64,000 nt of DNA. Origin: Halodesulfovibrio aestuarii DSM 17919 = ATCC 29578 (GTDB taxonomy: Bacteria; Desulfobacterota; Desulfovibrionia; Desulfovibrionales; Desulfovibrionaceae). This document shows positions 1 to 64,000 of the stretch, one piece after another. The notes under the pieces are model-generated. The model did no database searches. It was not told the DNA's origin and saw only the letters and a list, made by a program, of their open reading frames with translations. Within the stretch, counting starts at the first letter, position 1. Each line of letters opens with the position of its first letter. The translations under genes and the position numbers were made by a program. The DNA is taken from assembly GCF_000384815.1 (NCBI RefSeq), contig NZ_ARQF01000021.1, positions 62,001 through 126,000 on the forward strand, written 5' to 3'.

Positions 1-258
1 GGTAAAACTTTGTGAATTAAATCACAAATAAATATAAAATTAACATTAAATCAGATAATTAGATTGTATTATTGATATATGAATATATGTTTATAGGAAT
101 GCTTTTGAGGTGTTTTTCCACGTAAAGTGCATGCTAACTTTTGTACAAGGAGTCTGGGTTGTTCGCTTTTTCGTAGCAGTGCAATCCCCCCAATACAGTT
201 CCTCATTTGCTGTTTTATCTATATTAATAGGGGGATTAAGTCTGACGCGTGAGGCAAA
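1..258. other. AT-rich left-edge segment, no gene seen
   Basis: This stretch lies beyond the stop codon of the minus-strand channel gene. It is very AT-rich over the first 110 bases. I see no convincing reading frame, RNA gene or strong terminator hairpin. The short plus-strand frame that begins near 110 runs into the antisense of the channel gene and looks spurious. Confidence 0.5.
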
Positions 259-2766
259 TTATTTTTTGGGTACCTTGGTTAATGGCGTTGACGGGCCACT
301 CGGAGGCCGTTTGCTTTGGGAGCCTTCCGGTGGATAGTCAAGGCTGTCTCTAAGTTCTGCCAGCCGTTCTTCGGCAAAATCAGGGAAAGGCAATTGATCC
401 TTTGAGCGCCACTCTTGAACTTCGGCTTCAGCTTGTTGGCCTTGTTCTTTGTTAATGCCTTCGTCACGACAGGTATAGATAGTTTGTGAAGGGAAGGCGA
501 AGCCGCTACCGGATTCATTTATGATGTCTTCTATGCGCAACAGAATATCTTCTTGAATAGCAAGAAATGTGTTCTGGTCCTGACAGTAAAAGTAAGCGAA
601 TATAAGAATGTCTTTGGAAAACGCACCGTAACCGGTAAACCGGACGCGGGCAGGGTCAGGTGAAATCATTGGGTGGCTTAAGAGCAGTTCACGCAGCTTG
701 ACTAGCACCCAGCGCATTTGTTCTGGTGTAGTTTCGTAACGTAATTGAAGAACTGTCTTGAACAATCGTTGGTCGCGTAATTGAAAATTATCTAAATGCA
801 TTTCAGAGAAGTCTGCATTTGGTACAGTAATAACTGTTCGCTCCAAAGAACGGATGCGTGTCGAAATTAACCCGATGTGTTCTACCGTACCAAGTTGATC
901 ACCATAACGACAGAAATCACCTACTTTGACCGGTTTATTAAAAAGCAGAATCAGACTGCCTATGATGTTTGCAAAAGTCTGTTTAGCAGCCAACGCAACA
1001 GCCAGACCTCCAACACCGAATCCAGCCAGCAGCGGGAGCATATCAATACCAAGTCGCTGACCTCCTTTTATAATAATCATGGCACCGATCAGAGCACCGA
1101 CGACTCGTGACCCTAGCCTGAGTATGGTTGCATTGATACTCTGAGGGGGAATTTGCGGTGAGGAGATTATTGTTTCCGCTATAGCTTTGCAGAAGGCAAA
1201 GGCTGCCCAAGCGGAAACTATGATCATGAGTGACTTGCCACCGCCAAAGACGACAGTAAGAACATCACCTGTAAGGTTGATATCTTCATCCAAAAAAACA
1301 ACAAACACGTGTATGGTGATCATTATTATGATGGGAACCAAAAGGCGCAGCCAGTTCTTGAGCGGTTTTTCTTTTGATTTTGCAGGCAGCCAGATGAATT
1401 TGAAGGAAGTATAGGTTACAAAAAATATTATTGTCAGGCAGAGCGCTAAGGCTACCCACTGCCAAAGAGTCTGCTCTCCATAAAGTTTTTTAAATGACTC
1501 TGGCAGACTGCTGATTATGCCGCTCAGGAAATGAGCCTGAGGGACCAGAATGCCGGGTGTTGATATGTAGAATTTGTAAAACCCCTTACTTTGCTTGGAG
1601 GGCAGATAGTCTTCGGGAGATGCTCCTGCAAGATAGTTCGGACGGTATGGATGATTCTTGATCTGTGCATAGAAGTCCTTAAGGCGAGCCACAGTCTCTG
1701 CGCTAAAAAGAAATTGCCCTTGTTTTGCACCTTCGCTAATTTCTACAATTTCAATTTCGGTATTCGGAAATCGCCAGTGATACTGGTATGCTTTTCCAGA
1801 ACTTTCTTTATGCAAGGCTAGTTGTGCTGCCACCATAACAGCATCAGGGATGAAATCTTCCGGTGGAAGCGGCATGCGGTCGATTATCTCTTTTAGTAAT
1901 AATACTGATTCAATCCCGACGTCCTTACGGTGCTCTTCAGGAACTTTACGCAAATCTAATGTGGCAATGGCTCGTTCAAAAAGATCTTCCGCCGCCTCCT
2001 GCGCCTTGAGAATCTCTTTTTTTGACATTGAAGAATGCGATGATCTGACCTGCATTATGGTGTTGAAGGCGCGGTTAACACTGCTCAGGAAGCCGTCTAA
2101 CGTTGCTCGAGGACTTGACGTGTCAACGGGGCGTAAGCGGAAGCGTGCTCGTCTTTCAAAGCTGTACGCCGTGTTCTTGCCGTTGATGATCTCTTCATAG
2201 ATACCTGCGGTTGCATTGGTTTTGTAAGGAGCTTCCTTTATTCTTTTGTAATATTGGTCAAGGTGTTGAACTGTATCTGCAGAGAAGAGGAATTCACCTT
2301 CTTGTGGTCCGTTTTCAATCCGGACTATTTTTATTTTCGTGTCAGGAATTGTCCATCGCGTGATGTCTTTTTTTGAAACTTCTGTGGTGTCAGGTATCAT
2401 GTCGTATGGGGGAAGGTCGAGACGGTCGAGGATTTCCTTTAGCATTATGATGCGTTCAATTTGAACCGCTGTTGCCGAGTCATTAGGCGTAGTGGAAAAA
2501 TCCAGTGTGTCGACGGCGCGGCGGAATGCCCGGTATGTTTCCGCACGATCTGTTTTTTCTCTCCAGCCTTTGATAGCCGTGTTCATGTTGTCTATAAAAC
2601 TATGCAGAGTGGCCCTAGGGCTTGAGGTGTTCGGTGGGGATAGCGGGTGATTGTTTGCCTTTACTGCAGTGGCCAGGGGCAGTGGCAATCCAATAAAGAG
2701 ACTTAGAAGGAAAAAATATTGAAGTGCGTTCAGTATTCTGGACGTAGGCCTGTCAGTTACTAGCAT
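259..2766 (-). CDS. MscS-family mechanosensitive ion channel with duplicated periplasmic region
   Basis: Predicted inner-membrane small-conductance mechanosensitive channel of the large, multi-segment type. Numbering is from the upstream ATG at 2769. A signal-like hydrophobic stretch lies at about 12-36. Two homologous soluble repeats follow (about 48-183 and 217-376), each starting with SSPRATL and containing LKEI-x-DR and FLFSA-[DE]-TV. Membrane segments are at about 436-456, 474-493, 507-530 and 551-570. The MscS pore helix with GFGVGGLAVALAAKQTFAN is at about 583-601, followed by the beta domain (NKPVKVGD, VPNADF). The soluble C-terminal tail is rich in Pro and Ser. A GGAG motif sits 6 bases before the second of two adjacent ATGs, so 2766 is preferred over 2769. 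The family protects against hypo-osmotic shock; what the duplicated periplasmic region senses is unknown. Confidence 0.9.
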   Translation of the reverse strand: MLVTDRPTSRILNALQYFFLLSLFIGLPLPLATAVKANNHPLSPPNTSSPRATLHSFIDNMNTAIKGWREKTDRAETYRAFRRAVDTLDFSTTPNDSATAVQIERIIMLKEILDRLDLPPYDMIPDTTEVSKKDITRWTIPDTKIKIVRIENGPQEGEFLFSADTVQHLDQYYKRIKEAPYKTNATAGIYEEIINGKNTAYSFERRARFRLRPVDTSSPRATLDGFLSSVNRAFNTIMQVRSSHSSMSKKEILKAQEAAEDLFERAIATLDLRKVPEEHRKDVGIESVLLLKEIIDRMPLPPEDFIPDAVMVAAQLALHKESSGKAYQYHWRFPNTEIEIVEISEGAKQGQFLFSAETVARLKDFYAQIKNHPYRPNYLAGASPEDYLPSKQSKGFYKFYISTPGILVPQAHFLSGIISSLPESFKKLYGEQTLWQWVALALCLTIIFFVTYTSFKFIWLPAKSKEKPLKNWLRLLVPIIIMITIHVFVVFLDEDINLTGDVLTVVFGGGKSLMIIVSAWAAFAFCKAIAETIISSPQIPPQSINATILRLGSRVVGALIGAMIIIKGGQRLGIDMLPLLAGFGVGGLAVALAAKQTFANIIGSLILLFNKPVKVGDFCRYGDQLGTVEHIGLISTRIRSLERTVITVPNADFSEMHLDNFQLRDQRLFKTVLQLRYETTPEQMRWVLVKLRELLLSHPMISPDPARVRFTGYGAFSKDILIFAYFYCQDQNTFLAIQEDILLRIEDIINESGSGFAFPSQTIYTCRDEGINKEQGQQAEAEVQEWRSKDQLPFPDFAEERLAELRDSLDYPPEGSQSKRPPSGPSTPLTKVPKK

Positions 2767-2769
2767 CAT

Positions 2770-3038
2770 CCACTCCGTTTACTTGTAGGGAACAACCATC
2801 GCATTGATGGGCACATTGATGGGCAAATGAACCTATCGAAAGAAGTGACTATAGCACGTTGGTGAGTAAAGTGCATCGCTTCGGGCGGAGAGGGAGGAAC
2901 TAATATTTACTGTGTTTTGTTTTGTTATACTAATAATTTCAATTTGTTGTGTTGTGTTACTCCTGATTTTGATATGAATTTTTTATAGTTTTATTTTCTT
3001 CTGTACTCCGTATCTCCAGTGGATTATCCGCCCGCTGT
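2770..3038. other. AT-rich intergenic region with short direct repeat
   Basis: A 269-base gap between two minus-strand genes. A 12-base unit, cattgatgggca, is repeated in tandem at about 2804-2827, close to the start of the channel gene. It could be an operator or chance. I see no clear terminator for the upstream kinase gene that ends at 3039. Confidence 0.4.
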
Positions 3039-4244
3039 TCAGGAAGATTCGTCCGGCTTGCTCCCTTCTTTAGATACGCTGTCAGAACGAAACGGTATCA
3101 CTATCTCAAAACTGCTCCCTGTACGTTCAGAACTATTAACAGAGATTTCCCAACCATGTTCTTCTACGATTTTCCTGACCGTACAAAGCCCCATTCCCAC
3201 TCCATCAGAACGAGAAGAAAAAAAGGGATCAAAAATATAGCTTATAATCTCTGGGCTTATCCCTATGCCATTATCCTCAATTTTTAGTATACACCCCTCG
3301 TTAAGAGGAGTCGCAGTAATTGCTATGCGACAATCTTCTTTTCTGAACATAACAGCATTCACCAGCAACTCTTGCAACATGCGGACAATGAGATTTTTAT
3401 CTGCCTTAATCATCAGGGCGGCAACATCCACATTCATTGTTGCAACGTCTGCAAAAACGATATCCTTGGAAGCAAGCTTCTTTTCCGTTGCAGTATATGC
3501 TTCATCTACAACCGTTTTCAACAACACATCCTCTTTGACTCCACGCGAGAGTGAAGCGAAGTCGGAAACAGACGATACCAGTGCTTCCAGTCGGGAAGCC
3601 TCTATTCGAATGGTATCCAGATGAGGGACAATATCTTCACCGGCCACAAGTTCCCTGACCGCAATATGCACAAATCCCGCAATACTCATGGTTCTGTTAC
3701 GAATTTGATGTGCAATAGACATTGCAAGTTGTAGTAGGCGCTTACGATTTGTCTCTATTGTCTTTAAATCTCGAAAAGAACGTAATGCAGTGGTAACAGT
3801 GACAAACAGCTTTTGGGCTGTCAGTTCTGTTTTTTGCTTGTAGTCATTAATGTCAAGTTCAGAAATAACTTTATTTTCAGGAGCTTGTCCTGGTTGCCCT
3901 GTGCGCAAGATAATACGGGTAAAAGGATTATTTAAATCCTCACGGATACGTTTGGCGACATCTAAACCGGCATGGTTATCTTCCATTACGACGTCTAAAA
4001 GTACTACGGCAATATCTTTAGTATCCCGCAACAATTCTAGAGACTCCTTGCCGCTATAGGCACTGATCAAATCAAGTTTACGTCCCTCAAAGGTAAAATC
4101 ATTAAGAACCAGACGGGTAACGGTATGAACTTCTTCCTCATCATCAACAATAAGGATTCGCCACCGTTGCGGTTCTTTAGTCGCTGGTTCAAGATCTTCT
4201 TCATCAGCAAATAATAGATCTTCATCGACTACCACAGGCCACAC
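3039..4244 (-). CDS. Receiver-histidine kinase hybrid signalling protein
   Basis: The 401-residue protein has no membrane segment. An N-terminal receiver domain (about 28-150) carries the acidic pair DD at 34-35 and the phospho-acceptor D84 in LLDVVMED. A short region resembling DUF3369 linkers follows (KTELTAQKLFVTVTTALRSF, about 138-157). A HisKA segment has its histidine at H179 (SIAHQIRNR). The ATPase domain shows ELLVNA, DNGIGIS and GVGMGLC. The gene lies 12 bases after the upstream kinase gene, so the two probably act in one phosphorelay, with this receiver taking phosphate from the membrane kinase. The start is uncertain: GTG at 4244 has no room for a Shine-Dalgarno, while GTG at 4235 is 8 bases after AAAGGGG. 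No DNA-binding output domain is present, so the final target is unknown. Confidence 0.85.
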   Translation of the reverse strand: MWPVVVDEDLLFADEEDLEPATKEPQRWRILIVDDEEEVHTVTRLVLNDFTFEGRKLDLISAYSGKESLELLRDTKDIAVVLLDVVMEDNHAGLDVAKRIREDLNNPFTRIILRTGQPGQAPENKVISELDINDYKQKTELTAQKLFVTVTTALRSFRDLKTIETNRKRLLQLAMSIAHQIRNRTMSIAGFVHIAVRELVAGEDIVPHLDTIRIEASRLEALVSSVSDFASLSRGVKEDVLLKTVVDEAYTATEKKLASKDIVFADVATMNVDVAALMIKADKNLIVRMLQELLVNAVMFRKEDCRIAITATPLNEGCILKIEDNGIGISPEIISYIFDPFFSSRSDGVGMGLCTVRKIVEEHGWEISVNSSERTGSSFEIVIPFRSDSVSKEGSKPDESS

Positions 4245-4256
4245 CCCCTTTCAGGT

Positions 4257-6650
4257 TTAACCCTTTGTTCCCGAATCGGATGATATTGGAAACGTGATAA
4301 TGAATTTGGCACCCTGACCGACTTCACTGTGACACTCAATAACTCCACCGAGCTTACGCGTTACAAGATTCCACACAATATGCATGCCGAGTCCAGAACC
4401 GCCACTCCCCATTTTTGTTGTAAAGAATGGTTCAAAAATCCGCTGCTTTTGCTCCGGTGTCATGCCTTTTCCGTTATCTTGATAGTCAATGCATATGTCT
4501 CCATTTGTACGACTCAAGAGAATTTTCACAACACCATTTTCCATTTCTTCAAAGCCATGTATCAATGAGTTGTTTATTAAATTAGACATAATCTGCATAA
4601 TTACACCGGGATATGTCTTAACTATAGTTTCTTTAGCTTCTTCTGCGGCATGTAGTTCAATGGTGTGCGATGAATGTTTCCAACGTGGGCGTAAGCTTGC
4701 CAGTACCTTGCCCAGATACTCGTACAATGTGACTTCGCGTAACACTTCAGAAGTCTGATCCACAGCGACCTGCTTAAAGTTTTGCACCAAACTGGCAGCC
4801 CGACTTAGATTAGTGACGGCAGCGGCTAAACCTTCATCGGCAACCTGCATAAACTTTTCAAGCGTTGAACGTTTAAAACTTCCTGCCTTATATTCATTTT
4901 CAAGTGTGGCAAGGCGTTCTTGCAGGTAGGTTGTACTCGTCAAACCGATACCCAGCGGGGTGTTAATTTCATGAGCAATACCAGCCACCAACCCGCCGAG
5001 TGATGCTAGTTTTTCCGCTTCAATCAGCTGTTTATGTGCGGTTCGCAAATTCGTTAAAGATGTTTCCAGCTCTGCCGTACGTCGCTGTACCCGATCTTCC
5101 AATTCCTGATTTAGCGCGGCCAGTTCGGCCTGTGTATTTTTGAGATTTGTAACGTCGGTTATGAACCCTTCCACCACAGGCTCCTCTTCAGACTCTTTTA
5201 CATAGCGCCCCCGCTCTAATACATTGCGTACTTTGCCGGAGGAAGACTGCAGACGATATTCAATAGAAAAATTATCACTGTGTTCAAGCTGTTCATCAAT
5301 AGTCTTTCTGGCATTTTCTCTGTCTTCATTAACAATAAGTGATGAGAAAGAAACGCCTTCATCTTTCAGCAATTCTTCAGGGGAATAGCCTACAAGTTCC
5401 TTGCTTCCGTCACTTACGAAGCGCATAAGCCAATTGGAACCGAACACGCTTCTGTACGCCATCCCGGGCATATTTTTCAACAGAACAGAGAATTGCCTGC
5501 GACTTTTTCGCAACTCCTTTTCAACAATTCTTCGTCGTGCAATATGCATCATCTGAAGAAGGACAATAAGAAAAAGGACGCCGATTATGATTCCAACGAT
5601 AATAATATATTTTCTGTAGACCGTAAAAAATGAAACGGGTCGTTCCAAGATAATACTCCCCTTAGGCAAGGAGTCTTCAGCAATATTCCATCGTTGCAGT
5701 TCTGGATAGCGAAACATGAACTTGTTTGCGCCAGCACGAATAACAGGAATACTGTTAACATCTGTTCCAGCCAGAATGCGCTTTGCCATCTTGGCCGCAG
5801 ACTCTCCCTGAAAGTAGCCGCTGATCACATCTCCACCAATAACGCCCTTGCGTAAGTTGAACGCCAAAAGGCAGTACACCGGAATCGATAGACCTTCCGT
5901 AAGCAGGTCGCCGGCTTTTTCAAATGTTAAGAACTGTCCCCCGTTATCCCTGAAGTAGACCCCGAGCAGAACCGCGGTATCATCCCCTAGCGAGAGCAGC
6001 CTTTGATGCAAACGATCAATTGGTTCTTTAATATTGTGTTCAATGATTACACGTGATTCAAGATCCATAAGCTCTTTAAGAATGTACCTTCTCCAACTGT
6101 TACCTGTTTTTAAGTGGTCATTAATCACGAATATTTTTTTTATATTAGGATGGTTACGGAGCATTTGTTCCACGGTGGTTCGGGGTGAAGGCGCTTCCTC
6201 GATTCCGGTAAAAGATGAAACAGCCTTCAACATGTACGGCTCTAAATCCGCTACACCACAAAAGACCACGGGAATATCCGGCCATAAATCGTCACGATGA
6301 AAGCGCAAGAAGTCAAAAGCATAATTGTCTGAAGAAATTATGACGCTAAAAGAAATGCCCTTATAGCGTTCTGCAAGCAGCTTTTTGTAAGCAATAAAAT
6401 ATTCACGTGAGAATACCAGCTTGGCGTCCATATTTTCAATATGGAGTATCAAGTTGTTCTTTTCAGGCTCCAACACATTCTCAACGGCACGGGTCAGATT
6501 TTTTACCCATGTCATACGTTGGTGATATGAGTTTAACAGCAGAACATGCCGTGGTTCATTCTGCGCATGCAACGATGAAGGCAACATAACCAAAACAGTC
6601 CAGATCATTCCTAACAAAATCACGCTAACAGAGAGTTGGCATCGTTTCAT
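4257..6650 (-). CDS. Membrane sensor histidine kinase with periplasmic ABC-substrate-binding-like domain
   Basis: Predicted inner-membrane sensor kinase of 797 residues. A signal peptide or anchor is at 1-29. A periplasmic domain at about 33-330 resembles the ABC_sub_bind family (starts HVLLLNSYHQ; later GGDVISGYFQGESAAKMA). One membrane helix is at about 348-368. A PAS domain follows at about 385-500 (FSVEYRL-like core, FITDVT end), then a coiled coil at about 503-545. HisKA has H560 in GLVAGIAHEINTPLG, and the HATPase shows NNSLIHGFEE, DNGKGM and GSGGSGLGMHI. It is followed 12 bases later by a cytoplasmic receiver-kinase on the same strand. The ligand is not evident from sequence; proteins with this periplasmic fold bind small organic molecules. 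Confidence 0.88.
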   Translation of the reverse strand: MKRCQLSVSVILLGMIWTVLVMLPSSLHAQNEPRHVLLLNSYHQRMTWVKNLTRAVENVLEPEKNNLILHIENMDAKLVFSREYFIAYKKLLAERYKGISFSVIISSDNYAFDFLRFHRDDLWPDIPVVFCGVADLEPYMLKAVSSFTGIEEAPSPRTTVEQMLRNHPNIKKIFVINDHLKTGNSWRRYILKELMDLESRVIIEHNIKEPIDRLHQRLLSLGDDTAVLLGVYFRDNGGQFLTFEKAGDLLTEGLSIPVYCLLAFNLRKGVIGGDVISGYFQGESAAKMAKRILAGTDVNSIPVIRAGANKFMFRYPELQRWNIAEDSLPKGSIILERPVSFFTVYRKYIIIVGIIIGVLFLIVLLQMMHIARRRIVEKELRKSRRQFSVLLKNMPGMAYRSVFGSNWLMRFVSDGSKELVGYSPEELLKDEGVSFSSLIVNEDRENARKTIDEQLEHSDNFSIEYRLQSSSGKVRNVLERGRYVKESEEEPVVEGFITDVTNLKNTQAELAALNQELEDRVQRRTAELETSLTNLRTAHKQLIEAEKLASLGGLVAGIAHEINTPLGIGLTSTTYLQERLATLENEYKAGSFKRSTLEKFMQVADEGLAAAVTNLSRAASLVQNFKQVAVDQTSEVLREVTLYEYLGKVLASLRPRWKHSSHTIELHAAEEAKETIVKTYPGVIMQIMSNLINNSLIHGFEEMENGVVKILLSRTNGDICIDYQDNGKGMTPEQKQRIFEPFFTTKMGSGGSGLGMHIVWNLVTRKLGGVIECHSEVGQGAKFIITFPISSDSGTKG

Positions 6651-7353
6651 TCCATTCTCCCTTACAATCTACGGTTCAGGCTATTACCAATGTACGTTAT
6701 ACACACAGGCATTACATTATTATAAAAATGAACCATCTTTCATTCTTCGCAAAATCGAATAGTAACATCTGATTCTACAATAAAAATATGTACACCAAAT
6801 TACGTCGCAAAATCATACTATTCACTGTGATATAAAGAGGCGCGAGGGTAGAGTGGGATTGTACTTTTTCAGGGGGATTTCGTTAGAATTAATAGCATGG
6901 ATATACTCTTCAGTAATCTTTGAGATAGCCGACTATGTTCGTTGTGGTTTGTGGGGGATAAGTGACAGCTTGAGGGCTGGGGGTGCTTTCAGGGGGTAGG
7001 TTTGCTGAACCGATGGGGATCCGTTCTGAAACTGGCTACTTGATGAGTGCGCTGAGAATTTTCTTTGGGCGGCTTTTTAATTAGCTGAAGAGGTTTGTTT
7101 TGTTCTGCGAACATGCTAACTTACTGTTATGGAACTTTGTGATGGACATCCGCAGCCAGCTTTTGGGCGAAAAGCTTTATACAGGCTTATTATTCGGAGA
7201 CTTAACTTGATGACTTTTTTCAGATTATCATGGGGCACAGATGGGAGCACAAAGTGGAAATTGATGGCGTTCCTCAGGGGATAATGTAGTTGCTCAGCAC
7301 GTATCCTTTTGGGAACAAAATTTGTGACGAACGCTGATTAATTTCACCAAAAA
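6651..7353. other. Gene-poor ~700-base region
   Basis: I find no supported gene here. A 51-codon plus-strand frame (7129-7284) has no good ribosome binding site and no recognisable product. The part near 6651-6850 is AT-rich and presumably holds the promoter of the sensor kinase. The region lies just 3' of the tRNA-Sec gene, a known type of integration site, but I see no integrase or direct repeat of the tRNA end. Confidence 0.5.
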
Positions 7354-7355
7354 AT

Positions 7356-7380
7356 AAAAAAAGCCCTGCAAGGCAGGGCT
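7356..7380 (-). terminator. Intrinsic terminator of tRNA-Sec
   Basis: An 8-bp perfect hairpin (AGCCCTGC/GCAGGGCT, triloop) starts 9 bases after the tRNA CCA end and is followed on the minus strand by a T-rich tract. Confidence 0.9.
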
Positions 7381-7389
7381 GAATATGCG

Positions 7390-7483
7390 TGGCGGAAGCG
7401 TATAGGAGTCGAACCTACCTAGGACATCACTGCCCTACACCGGTTTTGAAGACCGGACGCCACACCGGTGACGAAACGCTTCC
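7390..7483 (-). tRNA. selC: tRNA-Sec (anticodon TCA)
   Basis: Read on the minus strand, an 8-bp acceptor stem (GGAAGCGT/ACGCTTCC) encloses a long D arm, an anticodon loop CTTCAAA carrying TCA inside a CCGGT/ACCGG stem, a long variable arm and a T arm with GGTTCGACTCC. Discriminator G and an encoded CCA follow. The 94-base length, 8-bp acceptor and TCA anticodon are diagnostic of bacterial selenocysteine tRNA, and the arrangement closely parallels the E. coli gene. It implies that the organism makes selenoproteins, as is usual for sulfate reducers. selA and selB are not in the window. Confidence 0.97.
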
Positions 7484-7509
7484 ATTAGCTAAGGTCTTTA
7501 ACACTGGGC

Positions 7510-7538
7510 GTTCTAGCAAGAAACCTTCTTAGGTGCAA
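7510..7538 (-). promoter_or_regulatory. Probable sigma-70 promoter of selC
   Basis: On the minus strand TTGCAC (7538-7533) and TAGAAC (7515-7510) are 17 bases apart. Transcription would start about 20 bases before the tRNA 5' end. A second pair, TTGAAC and TTAATC, also 17 bases apart, lies just upstream. Confidence 0.5.
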
Positions 7539-7698
7539 GATTAAGATGCTTTTAGTACAAAGTTCAATGTAAATTTAGAAAAAGAGCGTTTCTACCATTG
7601 TCAAATCGCGTTCTAGTAATTAGAAATATAAATTCGAGTAAGAAAATACATTTGAGCAAGTAAATTAATCCGATTCTAACTTCGGAGGGTAAAATACC

Positions 7699-9732
7699 TT
7701 GAACCAGTTTTCCCGGAACTTGATTCTCTGGGCTGTCATCTCTCTACTTATGGTAGTATTGTTTAACATGTTCAGCCAGCCTCAAAGCTCGCAGACAAAA
7801 GTCAGCTATACAAAATTTTTGGAGCTGGTGGATCGAGGCGACATTGCTGAAGTCTCAATCCAAGGACAAAAGCTTCTCGCTAAAGAACATGGCGGTACCG
7901 TTGTAAATACCTATGCGCCTGAAGATCCTAAGCTTGTAGATCGACTCGTAGGAAAAGGCATTGTTGTTAATGCTGAACCTGCAGAAGATTCCCCTTGGTA
8001 CATGACCTTACTTGTATCTTGGTTCCCTATGTTACTTCTTATTGGTGTATGGATTTTCTTTATGCGCCAAATGCAAGGTGGCGGGGGAAAGGCCATGTCT
8101 TTCGGACGCTCCCGTGCAAGACTTATCTCACAAGAGCAGACAAAAGTTACTTTTGCTGATGTCGCCGGTGTAGATGAAGCTAAAGAAGAACTTAGCGAAG
8201 TCGTAGATTTTCTTTCCAACCCTAAGCGTTTTACCCGCCTTGGTGGACGTATCCCGAAAGGTGTTCTGCTTGTGGGCCCTCCGGGTACCGGTAAAACACT
8301 GCTTGCGCGTGCTGTTGCAGGTGAAGCAGGAGTTCCGTTTTTCTCCATTTCCGGTTCTGACTTTGTAGAAATGTTTGTAGGTGTTGGTGCTTCCCGCGTA
8401 CGTGACCTGTTTGTTCAGGGTAAAAAGAATGCACCATGTCTTATTTTTATTGATGAAATTGACGCAGTAGGTCGTCAGCGTGGCGCAGGTTTGGGGGGCG
8501 GTCATGATGAACGTGAACAGACCCTTAACCAGTTGCTTGTAGAAATGGATGGTTTTGAGTCCAATGAAGGTGTTATCCTCATTGCCGCGACTAACCGTCC
8601 TGATGTGCTTGACCCTGCACTGCTTCGTCCGGGTCGTTTTGACCGTCAGGTAACAGTGCCTGTGCCGGACGTAAAAGGCCGCAAACGTATTTTGGAAGTG
8701 CATGCACGCCGTTCTCCGCTTGCTGCTGATGTGAATATGGAAACCATAGCGAAAGGCACTCCGGGCTTCTCCGGTGCTGATCTGGAAAACCTTGTTAACG
8801 AAGCGGCTCTTCAAGCTGCCAAAGAGAACAAAGACCAGATTAACATGTTCGATTTCGAACAGGCCAAAGATAAGCTCATTATGGGTAAAGAACGTCGCAG
8901 CATGGTTATGAGCGAAGATGAGAAGAAAATCACTGCGTTCCACGAAGGTGGTCATGCTCTGTGTGCGAAACTTCTTCCTAAAGCTGATCCTGTTCATAAA
9001 GTATCCATTATCCCTCGCGGACGTGCTCTTGGTGTGACCATGCAGCTTCCGGGTGAGGATAGGTATGGATATTCCCGCAGCTTCCTTGAAACCAATCTTG
9101 TGGTTCTTCTTGGTGGTCGAGTAGCCGAAGAAATTATTTTCGATGACATTACAACCGGTGCAGGCAACGATATCGAACGTGCTACTAAAATGGCTCGTAA
9201 GATGGTCTGCGAATGGGGTATGTCCGAAGCAATCGGCCCGCTCAATATCGGCGAACAGGGCGAAGAAGTTTTCATCGGCCGCGAATGGGCCCAGTCCCGT
9301 AACTTCAGTGATGAAACTGCACGCCTTGTGGACGCAGAGGTAAAACGTATTGTGGAAACCGCACGTTCTACCGCCCGTGAGCTTATCGAAGGCAATCTTG
9401 ATGTTCTTCATAGAATTGCTGAATCATTGCTTGAGCGTGAAACAATCACCGGTGCAGATATTGATCTTCTGATTGAAGGCAAGGAACTTCCTCCTCAGGA
9501 AGACATGAATGGCAAGAATGTCGCTCCGGCAGAACATCCAGAGGATGCTCCGGATGCGTTTGCTAAGGCAGCAGCTGCATACAGAGAACAGCAACCTGAC
9601 TCTACTGAGGATTCTGGTGAATTTATTCTAGGAACTGAAGAGCAGGAGCAGGAAGAAACTGCAACGGCTGCGGAACCGGAAGAGAAAAAAGCGCCGGAAG
9701 CAGCAACTGAATCTTCTGAAGAGAAAAAATAA
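7699..9732 (+). CDS. ftsH: ATP-dependent zinc metalloprotease FtsH
   Basis: Membrane-anchored AAA+ protease that degrades misfolded membrane proteins and selected regulators. Two membrane helices are at about 8-25 and 102-121. The AAA module shows GPPGTGKT (193-200), LIFIDEID (248-255) and the second region of homology ending RPGRFDR (310-316). The zinc site is HEGGH (415-419), and the third ligand region GAGNDIERA comes later. The 677-residue length is slightly long because of an acidic, Glu- and Ala-rich C-terminal tail from about 615. The start is TTG, placed by GGAGG ten bases upstream and by the conserved N-terminus. It is the first gene of a probable operon with folP (2-base gap) and cdaA. 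Confidence 0.97.
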
Positions 9733-9734
9733 TA

Positions 9735-10592
9735 ATGAACACCCCATTTTCCTGGGAAGTACGAGGGGGCAGGTCTATAGGCCCTGCCCCTTTTTGTATT
9801 TTCGGTATTGTGAATGTGACACCGGATTCGTTTCATGATGGTGGAGAGTATAATTCTGTTGCGGCGGGTATTGCCCATGCTCGAATGCAGGCCGCGGCAG
9901 GAGCTCATGTTCTGGATATAGGCGGAGAGTCTTCCCGTCCTTTTGCAGACCCTGTTTCTCTTGAAGAGGAGATCCGGCGCGTTCTCCCTATCGTTGAAGG
10001 TGTGCTTGAAGACTGTTCAGATGATGCGTTACCGTGGGCGGTTTCTGTGGATACCTATAAAGCTGGAACAGCCGCAGCAGTACTTGAAGCTGGAGCACAT
10101 ATTATCAACGATATTTCTGCCTTTGAATTTGAACCTGAGTTAAAGGACGTTGTTGCTCAGTACAAGCCTGGCTATGTTCTTATGCACAGTCAGGGAAAAC
10201 CAGACAGCATGCAGGTCGCTCCAACGTATAATAACGTGATTGATGATATACTAGCTTTCTTTGACCGGAAGTTGAAAGAATTGACTGATGCAGGGTTGCC
10301 TGAATCTCGTATTATGATCGACCCAGGGGTCGGCTTTGGGAAAACGTTAGAGCATAACCTGACTATTTTACAGAATATTGACCGATTCAAGAGACTTGGA
10401 TTACCGGTTATGGCCGGTATTTCAAACAAATCCATGTTTGAAAAAGTTTGCGGAGCGCCTATTGGTGAACGTGAAAACTGTACACAGGCGACAACGGCAA
10501 TTCTTGCGTATCGAGGCGTTGAAGTGCACAGAGTACACAACGTAGCTAAAACGCATGAAACGCTTTTACTTGCAGAAGCACTGCGTAGCTAG
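9735..10592 (+). CDS. folP: Dihydropteroate synthase
   Basis: Condenses 6-hydroxymethyl-dihydropterin pyrophosphate with p-aminobenzoate to make dihydropteroate in folate synthesis. Family signatures are all visible: NVTPDSFHDGG near the N-terminus, IGGESSRPFA, VSVDTYKAG, INDISAFE, MHSQGKP, DPGVGFGKTLEHN and GISNKSMF. The length of 285 residues is normal for a single-domain TIM-barrel enzyme. It begins 2 bases after the ftsH stop and is followed 15 bases later by cdaA, so the three are probably co-transcribed. The ftsH-folP pairing is common in many bacteria. Confidence 0.96.
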   Translation: MNTPFSWEVRGGRSIGPAPFCIFGIVNVTPDSFHDGGEYNSVAAGIAHARMQAAAGAHVLDIGGESSRPFADPVSLEEEIRRVLPIVEGVLEDCSDDALPWAVSVDTYKAGTAAAVLEAGAHIINDISAFEFEPELKDVVAQYKPGYVLMHSQGKPDSMQVAPTYNNVIDDILAFFDRKLKELTDAGLPESRIMIDPGVGFGKTLEHNLTILQNIDRFKRLGLPVMAGISNKSMFEKVCGAPIGERENCTQATTAILAYRGVEVHRVHNVAKTHETLLLAEALRS

Positions 10593-10607
10593 AGGTAGGA
10601 ATATAGC

Positions 10608-11366
10608 GTGATTTCAGTGGAGACATTGGAATATTTAAGCATAACATGGCGTGATGCTTTTGATATCGCTCTCGTAACTTTCTTGTTCTATCAAGTGATG
10701 ATAGTAATTAGAGGTACACGGGCGGTATCATCAATCTATGGCCTGTTGCTGCTTATCGCTGTCTTTGCTTTTTCAGAATATTTTGGTTTTTATACTCTGC
10801 ATTGGATATTACAGCAGTTTCTTGGTTCCTTCTTTCTTGTTGTTGTTATCCTCTTTCAGGATGATATCAGGCGCGGACTTTCTAATATGGGAGCACGCAG
10901 CTTTTTTAAAAAGGTTGAAGTTGCAGACTCGTTTCTTGATGAAATCGTCGGCGCTGCCATGAATATGGGTAAGCGTCGTGTCGGTGCACTGATAGTGCTA
11001 GAGCATCATGTTCCTTTGGGAGATGTGGTTCAACGCGGTGTAGTGATAGATTCTGCTGTGTCAAAAGAATTACTGGTAACAATTTTTCAGGTGAAGACGC
11101 CACTCCACGACGGTGCCGTTATTCTTCGTCGTGGTCGTATAGCTGCTGCAGGCTGTATCCTCCCTCTTGCCGTTGGCGAACAAGACAGGCCGGAATACGG
11201 AACACGGCATAGAGCAGGGATTGGCATAACAGAACAAACTGATGCTGTTGCTGTGGTTGTTTCTGAAGAACGTGGTGATGTCACTGTTGCTGTGAACGGA
11301 AGGTTAACAAGCAATCTTGATAGGACTCGTCTAAAACGTGTATTGCGCAACCTGTTGGGACGGTAA
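10608..11366 (+). CDS. cdaA: Diadenylate cyclase CdaA
   Basis: Makes cyclic di-AMP from two ATP. Three hydrophobic helices occupy roughly residues 15-85. The DAC (DisA_N) domain follows, with the catalytic LHDGAVI motif and the RHRAGIGITEQTDA motif. The 252-residue length fits the TIGR00159 family. GTG is the start, preceded by a weak AGG-type site. It is followed after 3 bases by cdaR, which encodes the YbbR-domain partner. In Firmicutes c-di-AMP controls potassium and osmolyte transport and wall homeostasis; the role in this organism is inferred. Confidence 0.94.
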   Translation: MISVETLEYLSITWRDAFDIALVTFLFYQVMIVIRGTRAVSSIYGLLLLIAVFAFSEYFGFYTLHWILQQFLGSFFLVVVILFQDDIRRGLSNMGARSFFKKVEVADSFLDEIVGAAMNMGKRRVGALIVLEHHVPLGDVVQRGVVIDSAVSKELLVTIFQVKTPLHDGAVILRRGRIAAAGCILPLAVGEQDRPEYGTRHRAGIGITEQTDAVAVVVSEERGDVTVAVNGRLTSNLDRTRLKRVLRNLLGR

Positions 11367-11369
11367 TTA

Positions 11370-12272
11370 ATGGGTGTGAGTTGGCGTCACTTACTTTTGG
11401 CTTTTGTTATGGCTTCCTGTTTATGGGTAGTTATTTCTGGCCGTGAGCAAGTTGAAATTTGGGGCAAAGCATCTGTAGAATTAAAAGGGATGCCCAATGA
11501 CTTGACGTTACTCAGTGGCCTACCTCCGGAAATCGAAATTCGAGTTCGTGGACCAAAAGGTTTGATGCGAACGATCACAGATAAACAGTTGACCTATGTT
11601 TTAGATCTTTCCAAGGTGCGTCCGGGGTTGAATGTTTTACCGGTTCAATCCGGTGGCATCCGGCTCGGGAAAGCATTTGATGTAGTCGAGGTCCGTCCGT
11701 CGCGCCTTACCTTGGAAGTTGATAAGCTTATTAAAAAGAAATTACCGGTAGTGCCGCGCTGGACAGGAGAGCTCCCTACTGACTTGTTTGTGGAGTCTGC
11801 CTCTGTGAAACCGCAATATGTTACGGTGCAGGGACCCGATTCTGAACTTGTGACACTTAGTGGTGTTGAAGCCGTCACTCCGGCACCTGTCATCAAAGGA
11901 CCTGGAAGTGTGACACTCGAAGGTACTGTTTCCTTATCACTACGGGCTAAGGCCACTCCTCCACTTGTCGAGGTGACGTATATTTTGGGGATGCTCTACC
12001 AAAAAAGAACTATTATACGGAATGTGATCGTGATCCCTAGAGCTGGGTTGGACATTTCGTTAAACCGTACTGCTGTAAAGCTGATGATAGAAGTGCCTGA
12101 TTCTATGAAAGACAATAGCGCTCTTATCGATACAATCAGGGTCATTCTGGAACTACCGGAAGATATTACTCCCGGAGAACATCAGCTTCCTTACCGTCTG
12201 GAATTACCGGATAAGATAAAGGTTACCAGCACAGAGCCTGAGACCTTAACCGTTACTGTTTCGAAGAAATAA
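11370..12272 (+). CDS. cdaR: YbbR-domain regulator of diadenylate cyclase (CdaR)
   Basis: The 300-residue protein has one N-terminal membrane anchor (about residues 5-22) followed by three tandem YbbR-like beta domains facing outside the membrane, at about 30-110, 115-205 and 210-295. Repeated short patterns such as P-x-[ED]-[IV]-x-[IV]-x-[VG] mark the repeats. In known systems CdaR binds CdaA and modulates its activity. It follows cdaA at a 3-base distance. A 174-base gap then separates it from glmM, wide enough for a separate promoter. Confidence 0.85.
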   Translation: MGVSWRHLLLAFVMASCLWVVISGREQVEIWGKASVELKGMPNDLTLLSGLPPEIEIRVRGPKGLMRTITDKQLTYVLDLSKVRPGLNVLPVQSGGIRLGKAFDVVEVRPSRLTLEVDKLIKKKLPVVPRWTGELPTDLFVESASVKPQYVTVQGPDSELVTLSGVEAVTPAPVIKGPGSVTLEGTVSLSLRAKATPPLVEVTYILGMLYQKRTIIRNVIVIPRAGLDISLNRTAVKLMIEVPDSMKDNSALIDTIRVILELPEDITPGEHQLPYRLELPDKIKVTSTEPETLTVTVSKK

Positions 12273-12446
12273 AATAATACGACAGTGCCTCTCAACCTCC
12301 TCCTTTCGTTGATATGTACGCAGTTCTGCGTTACTTGAATGTAATCAGAACGTTGTGACAATGAGCTTTTTCTGGTTATCGCCATAGATGACATGCGTAC
12401 ACAGTGTGTAATTACAAGTTGAATTAAATAAAAAACTGGAGCTTCC

Positions 12447-13799
12447 ATGGGAAGACGTTTGTTTGGAACGGATGGCATGCGTGGTACTGTGAATCAGTAC
12501 CCAATGGTTCCGGAAGTCGCTATGCGCTTGGGACTTGCTGCAGGAACTGCTTTCCGAACTGAAACTGGACGAAATAGAGTAGTTATCGGTAAGGATACCC
12601 GCCTTTCCGGATATGTTTTTGAAAATGCACTTACAGCAGGTTTTTGTGCTGCAGGTATGGATGTATACCTAGTAGGTCCTATGGCAACTCCTGCCATCGC
12701 ATTTCTTACAAGAAATATGCGCGCGACCATGGGCGTAGTTATTTCTGCATCGCACAATCCGTACCATGATAACGGAATTAAATTTTTCAATGATCGCGGC
12801 TATAAAATTGCTGACTCCGTTGAGGATTCCATTACAGAAATGGTACTTAACCCCGATCATCAGTGGGACTATCCTGCTCCGGATAAGGTCGGTCGTGCTA
12901 AACGAATTGAAGATGCAGTAGGCCGTTATATTGTTTATTTGAAGAATAGTTTTCCTACAGATCTTTCTTTGGAAGGTCTGCGCATTGTTCTTGATTGCTC
13001 TAACGGGGCAAATTATAAAGTTGCACCGTTGGTTCTTGAAGAGTTAGGTGCCGAAGTAGTACCTATTGGTGTGAATCCAAACGGGGTTAACATCAATAAG
13101 GGCTGTGGTTCTCTCTACCCTGAAGTTATGGCGCAAAAGGTTCGTGAAGGGCACGCCGATATCGGGCTTGCTCTTGATGGTGATGCTGACAGACTGATAG
13201 TTTGTGATGAGCACGGAACAGTGCTTGATGGCGACCAGATTATGGCAATTTGCGCTAAGGATATGATGTCATCCGGTGCTCTTGTTAATAATACTCTTGT
13301 TTCCACTGTGATGAGTAACATGGCATTGGAAGTATTTATGCGTGAGAACGGCGGCCATTTACTGCGGACTCCTGTTGGTGATCGCCATGTTGTGGAAGCT
13401 ATGCGTAAGACGCAGGCAACTATGGGAGGCGAGCAGTCTGGTCATTTGGTCTTTATGGACTACGGCACAACGGGCGATGGTTTGCTCGCAGGGCTTCAGC
13501 TGCTTCGCATTATGCGCCAACAAGATAAGCCTCTTTCTAATCTTGCCGGTCTGCTTGAACTGTATCCTCAAGAGTTAATTAATGTTCGTGTTGAACGTAA
13601 AATTCCTTTTGAAGAATGTCCGGCTTTGCTTGAAGATGTACAAAAAGCAGAGAAAGAACTGGGTGACAAGGGGCGTGTGTTATTACGTTATTCAGGCACA
13701 GAGTCTTTATGTCGGGTGATGGTCGAAGGTGAAGATGATGAGCAGGTTAAACGCCTTGCTTCGTATCTTGCTGAGTCTGCACAAAAGAATTTAGTATAG
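12447..13799 (+). CDS. glmM: Phosphoglucosamine mutase GlmM
   Basis: Interconverts glucosamine-6-phosphate and glucosamine-1-phosphate on the way to UDP-GlcNAc, feeding peptidoglycan and LPS. The phosphoserine is S102 in [13 protein letters not shown]. The metal loop is LDGDADR, the sugar-binding loop GGEQSGH, and the C-terminal phosphate loop RYSGTE. The 450-residue length is standard. A GGAG site lies 7 bases before the ATG. The glmM family is the conserved third member of the cdaA-cdaR-glmM cluster, and in Bacillus, Lactococcus and Staphylococcus GlmM inhibits CdaA. galU begins within about 12 bases of its stop. Confidence 0.97.
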
Positions 13800-13811
13800 T
13801 TGGAATTAGTT

Positions 13812-14675
13812 ATGAATATTCGCAAAGTAGTTGTCCCTGTTGCCGGTTGGGGAACCCGTTCTCTTCCTGCGTCCAAGAATATCCCAAAAGAAATGTTGCC
13901 TATCTATAATAAGCCTGTTGTGCAGTACATTGTGGAAGAGGCTATTAGTTCAGGTCTTGCTGATGTTATTTTTGTTACCAACCGCGAAAAGAAAGTTATT
14001 GAAGATCACTTTGATAAAAACCTTCAACTCGAAAGTTTATTAAAACGTGCGGGAAAAGATGAGTTGCTTCGTGTTGTGCAAGAAGTGGCATGCATGGCGA
14101 ACATTATTTCTATTCGCCAGAAGGAACAACTCGGATTGGGACATGCCGTATTATGCGCAAAAGATCTCATTAATGAAGACGCATTTGGTGTAATGCTTGG
14201 CGATGATCTTATATTTGGAATGGAGCCGGGATTAAAGCAGCTTATTCAGGTTGCAGCAGCAGAGCGTTTACCTGTTGTCGGCGTAATGGAAGTTGAAGCA
14301 GATAAAGTAGATCGTTACGGCATTGTTGCCGGTGATGAAATTTCTCCGGGTACATACCGGGTAACAGATCTTGTTGAAAAGCCGGCGATTCAGGATGCTC
14401 CATCACGTCTGGCAATTGTAGGGCGTTACGTACTAACTCCGGACATTTTTCCTGCTCTTGAAGATACTAAAGCAGGTGCAGGCGGAGAAATTCAGTTAAC
14501 AGATGCGTTACGTACTATTGCTAAAGAGCGCGGCCTGTTGGCTGTAAAAATGCGCGGTATGCGTTTTGATGCTGGTGACTGGGCAGAATATCTTACTGCT
14601 AACATCTATTTTGCCTTGCAGGATGACGCTATTCGTGATGATCTTATCAAGCACTTAAAGCCACTTTTGCCTTAA
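13812..14675 (+). CDS. galU: UTP-glucose-1-phosphate uridylyltransferase
   Basis: Makes UDP-glucose from UTP and glucose-1-phosphate for LPS and exopolysaccharide. The nucleotidyltransferase signature GWGTRSLPASKNIPKEMLPI is at the N-terminus, followed by KPVVQYIVEEA, LGDDL, DLVEKP, GRYVLTP, GEIQLTDA and a DAGDWAEYL end. ATG at 13812 gives the usual short N-terminus. A TTG at 13800, directly after the glmM stop, would add four residues but has no better ribosome binding site. The gene is probably co-transcribed with glmM and is followed by a terminator. Confidence 0.95.
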   Translation: MNIRKVVVPVAGWGTRSLPASKNIPKEMLPIYNKPVVQYIVEEAISSGLADVIFVTNREKKVIEDHFDKNLQLESLLKRAGKDELLRVVQEVACMANIISIRQKEQLGLGHAVLCAKDLINEDAFGVMLGDDLIFGMEPGLKQLIQVAAAERLPVVGVMEVEADKVDRYGIVAGDEISPGTYRVTDLVEKPAIQDAPSRLAIVGRYVLTPDIFPALEDTKAGAGGEIQLTDALRTIAKERGLLAVKMRGMRFDAGDWAEYLTANIYFALQDDAIRDDLIKHLKPLLP

Positions 14676-14697
14676 GGAATGTGGTCGAGTAAGAATT

Positions 14698-14727
14698 CAA
14701 AAAGGTGGTCGTATGATCGCCTTTTTT
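14698..14727 (+). terminator. Intrinsic terminator after galU
   Basis: The arms GGTGGTC and GATCGCC pair with two G-U wobbles, preceded by an A run and followed by CTTTTTT. It separates galU from priA. Confidence 0.7.
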
Positions 14728-14746
14728 ACTTTCAGGAAAATATACA

Positions 14747-17113
14747 ATGCTAGCGATTTCTCTTTTAACTCCTCCGTATGCGACGTTGAGCTATGCCACT
14801 CCGGCGTGGCTTGATGTTTCTGCATGGAAATGCGGGCAGCGTGTGATCGTTCCGTTAGGTAAGGGGGGGATGCTTCGGGCTGGAATTGTTGTTTCTGTAG
14901 ATGATGACAGCTCTGTGAAGGAAGGCGTTGTCTTGAAAGAATGCCTATGGCCTGCTGAACGTGAGCCGTTGTTGCGACCAGAGTATCTTGGGATGGTCAA
15001 GCAGCTTGCCCTGCGGCATATGGTTACAGAGGGCGAAGTGCTTGGCGGATTATTACCGGCTGGTCTCCGAACCTCAAAGATTCGATTGCGGATATTAGAC
15101 GGGGGAAAACCTAGAACTGTTTCTATGCGTGATCTTGCTGGCATGTCAGCTGAAGAACGTTCTAGAGTAGGTGCGTTGTGGGCTGGTAATGCTGTGGAGA
15201 TACTGGATAGTACTTTTGATGCGGAAGAACAGGAACTATGTACCTTGCTTGTTGATCCTCCATGGTCAGTACGTCCATCTGCAAAACGTCAGATTGAAGT
15301 TCTGGAGTATTTGCATGATAAGGGGATGCTCTCTCGAACCCGCTTGTTGCAAGAGCTTGGCTCAGGCATTTCTGCTGCGTTGAACACGCTCGCCGAACGG
15401 GGGCTGGTGCGCATTGGTCCTCGAGAAGGGGGAACGTGCGAAAGTTGTGAGGATGAATCTAACGAGTGTTCGTTTGATTTTGGTGAGGGTTTTACCTTAT
15501 TGCCAGAACAACAGGTTGCATTTGATGACTTCAGCGCGTTACTGCATGACGAAACTCCAAAGTCTGCTTTATTATATGGCATTACAGGAAGCGGTAAGAC
15601 TGTTGTGTATCTGGAACTGGCCGCGGAAGCTTTGGCAAAAGGGCTGTCTGTAATGCTTCTTGCACCGGAAGTTGCGCTGGCCTGTAAATTGGATAGTGCC
15701 GTCCGGAAACGTTTCTCGTCTCAGGAATGTTTCTTTTATAACGGGTATCAATCTCCGACAGAACGTGAGAAGACATTCCGGTTATTGGCAAAACGGACGA
15801 CTCCTTGTGTTATTGTGGGTACTCGTTCTGCACTTTTTTTACCTTCACCGAGATTAGGATTGATTGTTCTGGATGAAGAGCATGACACTTCATTTAAACA
15901 GGATGAGGGGCTTGTATATCAGGCCAAAGAGGTTGCGCATTATCGTGTGCAGCAGAGTAACGGATTGTTATTGCTAGGTTCTGCAACGCCTGATGTAAAA
16001 ACATTTCATGCTGTACAGCAGCAAGCTGTTTCAATGGGGGTAATGAAGGAACGAGCCGGTGAGGGCAAGCTTCCTGAAGTTTCACTGTTGAATATTAAAA
16101 ACATGAAGCGTTCAGACGGAATTCTTGCTGCAGAATGCAAAAAGCAGATTAGAGAAACCGTAGAACGTGGCGAGCAGGTTGTTATTTTATTGAACCGTCG
16201 AGGGTATGCTCCCCTGATGTATTGTCTTGATTGCGGACATGTCGCACGGTGCCCGCACTGTGAAGTCGGACTTACGTATCATAAGGGACGTGAACGTCTG
16301 ATTTGCCATTACTGCGGGTATTCAGTTTCGTATCCTGTTGTGTGCTCTAAATGTAAAGGACTTCACTATCTTCCCATGGGGGAAGGGACAGAAAAGCTTG
16401 AAGAAAATCTGATAGAAATTCTTCCGCCTGATACAAAAATTTTACGTCTGGATAGAGATTCAACACGTCGTCCCGGAAAAATGCAGCGTATTCTTGATGC
16501 ATTTGCAAATCAGGAGGCGCAGGTTCTGGTCGGAACACAGATGTTGTCTAAAGGGCATCATTTCCCGAATGTAACACTTGCTGTTGTAGCTGATGGCGAC
16601 CTCGGGCTGAATCTTCCCGACTATCGTGCTGCGGAACGTACATTTCAGTTGCTTGTTCAAGCTTCAGGGCGTGCAGGCCGTGGTGAGAAAGCGGGCCGTG
16701 TACTTATCCAGACGCGGGACCCCGGGCACTACTGTTGGCAGTTTGTCGGTAGTGCAGATTATGATGGATTTTATGCAGAGGAAATCGAGCGAAGACGTAA
16801 ACGGAAATACCCCCCATTCGTAAAATTAGCGCTTATCCGAGCCAGCTATCCGTTGGACTGGAATAAAGGAATGGAGTGGGTTGAAACGTTAACTGAAGTC
16901 GCAAGAGCTCTTGGTAAAGAACATGATGTGCGAGTGTTGGGGCATACTCCATCACCACTCCCAGTTTTGCGCGGTAGAAAGCGTTTCCAGTGGACGTTAA
17001 AGTCTGATGACTGGATAAGCATACGTACGCTGTATTATGCGATGCGTAATGCGGTACCGCGCGGTTCAAAGCTTAGGCTTTCTTTGGATATAGATCCTGT
17101 GAATATGTTGTGA
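14747..17113 (+). CDS. priA: Primosomal replication restart helicase PriA
   Basis: 3'-5' superfamily 2 helicase that reloads the replisome at stalled forks. The N-terminal DNA-binding region is divergent (about 1-200). Walker A GITGSGKT is at about 278-285 and the Walker B DEEHD at about 375. The zinc-binding insertion holds eight cysteines between about 490 and 535 (CLDCGHVARCPHCEVG, then CHYCGY and CSKC). Motifs V-VI appear as GTQMLSKGHHFPNVT and QASGRAGRG. The 788-residue length is typical. An ATG start follows a terminator, so it probably has its own promoter. A small cysteine-rich protein gene follows after 10 bases. Confidence 0.95.
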   Translation: MLAISLLTPPYATLSYATPAWLDVSAWKCGQRVIVPLGKGGMLRAGIVVSVDDDSSVKEGVVLKECLWPAEREPLLRPEYLGMVKQLALRHMVTEGEVLGGLLPAGLRTSKIRLRILDGGKPRTVSMRDLAGMSAEERSRVGALWAGNAVEILDSTFDAEEQELCTLLVDPPWSVRPSAKRQIEVLEYLHDKGMLSRTRLLQELGSGISAALNTLAERGLVRIGPREGGTCESCEDESNECSFDFGEGFTLLPEQQVAFDDFSALLHDETPKSALLYGITGSGKTVVYLELAAEALAKGLSVMLLAPEVALACKLDSAVRKRFSSQECFFYNGYQSPTEREKTFRLLAKRTTPCVIVGTRSALFLPSPRLGLIVLDEEHDTSFKQDEGLVYQAKEVAHYRVQQSNGLLLLGSATPDVKTFHAVQQQAVSMGVMKERAGEGKLPEVSLLNIKNMKRSDGILAAECKKQIRETVERGEQVVILLNRRGYAPLMYCLDCGHVARCPHCEVGLTYHKGRERLICHYCGYSVSYPVVCSKCKGLHYLPMGEGTEKLEENLIEILPPDTKILRLDRDSTRRPGKMQRILDAFANQEAQVLVGTQMLSKGHHFPNVTLAVVADGDLGLNLPDYRAAERTFQLLVQASGRAGRGEKAGRVLIQTRDPGHYCWQFVGSADYDGFYAEEIERRRKRKYPPFVKLALIRASYPLDWNKGMEWVETLTEVARALGKEHDVRVLGHTPSPLPVLRGRKRFQWTLKSDDWISIRTLYYAMRNAVPRGSKLRLSLDIDPVNML

Positions 17114-17123
17114 GGAGCTAAGT

Positions 17124-17477
17124 ATGATCTATGTTGTATCTGCCTGTGCTGCATGTCCTTTTTATCTTTCAGATAATGGCGGCAACTGTAGCGGGCGTTT
17201 CCCGGAATTAAAACAGGTGGATGTTGATCCCGAATCAACAAAACCGGAATGGTGTCCTGTAAGCAGTTCTGCACTACGCGTAACAGAAGCTGCATCAAAT
17301 AATTCCGGTTTTCCGGCGATTCCGGTTACCGAGTGCAATGATTGCCCGTTCTATTTTCAGAATGAAAAGCGTCGTTGTAATATCGCGAACCCCAAGGGAC
17401 GCCCGATCTTAGCAGAATGCGAGCGCCCTGTTTGGTGTGTGTTGCGTAAAGAAATGGTTCTTATTAAAGGGAAGTAA
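17124..17477 (+). CDS. Small double-C4 cysteine protein, unknown function
   Basis: The 117-residue soluble protein is built from two copies of the same unit. Each has C-x2-C-P-F-Y, a third Cys 11 residues further on, and an ending P-x-W-C: C8, C11, C22, C44 and C71, C74, C85, C105. An extra Cys lies at 99. The pattern suggests two four-cysteine metal sites or an iron-sulfur site. A GGAG site precedes the ATG. It lies 10 bases after priA and is closed by a strong terminator, so it is probably translated from the priA message. I do not recognise the family. Confidence 0.8.
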   Translation: MIYVVSACAACPFYLSDNGGNCSGRFPELKQVDVDPESTKPEWCPVSSSALRVTEAASNNSGFPAIPVTECNDCPFYFQNEKRRCNIANPKGRPILAECERPVWCVLRKEMVLIKGK

Positions 17478-17500
17478 TAGAAATAAAGAAAGGTACTTGT

Positions 17501-17533
17501 AAAAAAGCGGGGGAGTAGATTCCCCGCTTTTTT
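17501..17533 (+). terminator. Strong intrinsic terminator
   Basis: GCGGGGGA/TCCCCGC hairpin flanked by an A6 run and a T7 run. It closes the priA unit and could act in both directions. Confidence 0.92.
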
Positions 17534-17872
17534 ACATGGCGTTGCACGCTGTAAGACAGGGCCTGTTCGAGGGAAAAGAACTGATTATGTGTTACAGTAT
17601 ACTTATTTTATTACATAAAATAGCTTAGGCGCAGTGCGGTGAGTTAACATAAATATCTAAAAAATGTTGCCAAGTGCGAGTGTTACTATTATAGACCCTG
17701 TAATTTAATTTTTTGAGTGAGTGGCAGTAATGGCAGAGGGGCCCTGCGACTTGCTCTTTTTGTATGCCTTGAGGGGAAACACTGTTCAGGTTTTCTATCT
17801 ATTTGAAAAAACTGAACAGGGTGCTGAACAGGCACTTACAGGCATGCCAACCACGAATTCGAGGGGAAAATA
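17534..17872 (+). promoter_or_regulatory. Leader of the FadL-type porin gene with inverted repeat
   Basis: A 339-base gene-free stretch upstream of the porin. Complementary arms CTGTTCAG (17782-17789) and CTGAACAG (17812-17819), extended by T-rich and A-rich inner segments with one bulge, form a hairpin or operator about 55 bases before the ATG. The string GAGGGGAAA occurs twice, near 17771 and near 17863; the second copy is the ribosome binding site. I cannot assign a promoter with confidence. Confidence 0.5.
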
Positions 17873-19114
17873 ATGAAGCGACATTTCCTGTCTATTGTTG
17901 CGTCCTGCGTATTGTTGTTAGCTGTTGCAACTTCAGCTTCTGCAGCGGGATTTGCATTGTATGAATGGAGTGCCCGAGGCAACGCGCTTGGCGGTACTCT
18001 TGTTGGTCGTGCAGATGATCCTTCTGCTGTAGCGTATAACCCTGCCGGTATTACACAACTTGAAGGAACTCAACTCGCAGTTGGTGTTTCTCTTGCTTCT
18101 CCGTATTCAGAGGTGGTTACAACAGCTCCTTCTGGAGCAACCACAACAACGGATAGTGAAAGTGCAATATTTGCTATTCCGCATTTCTACGTTACGCACA
18201 AAATTAACGACAAATGGGCTATCGGTTTTGGTGAATTTTCACGTTTTGGTCTTGGCTTTTTGTATGACAAAGATGAATTTCCAGGTGCGTCCAATGTTTA
18301 CGATGCTAAGATTCAGACTATCTCATTGAACCCGAACGTTGCATACAAAATTACTGATCGTCTTTCAGCGGCAGTCGGTATTGAATATGTGTATGTTGAT
18401 GTAGCTATTAAGAAAAATTATTTGCTTGGAACGTCTAAGCTTAATGGTAGTGGCGATGGTATTGCGATGACTGCAGGCCTTCACTACAAGTTGGATAACT
18501 GGCGTTTTGGTGTGGGCTACCATAGTCAGGCTAAGGTTGATGCCTCTGGTGATACTAAGATTTCGGGGGCAAATCCTGCGCTTGTAGCAGCATATGGTGC
18601 GTTACCTGACGGTAAGTACGATACAAAAGCCTCAATCGTGCTTCCGGATATGATCAGCTTTGGTATTACGTACTATCCGATTGAAGAGCTGAGTATTGAA
18701 TTTGCCGCTATAAACACTCGTTGGTCTACCTACAGGAACTTTGACCTCACTCTGGATACTCCGGTAGGTGACAAAGTAATTGAGCAGCCAAAAGACTGGA
18801 ATGATGTATGGCGTCTTAGCCTTGGTGCTGAATATGCTATTAATGACAACTGGACTATTCGTGGAAGCTATTCCTATGATGAAGCACCAGAAGATGCTAA
18901 ATACGTTGACTACATGATTCCTGCTGCAGATCGTCACCTTTTCGGTGCTGGTGTTGGGTACAAAATTGATAACTGGACTATCGACCTTGCATATACCTAC
19001 ATTCTTGCAGAGGGTGTGGATTACGATGACTCTGTTGCCAGTGGTGTTACCGATGGTAAATCAAAAAATGGTGTAACGCATATGGGCGCTCTCACTGTTG
19101 GATACGCATTTTAG
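17873..19114 (+). CDS. FadL/OmpP1/TodX-family outer membrane transport protein
   Basis: Predicted outer-membrane beta-barrel for hydrophobic substrates such as long-chain fatty acids. A signal peptide is at 1-24 (cleavage after SASA). The mature N-terminus AGFALYEWSARGNALGG with DDPSAVAYNPAGITQL is the typical hatch region of the family. The remainder shows alternating amphipathic strands and ends in GALTVGYAF, with a terminal Phe as expected for BAM recognition. The 413-residue length is normal. GAGGGG lies 7 bases before the ATG. It is a single-gene unit between two terminators. The substrate cannot be told from sequence. Confidence 0.9.
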   Translation: MKRHFLSIVASCVLLLAVATSASAAGFALYEWSARGNALGGTLVGRADDPSAVAYNPAGITQLEGTQLAVGVSLASPYSEVVTTAPSGATTTTDSESAIFAIPHFYVTHKINDKWAIGFGEFSRFGLGFLYDKDEFPGASNVYDAKIQTISLNPNVAYKITDRLSAAVGIEYVYVDVAIKKNYLLGTSKLNGSGDGIAMTAGLHYKLDNWRFGVGYHSQAKVDASGDTKISGANPALVAAYGALPDGKYDTKASIVLPDMISFGITYYPIEELSIEFAAINTRWSTYRNFDLTLDTPVGDKVIEQPKDWNDVWRLSLGAEYAINDNWTIRGSYSYDEAPEDAKYVDYMIPAADRHLFGAGVGYKIDNWTIDLAYTYILAEGVDYDDSVASGVTDGKSKNGVTHMGALTVGYAF

Positions 19115-19162
19115 CTGCGATAGAAAGATAGTTACTGTTCGCTATCTATAGTTGCAATGATG

Positions 19163-19199
19163 ACCGGCTCGGGGTAATTCCTGAGCCGGTTTTGTTTTT
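19163..19199 (+). terminator. Terminator after the porin gene
   Basis: ACCGGCTC/GAGCCGGT hairpin with a 12-base loop followed by a T-rich tract. Confidence 0.88.
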
Positions 19200-19217
19200 A
19201 TAAAGAGGTAACCGAAT

Positions 19218-19676
19218 ATGCATATTGTACTGTTTGAACCGGAAATTCCGCCAAATACCGGCAACATAGCCAGATTGTGTGCGGCGACTGCAACTGATCT
19301 GCATTTGATTGAACCACTCGGCTTCAGCCTTGAAGATAAATATTTAAAACGGGCAGGGCTGGATTACTGGCCTTATGTGTCTGTTTTTGTATGGCCTGAC
19401 TGGGAAGCGTATATTGAAGCTGCCGGGCATAACCATAGGCATGTTATGGCAAGTTCTAAACGGGGTGTGGCTGTACATGAAGTGGCGTATGATTCGAATG
19501 ACGCCCTCGTGTTTGGTCCTGAAACTCGAGGATTGCCTAATGATTTGATGGATAAGTATACGGATCATGTACGTATTCCGATGTGGGGTAAGGTGCGTAG
19601 CCTTAACCTTTCAACAGCCGTAGGCATTGTTCTGTATCAGGCGTATGCTGCAACTGGAGTTTTAAACGGAAAGTAG
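19218..19676 (+). CDS. trmL: tRNA (cytidine/uridine-34-2'-O)-methyltransferase TrmL
   Basis: SPOUT-class enzyme that 2'-O-methylates the wobble base of tRNA-Leu isoacceptors using SAM. It is 152 residues, the short form without an RNA-binding extension. Motif 1 is PPNTGNIARLC, motif 2 LVFGPETRGLP, and motif 3 RSLNLSTAVGIVLYQ, which forms the SAM-binding knot. An AGAGG site precedes the ATG. The downstream cbiB begins within a few bases of its stop, so the two are translated from one message although their functions are unrelated. Confidence 0.95.
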   Translation: MHIVLFEPEIPPNTGNIARLCAATATDLHLIEPLGFSLEDKYLKRAGLDYWPYVSVFVWPDWEAYIEAAGHNHRHVMASSKRGVAVHEVAYDSNDALVFGPETRGLPNDLMDKYTDHVRIPMWGKVRSLNLSTAVGIVLYQAYAATGVLNGK

Positions 19677-19682
19677 GTGTGT

Positions 19683-20621
19683 ATGGAACTTTTCTGGATA
19701 CCGCTGGCTGCGTTCGTTATTGATGCTATATTTGCTGATCCGAGTTTTTTCCCGCACCCTGTACAGCTGATAGGTCGCTTTCTGGATAAATTGGAAAAAA
19801 AAGCGCGTAAAAATTTTTCTAACAGGTTGGGCGGTGTATTATCACTGTTAATCTTGTTACTTTTAGTATTCATAATTGTGAATACTTGTATCAGTATTCC
19901 ATATGCTGGATGGGTTTTCGCCCTGTACTTTGCATGGTCTGGCCTTGCCCTCGGCAGCTTGCTGAATGAAGGAACAAAGGCTGTGCAGGCTGTCTCTTCC
20001 GGTTCTCTTAAAGAAGGCCGCAAGGCTGTCTCCATGCTTGTGAGCCGTGATGTTTCTGAGTGTTCTGAAGACGAGTTGTATAAAACACTTGCAGAGACCC
20101 TTTCCGAAAATTTTAATGATGGTATTATTGCCCCGTTTTTCTGGCTTGTTCTATCTGGTCCGGTTGGATTGTGGTTGTATAAGGCTACTTCAACTATGGA
20201 TTCCATGTGGGGGTATAAGAATGAAAAATGGATTGATCTTGGATGGGCAGGCGCGAAGTTTGATGACCTGCTTGCATACTTACCTGCACGTTTTTCCGCA
20301 ATGTTTCTTCAGAGTACAGCGAATTTGGCAGGCCTTGGCTCAGGAAGAGGTGTGTGGAACAGTGTTGCACAGGATGCGGCAAAAATGGAAAGTCCTAATG
20401 CAGGATGGCCAATGGCAATGGTCGCCCATCTATATGGTAATCCCATGGGGGGACGTGCCGTTTATTTTGGAAAAGAAAAACAAAAGCCTGTTCTTGGTTC
20501 CGGTAACACTGTTTGGGACAAGCATTCGTTAGTGCAGTTGATTAAGCATATTCGTCTTGCAGCTATTTTTGGTTGCGGGCTGCTCTGGCTGGTGGTTTCT
20601 CTTCTGCGCTTAGTTTTTTAG
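19683..20621 (+). CDS. cbiB: Adenosylcobinamide-phosphate synthase CbiB/CobD
   Basis: Integral-membrane enzyme that attaches the aminopropanol arm to adenosylcobyric acid in cobalamin synthesis. The N-terminal pattern DAIFADPSFFPHPVQLIGR is the family signature, and NFNDGIIAPFFW and STMDSMWGYKN follow. Hydrophobic segments lie near residues 4-20, 55-90, 150-165 and at the C-terminus. ATG at 19683 is 3 bases after AGGTG; a GTG at 19677, abutting the trmL stop, is the alternative. No cobalamin riboswitch is visible upstream. Other cobalamin genes are not in the window. Confidence 0.93.
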   Translation: MELFWIPLAAFVIDAIFADPSFFPHPVQLIGRFLDKLEKKARKNFSNRLGGVLSLLILLLLVFIIVNTCISIPYAGWVFALYFAWSGLALGSLLNEGTKAVQAVSSGSLKEGRKAVSMLVSRDVSECSEDELYKTLAETLSENFNDGIIAPFFWLVLSGPVGLWLYKATSTMDSMWGYKNEKWIDLGWAGAKFDDLLAYLPARFSAMFLQSTANLAGLGSGRGVWNSVAQDAAKMESPNAGWPMAMVAHLYGNPMGGRAVYFGKEKQKPVLGSGNTVWDKHSLVQLIKHIRLAAIFGCGLLWLVVSLLRLVF

Positions 20622-20652
20622 CTGCCAAGTTCTAGGTAACTAATAGAAATAT

Positions 20653-20685
20653 AAAAAGGCTGTCCATGTTATGGGCAGCCTTTTT
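20653..20685. terminator. Bidirectional terminator between cbiB and flavoprotein gene
   Basis: GGCTGTCCAT/ATGGGCAGCC hairpin (one G-U) flanked by A5 and T5, serving the convergent genes on both sides. Confidence 0.9.
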
Positions 20686-20719
20686 GATTGTATAGTCACA
20701 GTAGCAAACGGGGGGCAGG

Positions 20720-21883
20720 TTAAACAGCCTCTCCGGCAGCATTACCGGAAGCCCACGCCCAGTGAAGATTAAACCCCCCAAGGTCGCCTAGAACATCAAG
20801 CACTTCGCCCGTGAAGTATAGTCCTGTACAGAGTTTGCTCTCCATAGTTTTCGATGACACTGTGTTGGTATCGACACCACCGCCTGTTGCTTCAGCTTTT
20901 TTTATGCCCTCAGTTCCTGTGGGAATGACAGTAAATGCATGGATACAGGATCGCAGTTCCTGCATATCCTTTTTACTAAGTTGGGCAACTTGCTTCTCAC
21001 CTAGTTCTTTTGGGATAAGGGCTGAGGCGAGACGTTCTGGAAAGTTGCGGTTAAGAACAGTTTTCAGCAATGGTTTTGGGCCGGCTTCTTCCAGAATATC
21101 ATTAATGGATGTGTGGGGAAGAAAATCAATTTCTATTGCGTCCCCTTTTTTCCAATGTGCAGAAATTTGTAACACCACAGGGCCGCTGATTCCCTTGTGC
21201 GTAAAAAGCATGTTTTCTGTGTACTGTTTTTTATTGCAACGGATGGACACGGGCAGGGCAATGCCGGATAGGTTTTTGAGCTTCCAATTGGAAGGCATCA
21301 TTAGTGGGACCAACGCCGGAAATGTCGGGATGATTTTGTGCCCGAACTGGCGCGCGAGCTTGTAGCCTGCATCGGTTGCGCCAACCTGAGGCCATGCGCT
21401 GCCGCCGAGGGCGACAATAAGTGACGGCGCATAATGTTGTGAGCTTGTTAACTGTACGTCAAAAAGGTCATCGTTTTTTTGTACATTTGTAATTTGTTCG
21501 GAAAAAATAAAGCGCACATTGTGTTCAAGACAATCGTTGTAAAGCGCTTCTGTAATATCTGCAGCACTGCGGGAGCAGAAAAGCTGGCTGTGTTCGCGCT
21601 CTTCCCACGGAATATTATGGAGAGAGAGGTATTCAACCATATGCCAGGGAGTAAAGCGCGCAAGTGCAGATTTGCAAAAATGTTTGTTTTTACAATGGTA
21701 GTTGGCAGCGCTTAAGTCTATATTAGTAAAGTTACATTTGCCACCACCAGCAATCAGAATTTTACGTCCGGCTTTGCGAGCATGGTCAACGACCAGAACT
21801 TTGCGGCCTCTTTTGGCAGCTGTGAGTGCAGCCCAGAGGCCGGAAGCGCCTGCTCCTAAGATTATTACGTCATGTTGATTCAT
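20720..21883 (-). CDS. HI0933/YhiN-type FAD-dependent oxidoreductase
   Basis: Flavoprotein of the HI0933 (YhiN/BaiN-like) family. The N-terminal dinucleotide-binding fold is DVIILGAGASGLWAALTAAK (about 5-24). The family motif AGRKILIAGGGKCNFTN lies at about 39-55. The C-terminal FAD-contact motif is GEVLDVLGDLGGFNLHWAW. The 387-residue length is normal. The substrate is not known for most family members; some reduce bile-acid enones. ATG follows an AGGAGCACGC site. It is a single-gene unit. Confidence 0.9.
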   Translation of the reverse strand: MNQHDVIILGAGASGLWAALTAAKRGRKVLVVDHARKAGRKILIAGGGKCNFTNIDLSAANYHCKNKHFCKSALARFTPWHMVEYLSLHNIPWEEREHSQLFCSRSAADITEALYNDCLEHNVRFIFSEQITNVQKNDDLFDVQLTSSQHYAPSLIVALGGSAWPQVGATDAGYKLARQFGHKIIPTFPALVPLMMPSNWKLKNLSGIALPVSIRCNKKQYTENMLFTHKGISGPVVLQISAHWKKGDAIEIDFLPHTSINDILEEAGPKPLLKTVLNRNFPERLASALIPKELGEKQVAQLSKKDMQELRSCIHAFTVIPTGTEGIKKAEATGGGVDTNTVSSKTMESKLCTGLYFTGEVLDVLGDLGGFNLHWAWASGNAAGEAV

Positions 21884-21982
21884 GCGTGCTCCTGAAAATA
21901 TGTGTTGTTACTGCTTACATGAAGCCAAAGGGACGTATACTGTTATGGTGTAATTGTCACGTTATCCTCTGAGGTGAGCACT

Positions 21983-22969
21983 ATGCCGATTTATGAAAAC
22001 ACACTGTATCCGGCTCCGTTTTTTTTACCCGGTGGACATGCACAAACGTTATATCCTGCTTTATTCAGAACATTGGATTTACCCGCGTGTACTGTCCAAC
22101 GGATTACTACGCCTGATAATGATTTTTTAGATGTAGATTTTCACTATGCAATTTTGGGATACCCCAGAAAACGTCTTGTAATCGTTTCTCACGGTCTGGA
22201 AGGCAATTCTAAACGTTCATATGTGAAAGGAATGGTTCGTGCCTTTGTGCGGGCAGGGTGGGATGCTGCTGCATGGAATTTTAGAGGATGTAGTGGCGCT
22301 CCTAACAGAACGCCTTATATGTACCATAGCGGTTCAACCGAAGACTTGCAGTGTGTTGTGAATTTTTGTGCAGGAAAGGGGTATGAGGAAATTGTTCTTG
22401 TGGGATTTAGCATGGGTGGAAATCAGATTCTAAAATATCTGGGAGATCCTGTTAGCAAAGTGCATTCAAGTATTCAGGCGGCAGTTGCCTTTTCTGTGCC
22501 ATGTGACTTGATTGGCGCAGCAAAGGCTATGGATAGGCCTTCTAATTCCATCTACTTAAAAAACTTTATGCGCACGTTAAAAGATAAAATTGCGCAGAAG
22601 CATGAAGTGTTTCCGGAGTTGGTGGACATAACTAACTTGAATGATTTGAAAACATTTAAAGATTTTGATGAAGAATATACTGCACCGTGGTACGGGTTTA
22701 AAAATGCAATGGAATATTGGAAGGAAAGCTCAAGTGTGCAGTTCTTAGACAAGGTGCGTGTTCCGACACTAATGGTCAGTGCCCGAAACGACCCGTTCTT
22801 ATGGCCGACTTGTTATCCAACGGGGCAGGCGCATAGGAGTAAGTCCCTGTATCTTGAAACTCCGGCTGATGGGGGACACATCGGGTTTGTAAGGATCGCG
22901 GATGATGATTACTATTGGTCTGAAATTCGTGCCGTAGAGTTCGTAGGCCAAGTTATGGGGCTGACATAG
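21983..22969 (+). CDS. YheT-type alpha/beta hydrolase
   Basis: Predicted cytoplasmic esterase or lipase-like hydrolase of the YheT (UPF0017) family. The oxyanion region is VSHGLEGNSKRSYVKGM. The nucleophile elbow is GFSMGGN, the acid lies in SARNDPFL, and the histidine in GGHIGFV. These complete a Ser-Asp-His triad. The 328 residues match the family. ATG at 21983 is 7 bases after GAGGTG; a GTG at 21974 is possible. The natural substrate is unknown. A bidirectional terminator lies downstream. Confidence 0.9.
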   Translation: MPIYENTLYPAPFFLPGGHAQTLYPALFRTLDLPACTVQRITTPDNDFLDVDFHYAILGYPRKRLVIVSHGLEGNSKRSYVKGMVRAFVRAGWDAAAWNFRGCSGAPNRTPYMYHSGSTEDLQCVVNFCAGKGYEEIVLVGFSMGGNQILKYLGDPVSKVHSSIQAAVAFSVPCDLIGAAKAMDRPSNSIYLKNFMRTLKDKIAQKHEVFPELVDITNLNDLKTFKDFDEEYTAPWYGFKNAMEYWKESSSVQFLDKVRVPTLMVSARNDPFLWPTCYPTGQAHRSKSLYLETPADGGHIGFVRIADDDYYWSEIRAVEFVGQVMGLT

Positions 22970-23087
22970 TAGGGGGAGTTTTTTCTTGAAAGAATAGGGA
23001 GTAACCCCTTGTGATTGCCCGAATGTAGAAACGCAACCTATAAGGTGTGAGCTATCCCTTTGCAACGGTTTGCCATAGCATAAAGAA

Positions 23088-23133
23088 AGCCGCGAAACGA
23101 TCTGAACAACAGATTGCTTCACGGCTCTTTTTT
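23088..23133. terminator. Bidirectional terminator between hydrolase gene and typA
   Basis: A long hairpin with arms at about 23088-23106 and 23111-23126 (AGCCGCGAA...ATCTG with CAGAT...TTCACGGCT). It is followed by T7 on the plus strand and a T-rich run on the minus strand. Confidence 0.88.
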
Positions 23134-23195
23134 ATTGCTGGAAAAGTTGAATAGGGACGTTGTTACAACACGTCACTACTCTTTTTTCGAGAGGC

Positions 23196-25043
23196 TTATT
23201 GGTTTTCAGCTGCTTTCTTTTTGCGACCTGCAAGGCGATGACGGTTCTGGCCGGAAAGAATGTTTTTACGCAGACGAATGGATTCCGGAGTTACTTCTAC
23301 ACACTCATCTTCAGTAATGAAGTGGATAGCGCGTTCAAGAGTCATAGGACGAACTGGAGTAAGGGTTACTGCATCGTCTTTACCGGAAGCACGAACGTTC
23401 GTAAGTTTTTTACCTTTACAAGGGTTAACGTCGAGGTCGTTGTCACGGTTATGTTCGCCGATAATCATTCCTTCGTATACAGGAATGCCTGCATCGATGA
23501 AAATTTCACCACGTGGCTCTAAGTTAAAGAGTGCGTACGCAACGGACTGACCGGAACGGTCACAAACAAGAGAGCCTGTGTGACGGGTCGGGAATTCTCC
23601 ACGGTATTCTTCGTAACCATCGAAGAGTGAGTTCATAATACCGGTACCTTTGGTGTCGGTAAGGAACTCATCACGGTAGCCGATGAGACCACGGGAAGGA
23701 ATGGTGAATTCCATACGAACACGGCCTGTACCGTTGTTCACGAGGTTGGTCATGCGGCCTTTACGTGCGGAAAGTTTTTCAGTCACGATACCCATGAATA
23801 CGTCATCACAGTCGATGAACAGTTTTTCCATTGGTTCGGAAAGCACGCCGTCAATTTCTTTGAAAATAACTTCAGGACGACCGATGGTGAGTTCGAAGCC
23901 TTCGCGACGCATTTGTTCAACGAGGATAGCCATCTGGAATTCACCACGGCCTTTAACGATGAAGCTGTCACGTTCGTCACTGTCTTCAACACGGATAGCT
24001 ACGTTGAGCATGGTCTCGCGGGTCAGACGTTCACGAATTTTACTGGACTGAACGTGTTTGCCTTCAGTGCCTGCAAGTGGAGAAGAGTTGATGCTGAAAC
24101 GCATAGAAACGGTTGGTTCGTCAACGTTGATGCGTTTGAGTGCTTTCGGTGCTTCTTTAGTACAGATAGTATCACCGATTTTTACATCTTCGATGCCGGA
24201 GATAACTACGATATCACCCGGAGAAGCTTCGCTTGCTTCAGCAAGTTTCAAGCCTTGGTAGGTTTGAATTTTAGAAACGCGAAGGCTGCGCGGGTTGTTG
24301 TCAGCACCGATACATGCCAGCTGATCATTGCTGTGAATGGTGCCGTGGAACACTCGACCTACTGCAAGACGACCAAGGTAGTCGGAGTAGGACAGGTCAG
24401 CTACAAGCATCTGGAAAGGCTGTTCAGGGTCATAGACCGGACCGGGAACTTCAGAAAGAATAACTTCAAACAGTGGGGTGAGGTCTTTCTGCTCTTCTTC
24501 AGGTGAGTTCATTGCAACGCCATCGCGGCCGACAGCGTAAAGAACTGGAAATTCGAGCTGATCGTCGTTTGCTTCAAGATCAATGAACAGGTCGTATACT
24601 TCGTCGAGCACTTCATCAATACGTGCGTCAGGACGGTCAATTTTGTTGATAACAACAATAACTTTGAGACCTGCCTCAAGAGTTTTCTTGAGTACGAAAC
24701 GGGTCTGCGGAAGCGGGCCTTCCGATGCGTCAACGAGCAGAATAGCACCGTCAGCCATCGTGAGGGAACGTTCAACTTCACCACCAAAGTCGGCGTGACC
24801 AGGGGTGTCGATGATGTTAATTTTTGTTCCCTGCCAGGAGACAGCACAGTTTTTTGCAGCAATGGTAATACCACGCTCGCGTTCTAGATCCATGCTATCC
24901 ATTACACGGTCATCAACTTCCTGGTTGGCACGGAAGATGCCACCCTGTTTAAACATAGCGTCAACAAGAGTTGTTTTGCCGTGGTCAACGTGTGCGATAA
25001 TCGCAACGTTACGAATTGCATCGTTATGAGTGGTCTGAGTCAC
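23196..25043 (-). CDS. typA: Translational GTPase TypA/BipA
   Basis: Ribosome-associated GTPase of the EF-G/LepA group, involved in large-subunit assembly and stress or cold adaptation. G1 is AHVDHGKTT (about 17-25), then RERGITI (54-60), DTPGHADFGGEVERS and NKIDRP. An EF-Tu-like domain 2 and EF-G-like domains III and V follow, then the TypA-specific C-terminal domain with IGYRDEFLTDTKGTGI and RFSINSSPLAG earlier. The 615-residue length is standard. The start is GTG, with AAGGA 7 bases upstream. A long hairpin sits just upstream of the ribosome binding site. Confidence 0.97.
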   Translation of the reverse strand: MTQTTHNDAIRNVAIIAHVDHGKTTLVDAMFKQGGIFRANQEVDDRVMDSMDLERERGITIAAKNCAVSWQGTKINIIDTPGHADFGGEVERSLTMADGAILLVDASEGPLPQTRFVLKKTLEAGLKVIVVINKIDRPDARIDEVLDEVYDLFIDLEANDDQLEFPVLYAVGRDGVAMNSPEEEQKDLTPLFEVILSEVPGPVYDPEQPFQMLVADLSYSDYLGRLAVGRVFHGTIHSNDQLACIGADNNPRSLRVSKIQTYQGLKLAEASEASPGDIVVISGIEDVKIGDTICTKEAPKALKRINVDEPTVSMRFSINSSPLAGTEGKHVQSSKIRERLTRETMLNVAIRVEDSDERDSFIVKGRGEFQMAILVEQMRREGFELTIGRPEVIFKEIDGVLSEPMEKLFIDCDDVFMGIVTEKLSARKGRMTNLVNNGTGRVRMEFTIPSRGLIGYRDEFLTDTKGTGIMNSLFDGYEEYRGEFPTRHTGSLVCDRSGQSVAYALFNLEPRGEIFIDAGIPVYEGMIIGEHNRDNDLDVNPCKGKKLTNVRASGKDDAVTLTPVRPMTLERAIHFITEDECVEVTPESIRLRKNILSGQNRHRLAGRKKKAAENQ

Positions 25044-25062
25044 AAATAATTCCTTATATAAT

Positions 25063-25111
25063 GCAAAAGTTCTTTTTTTGCTGCTGGTTGTGGCTGCAGG
25101 AAAACTTTTGC
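25063..25111 (-). promoter_or_regulatory. Leader hairpin of typA
   Basis: Perfect 9-bp arms GCAAAAGTT and AACTTTTGC enclose T-rich and A-rich segments and an inner CTGC/GCAG stem. Its base lies about 8 bases before the typA Shine-Dalgarno. It may affect translation or message stability; this is inferred from position only. Confidence 0.45.
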
Positions 25112-25385
25112 GGTTATGCGTTGTGTCGGAGGCATATACCTAAGCGCGAGAAAGGGCAAGCATTCAGGTGCTTGTTTTGCAGTTAATGTAACATGAGGGA
25201 CGACTGAAGGCACGATAAATAGAGCACCGTGAGCTCTCTTGTAAAAAAAGAACTCACGGTGTTTTTATGTCAAAAAGATATCAATCTAATGAAATGCGGT
25301 TACGTTCCGATAAGGGGGTTGAGGCATCAGAAGTTCCCTTTGCACACGGTGTTGTCGGAAGTATTTAGGGTGGGGACAACTCGTG
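25112..25385. other. Intergenic region between pnp and typA with terminator-like hairpin
   Basis: A perfect 9-bp hairpin, CACCGTGAG (25225-25233) with CTCACGGTG (25253-25261), lies about 125 bases beyond the purine phosphorylase stop. Its T run is on the plus-strand side (25262-25266), while the minus-strand flank is only moderately T-rich. It probably still ends the phosphorylase message. No gene is seen. Confidence 0.5.
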
Positions 25386-26213
25386 TTAGCACTGTTTGGC
25401 GATAATTGCCTGCAGCAGAGCAGAGAGGTTAGCACCGGCTTTGTTTGCTGTTCGGATAATTTCATCAAGTGGAACATCTTTCATGCAGTCGGGAAGGTTT
25501 TTGTTTGTCAGGCAGGACACTCCAAGAACTTTTAACCCGAGATGGCGCGCAGCAATGACTTCCATGACGGTAGACATACCTACTGCATCAGCGCCAAGGC
25601 GTTTGAACATACGGGTTTCAGCAGGTGTTTCCATCTGTGGCCCATGAACTCCTGCATAGATTCCTCGCTCGAGTCGAATGCCGAGCTTGGCAGCCTCTTC
25701 CATTGCACAGCTGATGAGCTGCGGGTCATATGCCTGACTCATGTCAGGAAAGCGTGGCCCCCATTCCTCAATATTGTGACCGGAAAGAGGTGTGCGTCCT
25801 GTAAAGTTGATGTGGTCTGTAATTGCCATGAGAGTGCCGGCATCCCATTGGGGAACAAGGCAGCCTGCGGCGTTGGTAGCAATGTATGTATCAATGCCAA
25901 GCGTGGCCATGACGCGGACACCCATACTTACTTCAGCGGGAGAATATCCTTCGTACAGGTGATTTCTTCCCTGTTGAATTACTACAGGAACATCGGCAAG
26001 GGTACCGAAAACAAATTGTCCTGCATGTGATTCCACTGTTGAATGTGGAAAATCAATGATGTCGTTGTAAGAAATGGTCTCGGTTACAGTAACCGCATTT
26101 ACAAAATCACCAAGTCCAGTGCCGAGTGCAATGCCGATTTTGGGAGAAAGATCATTTTTAACAAGCTCTTTGATTGACTGTACGGCGTTATGTACTTTAT
26201 TCAAACTTTGCAT
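25386..26213 (-). CDS. Purine nucleoside phosphorylase
   Basis: Phosphorolyses purine nucleosides to base and ribose-1-phosphate in purine salvage. It belongs to the trimeric PNP/MTAP family. Visible motifs are GTGLGDFVNA, FPHSTVESHAGQFVFG, QGRNHLYEGY with the conserved His and Tyr, ATNAAGCL, VHGPQMETPAETRM and VGMSTVMEVIAARH, followed by VSCLTN. The 275-residue length fits. The -GLGD- phosphate loop and the M-S-T-x-x-E purine-site segment favour PNP (punA/deoD2 class) rather than MTA phosphorylase. It diverges from motA across a 121-base promoter region. Confidence 0.93.
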   Translation of the reverse strand: MQSLNKVHNAVQSIKELVKNDLSPKIGIALGTGLGDFVNAVTVTETISYNDIIDFPHSTVESHAGQFVFGTLADVPVVIQQGRNHLYEGYSPAEVSMGVRVMATLGIDTYIATNAAGCLVPQWDAGTLMAITDHINFTGRTPLSGHNIEEWGPRFPDMSQAYDPQLISCAMEEAAKLGIRLERGIYAGVHGPQMETPAETRMFKRLGADAVGMSTVMEVIAARHLGLKVLGVSCLTNKNLPDCMKDVPLDEIIRTANKAGANLSALLQAIIAKQC

Positions 26214-26334
26214 AACCTGCTATACCTATTGATTGATTGTAGGGAAACATGCCCCGTAATGGGTTTGACGGAGCATGATGCAGTCACATGTTGTGATAAA
26301 ATATACGAACCCGTCTTTTACATAGGTTTAATAT

Positions 26335-27093
26335 ATGGATATTGCAACTCTTCTCGGGGTTATTGTTGGTTTTGCTCTTGTTACTGGCGCAATTTTTATG
26401 GGGGGGAGTGTTGGCGATTTTATTAACGTGCCGGGTGCGATGATTGTATTTGGTGGCTCCGGTGCTGCCATTTTTGTATCCTTTCCGTTAGAGGAAGTAG
26501 CGTTTGCTGTTGCGAGCGTTGTAAAGGTGTTTGCTTCCCGCCGTACCAAGGTTCCGGAAGTGGTTAACACAATGGTTCGTATCGCAGAAATCAGCCGTCG
26601 TGAGGGCTTGGTTGCTCTGGAAAATATTAAAACCGAAAGTCCTCTGCTTAAAAAAGCATGTCAGTTAATTTCTGATAATGCTGATCCAGATATTATTCAT
26701 GACACATTAAAAATTGAGATTCTGTCTATGAAACGAAGACAGAATATCGCGATTGCTGTTTTTAACCGACTTGGAGCAGTTGCTCCGGCTTTCGGGATGA
26801 TCGGTACGCTTATTGGTCTGGTTCAGATGCTTGCTCATCTGGACGATCCCTCCAGTATTGGGCCTGCAATGGCTGTTGCTTTGCTAACAACATTTTATGG
26901 TGCTCTGCTTGCTAACCTTCTGTTCCTGCCTATGGCGGGTAAGCTGAAGGCAAGAACTCTTCAGGAAGAAGTTCAACTTAATATTATTTTTGAAGGCGCC
27001 AAGTGTATTTTAGAAAATAACAACCCGCGCCTGGTGTATGAAAAATTAAGTTCATTCATCTCTCCGGAGGACAGAAAAAATGTTCGAAGATAG
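26335..27093 (+). CDS. motA: Flagellar stator protein MotA
   Basis: Ion-channel subunit of the flagellar stator. Membrane helices are near residues 3-22, 31-55, 145-170 and 180-205. The cytoplasmic loop carries RREGLVALE and the torque-generating region. TM3 starts with the conserved pattern PAFGMIGTLIGLVQML. The 252-residue length is typical. It overlaps motB by 14 bases, indicating translational coupling. The presence of this pair shows that the organism is motile or descended from motile cells. Confidence 0.95.
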   Translation: MDIATLLGVIVGFALVTGAIFMGGSVGDFINVPGAMIVFGGSGAAIFVSFPLEEVAFAVASVVKVFASRRTKVPEVVNTMVRIAEISRREGLVALENIKTESPLLKKACQLISDNADPDIIHDTLKIEILSMKRRQNIAIAVFNRLGAVAPAFGMIGTLIGLVQMLAHLDDPSSIGPAMAVALLTTFYGALLANLLFLPMAGKLKARTLQEEVQLNIIFEGAKCILENNNPRLVYEKLSSFISPEDRKNVRR

Positions 27094-27820
27094 AGACGAC
27101 TATGCGTTACAAGATGATATTGGTGACGACTCCGAAGCGGATACTTGGCTTACAACATTTGCAGATATGGTTACATTGTTGCTAGCTTTCTTTGTATTGC
27201 TTTTTTCCATGTCTGTTATTGACGAGAAACAGTTTACAGATTCTTTCTTAACCGTTCGCCAAGTGTTTGGTGGTGATGATCAAAACCTGCTTACTTCCCC
27301 TGTACGGCAGGATGATACGGCAATTTTAGAGTCCGTCCGTTTACAAAAGCAGCTCATTGAAGCACAACGTAAAGTATACTCAGACATGCGAACCTACCTG
27401 AACCAGAAAGGTATGGAAGGGCAGATTGGTTCTGTGTTTGATGAAGGCGTAATTACTCTGCGGCTTCCCTCGGCTGCCATGTTTGAAAATGGCAAGGTGA
27501 CAATAAGCCCTGATGGCTATAAAATATTAGAAGAAATGCGCCAGTTGTTTTTGAAGAACAAGGATCAGGTCATCAATATCAAAGGATACACTGATGATGT
27601 GCAGCCTAGTCCTTCCAGCCGATATAGAGATAACTGGGAAATATCAGCATTGCGTGCAGTCAATGTTCTGCGTTACTATATTGAACATGGTATTGAGCCT
27701 CAGCGATTAACCGCAACGGGGCTTAGTGATCTTGATCCGCTTATGCCTAACATTAATGAAGCGAACAGAGCGCAGAACCGAAGAGTTGAATTTGTTTTTG
27801 AAAGACGGGTGGGCAAGTAG
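27080..27820 (+). CDS. motB: Flagellar stator protein MotB
   Basis: Peptidoglycan-anchored stator subunit. A short cytoplasmic tail precedes one membrane helix with the ion-carrying aspartate D29 in WLTTFADMVTLLLAFFV. Then come a plug region and a C-terminal OmpA-like peptidoglycan-binding domain (about 120-245) with NIKGYTDDVQ and EANRAQNRRVEFVFE. The 246-residue length is normal. It starts inside the end of motA and is followed 2 bases after its stop by a PilZ-domain gene. Confidence 0.95.
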   Translation: MFEDRDDYALQDDIGDDSEADTWLTTFADMVTLLLAFFVLLFSMSVIDEKQFTDSFLTVRQVFGGDDQNLLTSPVRQDDTAILESVRLQKQLIEAQRKVYSDMRTYLNQKGMEGQIGSVFDEGVITLRLPSAAMFENGKVTISPDGYKILEEMRQLFLKNKDQVINIKGYTDDVQPSPSSRYRDNWEISALRAVNVLRYYIEHGIEPQRLTATGLSDLDPLMPNINEANRAQNRRVEFVFERRVGK

Positions 27821-27822
27821 CC

Positions 27823-28203
27823 ATGAGTAAACTTGATTTTACTATGCCAACAGGCAACGAGCGTCGCAGGGCCTTTCGAGCAAAGGCATATGGTATTGCG
27901 GTTACCTTTGAAGAGCAAAATGTGACTTGCGATATTCTGGACGTCAGTGTAACAGGGTTCGCGATAAAAAATGAGTCAGTATTCTTAAAAGAGGGCACTG
28001 AGTACTCTGTTTCTATTCTTGTTGCGGGGAAGGCCTACCTTTCCGATCTTACTTGCAGAGTAGTCAGAATACTTGATAATGGTATAATTGGCTGCGATTT
28101 CCGCACTCTTGATCGCAGACAGGAAGCACGGCTTGACAGGCTCGTGCTTGAATTACAAAAGCGAATGATCGCCAAGAAAAGAGAAAAATCTGCAGCTGAT
28201 TAG
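27823..28203 (+). CDS. PilZ-domain protein, likely c-di-GMP effector of motility
   Basis: A 126-residue single-domain cytoplasmic protein. The c-di-GMP signature is present: RRAFR near residue 12 and DVSVTGFAI about 30 residues later. A beta-barrel and a basic C-terminal helix (LQKRMIAKKREK) follow. It lies 2 bases after motB, in the same unit as the stator genes, which suggests that it links c-di-GMP level to stator function, as the unrelated-size YcgR does in enterics. That role is inferred from context. Confidence 0.85.
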   Translation: MSKLDFTMPTGNERRRAFRAKAYGIAVTFEEQNVTCDILDVSVTGFAIKNESVFLKEGTEYSVSILVAGKAYLSDLTCRVVRILDNGIIGCDFRTLDRRQEARLDRLVLELQKRMIAKKREKSAAD

Positions 28204-28226
28204 GCTGCAAAAATCGAGGGTAATAC

Positions 28227-29645
28227 GTGCAGAATACAAACCACAAGGTGCTGGTGGCGAACAGAGGGGAAATTGCCATCCGTATCATGCAGGCTTGTCA
28301 AAAGCTTGGATTAGGTTTTGTCTGTGTTTACACTGCAGAAGATAGTGCTTCAGGTCATGTTCGCATGGCTAAAGAGCATGGAGGCGAAAAAAGTCTCTAC
28401 CGCGTTTCTTCCTATCAGGATGCAAACGAACTGTTAGCTGTGGCTGATGAATCAGGTGCGACTGCTATTCATCCGGGCTATGGCTTTTTTGCAGAGGACT
28501 ATCGTTTTGCACGCCGTGTAACGCAGCGTGAAAAAAAACTTATTTTTATTGGCCCTTCATGGAGAATTATCCGCGAGTTGGGCGATAAAATTAATACAAA
28601 ACGCCTTGCGCGAAGCTTGGAAGTACCAACCGTACCGGGCTCAGACCGTCCAGTGTACGATGAACTTGAAGCAGAAAAGATTGCTCGTCAGCTTTTCGAG
28701 TTTCAGGAAGAGCAGGGTATTGAACACCCTATGGTACTGGTAAAAGCATCCGCAGGTGGCGGCGGTATGGGTATTGAAGAGGTGTATGATATAGATCTCT
28801 TTAAATCTGTATATCGTCGTATCCGCAGCTATTCTCTTCGTCAGTTCAGTGACGAGGGTGTGCTTATCGAACAGCGCATCAAAGACTTCAACCACTTGGA
28901 AGTACAGATTGTGTCTGACCGTACTGGTAAAAATCCAGTACATTTCGGCACGCGTAACTGCTCCATCCAATCTACCGGTCTTCAAAAGCGCCTTGAAATT
29001 GCGCCGGGTTTTGACCCAAGCTCCATTAACTACACATTCGACGCCCAGAAAGTTCTGGACGATATTACCGAATACTCACTCGCTATGGCGCGCAAGGTAG
29101 GCTATGATAACGTAGGAACCTGGGAATGGATTGTGACCCGCGATGGTCGTCCGTTCCTCATGGAAGTTAACACCCGTATTCAGGTTGAAAACGGTGTGTC
29201 TGCCATGATTTCCCGCGTTAAAGGCGAAGCCGGTGTTGATCTTATTGCAGAGCAGATTCGAGTAGGTTTAGGGGAACCTCTTGGGTACGGTCAGGATGAC
29301 ATCACCTTTGATGGTGTTGGCATTGAATACCGCCTTATTGCAGAAAATCCGGAGATCAAATTTACTCCATGGGTTGGCTGTATTGAGGATTTTGGTTGGG
29401 ATGAACATGACTGGCTTGAGATGCATTCCCATGTCCCTACGGATATTGCGTATGACATTCCAACCGAGTTTGACCCTAACCTTGCCCTTGCAATTATCTG
29501 GGGTAAAGACCTGTCTGAGGTAAAAAATAACGGTAAGAAATTCTTGGATGAATTGCGTCTCACAGGCCGTAATCTGAGTGGTGAATCACTCAAGTCCAAC
29601 GTTAATTTCCTGCGTACTAAAACTGACGTAATTTTGAAGTTTTAG
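28227..29645 (+). CDS. accC: Biotin carboxylase subunit of acyl-CoA (acetyl-CoA) carboxylase
   Basis: ATP-grasp enzyme that carboxylates biotin on a carrier protein. An N-terminal biotin-carboxylase fold is seen (VANRGEIAIRIMQACQKLG, HPGYGFFAED). The ATP-grasp region has KASAGGGGMG, GTRNCSIQS and EVNTRIQVE. The sequence is divergent: the usual EHPVTE after IQV reads ENGVSA, and the glycine-rich loop and the QKRLE-IAPG stretch differ from E. coli AccC. The 472-residue length is normal for a stand-alone subunit. GTG is the start, about 5 bases after GAGGGT. A fused carboxyltransferase and a carrier follow, so the set is self-contained. Confidence 0.88.
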   Translation: MQNTNHKVLVANRGEIAIRIMQACQKLGLGFVCVYTAEDSASGHVRMAKEHGGEKSLYRVSSYQDANELLAVADESGATAIHPGYGFFAEDYRFARRVTQREKKLIFIGPSWRIIRELGDKINTKRLARSLEVPTVPGSDRPVYDELEAEKIARQLFEFQEEQGIEHPMVLVKASAGGGGMGIEEVYDIDLFKSVYRRIRSYSLRQFSDEGVLIEQRIKDFNHLEVQIVSDRTGKNPVHFGTRNCSIQSTGLQKRLEIAPGFDPSSINYTFDAQKVLDDITEYSLAMARKVGYDNVGTWEWIVTRDGRPFLMEVNTRIQVENGVSAMISRVKGEAGVDLIAEQIRVGLGEPLGYGQDDITFDGVGIEYRLIAENPEIKFTPWVGCIEDFGWDEHDWLEMHSHVPTDIAYDIPTEFDPNLALAIIWGKDLSEVKNNGKKFLDELRLTGRNLSGESLKSNVNFLRTKTDVILKF

Positions 29646-29708
29646 CACTGCTGCCGGAATACTCAGTAAAGCATTATCAACCCCGCCTAGCGGCGCGGGG
29701 GAGACTAT

Positions 29709-31970
29709 ATGGATACCGAAAAGAGAACACAGCATTTAACCGAACGTCTTACGTACATAAAAGACATCTTCGGTGATAAGCAGCAGGAAAATATCCGTCT
29801 GCTTGAAACAAAACTTGAAGAGTTCATTCAGCGTGAGAACAGCTTGTCTGCAGAAGACAAGTTTGCTGCTCTCACGACGCTTGAAGATCTTTTTGGTTTT
29901 GTAGAACGTAATCTTGAAAATGAACTTACCGCGATGGATAAGGTGCGCATTGTACGGCACTCGCAGCGTATCTGCCTTCGTGATATTTTAGAAAACGTAT
30001 ACGATAACTATACAGAAATCGGTGGTAAAGACGAAAACAGCATTGATCCTTCAATGCTTATTGCCCGTGCGTACATTACTCGTCGTAGTGGCAAACGTGT
30101 GTACCACCAGCCTGTTATGGTTATTGGCCAGGAAAAAGGGCACGGCGAAGAATTTCGTAACGGTGGCTCTGTAAAACCTTGGGGTAACGCAAAAGCGTTG
30201 CACTACATGAAGGTTGCAGAAACCGAGAATATTCCTGTGCACACTTTTGTTTTTACTCCGGGATCTTACCCGATTGAAGACTCTCCGGGCGCAGCACAGC
30301 AGATCGCAAAGAACTTGTATGAAATGGCAGCACTCAGTGTGCCTGTTGTTGCGATCTTCTCTGAAGGTGGTTCCGGTGGTGCAGAAGCTATCGGCCTTGC
30401 TGATAGCCGTCTGATGCTTTCACACGGGTACTACTCTGTTATTTCACCGGAAGGTGCGGCAGCTATTGAAGGCCGTCTTCGTGGTGGAGATCGTGCAGGT
30501 GCTGACCTTGTTGAAAAATGTGCACATCAGCTGAAAATTACTGCTGATGATAACGTGCGCATGGGCTACATCGACCATAAGATTCAGGAACCGGCACTTG
30601 GTGCCCGTCCTTACCATTACGAATTCTTCCGCAGTTTGCGCCAGGAAGTTATCCGCGCAACTGATGAAGTTATTTTGAACGTAAAGGGTTTTTCTCCTTT
30701 CCGTGCTATGGCGCTTCGTCGTCGTAAGGGTAAGTCTATTGAAGATCTTGATCTTGAAAATATCCATGTACGCTGGAGCTTGAGCAAGAAAGCTCGTGCT
30801 CGTCTTATCGCCAAGCGTCATGCGAAGTTTAATAAACTCTCTAAATCTGCTTTCATTGACCGCCGCCCTGTTCATCGTCGTGTGGCTGCATGGTTCGTAG
30901 AAAAAGGTTGGGATACCTATTCCTACTTTAAATACGATCTGTGGCGTTCACATCAGAAAAAATTGATGTATGCGGTGGAAGAAGTAGATGCGGAAGCCCG
31001 TGTCCTGATGGACAAGGTGAAAGGGCCTTGGAAAAAGCTTACGAAAGCTATTCCTGCCAGCACTTCCAAAGCCGACAAAGAGAAAGAGCTTACTATGCTT
31101 TCTCAGTGGGATGAGGAAGATCAGGGCAAAGGACAGTGGAGCTACATTTCTCCACGAGCCAAAGAAGACCGTGCGATCACATGCCCGAATGCGGAGACCC
31201 ATGGTTGTCAGGACCTTTGGGCACCAGACCTCTTTGGCGAGTATGCCGGCGTGTGTAACAGCTGTGGCCACCATTTCCCGATGGAATACCAGTGGTACAT
31301 GCACAACATCTTTGATCCGGGTTCCATTTTTGAGTTTAATACTGAAGTTGAATCTGCTAACCCGCTTGGTTTTGAAGGCTTTGACCTGAAACTTGAGCAG
31401 GCTAAAAATAAAACCGGCCTTAAATCTTCCTGTACAACCTTTGAGGCACGCATTGACAACGTGAAAGTTGTTGTTGCTACTCTTATTGCACCGTTCCGCG
31501 GTGGTACTGTTGGTGCAGCCGAAGGTGAAAAGTTTATTCAGGCTGCAGAACGTGCGAAGAAAAAACGCTTCCCGTTCATAAGTTATGTTCACGGTACTGC
31601 AGGTATTCGTATTCAGGAAGGTGTTAACGGTGTAATTCAGATGCCTCGTTGTACAATGGCTGTTCGCCGTTACCTCGATGCTGGTGGTCTCTACCTTGTT
31701 CTGTACGACACCAACTCTTACGCTGGTCCGCTTGCAAGTTTCCTTGGTTGTTCACCTTACCAGTTCGCAATCCGTTCTTCTAATATTGGTTTTGCGGGTC
31801 CTGGTGTAATTAAAGAAACAACCGGTGTGGATATTCCACCAGATTACCATCGTGCCCAGAAGGCTCTCAGCCGTGGTCATATTCAGGGTATCTGGGATCG
31901 TCGTGATGCGCGACACAATTTATCTCAGGCGCTTATGACTATGGGCGGCCGTAACCTTTACTACAGATAG
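29709..31970 (+). CDS. Fused alpha-beta carboxyltransferase of acetyl-CoA carboxylase
   Basis: Transfers CO2 from carboxybiotin to the acyl-CoA, probably acetyl-CoA. The 753-residue protein carries an AccA-like half first (about 1-380), with TPGSYPIEDSPGAAQ, IFSEGGSGGAEAIG and YYSVISPEGAAAIE. An AccD-like half follows (about 470-753) with a four-cysteine zinc ribbon (CPNAETHGC, then CNSCGHHFPM) and the crotonase-like core FRGGTVGAAEGEKF. A basic linker of about 80 residues joins the halves. E. coli has the two as separate proteins, and actinobacterial and archaeal chains place the beta-like half first. A GC-rich hairpin (29682-29700) lies just before the ribosome binding site. Confidence 0.9.
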   Translation: MDTEKRTQHLTERLTYIKDIFGDKQQENIRLLETKLEEFIQRENSLSAEDKFAALTTLEDLFGFVERNLENELTAMDKVRIVRHSQRICLRDILENVYDNYTEIGGKDENSIDPSMLIARAYITRRSGKRVYHQPVMVIGQEKGHGEEFRNGGSVKPWGNAKALHYMKVAETENIPVHTFVFTPGSYPIEDSPGAAQQIAKNLYEMAALSVPVVAIFSEGGSGGAEAIGLADSRLMLSHGYYSVISPEGAAAIEGRLRGGDRAGADLVEKCAHQLKITADDNVRMGYIDHKIQEPALGARPYHYEFFRSLRQEVIRATDEVILNVKGFSPFRAMALRRRKGKSIEDLDLENIHVRWSLSKKARARLIAKRHAKFNKLSKSAFIDRRPVHRRVAAWFVEKGWDTYSYFKYDLWRSHQKKLMYAVEEVDAEARVLMDKVKGPWKKLTKAIPASTSKADKEKELTMLSQWDEEDQGKGQWSYISPRAKEDRAITCPNAETHGCQDLWAPDLFGEYAGVCNSCGHHFPMEYQWYMHNIFDPGSIFEFNTEVESANPLGFEGFDLKLEQAKNKTGLKSSCTTFEARIDNVKVVVATLIAPFRGGTVGAAEGEKFIQAAERAKKKRFPFISYVHGTAGIRIQEGVNGVIQMPRCTMAVRRYLDAGGLYLVLYDTNSYAGPLASFLGCSPYQFAIRSSNIGFAGPGVIKETTGVDIPPDYHRAQKALSRGHIQGIWDRRDARHNLSQALMTMGGRNLYYR

Positions 31971-31982
31971 TGGAGGCTTTAT

Positions 31983-32633
31983 ATGCTCGACATTTCTAAA
32001 CTTCTTGAAGAAATTAAAGCTTCTCCATACGAAGAATTGGTTATTACCGCTCCTCATACCGGTGTAGTCTCCTTTGGTTCCATCAAAGAAGGCGACCGCG
32101 TTATTGGTGCAACCGGTACTTGGAATGAAATTCCCGGTACTTCACTTGCGACCTTGCAGCGTGAGCGTAACGATAAAATTATCCGTGCAACCCAGAAAGG
32201 TGTTGTAAAAAAAATCTACACAGAGCTTGAAGGCACCTTTGTAGAAGCGGGTACAGAACTTGTGCGCCTGCGTCACTTCCTCTCTAAAGAAGAAGTTCTC
32301 AGCATCATTCTTAAAAAAGCATTGTTCTTGTTTGAAGCTCCAGAACGGGCAAAGTACTACTTTGCTCCGGACGTGGACAGCAAGATTAAAAGTTCCGGTT
32401 CCCAGAGTGTAACTGTACATGATGGTATGGAACTGTTCATTATGTCCCGTATGAAACGTGAAGCACCGCTTAACTATTCTGGACCGGACGGCGTAATTTA
32501 CTCTGTTTACTTCCAGCATAATGAAAACATTGATGCAGGTGCAGCTCTTATTGGGGTGTGTCCGCCGGATCAACTTGCTCTTATTGAGGATGTCGTTGTC
32601 CGCGTGCAGACTGAATGGACTGAACAGGAGTAA
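31983..32633 (+). CDS. Biotin/lipoyl-type carrier protein of the carboxylase
   Basis: Predicted biotin carrier for the preceding two enzymes. The 216-residue protein shows two barrel-sandwich-like segments. The first (about 20-98) has a KGVVKKIYTELEGTFVEAG half-motif but no lysine hairpin. The second (about 140-192) has SRMKRE with K158 at the place of the biotinylated lysine, followed by GPDGVIYSVYFQHNENIDAG. The usual EAMKM is replaced by MSRMK, so biotinylation is probable but not certain. A GGAGG site precedes the ATG, 12 bases after the carboxyltransferase stop. Much longer than a minimal carrier domain and unlike E. coli AccB in layout. Confidence 0.75.
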   Translation: MLDISKLLEEIKASPYEELVITAPHTGVVSFGSIKEGDRVIGATGTWNEIPGTSLATLQRERNDKIIRATQKGVVKKIYTELEGTFVEAGTELVRLRHFLSKEEVLSIILKKALFLFEAPERAKYYFAPDVDSKIKSSGSQSVTVHDGMELFIMSRMKREAPLNYSGPDGVIYSVYFQHNENIDAGAALIGVCPPDQLALIEDVVVRVQTEWTEQE

Positions 32634-32635
32634 GT

Positions 32636-32983
32636 ATGGGTAAAGTTCTGCAGGTTCGAGTTTGGGCGTCTACGTATTCAGAAGATGAAGTCAGGGATGC
32701 ATGGCCTCGGTTATACGAGCTTGCGTTTCCTAAAGAACAGCAACGCTATGTGGCAAAAACCGGTGTGGTTGAGATGATCGAGACACTGGTGGATGCATGT
32801 CGCTTTGCAGACTGGTCTGATGAGTTGAAGGCGTACGCCAAAGAGCCGCTCGATGCTATTTTTGCGCTCCGTCAGGAACTCGAAGAAGCGTTGAGTGAAT
32901 GGAATCCGCAGAAAGCAAACCAGCTTACGGATAAAATAGAAGATGCATTATCAGATCTTGAAAAAGATTTACCGAACGAGTAA
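32636..32983 (+). CDS. Conserved-context hypothetical protein in the carboxylase operon
   Basis: A 115-residue soluble acidic protein, mostly helical by eye, with a coiled-coil-like C-terminal half (QELEEALSEW through DLEKDLPNE). Residues 35-70 show a short hydrophobic helix (GVVEMIETLVDACRF). I do not recognise a family. GGAG lies 5 bases before the ATG, and the gene begins 2 bases after the carrier gene, so it is likely translated with the carboxylase subunits and may assist them. That is inference from position. Confidence 0.75.
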   Translation: MGKVLQVRVWASTYSEDEVRDAWPRLYELAFPKEQQRYVAKTGVVEMIETLVDACRFADWSDELKAYAKEPLDAIFALRQELEEALSEWNPQKANQLTDKIEDALSDLEKDLPNE

Positions 32984-33019
32984 GAATCGTGGATAAAGTA
33001 ATTTTTAAGGAGCCCAATA

Positions 33020-33517
33020 ATGCTGAATAAAGTGATGATCATCGGTCGTCTTGGTGCAGACCCGGAGTTGCGTTACGCGGGTAATGGTACGCCTATCGCT
33101 AACTTTAACGTAGCGACAGACGAATCCTACACAGACCGTGAAGGCAACAAACAGGATCGTACTGAATGGCACCGCGTGGTTGTCTTCCAGCGTGTGGCTG
33201 AAAACTGCGCTAACTACCTTGGCAAAGGAAGCCTTGTGTACGTTGAGGGCAGCCTTCAGACCCGCCAGTGGCAGGATCAGCAGGGTCAGACCCGGTATAC
33301 TACGGAAATTAAAGCACAGCGTGTTCAGTTCCTCGATCGTAAGGGCGATTCTATGCAGCAGGGCGGCGAACGCCGTTCCTTCCAGCAGAACAATGCTCCA
33401 CGTCCGCAGCAGAACAATAATTTCCAGCCGCAACAGCAACAGTATAATTCCGGTAATGAAGACCTTGGTCCCGCATTCCCATCTGAAGCTAGTGGAATGG
33501 ACGATGTACCCTTCTAG
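33020..33517 (+). CDS. ssb: Single-stranded DNA-binding protein
   Basis: OB-fold protein coating ssDNA in replication and repair. The N-terminus MLNKVMIIGRLGADPELRY and the core FNVATDESYTDREGNKQDRTEWHRVVVF are characteristic. The fold spans about 1-108. A Gln/Asn-rich flexible linker then leads to the acidic tip MDDVPF, the docking peptide for partner proteins. The 165-residue length is typical. AAGGAG precedes the ATG. A strong terminator follows. It is separated by 36 bases from the carboxylase-operon small gene. Confidence 0.97.
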   Translation: MLNKVMIIGRLGADPELRYAGNGTPIANFNVATDESYTDREGNKQDRTEWHRVVVFQRVAENCANYLGKGSLVYVEGSLQTRQWQDQQGQTRYTTEIKAQRVQFLDRKGDSMQQGGERRSFQQNNAPRPQQNNNFQPQQQQYNSGNEDLGPAFPSEASGMDDVPF

Positions 33518-33544
33518 GTAATCGTTGTTTCATTTATATATTTA

Positions 33545-33575
33545 CCCGAAGGCGTTTTTCGCCTTCGGGTTTTTT
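33545..33575 (+). terminator. Terminator after ssb
   Basis: Perfect 10-bp hairpin CCCGAAGGCG/CGCCTTCGGG with a T5 loop and a T6 tail. Confidence 0.95.
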
Positions 33576-33601
33576 AGTCTGAGGAGACAGAAAGGATACC
33601 C

Positions 33602-34102
33602 ATGTTTGATAGAGCGTTACTTTTTGATTGGGGTGGTACGTTGATGCAGACCATGCCGATTTATCTAGGGGAAAAACGTGGCTGGTCAACCGTTCCTGCG
33701 GTGGACGGTGCTGTAGATGCTGTCAGGACAGTGAGTAAAAGCTGGCGTGTCGCTTTGGCGACGAATGCATCAGAATCTGGTGATGAAGCAATGCTTGATG
33801 CCTTTGCGCCATTAGGTATTCGAGAATGTTTTTCTGCAGTATATAGTTATGGCGGAGCGGGGCATCCCAAACCGTGGGCAGAGTTTTGGCGTTATGTCTT
33901 AGATAACCTCAAACTTCCACCGGAACGGGTTGTGATGGTTGGTGATAGCTATATGGACGACATATGGGGAGCGACAGAAGTTGGCATGAATGGTATCTGG
34001 TTTAACCAGCATTCGGATGAACGCAAAGAAAAAAAGCGAATCCGTACAATCCATTCATATGCAGAATTAAACGCCGCACTAGTCTCTCTGGGATTTTCCT
34101 AG
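33602..34102 (+). CDS. HAD-superfamily protein with atypical motif I (DWGGT)
   Basis: A 166-residue HAD-like hydrolase. Motif I is FDWGGTLM near residue 9, motif II ALATNAS, motif III around GAGHPKPWAEFW, and motif IV VMVGDSYMDDIWGA. In motif I the second aspartate of the usual D-x-D-G-T is glycine, so the general acid/base is missing. A similar change (DWAGT) occurs in phosphonoacetaldehyde hydrolase. The cap is minimal. The substrate is unknown. It is a single-gene unit between two terminators. Confidence 0.85.
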   Translation: MFDRALLFDWGGTLMQTMPIYLGEKRGWSTVPAVDGAVDAVRTVSKSWRVALATNASESGDEAMLDAFAPLGIRECFSAVYSYGGAGHPKPWAEFWRYVLDNLKLPPERVVMVGDSYMDDIWGATEVGMNGIWFNQHSDERKEKKRIRTIHSYAELNAALVSLGFS

Positions 34103-34148
34103 GATGAATGTACCTGATTGATGTTGCTGCGCATGTTGCATCGATACT

Positions 34149-34186
34149 AAAAAAGCCAACGAATTAATTTCGTTGGCTTTTTTTTT
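34149..34186. terminator. Bidirectional terminator
   Basis: AGCCAACGAA/TTCGTTGGCT hairpin with A6 before and T9 after. It ends the HAD gene on the plus strand and the riboswitch-controlled small gene on the minus strand. Confidence 0.93.
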
Positions 34187-34193
34187 AGGGAAT

Positions 34194-34463
34194 TCACACA
34201 ATCTGACCGAGAGAGTGAATTAAATTTTTTCTAAGCGCTCTATGGCGCCATATTTCACGCTCGTCACTGGTCGCGAGATCGCTGCGGAGTTTTGCACGCA
34301 ATTCATCTTTTTGTTCTTGCGTCAGGTGAAGCATTCGTATGTCGCCTAAGAGTTCCAACGGGTCAGTATATTGCGCAGGGGCAGGTTGTACTGAGGAATC
34401 GTGGTAGAGAAACACTATATTTGCTTTTGGTGCTTTTGCAAATTGTGTCAGGAAGGCTAACAT
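34194..34463 (-). CDS. Small protein downstream of a SAM-I riboswitch, unknown function
   Basis: An 89-residue protein. The N-terminal 20 residues are mildly hydrophobic (MLAFLTQF...NIVFLY). The middle is Pro-rich, and a charged helical C-terminal half has LTQEQKDELRAKL and EREIWRHRALRKN. No cysteine is present and no family is recognised. The ATG at 34463 is 7 bases after AAAGGAG, which rules out a TTG six bases further upstream. It is the only gene between the riboswitch terminator (about 90 bases upstream) and a strong downstream terminator, so it is the apparent regulated gene. A role in methionine, SAM or sulfur metabolism is suggested only by this control. Confidence 0.75.
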   Translation of the reverse strand: MLAFLTQFAKAPKANIVFLYHDSSVQPAPAQYTDPLELLGDIRMLHLTQEQKDELRAKLRSDLATSDEREIWRHRALRKNLIHSLGQIV

Positions 34464-34552
34464 GAACAATCTCCTTTTATCCGGAATCCGGAAAGCTATT
34501 AGCAGTATTGTTTAACCGGGCGCGCAATCGCTATAAATCCGCCCGAAGTAAT

Positions 34553-34595
34553 AAAAAAAAGCCTCTCAAATGAGAGGCTGAACGTGTGTACACAG
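34553..34595 (-). terminator. Riboswitch expression platform: terminator and competing antiterminator
   Basis: On the minus strand the terminator hairpin AGCCTCTCA/TGAGAGGCT is followed by T8 (34560-34553). The alternative pairing joins GAGGCTG, which begins in the 3' strand of aptamer helix P1, to CAGCCTC in the terminator's 5' arm. The two structures exclude each other. Ligand binding would hold P1 closed and favour termination. Confidence 0.88.
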
Positions 34596-34702
34596 CCTCA
34601 TGGTTTCCGCGTAACGCGGTTGGCTTAGCACCTTGCACTACTGTGGTAGTACAGGTTGCCGGACAGTCAATGGGCCAATTCCCTCGTGTCCTCTACATGA
34701 GT
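34596..34702 (-). ncRNA. SAM-I (S-box) riboswitch aptamer
   Basis: The minus-strand transcript matches the S-box consensus in order: P1 arm CTCATG, GAGGGA, TGGCCC, GA, CCGGCAACC, a P3 hairpin (GTACTACC/AGTAGTGC region), GGTGCTAAGCC, a P4 hairpin (CCGCG/CGCGG), and the closing P1 arm CATGAG. Family knowledge: this aptamer binds S-adenosylmethionine and usually turns off methionine and SAM genes. Here it precedes an unrecognised 89-residue gene rather than a known met gene. Confidence 0.9.
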
Positions 34703-34711
34703 TATTTACTT

Positions 34712-34739
34712 AGTATGATCTAACTTTGTATAAAGTCAA
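34712..34739 (-). promoter_or_regulatory. Promoter of the SAM-I riboswitch transcript
   Basis: TTGACT (34739-34734) and CATACT (34717-34712) on the minus strand are 16 bases apart. The predicted start near 34705 is a few bases before the first aptamer helix, which fits well. Confidence 0.65.
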
Positions 34740-34994
34740 GCAGGAAATGTGCAAAAATCAATATTGTTATGATTAAAGATAGTTACGTATTAGACATGTA
34801 TCGTGTATTCATAAAAACAGATTGTTATTTTCATAAAGAATAACATTATTGTGTTTTTCGATAAATTGGTAGGAAAACCATAAGTAGTATTTCAACCCTT
34901 GATAAGGTACGAAACATAGATTGTTGTATGAGCAGGTAGTACTCACAATATGTGAGGCTATTTTTGGGTATTTATGTAAGGAGCTAACGCGTAT
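34740..34994. other. AT-rich divergent promoter region upstream of murJ
   Basis: No gene is seen. The murJ ribosome binding site AAGGAG lies at about 34978-34983. Several A/T-rich hexamers could serve as promoters, but none stands out. Confidence 0.45.
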
Positions 34995-36551
34995 ATGGCG
35001 TTTCTAACAGGCAGACAGCATATGGGGCTTGCTGCAGTTATTATGGCTGTCAGCATCTTCCTGTCGCGATTTATGGGGTTGATCCGGGATAAAGTGATTT
35101 CTTTTTATTACGGTGCATCCATAGAGTCTGATATTTATTTTGCCTCGTTTGTTATTCCGGATTTCTTGAACTACCTGCTGGCTGGCGGGTATTTTTCCAT
35201 TACACTTATTCCGTTGCTTGCAGAATATTTCAGCAAAAGTGACGATGAAGGCTGGACATTCCTTTCTTCCGTGTTGTTCTGGGTTTGTGCAGTCATTACT
35301 GCCGGTACCTGTGTGGCGTGGATTGGCGCTCCGTATCTAGCTAAAATTGCGGCACCGGGGTTTGATGCTCCTTCGCTTGCGCGGCTTACGTACTTTTTAC
35401 GCATTATTTTACCGGCACAAATATTTTTTCTTCTGGGATCATGTTTTTCCGGTGTGCTGTATATGCGCAAGCAGTTTCTGGTGCCGGCTCTTGTTCCTCT
35501 TGTCTACAACGCAAGCATCATCATTGGTGGTCTTTTCATGATCGACAAGGGCATGGAAGGGTTCTGTTGGGGCGTGCTCTTCGGCGCAGCAACAGGTAGT
35601 TTTATGCTGCCATATTTAGCAGTCCGCAGCGGCGGTTTGAAATGGCGTTTTGCGTTGCGGCATCCGGGATTGAAAAAATTCGTGCTGCTGGCGTTGCCGC
35701 TTATGATTGGACAATCTATTGTTGTGCTTGATGAGCAGTTTGTCCGTATCTTCGGTTCCCTTACTGGTGACGGCTCTGTGAGTTTGTTGAATTATTCCCG
35801 TCGCATTATGCTTGTACCTGTTGGTGTTGTTGCGCAAGCCGCAGGTGTGGCGTCCTATCCGTTTCTTGCAGCACTTGTTGCAAAGGGGGATACGCATGAA
35901 TTTAATGCTACGCTTAGTAAGGCGTTGCGGAATACCATGCTTTTTATTGTGCCCCTTTCGTTCTGGATGATCAGTGCTTCCGAGCCTACGCTCCGGCTTA
36001 TTTTTCAGCAGGGAAGCTTTGGCGCAAAGGAAACACTCGGCGCAACTCCGCTTTTACAGATCATGCTTGCCTCTGTGGCTTTCTGGGGAGTACAGCAGAT
36101 GATAGGGCGCGCTTTCTATGCGCATAAAGATACAATTACCCCCGCTGTGGTGGGGACTATAATGTCTCTCTTTGCTGTGCCTGTTTACTGGTTTCTCGGA
36201 AAAACTATAGGAGTAATGGGTGTGGCTCTGGCAGGAACCATGTCTGTAGTTCTTTACACAATGGCTCTTTCCGTGGTCTGGACGCGTAAGTTTGGCAGTG
36301 ATGCATTCAAGGGCGTAATCCGCATGTTTCTGCTGTCAGCGGTGCTGTGTGCTCCAGCAATGATGATGTCAACATACGCAGTGCACCATATTCCTCTTTT
36401 ATTGGAAGGACGTCCGCTAACAGGAGCGTTTGTATCGCTGGCCGTGAGCGGAATTCTTTTCTGTCTGTTGTATGCATGCACATCATGGTTGTTTGCGCCT
36501 AAGGCTATTGAACCGATTGTCGCTTTTGTACGCAGACGTTTTTTGCGCTGA
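34995..36551 (+). CDS. murJ: Lipid II flippase MurJ
   Basis: MATE-like membrane protein that flips lipid II across the inner membrane for peptidoglycan synthesis. It is 518 residues with about 14 hydrophobic segments. The N-terminal family signature is VSIFLSRFMGLIRDKVIS and the following SDIYFASFVIPDFLNYLLAGG. Also visible are RRIMLVPVGVVAQA and GRAFYAHKDTITP. It lies alone between the riboswitch region and a terminator. Start ATG follows AAGGAGCTAACGCGTAT. Confidence 0.95.
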   Translation: MAFLTGRQHMGLAAVIMAVSIFLSRFMGLIRDKVISFYYGASIESDIYFASFVIPDFLNYLLAGGYFSITLIPLLAEYFSKSDDEGWTFLSSVLFWVCAVITAGTCVAWIGAPYLAKIAAPGFDAPSLARLTYFLRIILPAQIFFLLGSCFSGVLYMRKQFLVPALVPLVYNASIIIGGLFMIDKGMEGFCWGVLFGAATGSFMLPYLAVRSGGLKWRFALRHPGLKKFVLLALPLMIGQSIVVLDEQFVRIFGSLTGDGSVSLLNYSRRIMLVPVGVVAQAAGVASYPFLAALVAKGDTHEFNATLSKALRNTMLFIVPLSFWMISASEPTLRLIFQQGSFGAKETLGATPLLQIMLASVAFWGVQQMIGRAFYAHKDTITPAVVGTIMSLFAVPVYWFLGKTIGVMGVALAGTMSVVLYTMALSVVWTRKFGSDAFKGVIRMFLLSAVLCAPAMMMSTYAVHHIPLLLEGRPLTGAFVSLAVSGILFCLLYACTSWLFAPKAIEPIVAFVRRRFLR

Positions 36552-36587
36552 GCGTAATGTTCAAATAACTGTCGCTTAACGTTTGTA

Positions 36588-36621
36588 TAAAAAAGGGCAA
36601 GTACTGTGTACTTGCCCTTTT
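36588..36621. terminator. Terminator between murJ and a convergent small gene
   Basis: Hairpin GGGCAAGTAC/GTACTTGCCC flanked by an A7 run and TTTT. Confidence 0.9.
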
Positions 36622-36623
36622 CG

Positions 36624-37007
36624 TTATTGCTCAAGGCCGCCTTCGGGATCACCGAAGAATGTATCGGTGATGTCTGTCTCTTCGGTTTCTATCGTGGCTA
36701 ACTTTTCATCAAGCCATTGGCGGAGTGCCTGCGCGGTGTGGTAGTTCATTACGATGCGTGAATGAACGTCTCGTATGAGAGTCTTTTCATCTGTCTGAGT
36801 AATGAGTTCCGGTCCTAACGTACCGTCTGGATTAATGGCGCGTTCCGAGAAAGAAGGGAGCTTGTCGGATTCTGTATAGAAGTTCATTTCTATTTCACCC
36901 TGCGAGTTCACGCCGCCCCACACTCCGTGTGTGTACTGCTGCTTAATACCTTCGCGGATGTCATATTCGAAACGAATTTTGGATGGAAGTTTGAAACTGC
37001 GGGGCAT
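36624..37007 (-). CDS. Small protein resembling DUF3467
   Basis: The 127-residue soluble protein has the layout of DUF3467 proteins: a beta-rich start (YTHGVWGGVNSQGEIEMNFY), a central RDVHSRIVMNYHTAQALRQWL segment and a C-terminal acidic tail. The assignment is tentative. AGGAG 5 bases before the ATG at 37007 places the start; a GTG at 37022 would overlap that site. The function of the family is unknown. Confidence 0.75.
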   Translation of the reverse strand: MPRSFKLPSKIRFEYDIREGIKQQYTHGVWGGVNSQGEIEMNFYTESDKLPSFSERAINPDGTLGPELITQTDEKTLIRDVHSRIVMNYHTAQALRQWLDEKLATIETEETDITDTFFGDPEGGLEQ

Positions 37008-37204
37008 AGTCTTCTCCTGCACATGGGTGTTTTATATTACAGCTAAATCCGGTAACTGTAAGTGTAATCGCATAGTAAGATGGAACATAACATACACAGG
37101 TGCAGTATAGTTAGCAAAGGCTTCTCCTGTCTGTTGGGCTTGACTGATTTGCTGTTATACAGCACAGTCTCTGCTCACGAAATCAACCATCCCGGGAGAG
37201 GATT

Positions 37205-37768
37205 ATGGCTGAATATACAAGCGAAAATCTCGACGCTAAACCGTATTTTGATATTGAATTGTTGCTGCAGCTGAGTCAGGAGACTCGAATTGACGGCGAG
37301 TTGATGGATAAGATGGCTGCTTTATGGGAAAAGTGGCTTGGCCATCTCACCGTAAAGAAAATCAAAGTAGGAAAAATCCAGTACCTCGCCGTTTGGCTGG
37401 ATGAAGAAGCAGAAAAAGACACTGATGGTGCATGGGATGCTTCCCCGTCTGATGCTTACATGATTACCAATCTCGCTCAGGCGTTTATCATGAGCAGCGT
37501 CTACTCTATTCTTCCTGATGTTGAAACCGCAGGCTGTGCTCCGGCACCAAAACCTACTGATGGGCTTGTTGCTGCTATGGAAGACCTCGGCTGTCCATAC
37601 AATTCCAACGCTTCCGCACTGTCCCGTCGTTATGCTGTGCTTACATTTTATCCGTTTAAGGGTGCATGTGACATCTGTTACCTGCAACCTGACTGCCCTA
37701 AGGGGAACGGACAAGATCAGGGCAGTGGCAGCTTTACCATCCCTGGTTTCGAATCCGACCCTCAGTAA
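37205..37768 (+). CDS. Hypothetical protein with C-terminal cysteine cluster
   Basis: A 187-residue soluble acidic protein. The N-terminal half has conserved-looking aromatic positions (ALWEKWLGHL, IQYLAVWLDEEAE). The C-terminal part carries C-x2-C-x5-C (CDICYLQPDC) followed by a Gly/Ser-rich tail, a possible metal or iron-sulfur site together with upstream cysteines at AGCAPAP and LGCPYN. I do not recognise the family. GAGAGG precedes the ATG. A terminator hairpin lies 30 bases after the stop. Confidence 0.75.
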   Translation: MAEYTSENLDAKPYFDIELLLQLSQETRIDGELMDKMAALWEKWLGHLTVKKIKVGKIQYLAVWLDEEAEKDTDGAWDASPSDAYMITNLAQAFIMSSVYSILPDVETAGCAPAPKPTDGLVAAMEDLGCPYNSNASALSRRYAVLTFYPFKGACDICYLQPDCPKGNGQDQGSGSFTIPGFESDPQ

Positions 37769-37780
37769 CAGTTCTAAATT

Positions 37781-38371
37781 TTACGAACTTGAATTAACCT
37801 GCAGCTGCACTTGCAACTGCGGGTTTTTTTGTACCCATTCAAGCAGTTGCGCTGTGGATATCGATGCATCATCTAGAGATGCTGCAGTAATTGATTCAGG
37901 GACTTCTTCAATAGCGTTTTCCAGTTTTTCTGCGGAGATTGTGATACCTTTTTCCAGTATCTGTAATCCCTTTTCTTCCATTATAGCGTTGAACAACAGT
38001 AAGGTGACAGTTCCTTCTGTTATGTTTTGAACCGGTTCTGTGTTCTGGTATGTAATGCTTCTGCGCATTCCGGAAATAGGGCTGTTGCGGCACATTGTGA
38101 TGCCTGCAACGCCCGGTGCCACAGCACCAAGCGCAATACGCGCATGGGCAGGAATGGTTGCCGTGTTTACGTCATCAACAGGCTTTCCATTAATGAAAAT
38201 TGTTTTGACGTGTGAATCTATGTATCCTTCATCGAAACCGAGTCGCTGTATCAAAAAGTTCATCATGGTATCGCCGATGTCCGCGGGGATATCTGAAGGC
38301 GATTGTGTAAGATATCGCCACGTGGCACGAGCACGGTCTGTCTTGTCAATTGTAAGGGTAACTTTCGTCAT
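37781..38371 (-). CDS. Hypothetical protein with MoaD/ThiS-like segment
   Basis: A 196-residue protein not recognised as a whole. Residues about 43-92 (LGFDEGYIDSHVKTIFING...ARIALGAVAPGVAG) parallel the beta-grasp sulfur-carrier protein encoded at 44489 (VKIMFINGK...DRLGLFPAVGGG). The C-terminal Gly-Gly of a carrier is not at the chain end; about 100 more residues follow, with a helical acidic part and a Gln-rich end. An AAAGG site precedes two adjacent ATGs, and the second fits better. It is in one unit with the AI-2E/PerM-type permease 29 bases upstream. Confidence 0.7.
   Translation of the reverse strand: MTKVTLTIDKTDRARATWRYLTQSPSDIPADIGDTMMNFLIQRLGFDEGYIDSHVKTIFINGKPVDDVNTATIPAHARIALGAVAPGVAGITMCRNSPISGMRRSITYQNTEPVQNITEGTVTLLLFNAIMEEKGLQILEKGITISAEKLENAIEEVPESITAASLDDASISTAQLLEWVQKNPQLQVQLQVNSSS
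37798..37830 (+). terminator. Terminator overlapping the convergent gene's 3' end
   Basis: CCTGCAG/CTGCGGG hairpin (one G-U) followed by T7 on the plus strand. It lies inside the last codons of the opposing gene. Confidence 0.7.
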
Positions 38372-38400
38372 CATTGCACCTTTGAAGTAAACAGGTTCAT

Positions 38401-39543
38401 TTAATGGCGGGAATTTTCAGATAAAATATGATGATATTCTTCACCGTAAATTTTAAGCATCACCATGACAAAACTCAGGATAAGAGGACCATATAGAATG
38501 CCGAGCATGCCAAATGTTTTCAATCCGCCGAGGATCGAAAGGAAAATGAAAAATACGGATACACCGGAGCTGTCACGCATAAAGTATGGGCGTAAGAAGC
38601 TATCAATTGCGGCAACAGGGATTGCTCCCCAAAGCACCATAAACAAGGCTGGTTGCCAACCGGACGTGATAAGCAGATAGACACTTGCCGGAATCCAGAC
38701 AATTCCCGTACCGGCGATAGGAATAAGTGAGCAGAAGCTCATGACTGTTCCCCAGAACAGCGGCGTGATACCGACAAAGGCAAGTCCTATTCCGCCGACA
38801 ATCCCTTGAATAATTGCTACGAGCAGACCTCCTACGAGCACAGAGCGGGATGTGGATCGCAATGTGTGCAGCAACGCGTCTTCCTGAGATTCACGCATTG
38901 GCCAAAGATATTTGAGGCCTGCAATCATTTTGCTTCCGTCTTTAAGTAAGAAAAAGACGATCAGCAGCATAAGAAGGAACTTAGCTACGAAGTTAAGGGT
39001 ATCTCCCAGAGCCGAAGTGCCGAAAGATACTAGTTGCTGTCCGACTGTTTTAGAAATGGTTGCAAGATATGACTTTATGGCTGCTTCGTTTATGTCAAAA
39101 AAAGGTACTTGTTCATGGAACCATTGCAAAATTGGGTTGTGCTGAATGTCAAAAAGGAATGACTCAGACTGCGATTGTTGAAGCCAGGTTGTCACCGCAT
39201 GTACGCTGTCTACAGCTTGCGGGATAAGGCTTGCGATAAAGAATGTTAGCGGTATGGCTATGCATAAAACAAGCAGCAGCATCGTAATGGAAGAAGCCCA
39301 GATTGCACGGTCATTAACCAAATTCAGGATACGCTTGTATACAGGGTAACAGCAGGCTGCAACCACAATAGAGATAATGATTGTATGTAAAAATGGCGCA
39401 GCGATGAGGTACACAAGATATAAGGAGAATATGAGAAGGATAAGTGTGAAGTATCGGAACAAATTGTTACGTGGGAATTTTAGTATAGGTCCTGTGTGTT
39501 CAGAGGAGGATTCTTGGGTATTTTTTTTTATTTCTTCAGTCAT
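38401..39543 (-). CDS. AI-2E/PerM-family membrane transporter
   Basis: A 380-residue integral membrane protein with about eight hydrophobic segments: two pairs at the N-terminus (about 28-50 and 75-108), a soluble middle, and the rest from about 205 to 370. The C-terminal family pattern is GGLKTFGMLGILYGPLILSFVMVM. The family includes the TqsA autoinducer exporter and Na+/H+ antiporter-like PerM members, so the substrate is open. The gene is followed by the ThiS-like gene on the same strand. Confidence 0.9.
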   Translation of the reverse strand: MTEEIKKNTQESSSEHTGPILKFPRNNLFRYFTLILLIFSLYLVYLIAAPFLHTIIISIVVAACCYPVYKRILNLVNDRAIWASSITMLLLVLCIAIPLTFFIASLIPQAVDSVHAVTTWLQQSQSESFLFDIQHNPILQWFHEQVPFFDINEAAIKSYLATISKTVGQQLVSFGTSALGDTLNFVAKFLLMLLIVFFLLKDGSKMIAGLKYLWPMRESQEDALLHTLRSTSRSVLVGGLLVAIIQGIVGGIGLAFVGITPLFWGTVMSFCSLIPIAGTGIVWIPASVYLLITSGWQPALFMVLWGAIPVAAIDSFLRPYFMRDSSGVSVFFIFLSILGGLKTFGMLGILYGPLILSFVMVMLKIYGEEYHHILSENSRH

Positions 39544-39696
39544 AAGCGGAGTATTTATCCATATATAGGTTCAATACGCAATGGCAGGATGCCTGCGTGC
39601 TTTAATACAAATTGTACCTCATTGTAGCCGTAATAGATTTTAACCGCCAATAAAAAAGTGGTTTATTCTTTGATACCTCTTTGTAAAAAAGACAGA

Positions 39697-40611
39697 TTAT
39701 GTATCAGCTACTGCAGGAAGTAACATGAGGTTTCGGCGATAGTCACAGAAGTCTCCCCATGCCCTGTCTTCCAACTCTTCAATGGCACCAACATTTTTTT
39801 GGAAGAGAGCAATTGCCAGCCGGTCAATAATTCGAATTTGTTTCCGTGCATCGTCAATATTGATGGCAGGAGGAAGGTCTCCGGAAAGCATGAGCGTTTC
39901 CATGTTGAATCGCTGAAGTTTTTTTGCGAACTCGTTTGCGTCAAAAATGGCTTTATATAGACGGCGTCTGCGCTTTTCCAGATATTCTATGGGCGCTGTC
40001 TTCGTGTGGCGGTGCTTTGCGGGAATAGACGTCAGAACCTCGACCCACGTGGAAAGCATTGAGCGAAATAGCGGATCATGCGGTAGGGTCGTCATAAAAA
40101 AATGTAAGAGAGCTGTGTGTAAAAAAGGTGAGTCCGGGATATTGGCTGTACGCAGATAGCTACGGGTTTCCATAGACAGAGAATCCGTCAGTGCAGGTGA
40201 TGAAGCCGTCAGGATTGAAACTGTTTTATCCTTAAGGTGCAATCTGGCAATGAAGTCAGTCCACATCCATTCCGGTACCGGTAATGAACATACATATTCT
40301 GCTTCATGTAGAATTATGCGCGGTGATTCTGTAACAAGACGGGACTTGAGGCTTGCTACATCCTTACAGGAAAGCGGCGTCCCCAATGTGGGCTCCAGTG
40401 TGTGAAGCAAGGTTTCGTCTGGAAAAATGATATATTCAAAAAAAGGCTCAATATCTGGATTGTCACTATCGATAATGAGCTGTTCAAGTTCGGATAGAGT
40501 GCAGACGCCAAGGACTGTTTCAGCATATTCCTTGACGTCTGCTGTGAAGTTTTGTCCCACATTTAACCAAGTGTTAAGTATGGAGTAGATCGTTTCGATA
40601 GTGGTGAGCAT
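39697..40611 (-). CDS. Hypothetical helical protein downstream of mazG
   Basis: A 304-residue predicted cytoplasmic, mostly helical protein with no membrane segment or metal motif. The C-terminal third is rich in Lys and Arg (EKRRRRLYKAIFDANEFAKKLQRF) and ends in DFCDYRRNLMLLP. I do not recognise a family. ATG at 40611 is preferred to a TTG at 40620, though neither has a good Shine-Dalgarno. It begins 26 bases after the mazG stop, suggesting co-expression. Confidence 0.7.
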   Translation of the reverse strand: MLTTIETIYSILNTWLNVGQNFTADVKEYAETVLGVCTLSELEQLIIDSDNPDIEPFFEYIIFPDETLLHTLEPTLGTPLSCKDVASLKSRLVTESPRIILHEAEYVCSLPVPEWMWTDFIARLHLKDKTVSILTASSPALTDSLSMETRSYLRTANIPDSPFLHTALLHFFMTTLPHDPLFRSMLSTWVEVLTSIPAKHRHTKTAPIEYLEKRRRRLYKAIFDANEFAKKLQRFNMETLMLSGDLPPAINIDDARKQIRIIDRLAIALFQKNVGAIEELEDRAWGDFCDYRRNLMLLPAVADT

Positions 40612-40637
40612 AAAGTGCAATCAGCGCGGCAGGAGCA

Positions 40638-41435
40638 TTAGCTGTTTTGTTTTTTTACATCATCCCAGAGCGCATCTTTTTCTTCAAAAGAAAGGTCTGG
40701 GAAAATCAGGCCGCGTTCCCGAGCGAGTGCTTCCATTTTTTCGAATCGGTCAAGAAATTTTAAATTGGTCTTATCAAGCGCAGTATTCGCTTTAATGCCT
40801 TTACGTCTGCCAAGTTCTACCAGAGTAAAAAGCACATCTCCGAATTCAGATTCAATAGCTTCAGCATCGCCAGATTCAATAGCCGCAGCAAATTCTTTCC
40901 ATTCTGCTTCGTATTGTTTTTCTACGTCGGCATCCTTATTCCAGGTGAATCCAACACGGGCTGCTTTGGAGTTGAGACGGTACGCTTTAAGCAAGGATGG
41001 AAGTCCCTTAGGGAGACTGTCGAAGGTGCCTTTAGGCGCATCTTCATCATTTCCTTTCTTTTCTGTGCGTTTAATTTTTTCCCAGTTAGCCCAGATCTCT
41101 TCAACGTTCTGTACGCCCATTTCGCCAAATACGTGCGGATGACGACGGATCATTTTCGCAGCGTTTTCCTGCATGGAATCTGCAAGGCTAAAACCTTCTT
41201 TTTCGTACATGCTGCTGATGAAGAGAATAAGGAACATAACATCGCCCATTTCTTCGCGCACATCTACATTTTTACCGCTGCGAATGGCATCTACGAGTTC
41301 GTAGGTTTCTTCCAGCAGGTAATCACACAAGGTTTGTGGAGTCTGTTCCTTATCCCAAGGACACCCGTTTTCACCGAGGAGCTCGTCAATTACGTTCCGC
41401 AGGGCAAGCAGGGATTCAGTAGTACTTTTATTCAT
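40638..41435 (-). CDS. mazG: Nucleoside triphosphate pyrophosphohydrolase MazG
   Basis: All-alpha NTP pyrophosphatase that removes non-canonical NTPs and is linked to stringent-response survival in E. coli. The first MazG domain shows GCPWDKEQTPQTLCDYLLEE with EETYELVDAI and EEMGDVMFLIL, the E-x2-E and E-x2-D metal ligands. A second domain has EFGDVLFTLVELGR. The 265-residue length fits the two-domain form. It starts 95 bases after the cvpA stop, beyond a terminator. Confidence 0.95.
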   Translation of the reverse strand: MNKSTTESLLALRNVIDELLGENGCPWDKEQTPQTLCDYLLEETYELVDAIRSGKNVDVREEMGDVMFLILFISSMYEKEGFSLADSMQENAAKMIRRHPHVFGEMGVQNVEEIWANWEKIKRTEKKGNDEDAPKGTFDSLPKGLPSLLKAYRLNSKAARVGFTWNKDADVEKQYEAEWKEFAAAIESGDAEAIESEFGDVLFTLVELGRRKGIKANTALDKTNLKFLDRFEKMEALARERGLIFPDLSFEEKDALWDDVKKQNS

Positions 41436-41484
41436 TGTTTTGCTCTTCGTTTTCTCTGGTATGGTTATTACATTGGATACACAT

Positions 41485-41510
41485 AAAAAAGCCCTTGGCT
41501 ATGCAAGGGC
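41485..41510 (-). terminator. Terminator after cvpA
   Basis: GCCCTTG/CAAGGGC hairpin followed by T6 on the minus strand. Confidence 0.85.
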
Positions 41511-41530
41511 AGTTAATCGTAAAGTTGTAG

Positions 41531-41995
41531 TTATAACGTAGCGGGAATAAACTGCCGTAGCATATCTGTGATGATGCGCAGATGGGGTACAAAAAGAGAA
41601 GTCTGCACGACTTCAATTTTAGGAAAGAAGTTTAGCAAAAATGCAAGAATGATACAGCAGAGCAGCAACCCCTTAGCGCAACCGAGCATGCCTCCTAAGA
41701 TGTAATCAAGCCATGCAGCACCGGCAGCGCCTATGATTTTACGGAGTAGCGCAGAAATGATGGCTACAAGGAGTAGTACTCCGAAGAAAATAAAAGCGTA
41801 AGACGCAACTGCGGCCCATTTAGGGTTGATAACAGATTTAAGATGGATTGTGAGCTGTTCATAATAATTATTGGCTAAAATGAAACCGCCAACTACGCCA
41901 GCAATGGATGTTACTTCCAGGATGAGACCTCTAAAAAAGCCCCGGATACAGAAAAATCCAGTAATGACAATAAATATTAAATCAAGATAGTTCAT
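41531..41995 (-). CDS. cvpA: CvpA-family membrane protein
   Basis: A 154-residue protein with four hydrophobic helices at about 2-20, 24-45, 62-85 and 100-122. The family pattern near the N-terminus is LDLIFIVITGFFCIRGFFRGL, and GAAWLDYILGGMLGCAKGLLLC follows in the third to fourth helix. CvpA proteins are needed for colicin V production in E. coli and are otherwise linked to envelope integrity. It is upstream of mazG with a terminator between. Confidence 0.9.
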   Translation of the reverse strand: MNYLDLIFIVITGFFCIRGFFRGLILEVTSIAGVVGGFILANNYYEQLTIHLKSVINPKWAAVASYAFIFFGVLLLVAIISALLRKIIGAAGAAWLDYILGGMLGCAKGLLLCCIILAFLLNFFPKIEVVQTSLFVPHLRIITDMLRQFIPATL

Positions 41996-42178
41996 GCATG
42001 ACCTACAAAAAGGGTAATCGGTTTTGAGTCTTTGCGAGTAGTAGCATAAAAAAGTACGGTGGAAAAGGTAGCGTTTTACACAATTACATTTGCGTTTGTG
42101 GGTAACTATGAGTAGTTTTTGTCAAAATAAATTATACGACTTTGTTGTTTGCGTGCTATTTGGGGGAAATAAAATACC

Positions 42179-43411
42179 ATGACGATTTCTAGCCTTAATA
42201 TTGGGCAGACTCTCTCTGGTGATGTGCAACTTGCTAACGGGAGAAGGCTGTTTTCATCTGGACATATTATTACAGAACAAACGTTGCGTGTGCTCAAAAT
42301 TTGGGGTGTACGGGATGTGCCATTATGTGATTTTTCAAATGAGGAACTAAAAGGGCAGCGAGATAATGAATTTGCCAATATACATATTGATAGCTGCACA
42401 TCTGCAATGCAAATCCTATTTCGTGATGCCGACACCACCTTATTCCCAATTTCTTGTTTGTTAAAAGAATGCATCATCCTTGCAAATAGAGATAAACACC
42501 AGTGCGACGGTTTTTTCCCCTATTTGCGTTCTTCTTTTACCGCAAATTTGCAGTCCTCCAGCAGTGATGATTATATATCGCATGTATGTATAGATAGTAT
42601 CTTTGCAGAGTATGACAGTATTCCAGAAGATTTTTTCGTATTCACGAAGATGTTGAATGATGTTTATCTTACTTCTGAAGCGGTTGTCTCTGCAATAGAT
42701 AAGAATAAGAGAATTAAAAATAAGATACTTAAGATATGCGATTCTTTAATTCATGTTCAAGGTTGTGATGTGGCATCGGTATATGGCTGCACTTCTTTTT
42801 TGGGAAACAGAACTGTATTATATTTAGCACTTGTGCTAGTGTATATACACCATGTCAAAGAGTATTATAACTCTGATGTGTTGATGCATCATGGTCGATG
42901 TGCAATTACAACAGGGATTGCAGCACGCTGTATTGCTGCTGCTGTAGGCGTATACGGAAGAGAGTGTTTTTTTTCCAACGGAATATTACGTGATATTGGC
43001 TACATGTTTTATAGTCGTCATTTTGCATCGGCATATGAAAAAGTACGACAAAAGGTTTTATGTAGCGACGCGGATATTTGTGCTGTTGAAGAACAGTATA
43101 TGGGGATGAACCATGCAGAAGTTGGTGGACGTATTTTAAAAAAACTTGGTTTTCCTGCCTCTATCGAAAAAAGTGTGCAGCAGCACCATACACCATTCAA
43201 TGAAATTAATACAAAAGAATACGCCGTAATGCATGTTGCAGAGATTGTCGCAAGGGCACTTACATTTGATCCTGCTTATGATGTCCCTCATTCCGCAGTT
43301 GATTGTAATGCTTTTAAAATGTTGAATATTACAGAAGTTACTCTTTCTGAACTTGTGAAGAACATCTATCTTAAGTCGAAAGAAATTGTACGGTTGGCAT
43401 ATGAAGAATAG
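42179..43411 (+). CDS. HDOD-like signalling protein lacking the HD dyad
   Basis: The 410-residue cytoplasmic protein has an N-terminal segment (about 1-50, LNIGQTLSGDVQLANGRRLF) like that found before HD-GYP and HDOD domains. An HDOD-like region lies at about 170-400, with MHHGRCAITTGIAARCIA, SNGILRDIGYMF, MNHAEVGGRILKKLGFP and IEKSVQQHHTPF. The place of the HD dyad reads RD, so it is unlikely to be a phosphodiesterase. The start ATG has no strong Shine-Dalgarno. Its stop overlaps the start of the GAF/PAS gene by 11 bases, so the two are coupled and probably work together. Confidence 0.82.
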   Translation: MTISSLNIGQTLSGDVQLANGRRLFSSGHIITEQTLRVLKIWGVRDVPLCDFSNEELKGQRDNEFANIHIDSCTSAMQILFRDADTTLFPISCLLKECIILANRDKHQCDGFFPYLRSSFTANLQSSSSDDYISHVCIDSIFAEYDSIPEDFFVFTKMLNDVYLTSEAVVSAIDKNKRIKNKILKICDSLIHVQGCDVASVYGCTSFLGNRTVLYLALVLVYIHHVKEYYNSDVLMHHGRCAITTGIAARCIAAAVGVYGRECFFSNGILRDIGYMFYSRHFASAYEKVRQKVLCSDADICAVEEQYMGMNHAEVGGRILKKLGFPASIEKSVQQHHTPFNEINTKEYAVMHVAEIVARALTFDPAYDVPHSAVDCNAFKMLNITEVTLSELVKNIYLKSKEIVRLAYEE

Positions 43412-44381
43412 AACCGCATCTGCTGGTGAAGAGTGTCTTGAAAATCGGGTTGTCCGATTAGAAGATCAGGCTCGATTTACACTGGATGCTTTGGAACTTG
43501 CTGCGTCGCTTGGTGATTTTAAAGTGAGCATAAGCTCGCTGCATGACCCCACTCTGTTACTGCATGAGGTAGTCTCGCGTGTGGCAACAATTACCTCTTT
43601 TACTGCTTCAGCTGTGTATCTTGTTGATGAAGGCATTTCGGATTTTTATTTAGCCTATTCAGATCAACAGGAGTGGAATGACAAAATAGAGTCTGCCATA
43701 GCATCATTTATTGATAGTGGTATGTTTGCCTTTGCTCTTAGAGAAGGGCGTCCTGTGGTTGTGCACTCGGTTGAGTTGCAGCGCAGAGTATTGCTTCATG
43801 TTTTGGAAACATCTTCCCGTGTGCGGGGAATGTTTGTCGGGGTCTTCCCTGACGGTGCAAAAAACCTTACCGCAATCGAAATGGCATTGCTCTCGATTGT
43901 GTGTAAAAATTGTGCATCCGCTGTTGAAGTTTTCGAACTCTATAAATGCTTTAGGAGCGGCGGCGAAGATGTAGTTGCCTTTTCAGAGTCTCTTCCTGTG
44001 GGATTTCTTGATATAGATGAAAGCGGGCGTATTCTTTTTGCAAATAAGGTTGCCGGAAAATTGTTGGATAGTGTTGCCACTCCGGAAAAAAGACATTTTA
44101 TTGATTTTCTTGTGGCTGAAGAGCGTGATCGTATAGAATCACTGCTCATCAGTTGTCTTGCTTTTTGTATGCCGAGACAGGAATATCAGGCTGAAGCACT
44201 CGCAAAGCCGCAAAGCACTATGCGTACACACACGGTACTTGATTCTGTGAATGGGCAGAAGGTTGTGAGTCTCCATATTACCCCGTTAGTAAGAAATGGC
44301 GGAATGGTGCTGCGGGGGATTCTAGCTCCAGCGGACGAAACGCCTACAGGGGAAGAACAAATAGAGGGAATGTCGTTGTAA
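43401..44381 (+). CDS. GAF- and PAS-domain signalling protein without output domain
   Basis: A 326-residue cytoplasmic protein. A short coiled-coil start (ENRVVRLEDQARFTLDALELAASLG) is followed by a GAF-like domain (about 45-185, with LLHEVVSRVATITSFTASAVYLV). A PAS domain follows (about 200-310, with LPVGFLDIDESGRILFANKVAGKLL). No kinase, GGDEF or EAL domain follows. It overlaps the HDOD gene by 11 bases; ATG at 43401 is used rather than a TTG at 43386. It may sense a small ligand or redox state for its partner, by inference. Confidence 0.8.
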   Translation: MKNRTASAGEECLENRVVRLEDQARFTLDALELAASLGDFKVSISSLHDPTLLLHEVVSRVATITSFTASAVYLVDEGISDFYLAYSDQQEWNDKIESAIASFIDSGMFAFALREGRPVVVHSVELQRRVLLHVLETSSRVRGMFVGVFPDGAKNLTAIEMALLSIVCKNCASAVEVFELYKCFRSGGEDVVAFSESLPVGFLDIDESGRILFANKVAGKLLDSVATPEKRHFIDFLVAEERDRIESLLISCLAFCMPRQEYQAEALAKPQSTMRTHTVLDSVNGQKVVSLHITPLVRNGGMVLRGILAPADETPTGEEQIEGMSL

Positions 44382-44488
44382 GAAGGCACGGTCCATAAAG
44401 GCTACGATATTGCAAAGAACCTCTATGTTGTGTTCTGTCACTATTTTTTTTATTGTTTATTCTGGATGTGTAAACAAAGGAATATAGC

Positions 44489-44713
44489 ATGCAGGTAGAA
44501 ATAAAATGTTTTGCCACACTTTCTGATTTCACACCAAAAGGTGGTTTTCTGGCTGTAGACGATGGTTCAACCGTCAAACAGGTTATAGATCTCCTTGGTA
44601 TTAAAGCGGAAGATGTAAAGATTATGTTCATCAACGGAAAGCATGAATCGTTGGAAAGCGTGCTGAAGGAAGGAGACCGTCTTGGTCTTTTCCCCGCTGT
44701 CGGTGGTGGCTAG
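44489..44713 (+). CDS. MoaD/ThiS-family sulfur carrier protein
   Basis: A 74-residue beta-grasp protein ending in AVGGG, the C-terminal Gly-Gly needed for adenylation and thiocarboxylation. The core is QVEIKCFATLSDF...VKQVIDLLGIKAEDVKIMFING. It might serve molybdopterin (with tungsten or molybdenum enzymes), thiamine or another sulfur-transfer path. No E1-like enzyme is adjacent, so the pathway cannot be fixed. GGAATA upstream acts as a weak ribosome binding site. It is a single-gene unit with a terminator. Confidence 0.9.
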   Translation: MQVEIKCFATLSDFTPKGGFLAVDDGSTVKQVIDLLGIKAEDVKIMFINGKHESLESVLKEGDRLGLFPAVGGG

Positions 44714-44727
44714 CGCGGATTATTGTA

Positions 44728-44770
44728 AAAAAAGTGTGCCCTTAGTTACTGTGTAGCTAAGGGCGTTTTT
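44728..44770. terminator. Bidirectional terminator between the MoaD-like gene and recQ
   Basis: GCCCTTAG/CTAAGGGC hairpin (44738-44764), with an A7 run before and T5 after. Confidence 0.9.
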
Positions 44771-44772
44771 AT

Positions 44773-46989
44773 TTACCATTCTTCAGAACCGGCATTTTTT
44801 AGATCAACAGCGATGCAGCGTAACAGACCATAATCATATTTACCTTGCAGCGCCGTGTGCGCTCCTTTTATGCCTGTTCCTGTACCGATAGCTGCGGCAA
44901 CTTCTGCGCGCACAGATTCTATTTCCTCAGCGGTAAACTGCGCTGTGACCGCGGCAAGTTCAATCTTACCCAGCTCAACAGCCCGGGCAATATGACCATA
45001 AATGGTACCCTCGACGAGGTTTCGTTCAGCGGCAACTTGATGGATATCTCCATGTTTTTTGAACAGGTCGATAGATTTTTGAACAGTATCAGTAATCGTT
45101 TTCCCGGCTTCTTTCTTTTTTTGTTTTTCAATAGCCCGTTGCGGCAGTGGCGGAAGTGATTCAGGTCTGCCGTGTTCTGCTTCAAAGTTAAGAAGTACGG
45201 CCAGCATAAGATCACCATACATGGCAAGTTTAGTTTGCCCGATACCGTGTATGTTGCACAGATCGTCTTTTTTATTCGGTCGGTAGGCCACAAGTTCCAG
45301 AAGCGTCTTATCTGGCAGCACGGAGTACGGTGGAATGTTTTGTTCGCGCGATATCCGTGTACGTTCCAGTTTGAGCAGATCAAGCAGCAGATTTGCATCA
45401 GGAAGACGCAATGCGTCCTGCATAGCTGCGTCAGTCTCTTTTTTGCTGACATGCTTAACAGCTGTTACAGAGAGGGAGTCTCGACGTAGAGAAACGGTTT
45501 TTTCACCGCGTAGAATAAGCCAGCTAGTGTCGTTGAGTCTTAGGCTGCCGTTTTCCGGATCAGACTCAAGCATCTGTAAGGCTACAAGTTGCCTGAATAC
45601 GCCTTTCCACGTCTCTTTTCCTAGCTCTTTGCCGCAGGCGAATGTCTTTATGTGGTTGTGCTCATGTTCAGAAACACGTTTTGTCAGATTGCCGGTTAAG
45701 ATATCTGTAAGGTGTGTCGCACCGAAACGCTGGCCGGTTCTATAGACGCAGGACAGAGCTTTTTGCGCTGCAATGGTGCCGTCCCAAGTTTCAACAGGGT
45801 ACAGGCAGGTATCGCAGTTGCCGCATTTTTCATCACGGTGTTCTCCAAAGTAGGAGAGAATAACATTGCGGCGGCATTCGGTGGTTTCTACGAAGCCGAG
45901 TAGAGAGCTAAATTTGTGTTGTTCTATGATGGCGCGGTTCGTTGATGAACGTGAAATCATCCGGCGTGCAAGTACGATATCTTGCAAGTTGTACAGAAGT
46001 AGCGCGTCTGCCGGAAGGCCGTCACGGCCTGCACGACCAGTTTCCTGATGATATGCTTCAAGACTTTTCGGTAATCCGAGATGAACCACAAAACGTACGT
46101 TCGGCTTGTTCACGCCCATTCCGAATGCAATGGTTGCAACCATGATGACGTTTTCTTCCATCATGAACTTTGACTGGTTGTGGTTGCGCTGGATGGCGCT
46201 CATACCTGCATGATATGGTAGAGCATTGAACCCTGCTTCTGTAAGCTTTGTAGCAATATCTTCGACTTTTTTTCGAGACTGACAATAGACAATGCCGGAT
46301 TCATCTTTGTAGCTGCTGCGGATAAAGCTGAAAAGTTGATCAAGCCCGCGTTCGCGATTTTGGATGGAATAGGTGATATTAGGACGGTCAAATCCAGTCG
46401 CGAATACAGGAGCCTGCTGGAGGTGCAGCTGTTCTGCAATGTCTTTGCGGGTAGGGTCATCAGCTGTCGCTGTGAGAGCGATGAGCGGAACATGTGGAAA
46501 GCGTTCGCGCAGAATAGAAAGACGCGTGTATTCCGGTCTGAAATCATGCCCCCATTGGGAAACACAGTGTGCTTCATCAATGGTAAACAAAGCTGGCTGA
46601 ATGTTATCGAGCAGCGCAAGAAATACGGGAGTAACAAGGCGTTCTGGAGCAACATACAACATGTCCAATTTGCCGTTGCGTAGTTCCTGCTCAACCATGC
46701 TTTGTTCTTGCGGACTTTGGCTAGAATTGAGAAAGGCTGCCCGTACACCCATTTGCACAAGTTCATTAACTTGGTCCTGCATAAGCGCGATCAGTGGGGA
46801 AACGATAATTCCTGTGCCGGTACGAACGATGGATGGCAGCTGGTAGCACAGTGACTTACCGCTTCCTGTAGGCATGATAACAAGTGCATCACCACCGTCG
46901 ATCATGTGGTTGATGATTTCTTCCTGTTTACCTCTGAAATCTCTAAATCCGTACGTAGTCCGGAGAATGTCTAATGGAGTCTGGTTCAT
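44773..46989 (-). CDS. recQ: ATP-dependent DNA helicase RecQ
   Basis: 3'-5' helicase in recombination and fork repair. Motif 0/I shows FRGKQEEII and MPTGSGKSLCYQ (near residue 40). The DEAH box is TIDEAHCVSQWG (near 138), and motif VI is QETGRAGRDG. The zinc module has CRRNVILSYFGEH with CGNCDTC, then a winged helix (RQC), an HRDC domain at about 535-610, and an extra C-terminal helix-turn-helix (VQKSIDLFKKHGDIHQVAAE). The 738 residues exceed E. coli RecQ (about 610) because of that last domain, which many bacterial homologues share. Confidence 0.96.
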   Translation of the reverse strand: MNQTPLDILRTTYGFRDFRGKQEEIINHMIDGGDALVIMPTGSGKSLCYQLPSIVRTGTGIIVSPLIALMQDQVNELVQMGVRAAFLNSSQSPQEQSMVEQELRNGKLDMLYVAPERLVTPVFLALLDNIQPALFTIDEAHCVSQWGHDFRPEYTRLSILRERFPHVPLIALTATADDPTRKDIAEQLHLQQAPVFATGFDRPNITYSIQNRERGLDQLFSFIRSSYKDESGIVYCQSRKKVEDIATKLTEAGFNALPYHAGMSAIQRNHNQSKFMMEENVIMVATIAFGMGVNKPNVRFVVHLGLPKSLEAYHQETGRAGRDGLPADALLLYNLQDIVLARRMISRSSTNRAIIEQHKFSSLLGFVETTECRRNVILSYFGEHRDEKCGNCDTCLYPVETWDGTIAAQKALSCVYRTGQRFGATHLTDILTGNLTKRVSEHEHNHIKTFACGKELGKETWKGVFRQLVALQMLESDPENGSLRLNDTSWLILRGEKTVSLRRDSLSVTAVKHVSKKETDAAMQDALRLPDANLLLDLLKLERTRISREQNIPPYSVLPDKTLLELVAYRPNKKDDLCNIHGIGQTKLAMYGDLMLAVLLNFEAEHGRPESLPPLPQRAIEKQKKKEAGKTITDTVQKSIDLFKKHGDIHQVAAERNLVEGTIYGHIARAVELGKIELAAVTAQFTAEEIESVRAEVAAAIGTGTGIKGAHTALQGKYDYGLLRCIAVDLKNAGSEEW

Positions 46990-47094
46990 TGTTCCCTCTT
47001 GTGTGCGGGAAGATAGCGTATGAACGTTTGGTTAGCAAAGCATTTGAGGAAAGCTGGCTGCTTGTCTACAGTTTGCTGTTATCTTGTCACGTGA

Positions 47095-47568
47095 CTATTT
47101 TTTATCGGCCCATGAATAATTCAGAAACCATCCTGTAGAGCACATAAATGAATGTTTCGGGCAGTCTTCAAGGGTCAGATAGTCGGGGGATTCCGGAAGT
47201 TCAGCTTTGGTGATAATTTTTCCACGGCACCGGCAGCCGAGTGAGTAAGGAGGGAGCAGGGAAATAAGATCCGGGTGCGACGCCGGAATAATTTTCCCGC
47301 TTAGTTTTTCACATGTAATGCAGGCTTCCTGGTCCGCTGGAATATCACCAACACGGTCAACTGTAATTTGCAGATATAACTCTTTGTTTTCAAACAAACG
47401 TCGCATGTTTTGCAAATGGGCAGATCTCCACGCCATTACGTTATCCATAAAGACATTGATGTCTTCGGAAGACGCATCGTGTTCTTCCATAAGCAACCAG
47501 ATAACCTCACCGGAAAGGCGGGAGAACAAGGGATGAATATTGGAAAGAGTTTTGTCGTCGGTTTGCAT
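47095..47568 (-). CDS. Hypothetical protein with Mu-F-like cysteine motif
   Basis: A 157-residue soluble protein. The C-terminal half has C-x2-C (ACITCEKLSGKIIP), then LLPPYSLGCRCRGKI, which resembles the metal-binding end of phage Mu gpF/SPP1 gp7 head-morphogenesis domains, though no other phage gene is nearby. More cysteines occur in EDCPKHSFMCSTGW. AAGGGATC precedes the ATG. It starts 15 bases beyond the lon terminator on the same strand, so it may be expressed by read-through. The family is otherwise not recognised. Confidence 0.72.
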   Translation of the reverse strand: MQTDDKTLSNIHPLFSRLSGEVIWLLMEEHDASSEDINVFMDNVMAWRSAHLQNMRRLFENKELYLQITVDRVGDIPADQEACITCEKLSGKIIPASHPDLISLLPPYSLGCRCRGKIITKAELPESPDYLTLEDCPKHSFMCSTGWFLNYSWADKK

Positions 47569-47582
47569 AATGAAGATCCCTT

Positions 47583-47621
47583 AAAAAGATTGAGGCGGTG
47601 AATGTTATTCACCGCCTCAAT
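47583..47621 (-). terminator. Terminator after lon
   Basis: Perfect 14-bp hairpin TTGAGGCGGTGAAT/ATTCACCGCCTCAA with a T5 tail on the minus strand. Confidence 0.92.
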
Positions 47622-47720
47622 TGATGATATGATCAGTGGACGCTTTGGGCTACCAAAAGTAGCGATGAGAGTCCAGCATGGTGCCAGCGTGATGCTGACC
47701 TTTTTGTAACCTCCTCGGAC

Positions 47721-50126
47721 TTATTCGGTGAAAGCCAGCGGGATAATATCTTGAACGTGTGCGGCTGTATGTACTTTAATTTTCTTGAGTAAGTCAGCCG
47801 GAACATCCTCAAGGTCTTTTTCGTTCTGTTTCGGAATGCAAACCTGATGCAAACCTCGGGCGACTCCGGCAAGAATTTTTTCTTTGATGCCGCCAACAGG
47901 AAGAACTCTTCCGCGCAGTGTAATCTCGCCTGTCATACACAGATCATGATTTACAGGCTTGCCAGTAAGAGCAGAGATAAGTGCAATAAGCAGGGTAACA
48001 CCGGCTGAAGGGCCATCTTTAGGTGTTGCACCGGCAGGAACATGAATATGGATGTCATGCTTATCAAGGAAGTCGGCATCAATATTTAGTTCTTCTGCGT
48101 TTGCTCGGGCATAGCTGAGAGCTGCCTGAGCAGATTCTTTCATAACATCGCCAAGCTGACCTGTAAGTGTCAGTTTTCCTTTACCCTTCATAAGGGTAAC
48201 CTCGATGTTGAGAATTACGCCACCGTATGGAGTCCATGCAAGTCCCTGCGCAACACCGGGAATCATTTCAGTATCTTTTTCTTCATCGATGAAGCGTGGG
48301 ATACCGAGCAGCTTCTGGAGTGTTTTAGCTGTCACCTTGTATGGACCTGCGGTGCCTTCTGCCTTTTGACGGGCAAGTTTGCGGCACACTGAGCCAATTT
48401 CGCGTTCAAGGTTACGCAAGCCTGCTTCGCGCGTGTATTCTTCAATAATTTTAGAGAGGACACTGTCCGGAATAGAAACTTCATCTTTCTTCAAGCCGTT
48501 TTCTTCTGCCTGACGAGGCAGCAGGTAGCGACGAGCAATGCGTGTTTTTTCCTGCATGGTGTATCCGGGGATCTGGATAATTTCCATGCGGTCACGTAAC
48601 GGACCCGGAATCGTGTCCAGCTGGTTTGCGGTGCAGATAAACATAACTTTGGACAGATCAAACGGTACGTTTAAGTAGTGATCTGAGAAATTGTTGTTCT
48701 GTTCTGGATCAAGCACTTCCAGTAATGCGGAAGAAGGATCGCCTCTGAAGTCGGAGCCAAGCTTGTCAATTTCATCCAGCATGATAACAGGGTTGCGTGT
48801 ACCCATAAGTTTCATGGTCTGAATGATACGACCCGGCATAGCGCCAACGTAGGTGCGGCGGTGGCCTCGGATTTCTGCTTCATCGCGCATACCGCCAAGG
48901 GAAATACGCTGGAATTTGCGACCAAGAGAACGGGCAATGGAACGTCCAAGAGACGTTTTACCAACCCCCGGAGGGCCCGCAAAGCAAAGGATAGGTCCTT
49001 TTGATTTTGGATTAAGCTTGCGTACAGAAAGGTATTCAAGGATACGGTCTTTAACCTTTTCAAGGCCGTAGTGGTCTTCGTCCAAAATCTCCTGCGCCTT
49101 GAGGATATCAAGGCGGTCGCGGGAAAGTTTTTTCCAAGGCAACTCTGAGAGCCACTCAAGGTAGTTGCGCACAACGCTTGCTTCGGAAGACTCTGGATGC
49201 ATACTGGTAAGACGGCGTAACTGTTTAGTAGCTTCTTTACGAACATCCTTAGGAAGCCCTGCTTTATTCAGTGCTTCTGCTAGTTCTTCAGCTTCTTCTT
49301 CAACGCCTTCTCCCTCGCCGAGCTCCGTGCGGATAGCTTTAAGCTGCTCGCGCAGGTAGTAGTCACGTTGGGCTTTGTCCATGCCTTCACGAGCCATAGA
49401 CTGAATGCGTGCCTGTACATTGGCAACCTCAGATTCTTTCTGGAGTTGCTTATTTACGCGCTCAAGGCGTTCAATCGGGTCATTGCATTCGAGAATCGCT
49501 TGTGCGTCTGGTACTTTTAGACGCAGATTCGCTGCAATCAAATCTGCAAGGCGACCCGGATCATGCACTGTGTTGAGAACAGACATGATCTCGGATGTTG
49601 CTACACCGCGTAAAGAAAGAATTTCCTCACTTTGTTCGCGGACTGCACGCATCATCGCTTCTGTCTCAACGGAAACTTCTTCGATTTCAATCTCTTCAAG
49701 CCCGTTTACTTCAGCCATCAGGTACGGATCTGTGCTGGTGAAGTGTTCAATTTTTGCACGGCTTACACCTTGCACGAGCACCTTCAGGCGGCCGTCAGGC
49801 ATTTTCAGCATGCGCATGATCATTACAACGGTACCAGTTGTGTGCAAATCTTCTGGTGAGGGATCTTCTGTGCCTTCTTCTTTCTGTGTTGTAATCATCA
49901 TGTAGCGGCTGCCGTTAAGGGCGGCGTCTACAGCCTGAATTGATTTTTCGCGCCCGACAAAGAGCGGAAGAATCATGTAGTTGAATACAACTATATCGCG
50001 GACCGGAAGTACTGGAAGTTCTGCAGGAAATTCCGGTAATGTTCCGTCAGCTTCGTGTTCTAACACGCCGGAAAGAACTTCTTCTTCGGTTATGATCGGT
50101 GTGCTGTTCATCATATCTTCGGTCAT
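47721..50126 (-). CDS. lon: ATP-dependent protease Lon
   Basis: Cytoplasmic AAA+ serine protease. The N-terminal LON substrate domain (about 35-230) begins [20 protein letters not shown]. The AAA module has GPPGVGKTS (about 383), [14 protein letters not shown] and sensor motifs. The proteolytic domain has the Ser in KDGPSAGVT (about 706) and the Lys in VGGIKEK (about 748), forming the Ser-Lys dyad. The 801-residue length is standard. A GGAGG site precedes the ATG. The region between its stop and the terminator (47622-47720) holds no gene. Confidence 0.97.
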
Positions 50127-50196
50127 CGGTGCCCTCCAAGCTGGGCAGAAACGGTGTTATATATTTCTCTGCCATAGCCACGGCAGTAAAATCCAA

Positions 50197-50466
50197 TTAA
50201 TGCATGGTAAACCTTGAAAGTGGTTCCCGTAAATTTGTATCACATAGCGAAACATTGGCAACGTGGCTGTTAACTGGACCTTGCCAGAGTTCTTTTTCAA
50301 ATTGCTGCAGTGTTGCAATATCACCTTCTGCAACAAGCTCTACACTTCCATCAGGACGATTGCGTACCCAACCGCGTAGCCCGAACAAAGATGCTGTGTG
50401 GTGTGTCCAGTATCGGAATCCTACCCCTTGCACTTTCCCCGTTACTATATAGCGCTGTCTGGCCAT
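50197..50466 (-). CDS. acyP: Acylphosphatase
   Basis: An 89-residue alpha/beta sandwich that hydrolyses acyl phosphates. The catalytic Arg is in VQGVGFRYWTHH and the catalytic Asn in GWVRNRPDGSVE. The start ATG at 50466 is set by AAAGGAGGCG 5 bases upstream; longer forms would place this site inside the coding region. It lies 22 bases after the radC stop in the same direction. The physiological substrate is not known. Confidence 0.93.
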   Translation of the reverse strand: MARQRYIVTGKVQGVGFRYWTHHTASLFGLRGWVRNRPDGSVELVAEGDIATLQQFEKELWQGPVNSHVANVSLCDTNLREPLSRFTMH

Positions 50467-50488
50467 GATACGCCTCCTTTGGAAGTTG

Positions 50489-51166
50489 TTACATGTGTCC
50501 CTCATCTTTTAGGCTGTAGTAGGTGTCGGCAGTAATAATAAGGTGGTCGAGTAGTCTGATACCTAAGATGCGCCCAGCCTGAGCAATATGCCGTGTTATC
50601 TCTATATCCGGAGAAGATGGTGTAAGGTTTCCACCCGGATGGTTGTGGACAATTACTAATGAGCTGGCTTTGCGTTGTAATGCCTGCTCCATGAGTTCTC
50701 TGGGGTAGATCATGGTGGTATTAACTGTCCCTGTTGAAATTCTTTCCCAGGAGAGAAGTCTGTTCTGGTTATCTAAGAAGGCAGCCCAGAATTCTTCTTT
50801 TTCTTTTCGACCTAATCTGGTTCGCGCCATCTCTGCTACTTCAGCAGGGCTTGAAAGCTGTTTCTTCTCTGTAATGCCGGATTCCATGTATCGGGAGAAA
50901 AGTTCCCGCAGCAGTTTCCAATGGCTTATAAGAGAGTCTCCAAAGCCTTTGAGTTGGCGCAGGTCTTCATCCTGCGCATCAAGTACGCCTCGTAGTGTTC
51001 CAAAACGGTTTAATAATTCTTTTGCAAGTGGCTTTGTATCGGAACGTAAAATTACCGTACCAAGTACCAGCTCCAGAATTTCGTAATCCGCTAGCGACTG
51101 CTCGTCTTTATGTAATTTTTCGCGCAGACGTTTTCTGTGTCCATGATAGTGAGCTTTTTCTGTCAT
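50489..51166 (-). CDS. radC: RadC-family JAB-domain protein
   Basis: A 225-residue protein. An N-terminal helix-hairpin-helix region lies at about 25-90 (RFGTLRGVLDAQDEDLRQLKG), and a JAB/MPN metalloprotease-like domain follows with IVHNHPGGNLTPSSPD, the H-x-H-x10-D zinc motif. RadC proteins were once called DNA repair factors, but that role is not established. No mobile element is adjacent. It is followed by acyP. Confidence 0.92.
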   Translation of the reverse strand: MTEKAHYHGHRKRLREKLHKDEQSLADYEILELVLGTVILRSDTKPLAKELLNRFGTLRGVLDAQDEDLRQLKGFGDSLISHWKLLRELFSRYMESGITEKKQLSSPAEVAEMARTRLGRKEKEEFWAAFLDNQNRLLSWERISTGTVNTTMIYPRELMEQALQRKASSLVIVHNHPGGNLTPSSPDIEITRHIAQAGRILGIRLLDHLIITADTYYSLKDEGHM

Positions 51167-51285
51167 AATAAACAGGAATTGCGACGTGGCAAGCGGTAAC
51201 AGGTGAATTTTAATTATATTTCAACAAAAAAAGGGCATCAGGTAGAAAAAAAGAGACCGAAAACGGAAAAGGGGGTGTAAAAAGT

Positions 51286-52257
51286 CTATTTTTGCGGGGC
51301 AAAAAGAGCAAGAAGGCCGGCAACTAATATTTCCATTGCCTGCTCTGGCTTGCGTTCACCAGTTTTAATCCCCATTTCAGCTTCAAGAGCCAAATCCCAT
51401 ATCTTCGAAAGTCGTACAGGTCCAAGATTCGTGGCAAGTCGCTTTTTCTGTTGGATAACGCCGGATGGTAACCGTACAGTTTCTCCGGCATACAGTTGCC
51501 ATAATATACGAGCTTCGCGCAGGAGCATGGCAAGGAAAGAGAAGATCATAGCGTCACCTGCGGCCTGACTGGATATCACCTTTTTCCAAACTTTATCTGG
51601 CATCTTTCCTGACTGCAGTGCGTTAATGAACGCGAATATGTCCATTTCAGTATCGTTTGAAATATCGGTAAGATGCTCAACCGTGATAGTTCGTGAGTCT
51701 CCAGCCGCAAGCGCGAGTTTGTCTAACTCATTTTTTGCTGCGGACGCATCCTGCGGCAGAACTTGTGACAGAGCGTGTACGGTCTTGGGCTCAATTGTTA
51801 TTGTATTTTTAGCTGCCCACTGTTCAATAAAGCCGCGCATGGCACGTTCCGTGAGCCCCGCAGATTGCCAAATCCATGCCTTTGTTTCTGCAAGGTTCCA
51901 ACATGGAAGTTTTTTAACAGCAGCAGGAATCTTGGGTTTACCTCTGTCGTACGGTGCTTCAAGACAAATTATAACCCATGCCAGCGGATTGAATTGTCCT
52001 AAGTTTGTGCTTAATTTGCGCCATGTATCAATGGGCAGATTTTGTGCGTTACGAATTATGAGCACCTTGGGTGAGGCAAAGAGCCCTTGCAGAGTAAGAT
52101 TTTCCCAGAAGGCGGGCGGTAAACCTTCATCACTCCAGTATACATGTTTTCCCCACGTCCCTTCGGGGGCCGGGTTCTCTTGCAACAGGGTGTCGATGTA
52201 GTTTTTCGTCAGCTGAATGTCCGGGCAGACACAAATGGAAAATCCGGGTCTTGGCAT
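51286..52257 (-). CDS. holA: DNA polymerase III subunit delta
   Basis: Clamp-loader subunit that opens the sliding clamp. The 323-residue protein is divergent but matches the delta layout: the N-terminal AAA-like domain has ENLTLQGLFASPKVLIIRNAQNL, NPLAWVIICLEAP follows, and an all-helical C-terminal collar has DASAAKNELDKLAL and TEMDIFAFINALQSG. AGGACA before the ATG at 52257 places the start; a TTG at 52296 is less likely. lptE lies upstream in the same direction, the usual leuS-lptE-holA order of proteobacteria, but with leuS displaced. Confidence 0.88.
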   Translation of the reverse strand: MPRPGFSICVCPDIQLTKNYIDTLLQENPAPEGTWGKHVYWSDEGLPPAFWENLTLQGLFASPKVLIIRNAQNLPIDTWRKLSTNLGQFNPLAWVIICLEAPYDRGKPKIPAAVKKLPCWNLAETKAWIWQSAGLTERAMRGFIEQWAAKNTITIEPKTVHALSQVLPQDASAAKNELDKLALAAGDSRTITVEHLTDISNDTEMDIFAFINALQSGKMPDKVWKKVISSQAAGDAMIFSFLAMLLREARILWQLYAGETVRLPSGVIQQKKRLATNLGPVRLSKIWDLALEAEMGIKTGERKPEQAMEILVAGLLALFAPQK

Positions 52258-52362
52258 GGTTTGTCCTGTTTTCTCTTCTTCAAAATAGGGCAGCAAGCAC
52301 TACTAGTAGTCTTTGCTCTGGATAGAAATGATATTAATGGGATAGTGCAACGCTATCAACAT

Positions 52363-52394
52363 AAGAGGCTCGAAGTCATAACTCCGAGCCTCTT
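52363..52394. terminator. Hairpin between lptE and holA
   Basis: Perfect 10-bp arms AAGAGGCTCG/CGAGCCTCTT with a 12-base loop. Neither side has a good T run, so it may be a weak terminator or an RNA-processing element of the lptE message. Confidence 0.55.
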
Positions 52395-52438
52395 TATATA
52401 CAATGGTATTGCGTTGGTCTACGGTCTTAATTGCAATG

Positions 52439-52954
52439 TTAGAATGTATTGCGCATTTTATCGACCATTTTATGGACGAGTAGGTTTGTAATTTGAGTAC
52501 CTGCAAGACGTGCGTCAGATACGGGATAAGATCTGGAAAGTCCTGTATTGCCTGATGTCCATACTAGTTCGTTCTTGCTATCGTATACTACTGCACTAAA
52601 CCTAAGAGAGACTGTATACTCAAGAGTTTCGTCCTTAGTTCCAAGCACACGACTGCGAATGGTGAATTTTTCAATATTAATGACCATGCTGTAATCAGCA
52701 GATTCTGAACCAGTCATAATCGCAATATTTCTGTTAGTAATTTCGTCATACATGCTGGAACGGACAATCTGGTTAATCCACGGGTAGATTGTAGCGTTTT
52801 TAACTTCTCTAATGCGCATTGTAGAGGAACCGTTGCCCAAGATGCTTGGCTGATTGTTAGTCAGGGAGTATCCGCAACCCGTGAGGGAAAGAGATGCAAG
52901 GAGACAAAGCACAGCAAGAATGCGGGAAGCAGAGGATAATGTAGGAAGCGTCAT
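52439..52954 (-). CDS. lptE: LPS-assembly lipoprotein LptE
   Basis: A 171-residue outer-membrane lipoprotein that plugs LptD in LPS export. The signal peptide ends in a lipobox LSLTGCGYS with the lipidated Cys at 27. The body is a small alpha/beta fold with RVLGTKDETLEYTVSLRFSAVVYD. The sequence family is weakly conserved; the assignment rests on the lipobox plus GCGY-x-L, the size and the position next to holA. It implies a Gram-negative envelope with LPS. Confidence 0.85.
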   Translation of the reverse strand: MTLPTLSSASRILAVLCLLASLSLTGCGYSLTNNQPSILGNGSSTMRIREVKNATIYPWINQIVRSSMYDEITNRNIAIMTGSESADYSMVINIEKFTIRSRVLGTKDETLEYTVSLRFSAVVYDSKNELVWTSGNTGLSRSYPVSDARLAGTQITNLLVHKMVDKMRNTF

Positions 52955-53162
52955 ACCAAGGTTCCTGTGTTATTGTTTGTGTCGAAAAAAGAAAATACCA
53001 TTGGCCAACTCCACATAAGGAAAGTGATACCAACACGATAGTTGATATCAGATGAAGTGTGATTACGTCTAGCTTCGGATGCACTTTACGGGTAAATAGA
53101 TGTCGTAAAAGTTAGTTACGGTATAAAAGAAGTTATGTTTTAAAAAGTGGATTGGAGTCTAT

Positions 53163-53621
53163 ATGCAAATTTGGGTAGATGCGGATGCGTGCCCTAAGGT
53201 CATTAAAGAGGTTTTATTCAAAGTTGCTGTACGGCGTAAAGTCAAAACAACGCTTGTCGCCAATAGCCATGTTTCTGTCCCTTCTTCACCTCATGTCGAT
53301 TTTATCCGTGTAGGGGCAGGATTTGATGTGGCGGATGATGAGATTGTGAAACTTGCGAGTATGGGAGATCTTGTTGTTACAGCTGACGTTCCACTTGCAG
53401 ATAAAATTGTGGAGAAGGGGGCAACCGCATTGAACCCTCGAGGTCAACTGTACACAGAAGACAATATTAAAGGTTTGCTTCGTATGCGTCATCTTATGGA
53501 AGAACTTCGAAGCGGCGGTATGGTCTCTGGCGGCCCAGCCCCACTTGGTGCGCGTGATAAGCAGGAATTTACTAACCAGCTTGATAAATTTGTAACGCGT
53601 AGGCTGAAAGAAGAAGAGTAG
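53163..53621 (+). CDS. YaiI/YqxD-family (DUF188) protein
   Basis: A 152-residue PIN-like protein of the UPF0178 family. The N-terminal signature is MQIWVDADACPKVIKEVL, and conserved segments VTADVPLADKIVEKGATALNPRG and GGPAPLGARDKQEFTNQLD follow. A nuclease-like fold is expected from the family, but no activity is established. GGAG lies upstream of the ATG. It is a single-gene unit facing the 517-residue membrane protein gene. Confidence 0.93.
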   Translation: MQIWVDADACPKVIKEVLFKVAVRRKVKTTLVANSHVSVPSSPHVDFIRVGAGFDVADDEIVKLASMGDLVVTADVPLADKIVEKGATALNPRGQLYTEDNIKGLLRMRHLMEELRSGGMVSGGPAPLGARDKQEFTNQLDKFVTRRLKEEE

Positions 53622-53699
53622 ACATTTATTTTTAGAATGATCATGAAGCTGCGTCACATGGGAGATTCCGGTGTTGCAGCTTCCTCTTATAAAAAATTT

Positions 53700-53733
53700 A
53701 AAAGGCTCCTGAATATGTATTCAGGAGCCTTTT
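53700..53733. terminator. Bidirectional terminator
   Basis: Perfect AAAAGGCTCCTGAATA/TATTCAGGAGCCTTTT hairpin between two convergent genes. Confidence 0.93.
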
Positions 53734-53735
53734 GT

Positions 53736-55289
53736 CTATTCAGAGGATGGGGGTTCGTCTTTCTTGCGTTTTTTCTTCGAAAAGGGATGGGATAGTAACT
53801 TTTTCGTTTGTACTGTGACGGAAGACATTTTCTTACCGGATTTTTGTACACCCCGTTTAACTTTTACATCTGCATTGCTCATAGCGGTTCCAGCCTTTTT
53901 ACCAACGAAGAGTATTCCATTTACTGTTGATGAGGCAGCAACGCTTACCCCGTTTGTTGCTGAACTTGCGACGGAAGAGGCAGCAGAGGCCACACTGGAA
54001 ATACCTCCGGTTACTGTAGTTGCAGTAGCTGAAAGTCCCTTGCCAGCACCTTCTGCCGCTGCGGCTGCACCTTTCGTAGCTGTTGTTGCAGCAACTGAAA
54101 CGCCTTTTGTTGCTGCGGAGGTTGCTGTTACAACCCCGCTTGCAACGCTACCGACTGCACTTCTGGAAGTCTGTTTGAGCACTTTTCCTGCATTTGATGC
54201 TCCTGTCATAACTTTTTCAGTGGTGCCGGAAACCCTTTCACGTGTTGTACGAAGTTTTTCCTTTTTTCCTTTTATAGGTTCAGATGTGCTATCTGAACAA
54301 TTTTTAGTTGCACTGTCTAAGTCAGACTGAGAAGAAGAGGCGATACCACGGACAGCATCCCAGGCTTTTGCCATACTGCGTTTTACTGTTTTGGATGCTC
54401 CGGAAATAAGTGATTGAGCAACTGTCGAAATAGTATCTCCGGATGTTCGCATGAACATGGCCGCAGCTTCCCGTGTGGCAGACCTGCGCTGTTCTTTTTT
54501 GCTGAGTAAGTCTTTGTCGGTATAAATGCTCATATAATTACGGGCGATAATACCGCAGCGCATGGTGAGGAGAGCATTCATTGAGCCATCAAGGATAGAG
54601 GCCGTAACAACAGATGCAACAGCCTGTGCGCCCGGAATACTTCCCATAACAGAGGTCGCTACGAGCGGACCGACTATTTGTTGCGTGTATTCTTCCACAA
54701 CAATATCTTCTATCGCACCAGCAAAGAAGGCCGTTGCAGCAACGTTTTTATAGAGTGATATGAGGTCGCCCATGTGCGGACGCTGTGCATACAGTTTCGT
54801 AATTTTGTAGATAAGGTGTGTAATAAGGGCGAACACAATAAGTGTGTCCAATTTCCCGTTTTGTGCCGTTGCTGTACCGACGAAGACTCGTTTAGAGGTT
54901 TCTTCAATAAGACGATTTGCTTCAGTTTTAAGCGCAGTAATACTATCTTCAATTTCTTGTTCTGTTTTGCATGAACATCGCTGATTTTTGAGAAAGAGAT
55001 TTTGTTGCAAACGGTCAATATACGCATGACGATACTCTTGGATTTGCTCTTCTGTCGGGTCTTGAGGAATAATAAGCGGTTTCGGAAAGACAAATAAGGA
55101 AAGGCCGAAATAGGTGAGTACCCCGAAGCACAGGGTAGAGAGTGACCAGAACACTACAGAAACATACGCAGGATTAATGTAAGCAACCACGTCTGCAATT
55201 GTGCGAATACCGGAAAGCAATAACGAAGCAAAAGCTATGGAAATAATAGCGCAAAAAATGAAGAGAATAATTTTGATTTTTGAATGCAT
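53736..55289 (-). CDS. Membrane protein (DUF697/YcjF-like) with 11-residue repeat tail
   Basis: The 517-residue protein is not firmly recognised. Two membrane helices are at about 5-27 and 40-66. A soluble region carries C105-S-C107. A helical Gly/Ala-rich hydrophobic region at about 185-250 (FFAGAIEDIVVEEYTQQIVG, SVMGSIPGAQAVASVV) recalls DUF697/YcjF proteins. From about 381 to 466 the chain is Ala/Ser/Thr-rich with glycines at 385, 396, 407, 418 and 429, then 447 and 458, giving exact 11-residue spacing as in amphipathic lipid-binding helices. A basic tail (KKKRKK) ends it. It sits between leuS and lptE, an order that is usually uninterrupted. Confidence 0.75.
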   Translation of the reverse strand: MHSKIKIILFIFCAIISIAFASLLLSGIRTIADVVAYINPAYVSVVFWSLSTLCFGVLTYFGLSLFVFPKPLIIPQDPTEEQIQEYRHAYIDRLQQNLFLKNQRCSCKTEQEIEDSITALKTEANRLIEETSKRVFVGTATAQNGKLDTLIVFALITHLIYKITKLYAQRPHMGDLISLYKNVAATAFFAGAIEDIVVEEYTQQIVGPLVATSVMGSIPGAQAVASVVTASILDGSMNALLTMRCGIIARNYMSIYTDKDLLSKKEQRRSATREAAAMFMRTSGDTISTVAQSLISGASKTVKRSMAKAWDAVRGIASSSQSDLDSATKNCSDSTSEPIKGKKEKLRTTRERVSGTTEKVMTGASNAGKVLKQTSRSAVGSVASGVVTATSAATKGVSVAATTATKGAAAAAEGAGKGLSATATTVTGGISSVASAASSVASSATNGVSVAASSTVNGILFVGKKAGTAMSNADVKVKRGVQKSGKKMSSVTVQTKKLLSHPFSKKKRKKDEPPSSE

Positions 55290-55507
55290 TGGTGGAATCC
55301 AAAATGTCCATGCTGTAAAGCACGGGATGAAATTGTGCGTTCTATTTCTAATACCTCGCGCATTGCTTTCAGAAAGTGAAGTACTTTTTTGTCCCTGAAG
55401 ACTGGGGTGATTCGTACGCGAACAAGAGTTCTTCCTAGTACGCTATTTTATGCGCACCCCATCCTTTATCTTATTTTCAATGTGGTGAAAACTTTCTGAA
55501 ATGAACA
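55290..55507. other. Intergenic region with nested inverted repeats
   Basis: No gene seen. A nested structure spans 55403-55461: outer TGGGGTG/CACCCCA, middle CGTAC/GTACG (55413-55417 and 55438-55442) and inner GAAC/GTTC with an AAGA loop. It could be a structured small RNA, a protein-binding site or chance. Confidence 0.4.
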
Positions 55508-55545
55508 ATAAAAAAGAGCTACCCTATACAGTTAGGGCAGCCCTT
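55508..55545 (-). terminator. Terminator after leuS
   Basis: 11-bp hairpin GGGCTGCCCTA/TAGGGTAGCTC with G-U pairs, followed by T6 on the minus strand. Confidence 0.85.
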
Positions 55546-55615
55546 TTTATATTCAGAAAGAGTCGTAGTTCGCCAGAGGTTCGCCGGAAAAACGCCGAGC
55601 CGAAGGCAATATAGA

Positions 55616-58105
55616 CTAGTTTGCTACGATGTTGACAAGCTTGCCGGGAACAACGATCACTTTGCGGATAGTTTTTCCTTCGATGTGCTTCATAACGTTT
55701 GTGTCGTTTTTAGCGAGTGCTTCGACTTCGTCTTTGCTTGCAGATGCAGGCACTTCAAGGCGAGCACGAACTTTACCGTTGACCTGTACAACAACGGTAA
55801 GCACATCTTTGACCATTGCTTCTTCGCTGTATGTTGGCCACAGAGCGTGTACGAGACGTTCGCTGTGTCCAAGCTGTTCCCAAATTTCTTCACAAAGGTG
55901 TGGGGTGAATGGGGACATCAGGTTGATAACGGTACTGATTGCAGAGGAGAGAACTTTGCGACCTTTTTCGTCATCTTTTAGCACGTCTTTAGCGAGGTAG
56001 AGCTCGTTCACCAGTTCCATGATTGCTGCAATAGCGGTGTTGAACTGGAAGCGCTGTTCGATGTCATCGCCAGCTTTTTTAACGGTTTCATGCTCTTTAA
56101 GACGGATAGCTTTTGCTTCTTTGCAAGTGCAGTCATCAGCAGTGGAAGAACAAGGGGTAACCGCAATCAGTTCGCCTTCGAGTTCTTCAATGAGACGCCA
56201 GATACGGTTTACAAAACGGAAAGAGCCATCGATACCCGTTTCAGACCATTCGAAGTCACGTTCAGGTGGCGCTGCAAAGAGACAGAAAAGACGAACCGTG
56301 TCCGCACCGTAGCGTGCGATCATTTCGGTCGGGTCAACAACGTTACCTTTAGACTTGGACATCTTGGAGCCATCCATGAGTACCATGCCCTGAGTGAGCA
56401 GGTTCGCAAATGGTTCGTCAAAATCTAAGTAGCCGCAGTCACGCAGAGCTTTTGTAAAGAAGCGTGCGTAGAGCAGGTGAAGAATTGCGTGTTCAACACC
56501 ACCGATGTACTGATCAACTGGTGCCCAGTAGTTAAGAGCTTCCGGAGTAAACGGAGCTTCGTGATTCTGCGCGTCAGTGTAACGTGCAAAGTACCATGAG
56601 GATTCGACAAACGTATCCATGGTGTCAGTTTCGCGACGTGCAGGTTTGCCGCATTTAGGGCAGGTGCAGTCTACAAACTCAGGAGTGTCTGGAAGCGGAG
56701 ATCGACCATCTGTATGAGTCTGTACGTTCAGTGGCAGTTCAATAGGAAGATTTTCTTCTTTTTCAGGAACAATGCCACACTCGTCACAGTATACAACAGG
56801 GATTGGAGCACCCCAGTAGCGCTGACGGGAGATGTTCCAGTCGCGCAGGCGGTAGTTGACTGTTTTTTCGCCACAGTTGTTTTCCTGCAGCCAAACAGCA
56901 ACTTTTTCTTTGCCCTCTTCGTTAGTCAGGCCGGTGAATTCGCCGGAGTTTATCATCATGCCCGGTGTAGAAACTGCTTCGGTCATAGTGGCCGGATCAA
57001 GTTCTTCACCTTCTGGTTGAATAACTACGTGAAGAGGCAGGTCGTATTTACGGGCAAATTCAAAGTCACGCTGATCATGTGCCGGCACTGCCATAACAGC
57101 ACCTGTGCCGTAATCGACAAGGACGAAGTTCGCAACGTATACAGGAACCTTTGCGCCGTTTACCGGGTTGATGCAGTAGGCACCAGTGAAGATGCCTTCT
57201 TTTTCGAGATTGTCAGAAGTACGCTCAATGCGATCCATATTGGTGATTCGTTTTACGAATGCGCGTACGTCATCAGCATGCTCTGTACCTTCAATAAGTT
57301 TTTCCACCATTGGGTGTTCTGGTGCGAGGCTCATGAAGGAAACACCGAATACGGTATCCGGACGGGTTGTGAAGACTGGGATAATTTCTTCGGAATTTTC
57401 AACTTTAAACTGGATTTCAGCACCGATAGATTTACCGATCCAGTTTTCCTGCATGGAGATAACGCGATCCGGCCAGCCACCTTTAAGCTTTTCAAGGTCG
57501 GCAAGCAGTTCTTCTGCGTAGTCTGTGATTTTAAGGAACCACTGTGCGAGGTCACGTTGTTCTACAACAGAGTCGCAACGCCAGCAAAGGCCGTCTTCAA
57601 CCTGCTCGTTAGCAAGAACAGTGTTACAAGTAGGGCACCAGTTCTGAGCCTGACGCTTACGGTAGAGCAAACCCTTTTCAAGGAATTTGAGGAAGAATAA
57701 CTGTTCCCAGCGGTAGTATTCTTTATCGCAGGTGGCAAGCTCTCGACGCCAATCGAAAGAGTAACCGAGGCGTGAAAGCTGGTTACGCATATTGTCGATG
57801 TTGGAGTGAGTCCACTTTGCAGGGTGGATGTTGTTTTTGATAGCGGCGTTTTCTGCAGGAAGACCGAAAGCATCCCAGCCCATAGGATGCATTACGTTTT
57901 TGCCTTTCATACGCATAAAACGTGCTACGACGTCACCTAGGGAGTAGTTGCGAACATGACCCATGTGAATGTTGCCCGAAGGGTACGGGAACATCTCCAG
58001 CACATAGTGTTTAGGTTTGTCCGATGTGTGATCGGTGTGAAAATCGCCGTTGGTAGCCCAAGTTTGCTGCCACTTAGTTTCTATGGCTTGCGGATCATAT
58101 TTCAT
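55616..58105 (-). CDS. leuS: Leucyl-tRNA synthetase
   Basis: Class I synthetase charging tRNA-Leu. The HIGH-type motif is SGNIHMGHVRNYS (about 43-55 from the chosen start). The CP1 editing domain includes FTTRPDTVFGVSFMSLAPEHP. A zinc-ribbon-like CDECG is in the editing insert, and KMSKSKGN is near residue 582. The anticodon-binding domain contains FTPHLCEEIWEQLG. The ATG at 58105, giving MKYDPQAIETKW, matches the family N-terminus and has GGAA upstream; an ATG at 58135 lacks a ribosome binding site. It is 829 residues. A 42-codon frame ends 29 bases before the chosen start. Confidence 0.97.
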   Translation of the reverse strand: MKYDPQAIETKWQQTWATNGDFHTDHTSDKPKHYVLEMFPYPSGNIHMGHVRNYSLGDVVARFMRMKGKNVMHPMGWDAFGLPAENAAIKNNIHPAKWTHSNIDNMRNQLSRLGYSFDWRRELATCDKEYYRWEQLFFLKFLEKGLLYRKRQAQNWCPTCNTVLANEQVEDGLCWRCDSVVEQRDLAQWFLKITDYAEELLADLEKLKGGWPDRVISMQENWIGKSIGAEIQFKVENSEEIIPVFTTRPDTVFGVSFMSLAPEHPMVEKLIEGTEHADDVRAFVKRITNMDRIERTSDNLEKEGIFTGAYCINPVNGAKVPVYVANFVLVDYGTGAVMAVPAHDQRDFEFARKYDLPLHVVIQPEGEELDPATMTEAVSTPGMMINSGEFTGLTNEEGKEKVAVWLQENNCGEKTVNYRLRDWNISRQRYWGAPIPVVYCDECGIVPEKEENLPIELPLNVQTHTDGRSPLPDTPEFVDCTCPKCGKPARRETDTMDTFVESSWYFARYTDAQNHEAPFTPEALNYWAPVDQYIGGVEHAILHLLYARFFTKALRDCGYLDFDEPFANLLTQGMVLMDGSKMSKSKGNVVDPTEMIARYGADTVRLFCLFAAPPERDFEWSETGIDGSFRFVNRIWRLIEELEGELIAVTPCSSTADDCTCKEAKAIRLKEHETVKKAGDDIEQRFQFNTAIAAIMELVNELYLAKDVLKDDEKGRKVLSSAISTVINLMSPFTPHLCEEIWEQLGHSERLVHALWPTYSEEAMVKDVLTVVVQVNGKVRARLEVPASASKDEVEALAKNDTNVMKHIEGKTIRKVIVVPGKLVNIVAN

Positions 58106-58134
58106 TGCCGACAGTTCCTTTGATCTTTCGCTCA

Positions 58135-58263
58135 TTAAAAAGGTCTGTTGCTGATGATGTGGCTTAGAGAGATGGCTTCTGCGGCAAGGACTTTGCCCTG
58201 CATCCGCAAGGGGGATGCCCTCTTAACCTCGTCTACAAAAGGTTCCAGCGTGAAATTGTGCAT
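58135..58263 (-). CDS. Short upstream frame (42 residues) before leuS
   Basis: This minus-strand frame starts with ATG 5 bases after AAAGG and ends in TAA that overlaps an ATG in the leuS frame (TAATG). The product is amphipathic (LEPFVDEVKRASPLRMQGKV, then an aliphatic stretch). It holds four Leu codons, all different, so a classical Leu attenuator is not obvious. It may be a leader peptide or a small protein translated with leuS, or chance. No homologue is known to me. Confidence 0.45.
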   Translation of the reverse strand: MHNFTLEPFVDEVKRASPLRMQGKVLAAEAISLSHIISNRPF

Positions 58264-58662
58264 GGGGGCCTTTATGTATGTAAACAACAGATTTTGATTC
58301 TTATAAAATATATTTAGTTACGCAGATATTTTTTTGTCCGTTTGGAACAATTTAAAGAGTCTGGAACTTCATATTTATTTTTAATGCCTTGCAATACAAA
58401 ACTACCTGTCCTTCGGCAAGAGAAGGAAGAGCTGTTTTACGCAAAAATGTTATTTTTAACAGGAGATGCCCGGACTTCTTGAAAAAGGAGTCCGGGCATA
58501 AAAAACGCTATATATGAAGGCGACTGAAAAAAAGATACATAAGGAAGCCTACGTCGTAATTATCGGGGAGAAGCCTCGTGTAATTGCGGTCGAGAGTTTT
58601 TACTCTTGCAGGTCTAGGGCAGAGCCAGCCGTTGGAGACGTTCTTATGTATATTTTAATTTC
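58264..58662. other. Intergenic region between nusB and leuS with inverted repeats
   Basis: A ~400-base gap. A perfect 11-bp inverted repeat (ATGCCCGGACT with AGTCCGGGCAT, about 58465-58499) has its T run on the wrong side for a terminator on either strand. A second hairpin, AATTATCGGGG with CCTCGTGTAATT, lies at about 58557-58584. A 50-codon plus-strand frame (58515-58667) has no ribosome binding site and is not called. No T-box motif is seen. Confidence 0.45.
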
Positions 58663-59130
58663 TTAGTACTTAAGTTCCAGTGTGCCTTCTTCTAAAGCTT
58701 TTGCAGCAGCGTCTAGTAGACCGTTAACAAAAGGACGAGAACGGTCATCACCATACTGCTTTGCAAGTTCGATAGCTTCGTTAATTGCAACTTTGGGTGG
58801 AATATCTTCACGGTAGAGCATTTCAAAAACTGCAAGGCGAAGCAGAGTGATTTCAATTTTACCAATACGTTCCACTTTCCAGTGGCGGGAAAATTGAGAG
58901 ATCACATCATCGAGAGCGCGGTAGTTGCTCCATACGCCTTCGATAAGTTCCCAAGTGAAGCCTTCCGGCTGGCACTGGGCTTCCGGCTTGTCAGCATTGT
59001 CAGGGGAAGTCATGTAGGCTTCCTGCAAAGCTTCAATAGTCATAGCCGGAGAGAAGTTTAAGCCGTACAAAAATTGGAAAGCTTGTGCACGTGCCAACTT
59101 GCGTGGTATTTTCTTTGGTTTATTAGCCAT
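58663..59130 (-). CDS. nusB: Transcription antitermination factor NusB
   Basis: A 155-residue all-helical RNA-binding protein that joins NusE in antitermination on rRNA operons. The conserved start RKLARAQAFQFLYGLNF and the C-terminal signature IGKIEITLLRLAVFEMLYREDIPPKVAINEAIELAKQYG with FVNGLLDAAAK identify it. It starts 3 bases after the ribH stop, the common ribH-nusB arrangement, and ends the riboflavin unit. Confidence 0.97.
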   Translation of the reverse strand: MANKPKKIPRKLARAQAFQFLYGLNFSPAMTIEALQEAYMTSPDNADKPEAQCQPEGFTWELIEGVWSNYRALDDVISQFSRHWKVERIGKIEITLLRLAVFEMLYREDIPPKVAINEAIELAKQYGDDRSRPFVNGLLDAAAKALEEGTLELKY

Positions 59131-59133
59131 ATA

Positions 59134-59604
59134 TTACAATTGCTCCAGAACACGGTATGTTTCAAGCATGGCGGAAGCGGCTTCAACGCCTTTGTTACCA
59201 CCTTTGGAGCCTGCGCGTTCAATTGCTTGTTCGAGGGAATCACAGGTGAGCAGACCGAAACCGACAGGAATGCCGGAATCAAGGCTTACCTGAGCAAGGC
59301 CCTTTGCACATTCATTACATACGAAATCAAAATGAGGAGTGGCGCCGCGAATAACTGCGCCGAGTGCTACTATGCCATCATATTTACCGCTTGCAGCCAG
59401 CTTTTTAGCAGCGATTGGCATTTCAAATGCTCCCGGAAGCTTAACAATAGTCATATTTTCGCGGTCACCGCCATTACGGGCGAGGTAATCTACTGCGCCA
59501 CCAACAAGACGATCAACAACAAAGTCGTTGAAACGGGTTGCGATGATTGCAATTTTAAGACCTTTAGCGTCGAACTGACCTTCGATAGTTTCAATATGCA
59601 GCAT
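59134..59604 (-). CDS. ribH: 6,7-dimethyl-8-ribityllumazine synthase
   Basis: Condenses 5-amino-6-ribitylamino-uracil with dihydroxybutanone phosphate, the penultimate step of riboflavin synthesis. It is 156 residues, the flavodoxin-like monomer of the 60-mer shell. Motifs are [46 protein letters not shown] and [20 protein letters not shown] with the catalytic His in the third. AAGGAG precedes the ATG. A hairpin terminator separates it from ribBA, 135 bases upstream, so some control between the two is likely. Confidence 0.97.
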
Positions 59605-59672
59605 GGTATAATCTCCTTCTTGAGACCTACTTTTACTCCAGCAGCAAAAGTGGGTCGATAAGTATAGAACAA

Positions 59673-59714
59673 GCTCCCTAGCCCTGAAAAGAACTATTTT
59701 TAGGGCTAGGGAGC
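59673..59714 (-). terminator. Strong hairpin between ribBA and ribH
   Basis: Perfect 13-bp arms GCTCCCTAGCCCT/AGGGCTAGGGAGC with further A/T pairing inside the loop. On the minus strand it is followed by TTGTTCT. It probably ends most ribBA transcripts. Confidence 0.8.
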
Positions 59715-59739
59715 ATATTGTTAATTTGAACGATGGTTA

Positions 59740-60957
59740 TTACTTGGAATCATTAAGATGTTCAAGCATGTGTCCCATTTTTTCTTTTTTGGTGCGCAGG
59801 TAGTCTTCGTTGAATTCGCAGGCGTTCATTTCAATCGGAACACGTTCTACAACTTCAATTCCGTATCCTTCAATACCAACAATCTTTTTAGGGTTATTGG
59901 TCATCATGCGCATCTGGCGTACGCCGAGGTCAACCAGCATCTGTGCGCCGATACCGTAGTCACGAAGATCAGCTTTAAAGCCGAGTTTCTCGTTTGCTTC
60001 TACGGTGTCGTAGCCCTGATCCTGAAGGTTGTATGCTTTAATTTTGTTGGCAAGTCCGATACCGCGTCCTTCCTGACGCATGTACAGAATGATTCCCTGA
60101 TCTTCTGCCTGAACTTTACACATTGCGTTTGCAAGCTGGTCGCCGCAATCACAACGCATGGAACCAAGTACGTCACCAGTGAGGCATTCACTATGTACAC
60201 GAACGAGTACTGGCTTACTGGAGTCAATTGGTCCTTTAACAAGAGCAAGATGAGTTTCCGGCTCAAGTTCGTTTTCGTATGCGATGACTTTGAATTCACC
60301 ATACTTGGTAGGCAGTTCTGCTTCTGCAACGCGTTTGACGGACAGTTCGTCAGGGCGCATGCGGTGGCGGATCAAATCACGGATGGTTGCGATTTTCATA
60401 TCATGCTTTTTAGCAAATTCAACGAGATCTGGCATGCGTGCCATTTCGCCGTCATCTTTCATGATTTCGCAAATTACTGCTGCACCTTTTAGGCCGCCAA
60501 GTTTTGCAAGGTCCACAGAACCTTCTGTTTGGCCAGCACGAACAAGAACGCCGCCTTTCTGGGCGCGTAGTGGAAAAATATGACCCGGTGTGACAATGTC
60601 ATCCGGTTGTACGTCGTTTGCAATAGCTGCAAGGATAGTTGTTGCACGGTCTTTAGCGGAGATCCCAGTGGTTACGCCAGTACGCGCTTCAATGGAAACG
60701 GTAAAGTTGGTGCCGAATTTGGAACCGTTGCGCTGGGTCATCATAGGTAAGTCAAGCTTGTCCACCCATTCCGGGGCAAGTGCAAGACAAATAAGTCCGC
60801 GACCATGTGTTGCCATAAAGTTGATAACTTCTGGTGTTACATGCTCAGCAGCAATAGTAAGGTCACCTTCGTTCTCGCGGTCTTCGTCGTCTACGAGAAT
60901 AAGCATCCGACCTTTTTTGATCTCTTCAATGGCCTCTTCGGCCGTACACATAGGCAT
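59740..60957 (-). CDS. ribBA: Bifunctional DHBP synthase/GTP cyclohydrolase II
   Basis: The N-terminal half (about 1-200) makes 3,4-dihydroxy-2-butanone 4-phosphate ([29 protein letters not shown]). The C-terminal half opens GTP ([19 protein letters not shown] with three zinc-binding cysteines, then [10 protein letters not shown]). The two substrates feed ribH and ribD. ATG at 60957 lies 5 bases after GAGGTG; a start further upstream would lack a site. The 405 residues match the family. It follows ribE by 64 bases. Confidence 0.96.
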
Positions 60958-61021
60958 TGTCGCACCTCGTTGTATGTTCTTAAACTGCATGTCCCACGAA
61001 GCAGATTAATGAATGCGAAAA

Positions 61022-61684
61022 TTAGAATCCATTCTTTCTGAGAAACTCTTCAGTAATAGAGCTGGGAGCAGATTTCTCCTGCGTCGCATTGGGCTGCCAT
61101 GCTCCAAGCATACGCTGAACGTATTTTCCAATAACGTCCGTCTCTATATTAACACTGTAGCCCGGATTCCACTGAGCTATTGTGGTAATTTTTTGAGTTT
61201 CGGGGATTATGTTTACTTCTAGAAAACTGTTTCCACAAGCATTAACTGTAAGGCTGATTCCGTCCAGAGTCACAGAGCCTTTAGGAATAACCTGTGTCTC
61301 GAACTCCTGCGGGAAAGTAATCCTGTAGATTTTGGAAAGCCCTGCCGGACGAACAGAATCTACAGTGCCGATACAGTCAACGTGTCCACTTACAATGTGT
61401 CCGCCGAGACGGTCTCCCATTGCAAGAGCGCGCTCAAGGTTTACTTTGCTGCCGGATTTGAGTTTACCAAGGTTGGTAAGCCCCATTGTCTCAGCAGATG
61501 CATAAACAGTAAACCAGTCTGCGCCGAAATCTTCAACAGTAAGACACACACCGTTAGTCGCGATGGATTCACCGAGTACGTAGTCGGTTAATTCGCAGCG
61601 TGGCTTAATTGTAAGGCGAGTTTCTTTGCCCATATTCTGAACAGAGCGGACTTCGCCTTGCCCAAGAATGATTCCTGTGAACAT
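61022..61684 (-). CDS. ribE: Riboflavin synthase alpha chain
   Basis: Dismutates two lumazines to riboflavin plus the pyrimidine. The 220-residue trimer subunit has two homologous lumazine-binding barrels. Barrel one starts MFTGIILGQGEV and contains ESIATNGVCLTVE; barrel two contains GGHIVSGHVDCIGTV and GSVTLDGISLTVN. The gene begins 1 base after the ribD stop and is followed by ribBA. Confidence 0.97.
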   Translation of the reverse strand: MFTGIILGQGEVRSVQNMGKETRLTIKPRCELTDYVLGESIATNGVCLTVEDFGADWFTVYASAETMGLTNLGKLKSGSKVNLERALAMGDRLGGHIVSGHVDCIGTVDSVRPAGLSKIYRITFPQEFETQVIPKGSVTLDGISLTVNACGNSFLEVNIIPETQKITTIAQWNPGYSVNIETDVIGKYVQRMLGAWQPNATQEKSAPSSITEEFLRKNGF

Positions 61685-61685
61685 G

Positions 61686-62801
61686 CTAAATTTCCTGTCG
61701 ACGTAATGTTAGTATAACATCCTCGCCGCTAAGTTCCGTTTTGATAATTCGCAAGCGGAGCGCTTCGTCCATGGTTGCAATGGTTTTACCAGAAAAAATA
61801 TCGGGTGCGCTGTGATCTCCGACAATTTTTGGAGCCATATGCAACTGAAATTCGTTAACAAGATTGTTCTCAAGAAGCGATAGTGCCAATTTTCCCCCGC
61901 CTTCGCAAAGGGTGTAGAGGCAGTTTTTTTCCTGACGCAGCCAGATAAGTCCTGCTGCAATATCAAGCTTGCCTTCGTGCTCCGGCAAACTGGTAACTAA
62001 ACACCCGAGTGATGTTAGTCTGCTTGCAGCATCAGATAAGGCTGATTTTTCATTTGTCCAGAAAATAACTTGCTCAGGGCGCTCTTTCAAAAGTGTAAAT
62101 TGTGCAGGATCTTCGGGAAGGTGCTTGGTAACAATTACAGCAAGCGGTTGCCGCTCAACACCTTCGAGACGACAGGTAAGTTGTGGATTATCTGCGTAGA
62201 AGGTGCCACCACCCACAATTACTGCATCAACTTTTTTTCTGAGTTCATGAACCCGTTTGCGGGATTCTTCACCGCTGATCCACTGGGAGTGACCTGTCCG
62301 TGTGGCAATTTTGCCGTCTAAAGTGGAGGCAAGCTTTAGTGTCGTGAACGGGTACGGGGTTTGAATCCAGGTGAGAAAATCGGAGACGAGGGTACGGCAT
62401 TCTTCTTCAAGCATCCCTGTTTCAACAGAAACTCCGTTTTCCCGTAAAAACTCTGCGCCGCCTTTTGCTTTCGGATTCGGATCCTGCAAGCCGATAATTA
62501 CACGTTTAATTCCGGCTTCCAAAATAGCTTTCGAGCACGGTGGTGTTTTGCCGTAGTGGTTGCATGGCTCAAGTGTAACATACATTGAGCAATTCTCTGG
62601 GGAAATGCCTTTCGCAGCCGCATCGTTGAGGCATTCTATTTCAGCATGTGGTTTGCCACAGGCAGTATGGTAGCCTTCGGCAACAATCTGTCCATGCTGA
62701 ACAAGTACAGCACCGACTGTTGGATTGGGGGCTGCTGCACCGCGTCCTTTTTCAGCAAGAGCAATTGCCCAGCGCATAAAATGAGCATTAGGATGCTGCA
62801 T
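61686..62801 (-). CDS. ribD: Bifunctional riboflavin deaminase-reductase RibD
   Basis: The N-terminal zinc deaminase (about 1-145) shows [23 protein letters not shown] and [12 protein letters not shown]. The C-terminal NADPH reductase (about 146-365) has [39 protein letters not shown] and [12 protein letters not shown]. Together these convert the pyrimidine product of GTP cyclohydrolase II to the ribitylamino form. It overlaps the dCMP deaminase gene upstream by 14 bases. The 371 residues are normal. Confidence 0.97.
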
Positions 62802-63264
62802 CTGCGCCTCGAACTACGTGGTCGATTTTAATAAACGGTACCCCGGCTTCTTCAACCATGCCTGTGGCAAGTTCATCATTGTAGCCCTCAACATAGTAAA
62901 CAGCTTTAACACCACAGTTCAGGAGCATTTTGGTGCAGATGAGGCAAGGCATTGTGGTGCAGTAAATTTCTGCTCCGGCAAGTGATACTCCGTGAACAGC
63001 AGCTTGAATGATGACATTTTGCTCTGCATGGAGTCCCCGGCACATTTCATGACGTTGACCGGAAGGGATGCCAAGTTCTGCGCGAAGACATCCAATATCA
63101 AGACAGTGGGATGTGTTTGCAGGGGCACCATTGTAGCCTGTTGCAAGGATGCGCTTGTCCTTAACTGCGATTGCACCGACTTTGCGGCGAGTACATGTGG
63201 AGCGCTCGGCAACCATATAGGTGATGTCCATGAAATATTGAGGCCAAGGAAGTCGCTGTTGCAT
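62788..63264 (-). CDS. dCMP deaminase (ComEB family)
   Basis: A zinc-dependent deaminase converting dCMP to dUMP for dTTP supply. The zinc motif is GLHAEQNVI (His, Glu) and [11 protein letters not shown] (two Cys). The N-terminal [13 protein letters not shown] and [16 protein letters not shown] are typical of the family. ATG at 63264 is 9 bases after GGAG; the longer TTG form lies over that site. It is 158 residues. It is the first gene of the riboflavin unit, with a 14-base overlap into ribD. Confidence 0.94.
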
Positions 63265-63320
63265 TGGTATTAACTCCAACAGGGGGTGTTTCTGATAAGA
63301 TAGTATCTAAAAATTTTTCA

Positions 63321-63358
63321 GTGACAGATACGATAGTGGTGTCACATGCCGCAGTCAA
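63321..63358 (-). promoter_or_regulatory. Promoter and possible operator of the dCMP deaminase-rib unit
   Basis: On the minus strand TTGACT (63358-63353) and TATCGT (63335-63330) are 17 bases apart. An inverted repeat, GTGACA...TGTCAC (63321-63345), covers the -10 element and could bind a repressor. No FMN riboswitch is present. Confidence 0.5.
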
Positions 63359-63421
63359 GGCACCATATATAATTTAAAAATACACCCGAAGTATAAAGGC
63401 TGATAAATTGAAAAGTTGGAC

Positions 63422-63454
63422 AAAAAAAAGGCCGGGGAGGCAATCCCCGGCCTT
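63422..63454 (-). terminator. Terminator after glyA
   Basis: AAGGCCGGGGA/TCCCCGGCCTT hairpin with T8 on the minus strand. Confidence 0.93.
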
Positions 63455-63461
63455 GTGCTTT

Positions 63462-64000
63462 TTACCAAGCAAAAAGCGGGAATTGGCGCGCAAACGCCGT
63501 GACCTGCTTGTGGATGTCAGCAAGGTATGTATCGTTGTCGATGTGCTTGAGCGCATCAATCATCCATGCTGCTACTTTCTGCATGTCTGCTTCTTTCATG
63601 CCGCGGCTGGTAAGTGCCGGAGTACCGATACGGATACCGGAAGTCACAAACGGGCTGCGAGTTTCAAAAGGCACAGTGTTTTTGTTGGTAGTAATGCCAG
63701 CTTTATCAAGCGCAAGCTGTGCATCTTTACCAGTGATGTCTTTATTGGTGAGGTCGATAAGAAGAAGGTGGTTATCTGTACCGCCGGAAACAAGGTCAAA
63801 GCCTTCATCAAGAAGAGATTGGCCAAGAGTCTTAGCGTTAGCAAGAACCTGCTTCTGATAAACCTTGTACTCAGGACGTAATGCTTCGCCGAAAGCAACA
63901 GCTTTAGCAGCAATTACATGCATGAGTGGTCCACCCTGGATTCCAGGGAAGATCTGGCTGTTTAACTTTTTCCCCAGATCTTCAGTGGAAAGAATCATAC
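63462..64000 (-). CDS. glyA: Serine hydroxymethyltransferase, C-terminal part (runs off window)
   Basis: The last ~179 residues of a PLP enzyme interconverting serine and glycine with tetrahydrofolate. Visible motifs are [28 protein letters not shown], just after the PLP-lysine loop that lies outside the window, [32 protein letters not shown] and [18 protein letters not shown]. The end RQFPLF is typical. The gene is truncated only by the window edge. It is separated from the dCMP deaminase gene by a terminator and a promoter. Confidence 0.95.

Follow-up and report, generated by a model that had tools for sequence, protein, structure and literature searches.

A conserved SAM-I and SAM-II-like tandem leader precedes an unnamed family of small proteins in Halodesulfovibrio aestuarii and other members of its order

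What is a SAM-I (S-box) riboswitch doing in front of a lone gene whose small product belongs to no known family, rather than before a met, cys or SAM gene? This question is raised by a locus on the minus strand of a 64,000-nt stretch of the Halodesulfovibrio aestuarii DSM 17919 genome (hereafter the window), and all features of the locus given below lie on that strand.

The original prediction, made from the DNA letters, had described a complete S-box aptamer at this locus, and the covariance-model check that it proposed was run. RF00162 matched positions 34703-34595 over the full length of the model (1-108) with 62.3 bits, against a gathering threshold of 44.4 (E 4.6e-12 for the window), and this was the sole RF00162 copy found in the 3.55-Mb genome. 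The expression platform was also found as described, with terminator and antiterminator sharing the 3' strand of P1, as in known SAM-I riboswitches. The intrinsic terminator (34579-34553) consists of an 8-bp stem (34579-34560) and a T8 run (34560-34553) whose first T is the last base of the stem, whereas the 7-bp antiterminator (34599-34574) pairs the P1 3' strand GAGGCTG (34599-34593) with CAGCCTC (34580-34574) and overlaps both P1 and the terminator stem. Taken each alone, the terminator and antiterminator folds reach -13.8 and -11.7 kcal/mol, respectively, and, by sequence and folding only, the platform is mutually exclusive with P1. Judged by these features, the element at 34703-34595 is a real S-box with terminator and antiterminator, and its family points to SAM as the ligand. 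As to the promoter, a -35/-10-like pair (TTGACT, 16 nt, CATACT; 34739-34712) is present, matching the consensus at 9 of 12 positions, and a similar pair was seen by eye at the equivalent position in the other five low-GC congeners. As a consensus match only, the site is weak when taken alone, since the 2.2-kb region holds seven such sites versus 4.3 +/- 2.3 in shuffled sequences.

The association between S-box and small protein was then followed across 348 genomes of the order, using a profile built from 13 homologues of the 89-residue product. Out of 40 matches at E <= 0.01, those at E <= 1.6e-33 were counted as clear carriers, leaving out five partial and weak matches (E 1.9e-4 to 7.4e-3). 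The protein was thus clear in 35 of the 348 genomes, distributed over three genera: all 10 genomes of the window's genus, 8 of a second genus, and 17 of a third. Named carriers with the same leader include Nitratidesulfovibrio oxamicus and N. liaohensis. Under strict filters, RF00162 scored over threshold in 45 of the 348 genomes, including all 35 carriers. Whether homologues also follow S-boxes was a check set out with the original prediction, and the answer was uniform: 35/35 clear carriers have an S-box on the same strand immediately ahead of the gene (13 read from the sequence, 17/17 by cmscan, and 5 by coordinates). In a sample of the phylum, 1 of 395 genomes matched the protein, namely the window's own; this sample bears mainly on other groups, since 17 of the 21 entries listed belong to the same family.

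The earlier description of the leader had S-box, terminator, and antiterminator right, but missed a further element located between the S-box terminator and the 89-residue gene, at 34548-34491. When leaders were set side by side, a conserved block emerged that reads P1, GAUUU, 6 to 8 nt, UUGC, P1', an A-rich linker, and GCUAA, consistent with an H-type pseudoknot. The corresponding parts in the window are P1 (34545-34540 with 34522-34517), GAUUU (34539-34535), UUGC (34527-34524), and GCUAA (34503-34499), together with a candidate P2b helix recognised by eye (AGC 34532-34530 with GCU 34496-34494). A tandem leader made of a SAM-I riboswitch and this element, which for reasons given below we call SAM-II-like, is conserved before the unnamed small protein family in 34 of the 35 carriers (12/13 in the first set, followed by 17/17 and 5/5). 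The lone exception, G004, has the S-box and the gene without the second element.

This distribution was obtained by several searches. A pattern search for GATTT..TTGC..GCTAA over 23 S-box loci recovered the motif in 12/13 protein carriers and in one further genome, G022; it was absent from the four metX loci, from the four loci where a panC-like ORF follows, from G075, whose S-box match is weak, and from G004. It was also present in 10/10 named contigs, several of which represent genomes already counted. A covariance model of our own, R1, was built from 14 elements, among them that of the window (68 bits). In a search of 99 relatives, 12 matches were obtained at 56-70 bits, all of them R1's own members, and nothing else exceeded 25.7 bits; thus, the element is single-copy and confined to this leader. 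Seventeen further loci outside R1 scored 56.6-70.1 bits, at least 7 of them (second genus) being identical in the core to an R1 member. The spacers flanking the element vary strongly in length, that up to the start codon from about 20 to 155 nt, and the persistence of the block between such variable spacers indicates that it is kept for itself. Since 40 random 64-kb windows contained the motif with a short P1 four times, little can be concluded from one sequence by itself, and the case rests on conservation.

The tandem arrangement was also found in a fourth genus (L139-L141, in G287, G286, and G022), before a different ORF of 145-149 residues. The elements of these three genomes are not part of R1, and that of G022 reached 24.1 bits with the model, which is no better than noise elsewhere (25.7 bits in G014, 24.1 in G007), so that it counts by its place. 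The one ORF tested from this group (L140, G286) matched nothing in Pfam, and BLASTP showed no similarity between its product and the 89-residue protein.

Among the helices of the element, P1 is the one for which covariation could be assessed. In the alignment, 88.8% of the P1 cells are paired and 13 cells are changed on both sides, a number not reached in any of 500 shuffles; the covariation score was 0.211 versus a shuffled mean of 0.069 (0/500 as high) and fell to 0.000-0.058 when the strands were slid, these shuffles ignoring relatedness among the sequences. Three pairs are changed on both sides, which was matched in 212/500 shuffles, and the further pair types were matched in 10/500. By simple count, a direct P1 of at least 5 bp can be formed in 31 of 37 elements (26 distinct), and the other six show, by eye, a GUGGG/CCCAC P1 with a mismatch before the loop. 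P2 (UUGC with GC(U)AA) is invariant across elements and therefore says nothing on covariation. By eye, P2b can be formed by AGC/GCU, GGCC/GGCC, or GAC/GUC, but in a free-register test shuffles did as well in 243/1000.

The layout of the block recalls SAM-II (SAM_alpha, RF00521), with which it shares the H-type pseudoknot, the GAUUU / UUGC / GC-U-AA core, the A-rich L3, and P1. Indeed, RF00521 aligned to the window element over its full length with the core in register, although with 11.4 bits against a gathering threshold of 36 and an E-value (5.2 or 1.3) that is not significant alone. Searched with RF00521 under strict filters, the window's genome gave nothing at E <= 1, and none of the genus's 10 genomes gave a match over threshold. 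According to the accessible text of PMC3764141, L1 and P2 of SAM-II (structure 2QWY) hold 13 invariant bases (U10-12, U20, U21, G22, C23, G42, C43, U44, A45, A46, and A47), and the base triples are G8-C23-G42, U11-U21-A45, and U12-U20-A46. Mapped through the RF00521 alignment, the window element keeps 12 of these 13 bases, A47 being replaced by U; the presence of the bases in GATTT..TTGC..GCTAA is partly by construction, as elements were first picked by that pattern. The element thus differs from SAM-II in its score far below the Rfam threshold, in the replaced A47, in a core lying clear of the Shine-Dalgarno sequence, and in its position behind a SAM-I. Because of the 11.4 bits and the change at A47 in the window, it is labelled SAM-II-like and is not filed as a member of SAM-II, with SAM as its putative ligand.

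More usual SAM-II elements do exist in the same order, in G072 (41.6 bits) and in G062 (32.7 bits, below 36). Two SAM-II motifs in a row were observed in each of these two genomes (L048, 1516-1665; L047, minus strand); in the G062 doublet, a terminator-like hairpin stands between the motifs and a metK-like ORF behind them, both recognised by eye.

We consider it probable that the two elements act jointly, with transcription termination by the SAM-I switch followed by a translational block at the SAM-II-like element, so that production of the protein would be tied to SAM scarcity. The gene would be read, likely from its own promoter, through a leader that contains two aptamer-like structures, each of its own class. 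The anatomy of the first and the known behaviour of its family argue that bound SAM keeps P1 closed and allows the intrinsic terminator to form. Transcripts escaping this switch would probably be held at translation by the pseudoknot upon putative SAM binding; translational control is suggested by the position of the element ahead of the ribosome-binding site, with no other terminator visible behind it in the window's genus. If both switches act in the same direction, the protein would be produced under SAM scarcity only, and little would leak through otherwise.

Natural tandems offer a parallel. The available text of a 2022 survey (PMC9481103) lists double SAM-I, double SAM-II, SAM-II/SAM-V, and SAM-II with SAM-I/IV in either order; a SAM-I/SAM-II pair is not among the tandems given there, Table 1 included. 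Translational control is described in the same text for second-position SAM-V aptamers and some SAM-II. The present leader resembles these tandems in having two SAM aptamer-like structures in a row. In SAM-II/SAM-V, a terminator belongs to the first aptamer and translation is controlled by the second; here, too, the first aptamer carries a terminator, and the second, putatively SAM-binding, would act on translation. The difference lies in the classes, SAM-I in first place with a SAM-II-like element behind it.

The alternative that survives best, although we regard it as rather unlikely, is that the SAM-I switch alone does the work and that the pseudoknot is a ligand-free structure that stabilises the leader or assists ribosome loading. 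Three observations speak in its favour: G004 has S-box and gene without the second element; the distance from pseudoknot to start codon spans the wide range given above; and when the pseudoknot arms were modelled as masked or free in 36 leaders (a 37th, without a recognised Shine-Dalgarno, was left out), exposure of the Shine-Dalgarno sequence showed no consistent change. Against it, what is identical across four genera is not helices only, but the loop and core bases of the SAM-II ligand pocket.

A side observation concerns how the pseudoknot might reach the Shine-Dalgarno sequence. In 16 of the 17 leaders of the third genus (L012, L014, L097, L098, L101-L113), AATGCCC follows right after the pseudoknot core, and the same 16 leaders have a hairpin ahead of the Shine-Dalgarno whose loop, GGGCATT, is complementary to it; L097 has neither. 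The stems of this hairpin differ, whereas the loop is kept. The pair AATGCCC/GGGCATT may be the missing link from pseudoknot to Shine-Dalgarno in that genus. The arrangement was not found in the window's leader.

A second alternative leaves the tandem in place but changes what its second half senses. The element could descend from SAM-II as a variant pseudoknot aptamer responding, for example, to SAH or another adenosyl sulfur compound, giving the gene two inputs; we judge this unlikely. An argument for it lies at A47, which, according to the text available from PMC3764141, contacts the methionine amino and carboxylate groups of SAM; the accessible text of PMC11508383 likewise counts the base taken to match A47 among the ligand sites. 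This base is replaced in a lineage-specific manner in 14 of the 37 elements, with U or G in six genomes from the window's genus and C in 8/8 of the second genus, and the low RF00521 score points in the same direction. On the other hand, A47 is A in the remaining 23/37 elements, before the same or another gene. U11, U21, and U44 are also kept; this follows from the construction of the first pattern search, but model R1 turned up no diverged copy either. In SAM-II, again by the available text of PMC3764141, U11 and U21 contact the sulfur and U44 the adenine.

Within the joint reading of termination and translational block, the controlled product is encoded by an ATG-initiated ORF at 34463-34194, with the Shine-Dalgarno sequence AAAAGGAG (34478-34471) 7 nt upstream of the ATG. 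A hairpin, AGCCAACGAA..TTCGTTGGCT, followed by a T run was recognised by eye at about 34186-34149, so that the unit looks monocistronic, in agreement with the claim that a single small gene lies before the next terminator. The dN/dS of the ORF between the window and 5 congeners is 0.06-0.10, which marks it as a genuine conserved gene under purifying selection; among the six congeners, 14 of 15 pairs gave 0.03-0.19 (some with saturated dS) and one pair gave no value. Across 19 family sequences from three genera, 21 residues are invariant, including W-x-x-R-x-x-R-K-N-x-I-x-S-x-G. That the ORF is a spurious frame or encodes no more than a leader peptide, with a terminated sRNA as the product of the riboswitch, as the short length of the ORF, the lack of a family match, and the hairpin and T run directly behind it might suggest, is extremely improbable and was rejected on the dN/dS values, to which the invariant residues and the good Shine-Dalgarno add.

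The product had been said to match no methionine-related family, and nothing convincing was found in Pfam, NCBIfam, PHROGs, or the PDB sequences. The best Pfam match had E 0.11 (12.5 bits versus a cut-off of 22.5), the NCBIfam search gave no match, PHROGs and Pfam searched with the 19 family members gave no E better than 0.04, and a profile search of the PDB sequences with the family gave a best E of 0.15. An AlphaFold2 model predicts an all-helical fold; confidence is fair but varies between models (mean pLDDT of 82.4 in the best of five and 75.8 to 53.4 in the others), and a Foldseek comparison of this model with the PDB gave a best E of 3.2. All 19 family members terminate at the same valine, followed by the stop without any tail, which suggests an exposed, functional C-terminus.

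The methionine background of these bacteria gives the locus a setting, although it does not reveal what the protein does. HcyBio (PF01837, DUF39) was found in 10/10 genomes of the window's genus, which presumably makes homocysteine by the DUF39 route; D. vulgaris Miyazaki does so with DUF39, a NIL/ferredoxin protein, and COG2122, according to the accessible text of PMC5764234. Matches to MetX (TIGR01392) at 459-468 bits, below the cut-off of 500, were obtained in 4 of the 10 genomes, the same four in which that gene is preceded by a second S-box. Only 21-bit partial matches to TIGR01392 were obtained in two genomes, one of them the window's. The only SAM-I found in the window's genome is the one preceding the small protein.

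Other S-boxes of the order were noted in passing. The second S-boxes of G003-G006 (L033-L036) lie close before a small ORF that is followed by a metX-like gene, and a simple script, which missed a visible terminator at L116 and misplaced the locus L131, reported no terminator at these loci; this looks like translational control through the leader ORF. S-boxes at L023, L024, L029, L031, and L138 precede panC, DUF502, and metK-like genes (named by eye), in what looks like an odd SAM-controlled set including pantothenate synthesis. An S-box lies directly before an ADP-ribosylglycohydrolase gene in G099 (L137; PF03747, 129.7 bits) and, by eye, in G121 (L135 and L136). Elsewhere in the window, a selenocysteine tRNA was detected at 7394-7483 on the minus strand (RF01852, 84.6 bits).

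The first half of the leader has a precedent. For Oleidesulfovibrio alaskensis G20, a 2024 paper (PMC11124144) places the genome's single SAM riboswitch ahead of the hypothetical gene RS11395, so that an arrangement of this kind has already been published for a related sulfate reducer. The two loci are alike in that the genome's single SAM-I precedes a hypothetical protein, and they differ in that no second aptamer is mentioned in the portion of that paper available. Nothing closer on a SAM-I/SAM-II pair or on SAM-II in Desulfovibrio came from the open-access literature, as far as its accessible text goes: PMC12452182 treats the SAM classes together, and its main text contains no mention of Desulfovibrio; the accessible part of PMC545781 reports S-boxes in Geobacter and Desulfuromonas and not in its two Desulfovibrio genomes; the row for Desulfovibrionales in the table seen from PMC4239095 has one regulon column filled; and the text available of PMC3766115 holds nothing specific.

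Two SAM-sensor-like RNAs in a row suggest that the 89-residue protein is tightly tied to the supply of SAM or methionine, and such double control of one small protein is unusual. From its control alone, we infer that in these sulfate reducers the protein most likely serves as a small helper or as a regulator, either boosting the supply of methionine/SAM or sparing SAM. A more specific version, which we put forward tentatively and as doubtful, is that the tandem of SAM-I and a SAM-II variant, its methionine-contacting base exchanged in two lineages, forms a new, two-step, possibly two-ligand, gate and that the small protein, as the sole SAM-I target in the genome, is a dedicated effector of methionine/SAM homeostasis in bacteria using the DUF39 route. 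If the proposed reading is true, the SAM-I/SAM-II pair would join the natural tandem riboswitches, with a form of SAM-II that the Rfam model misses at threshold, and the small protein family would be a likely missing player in the methionine/SAM control of sulfate reducers, whose homocysteine pathway has only recently been worked out.
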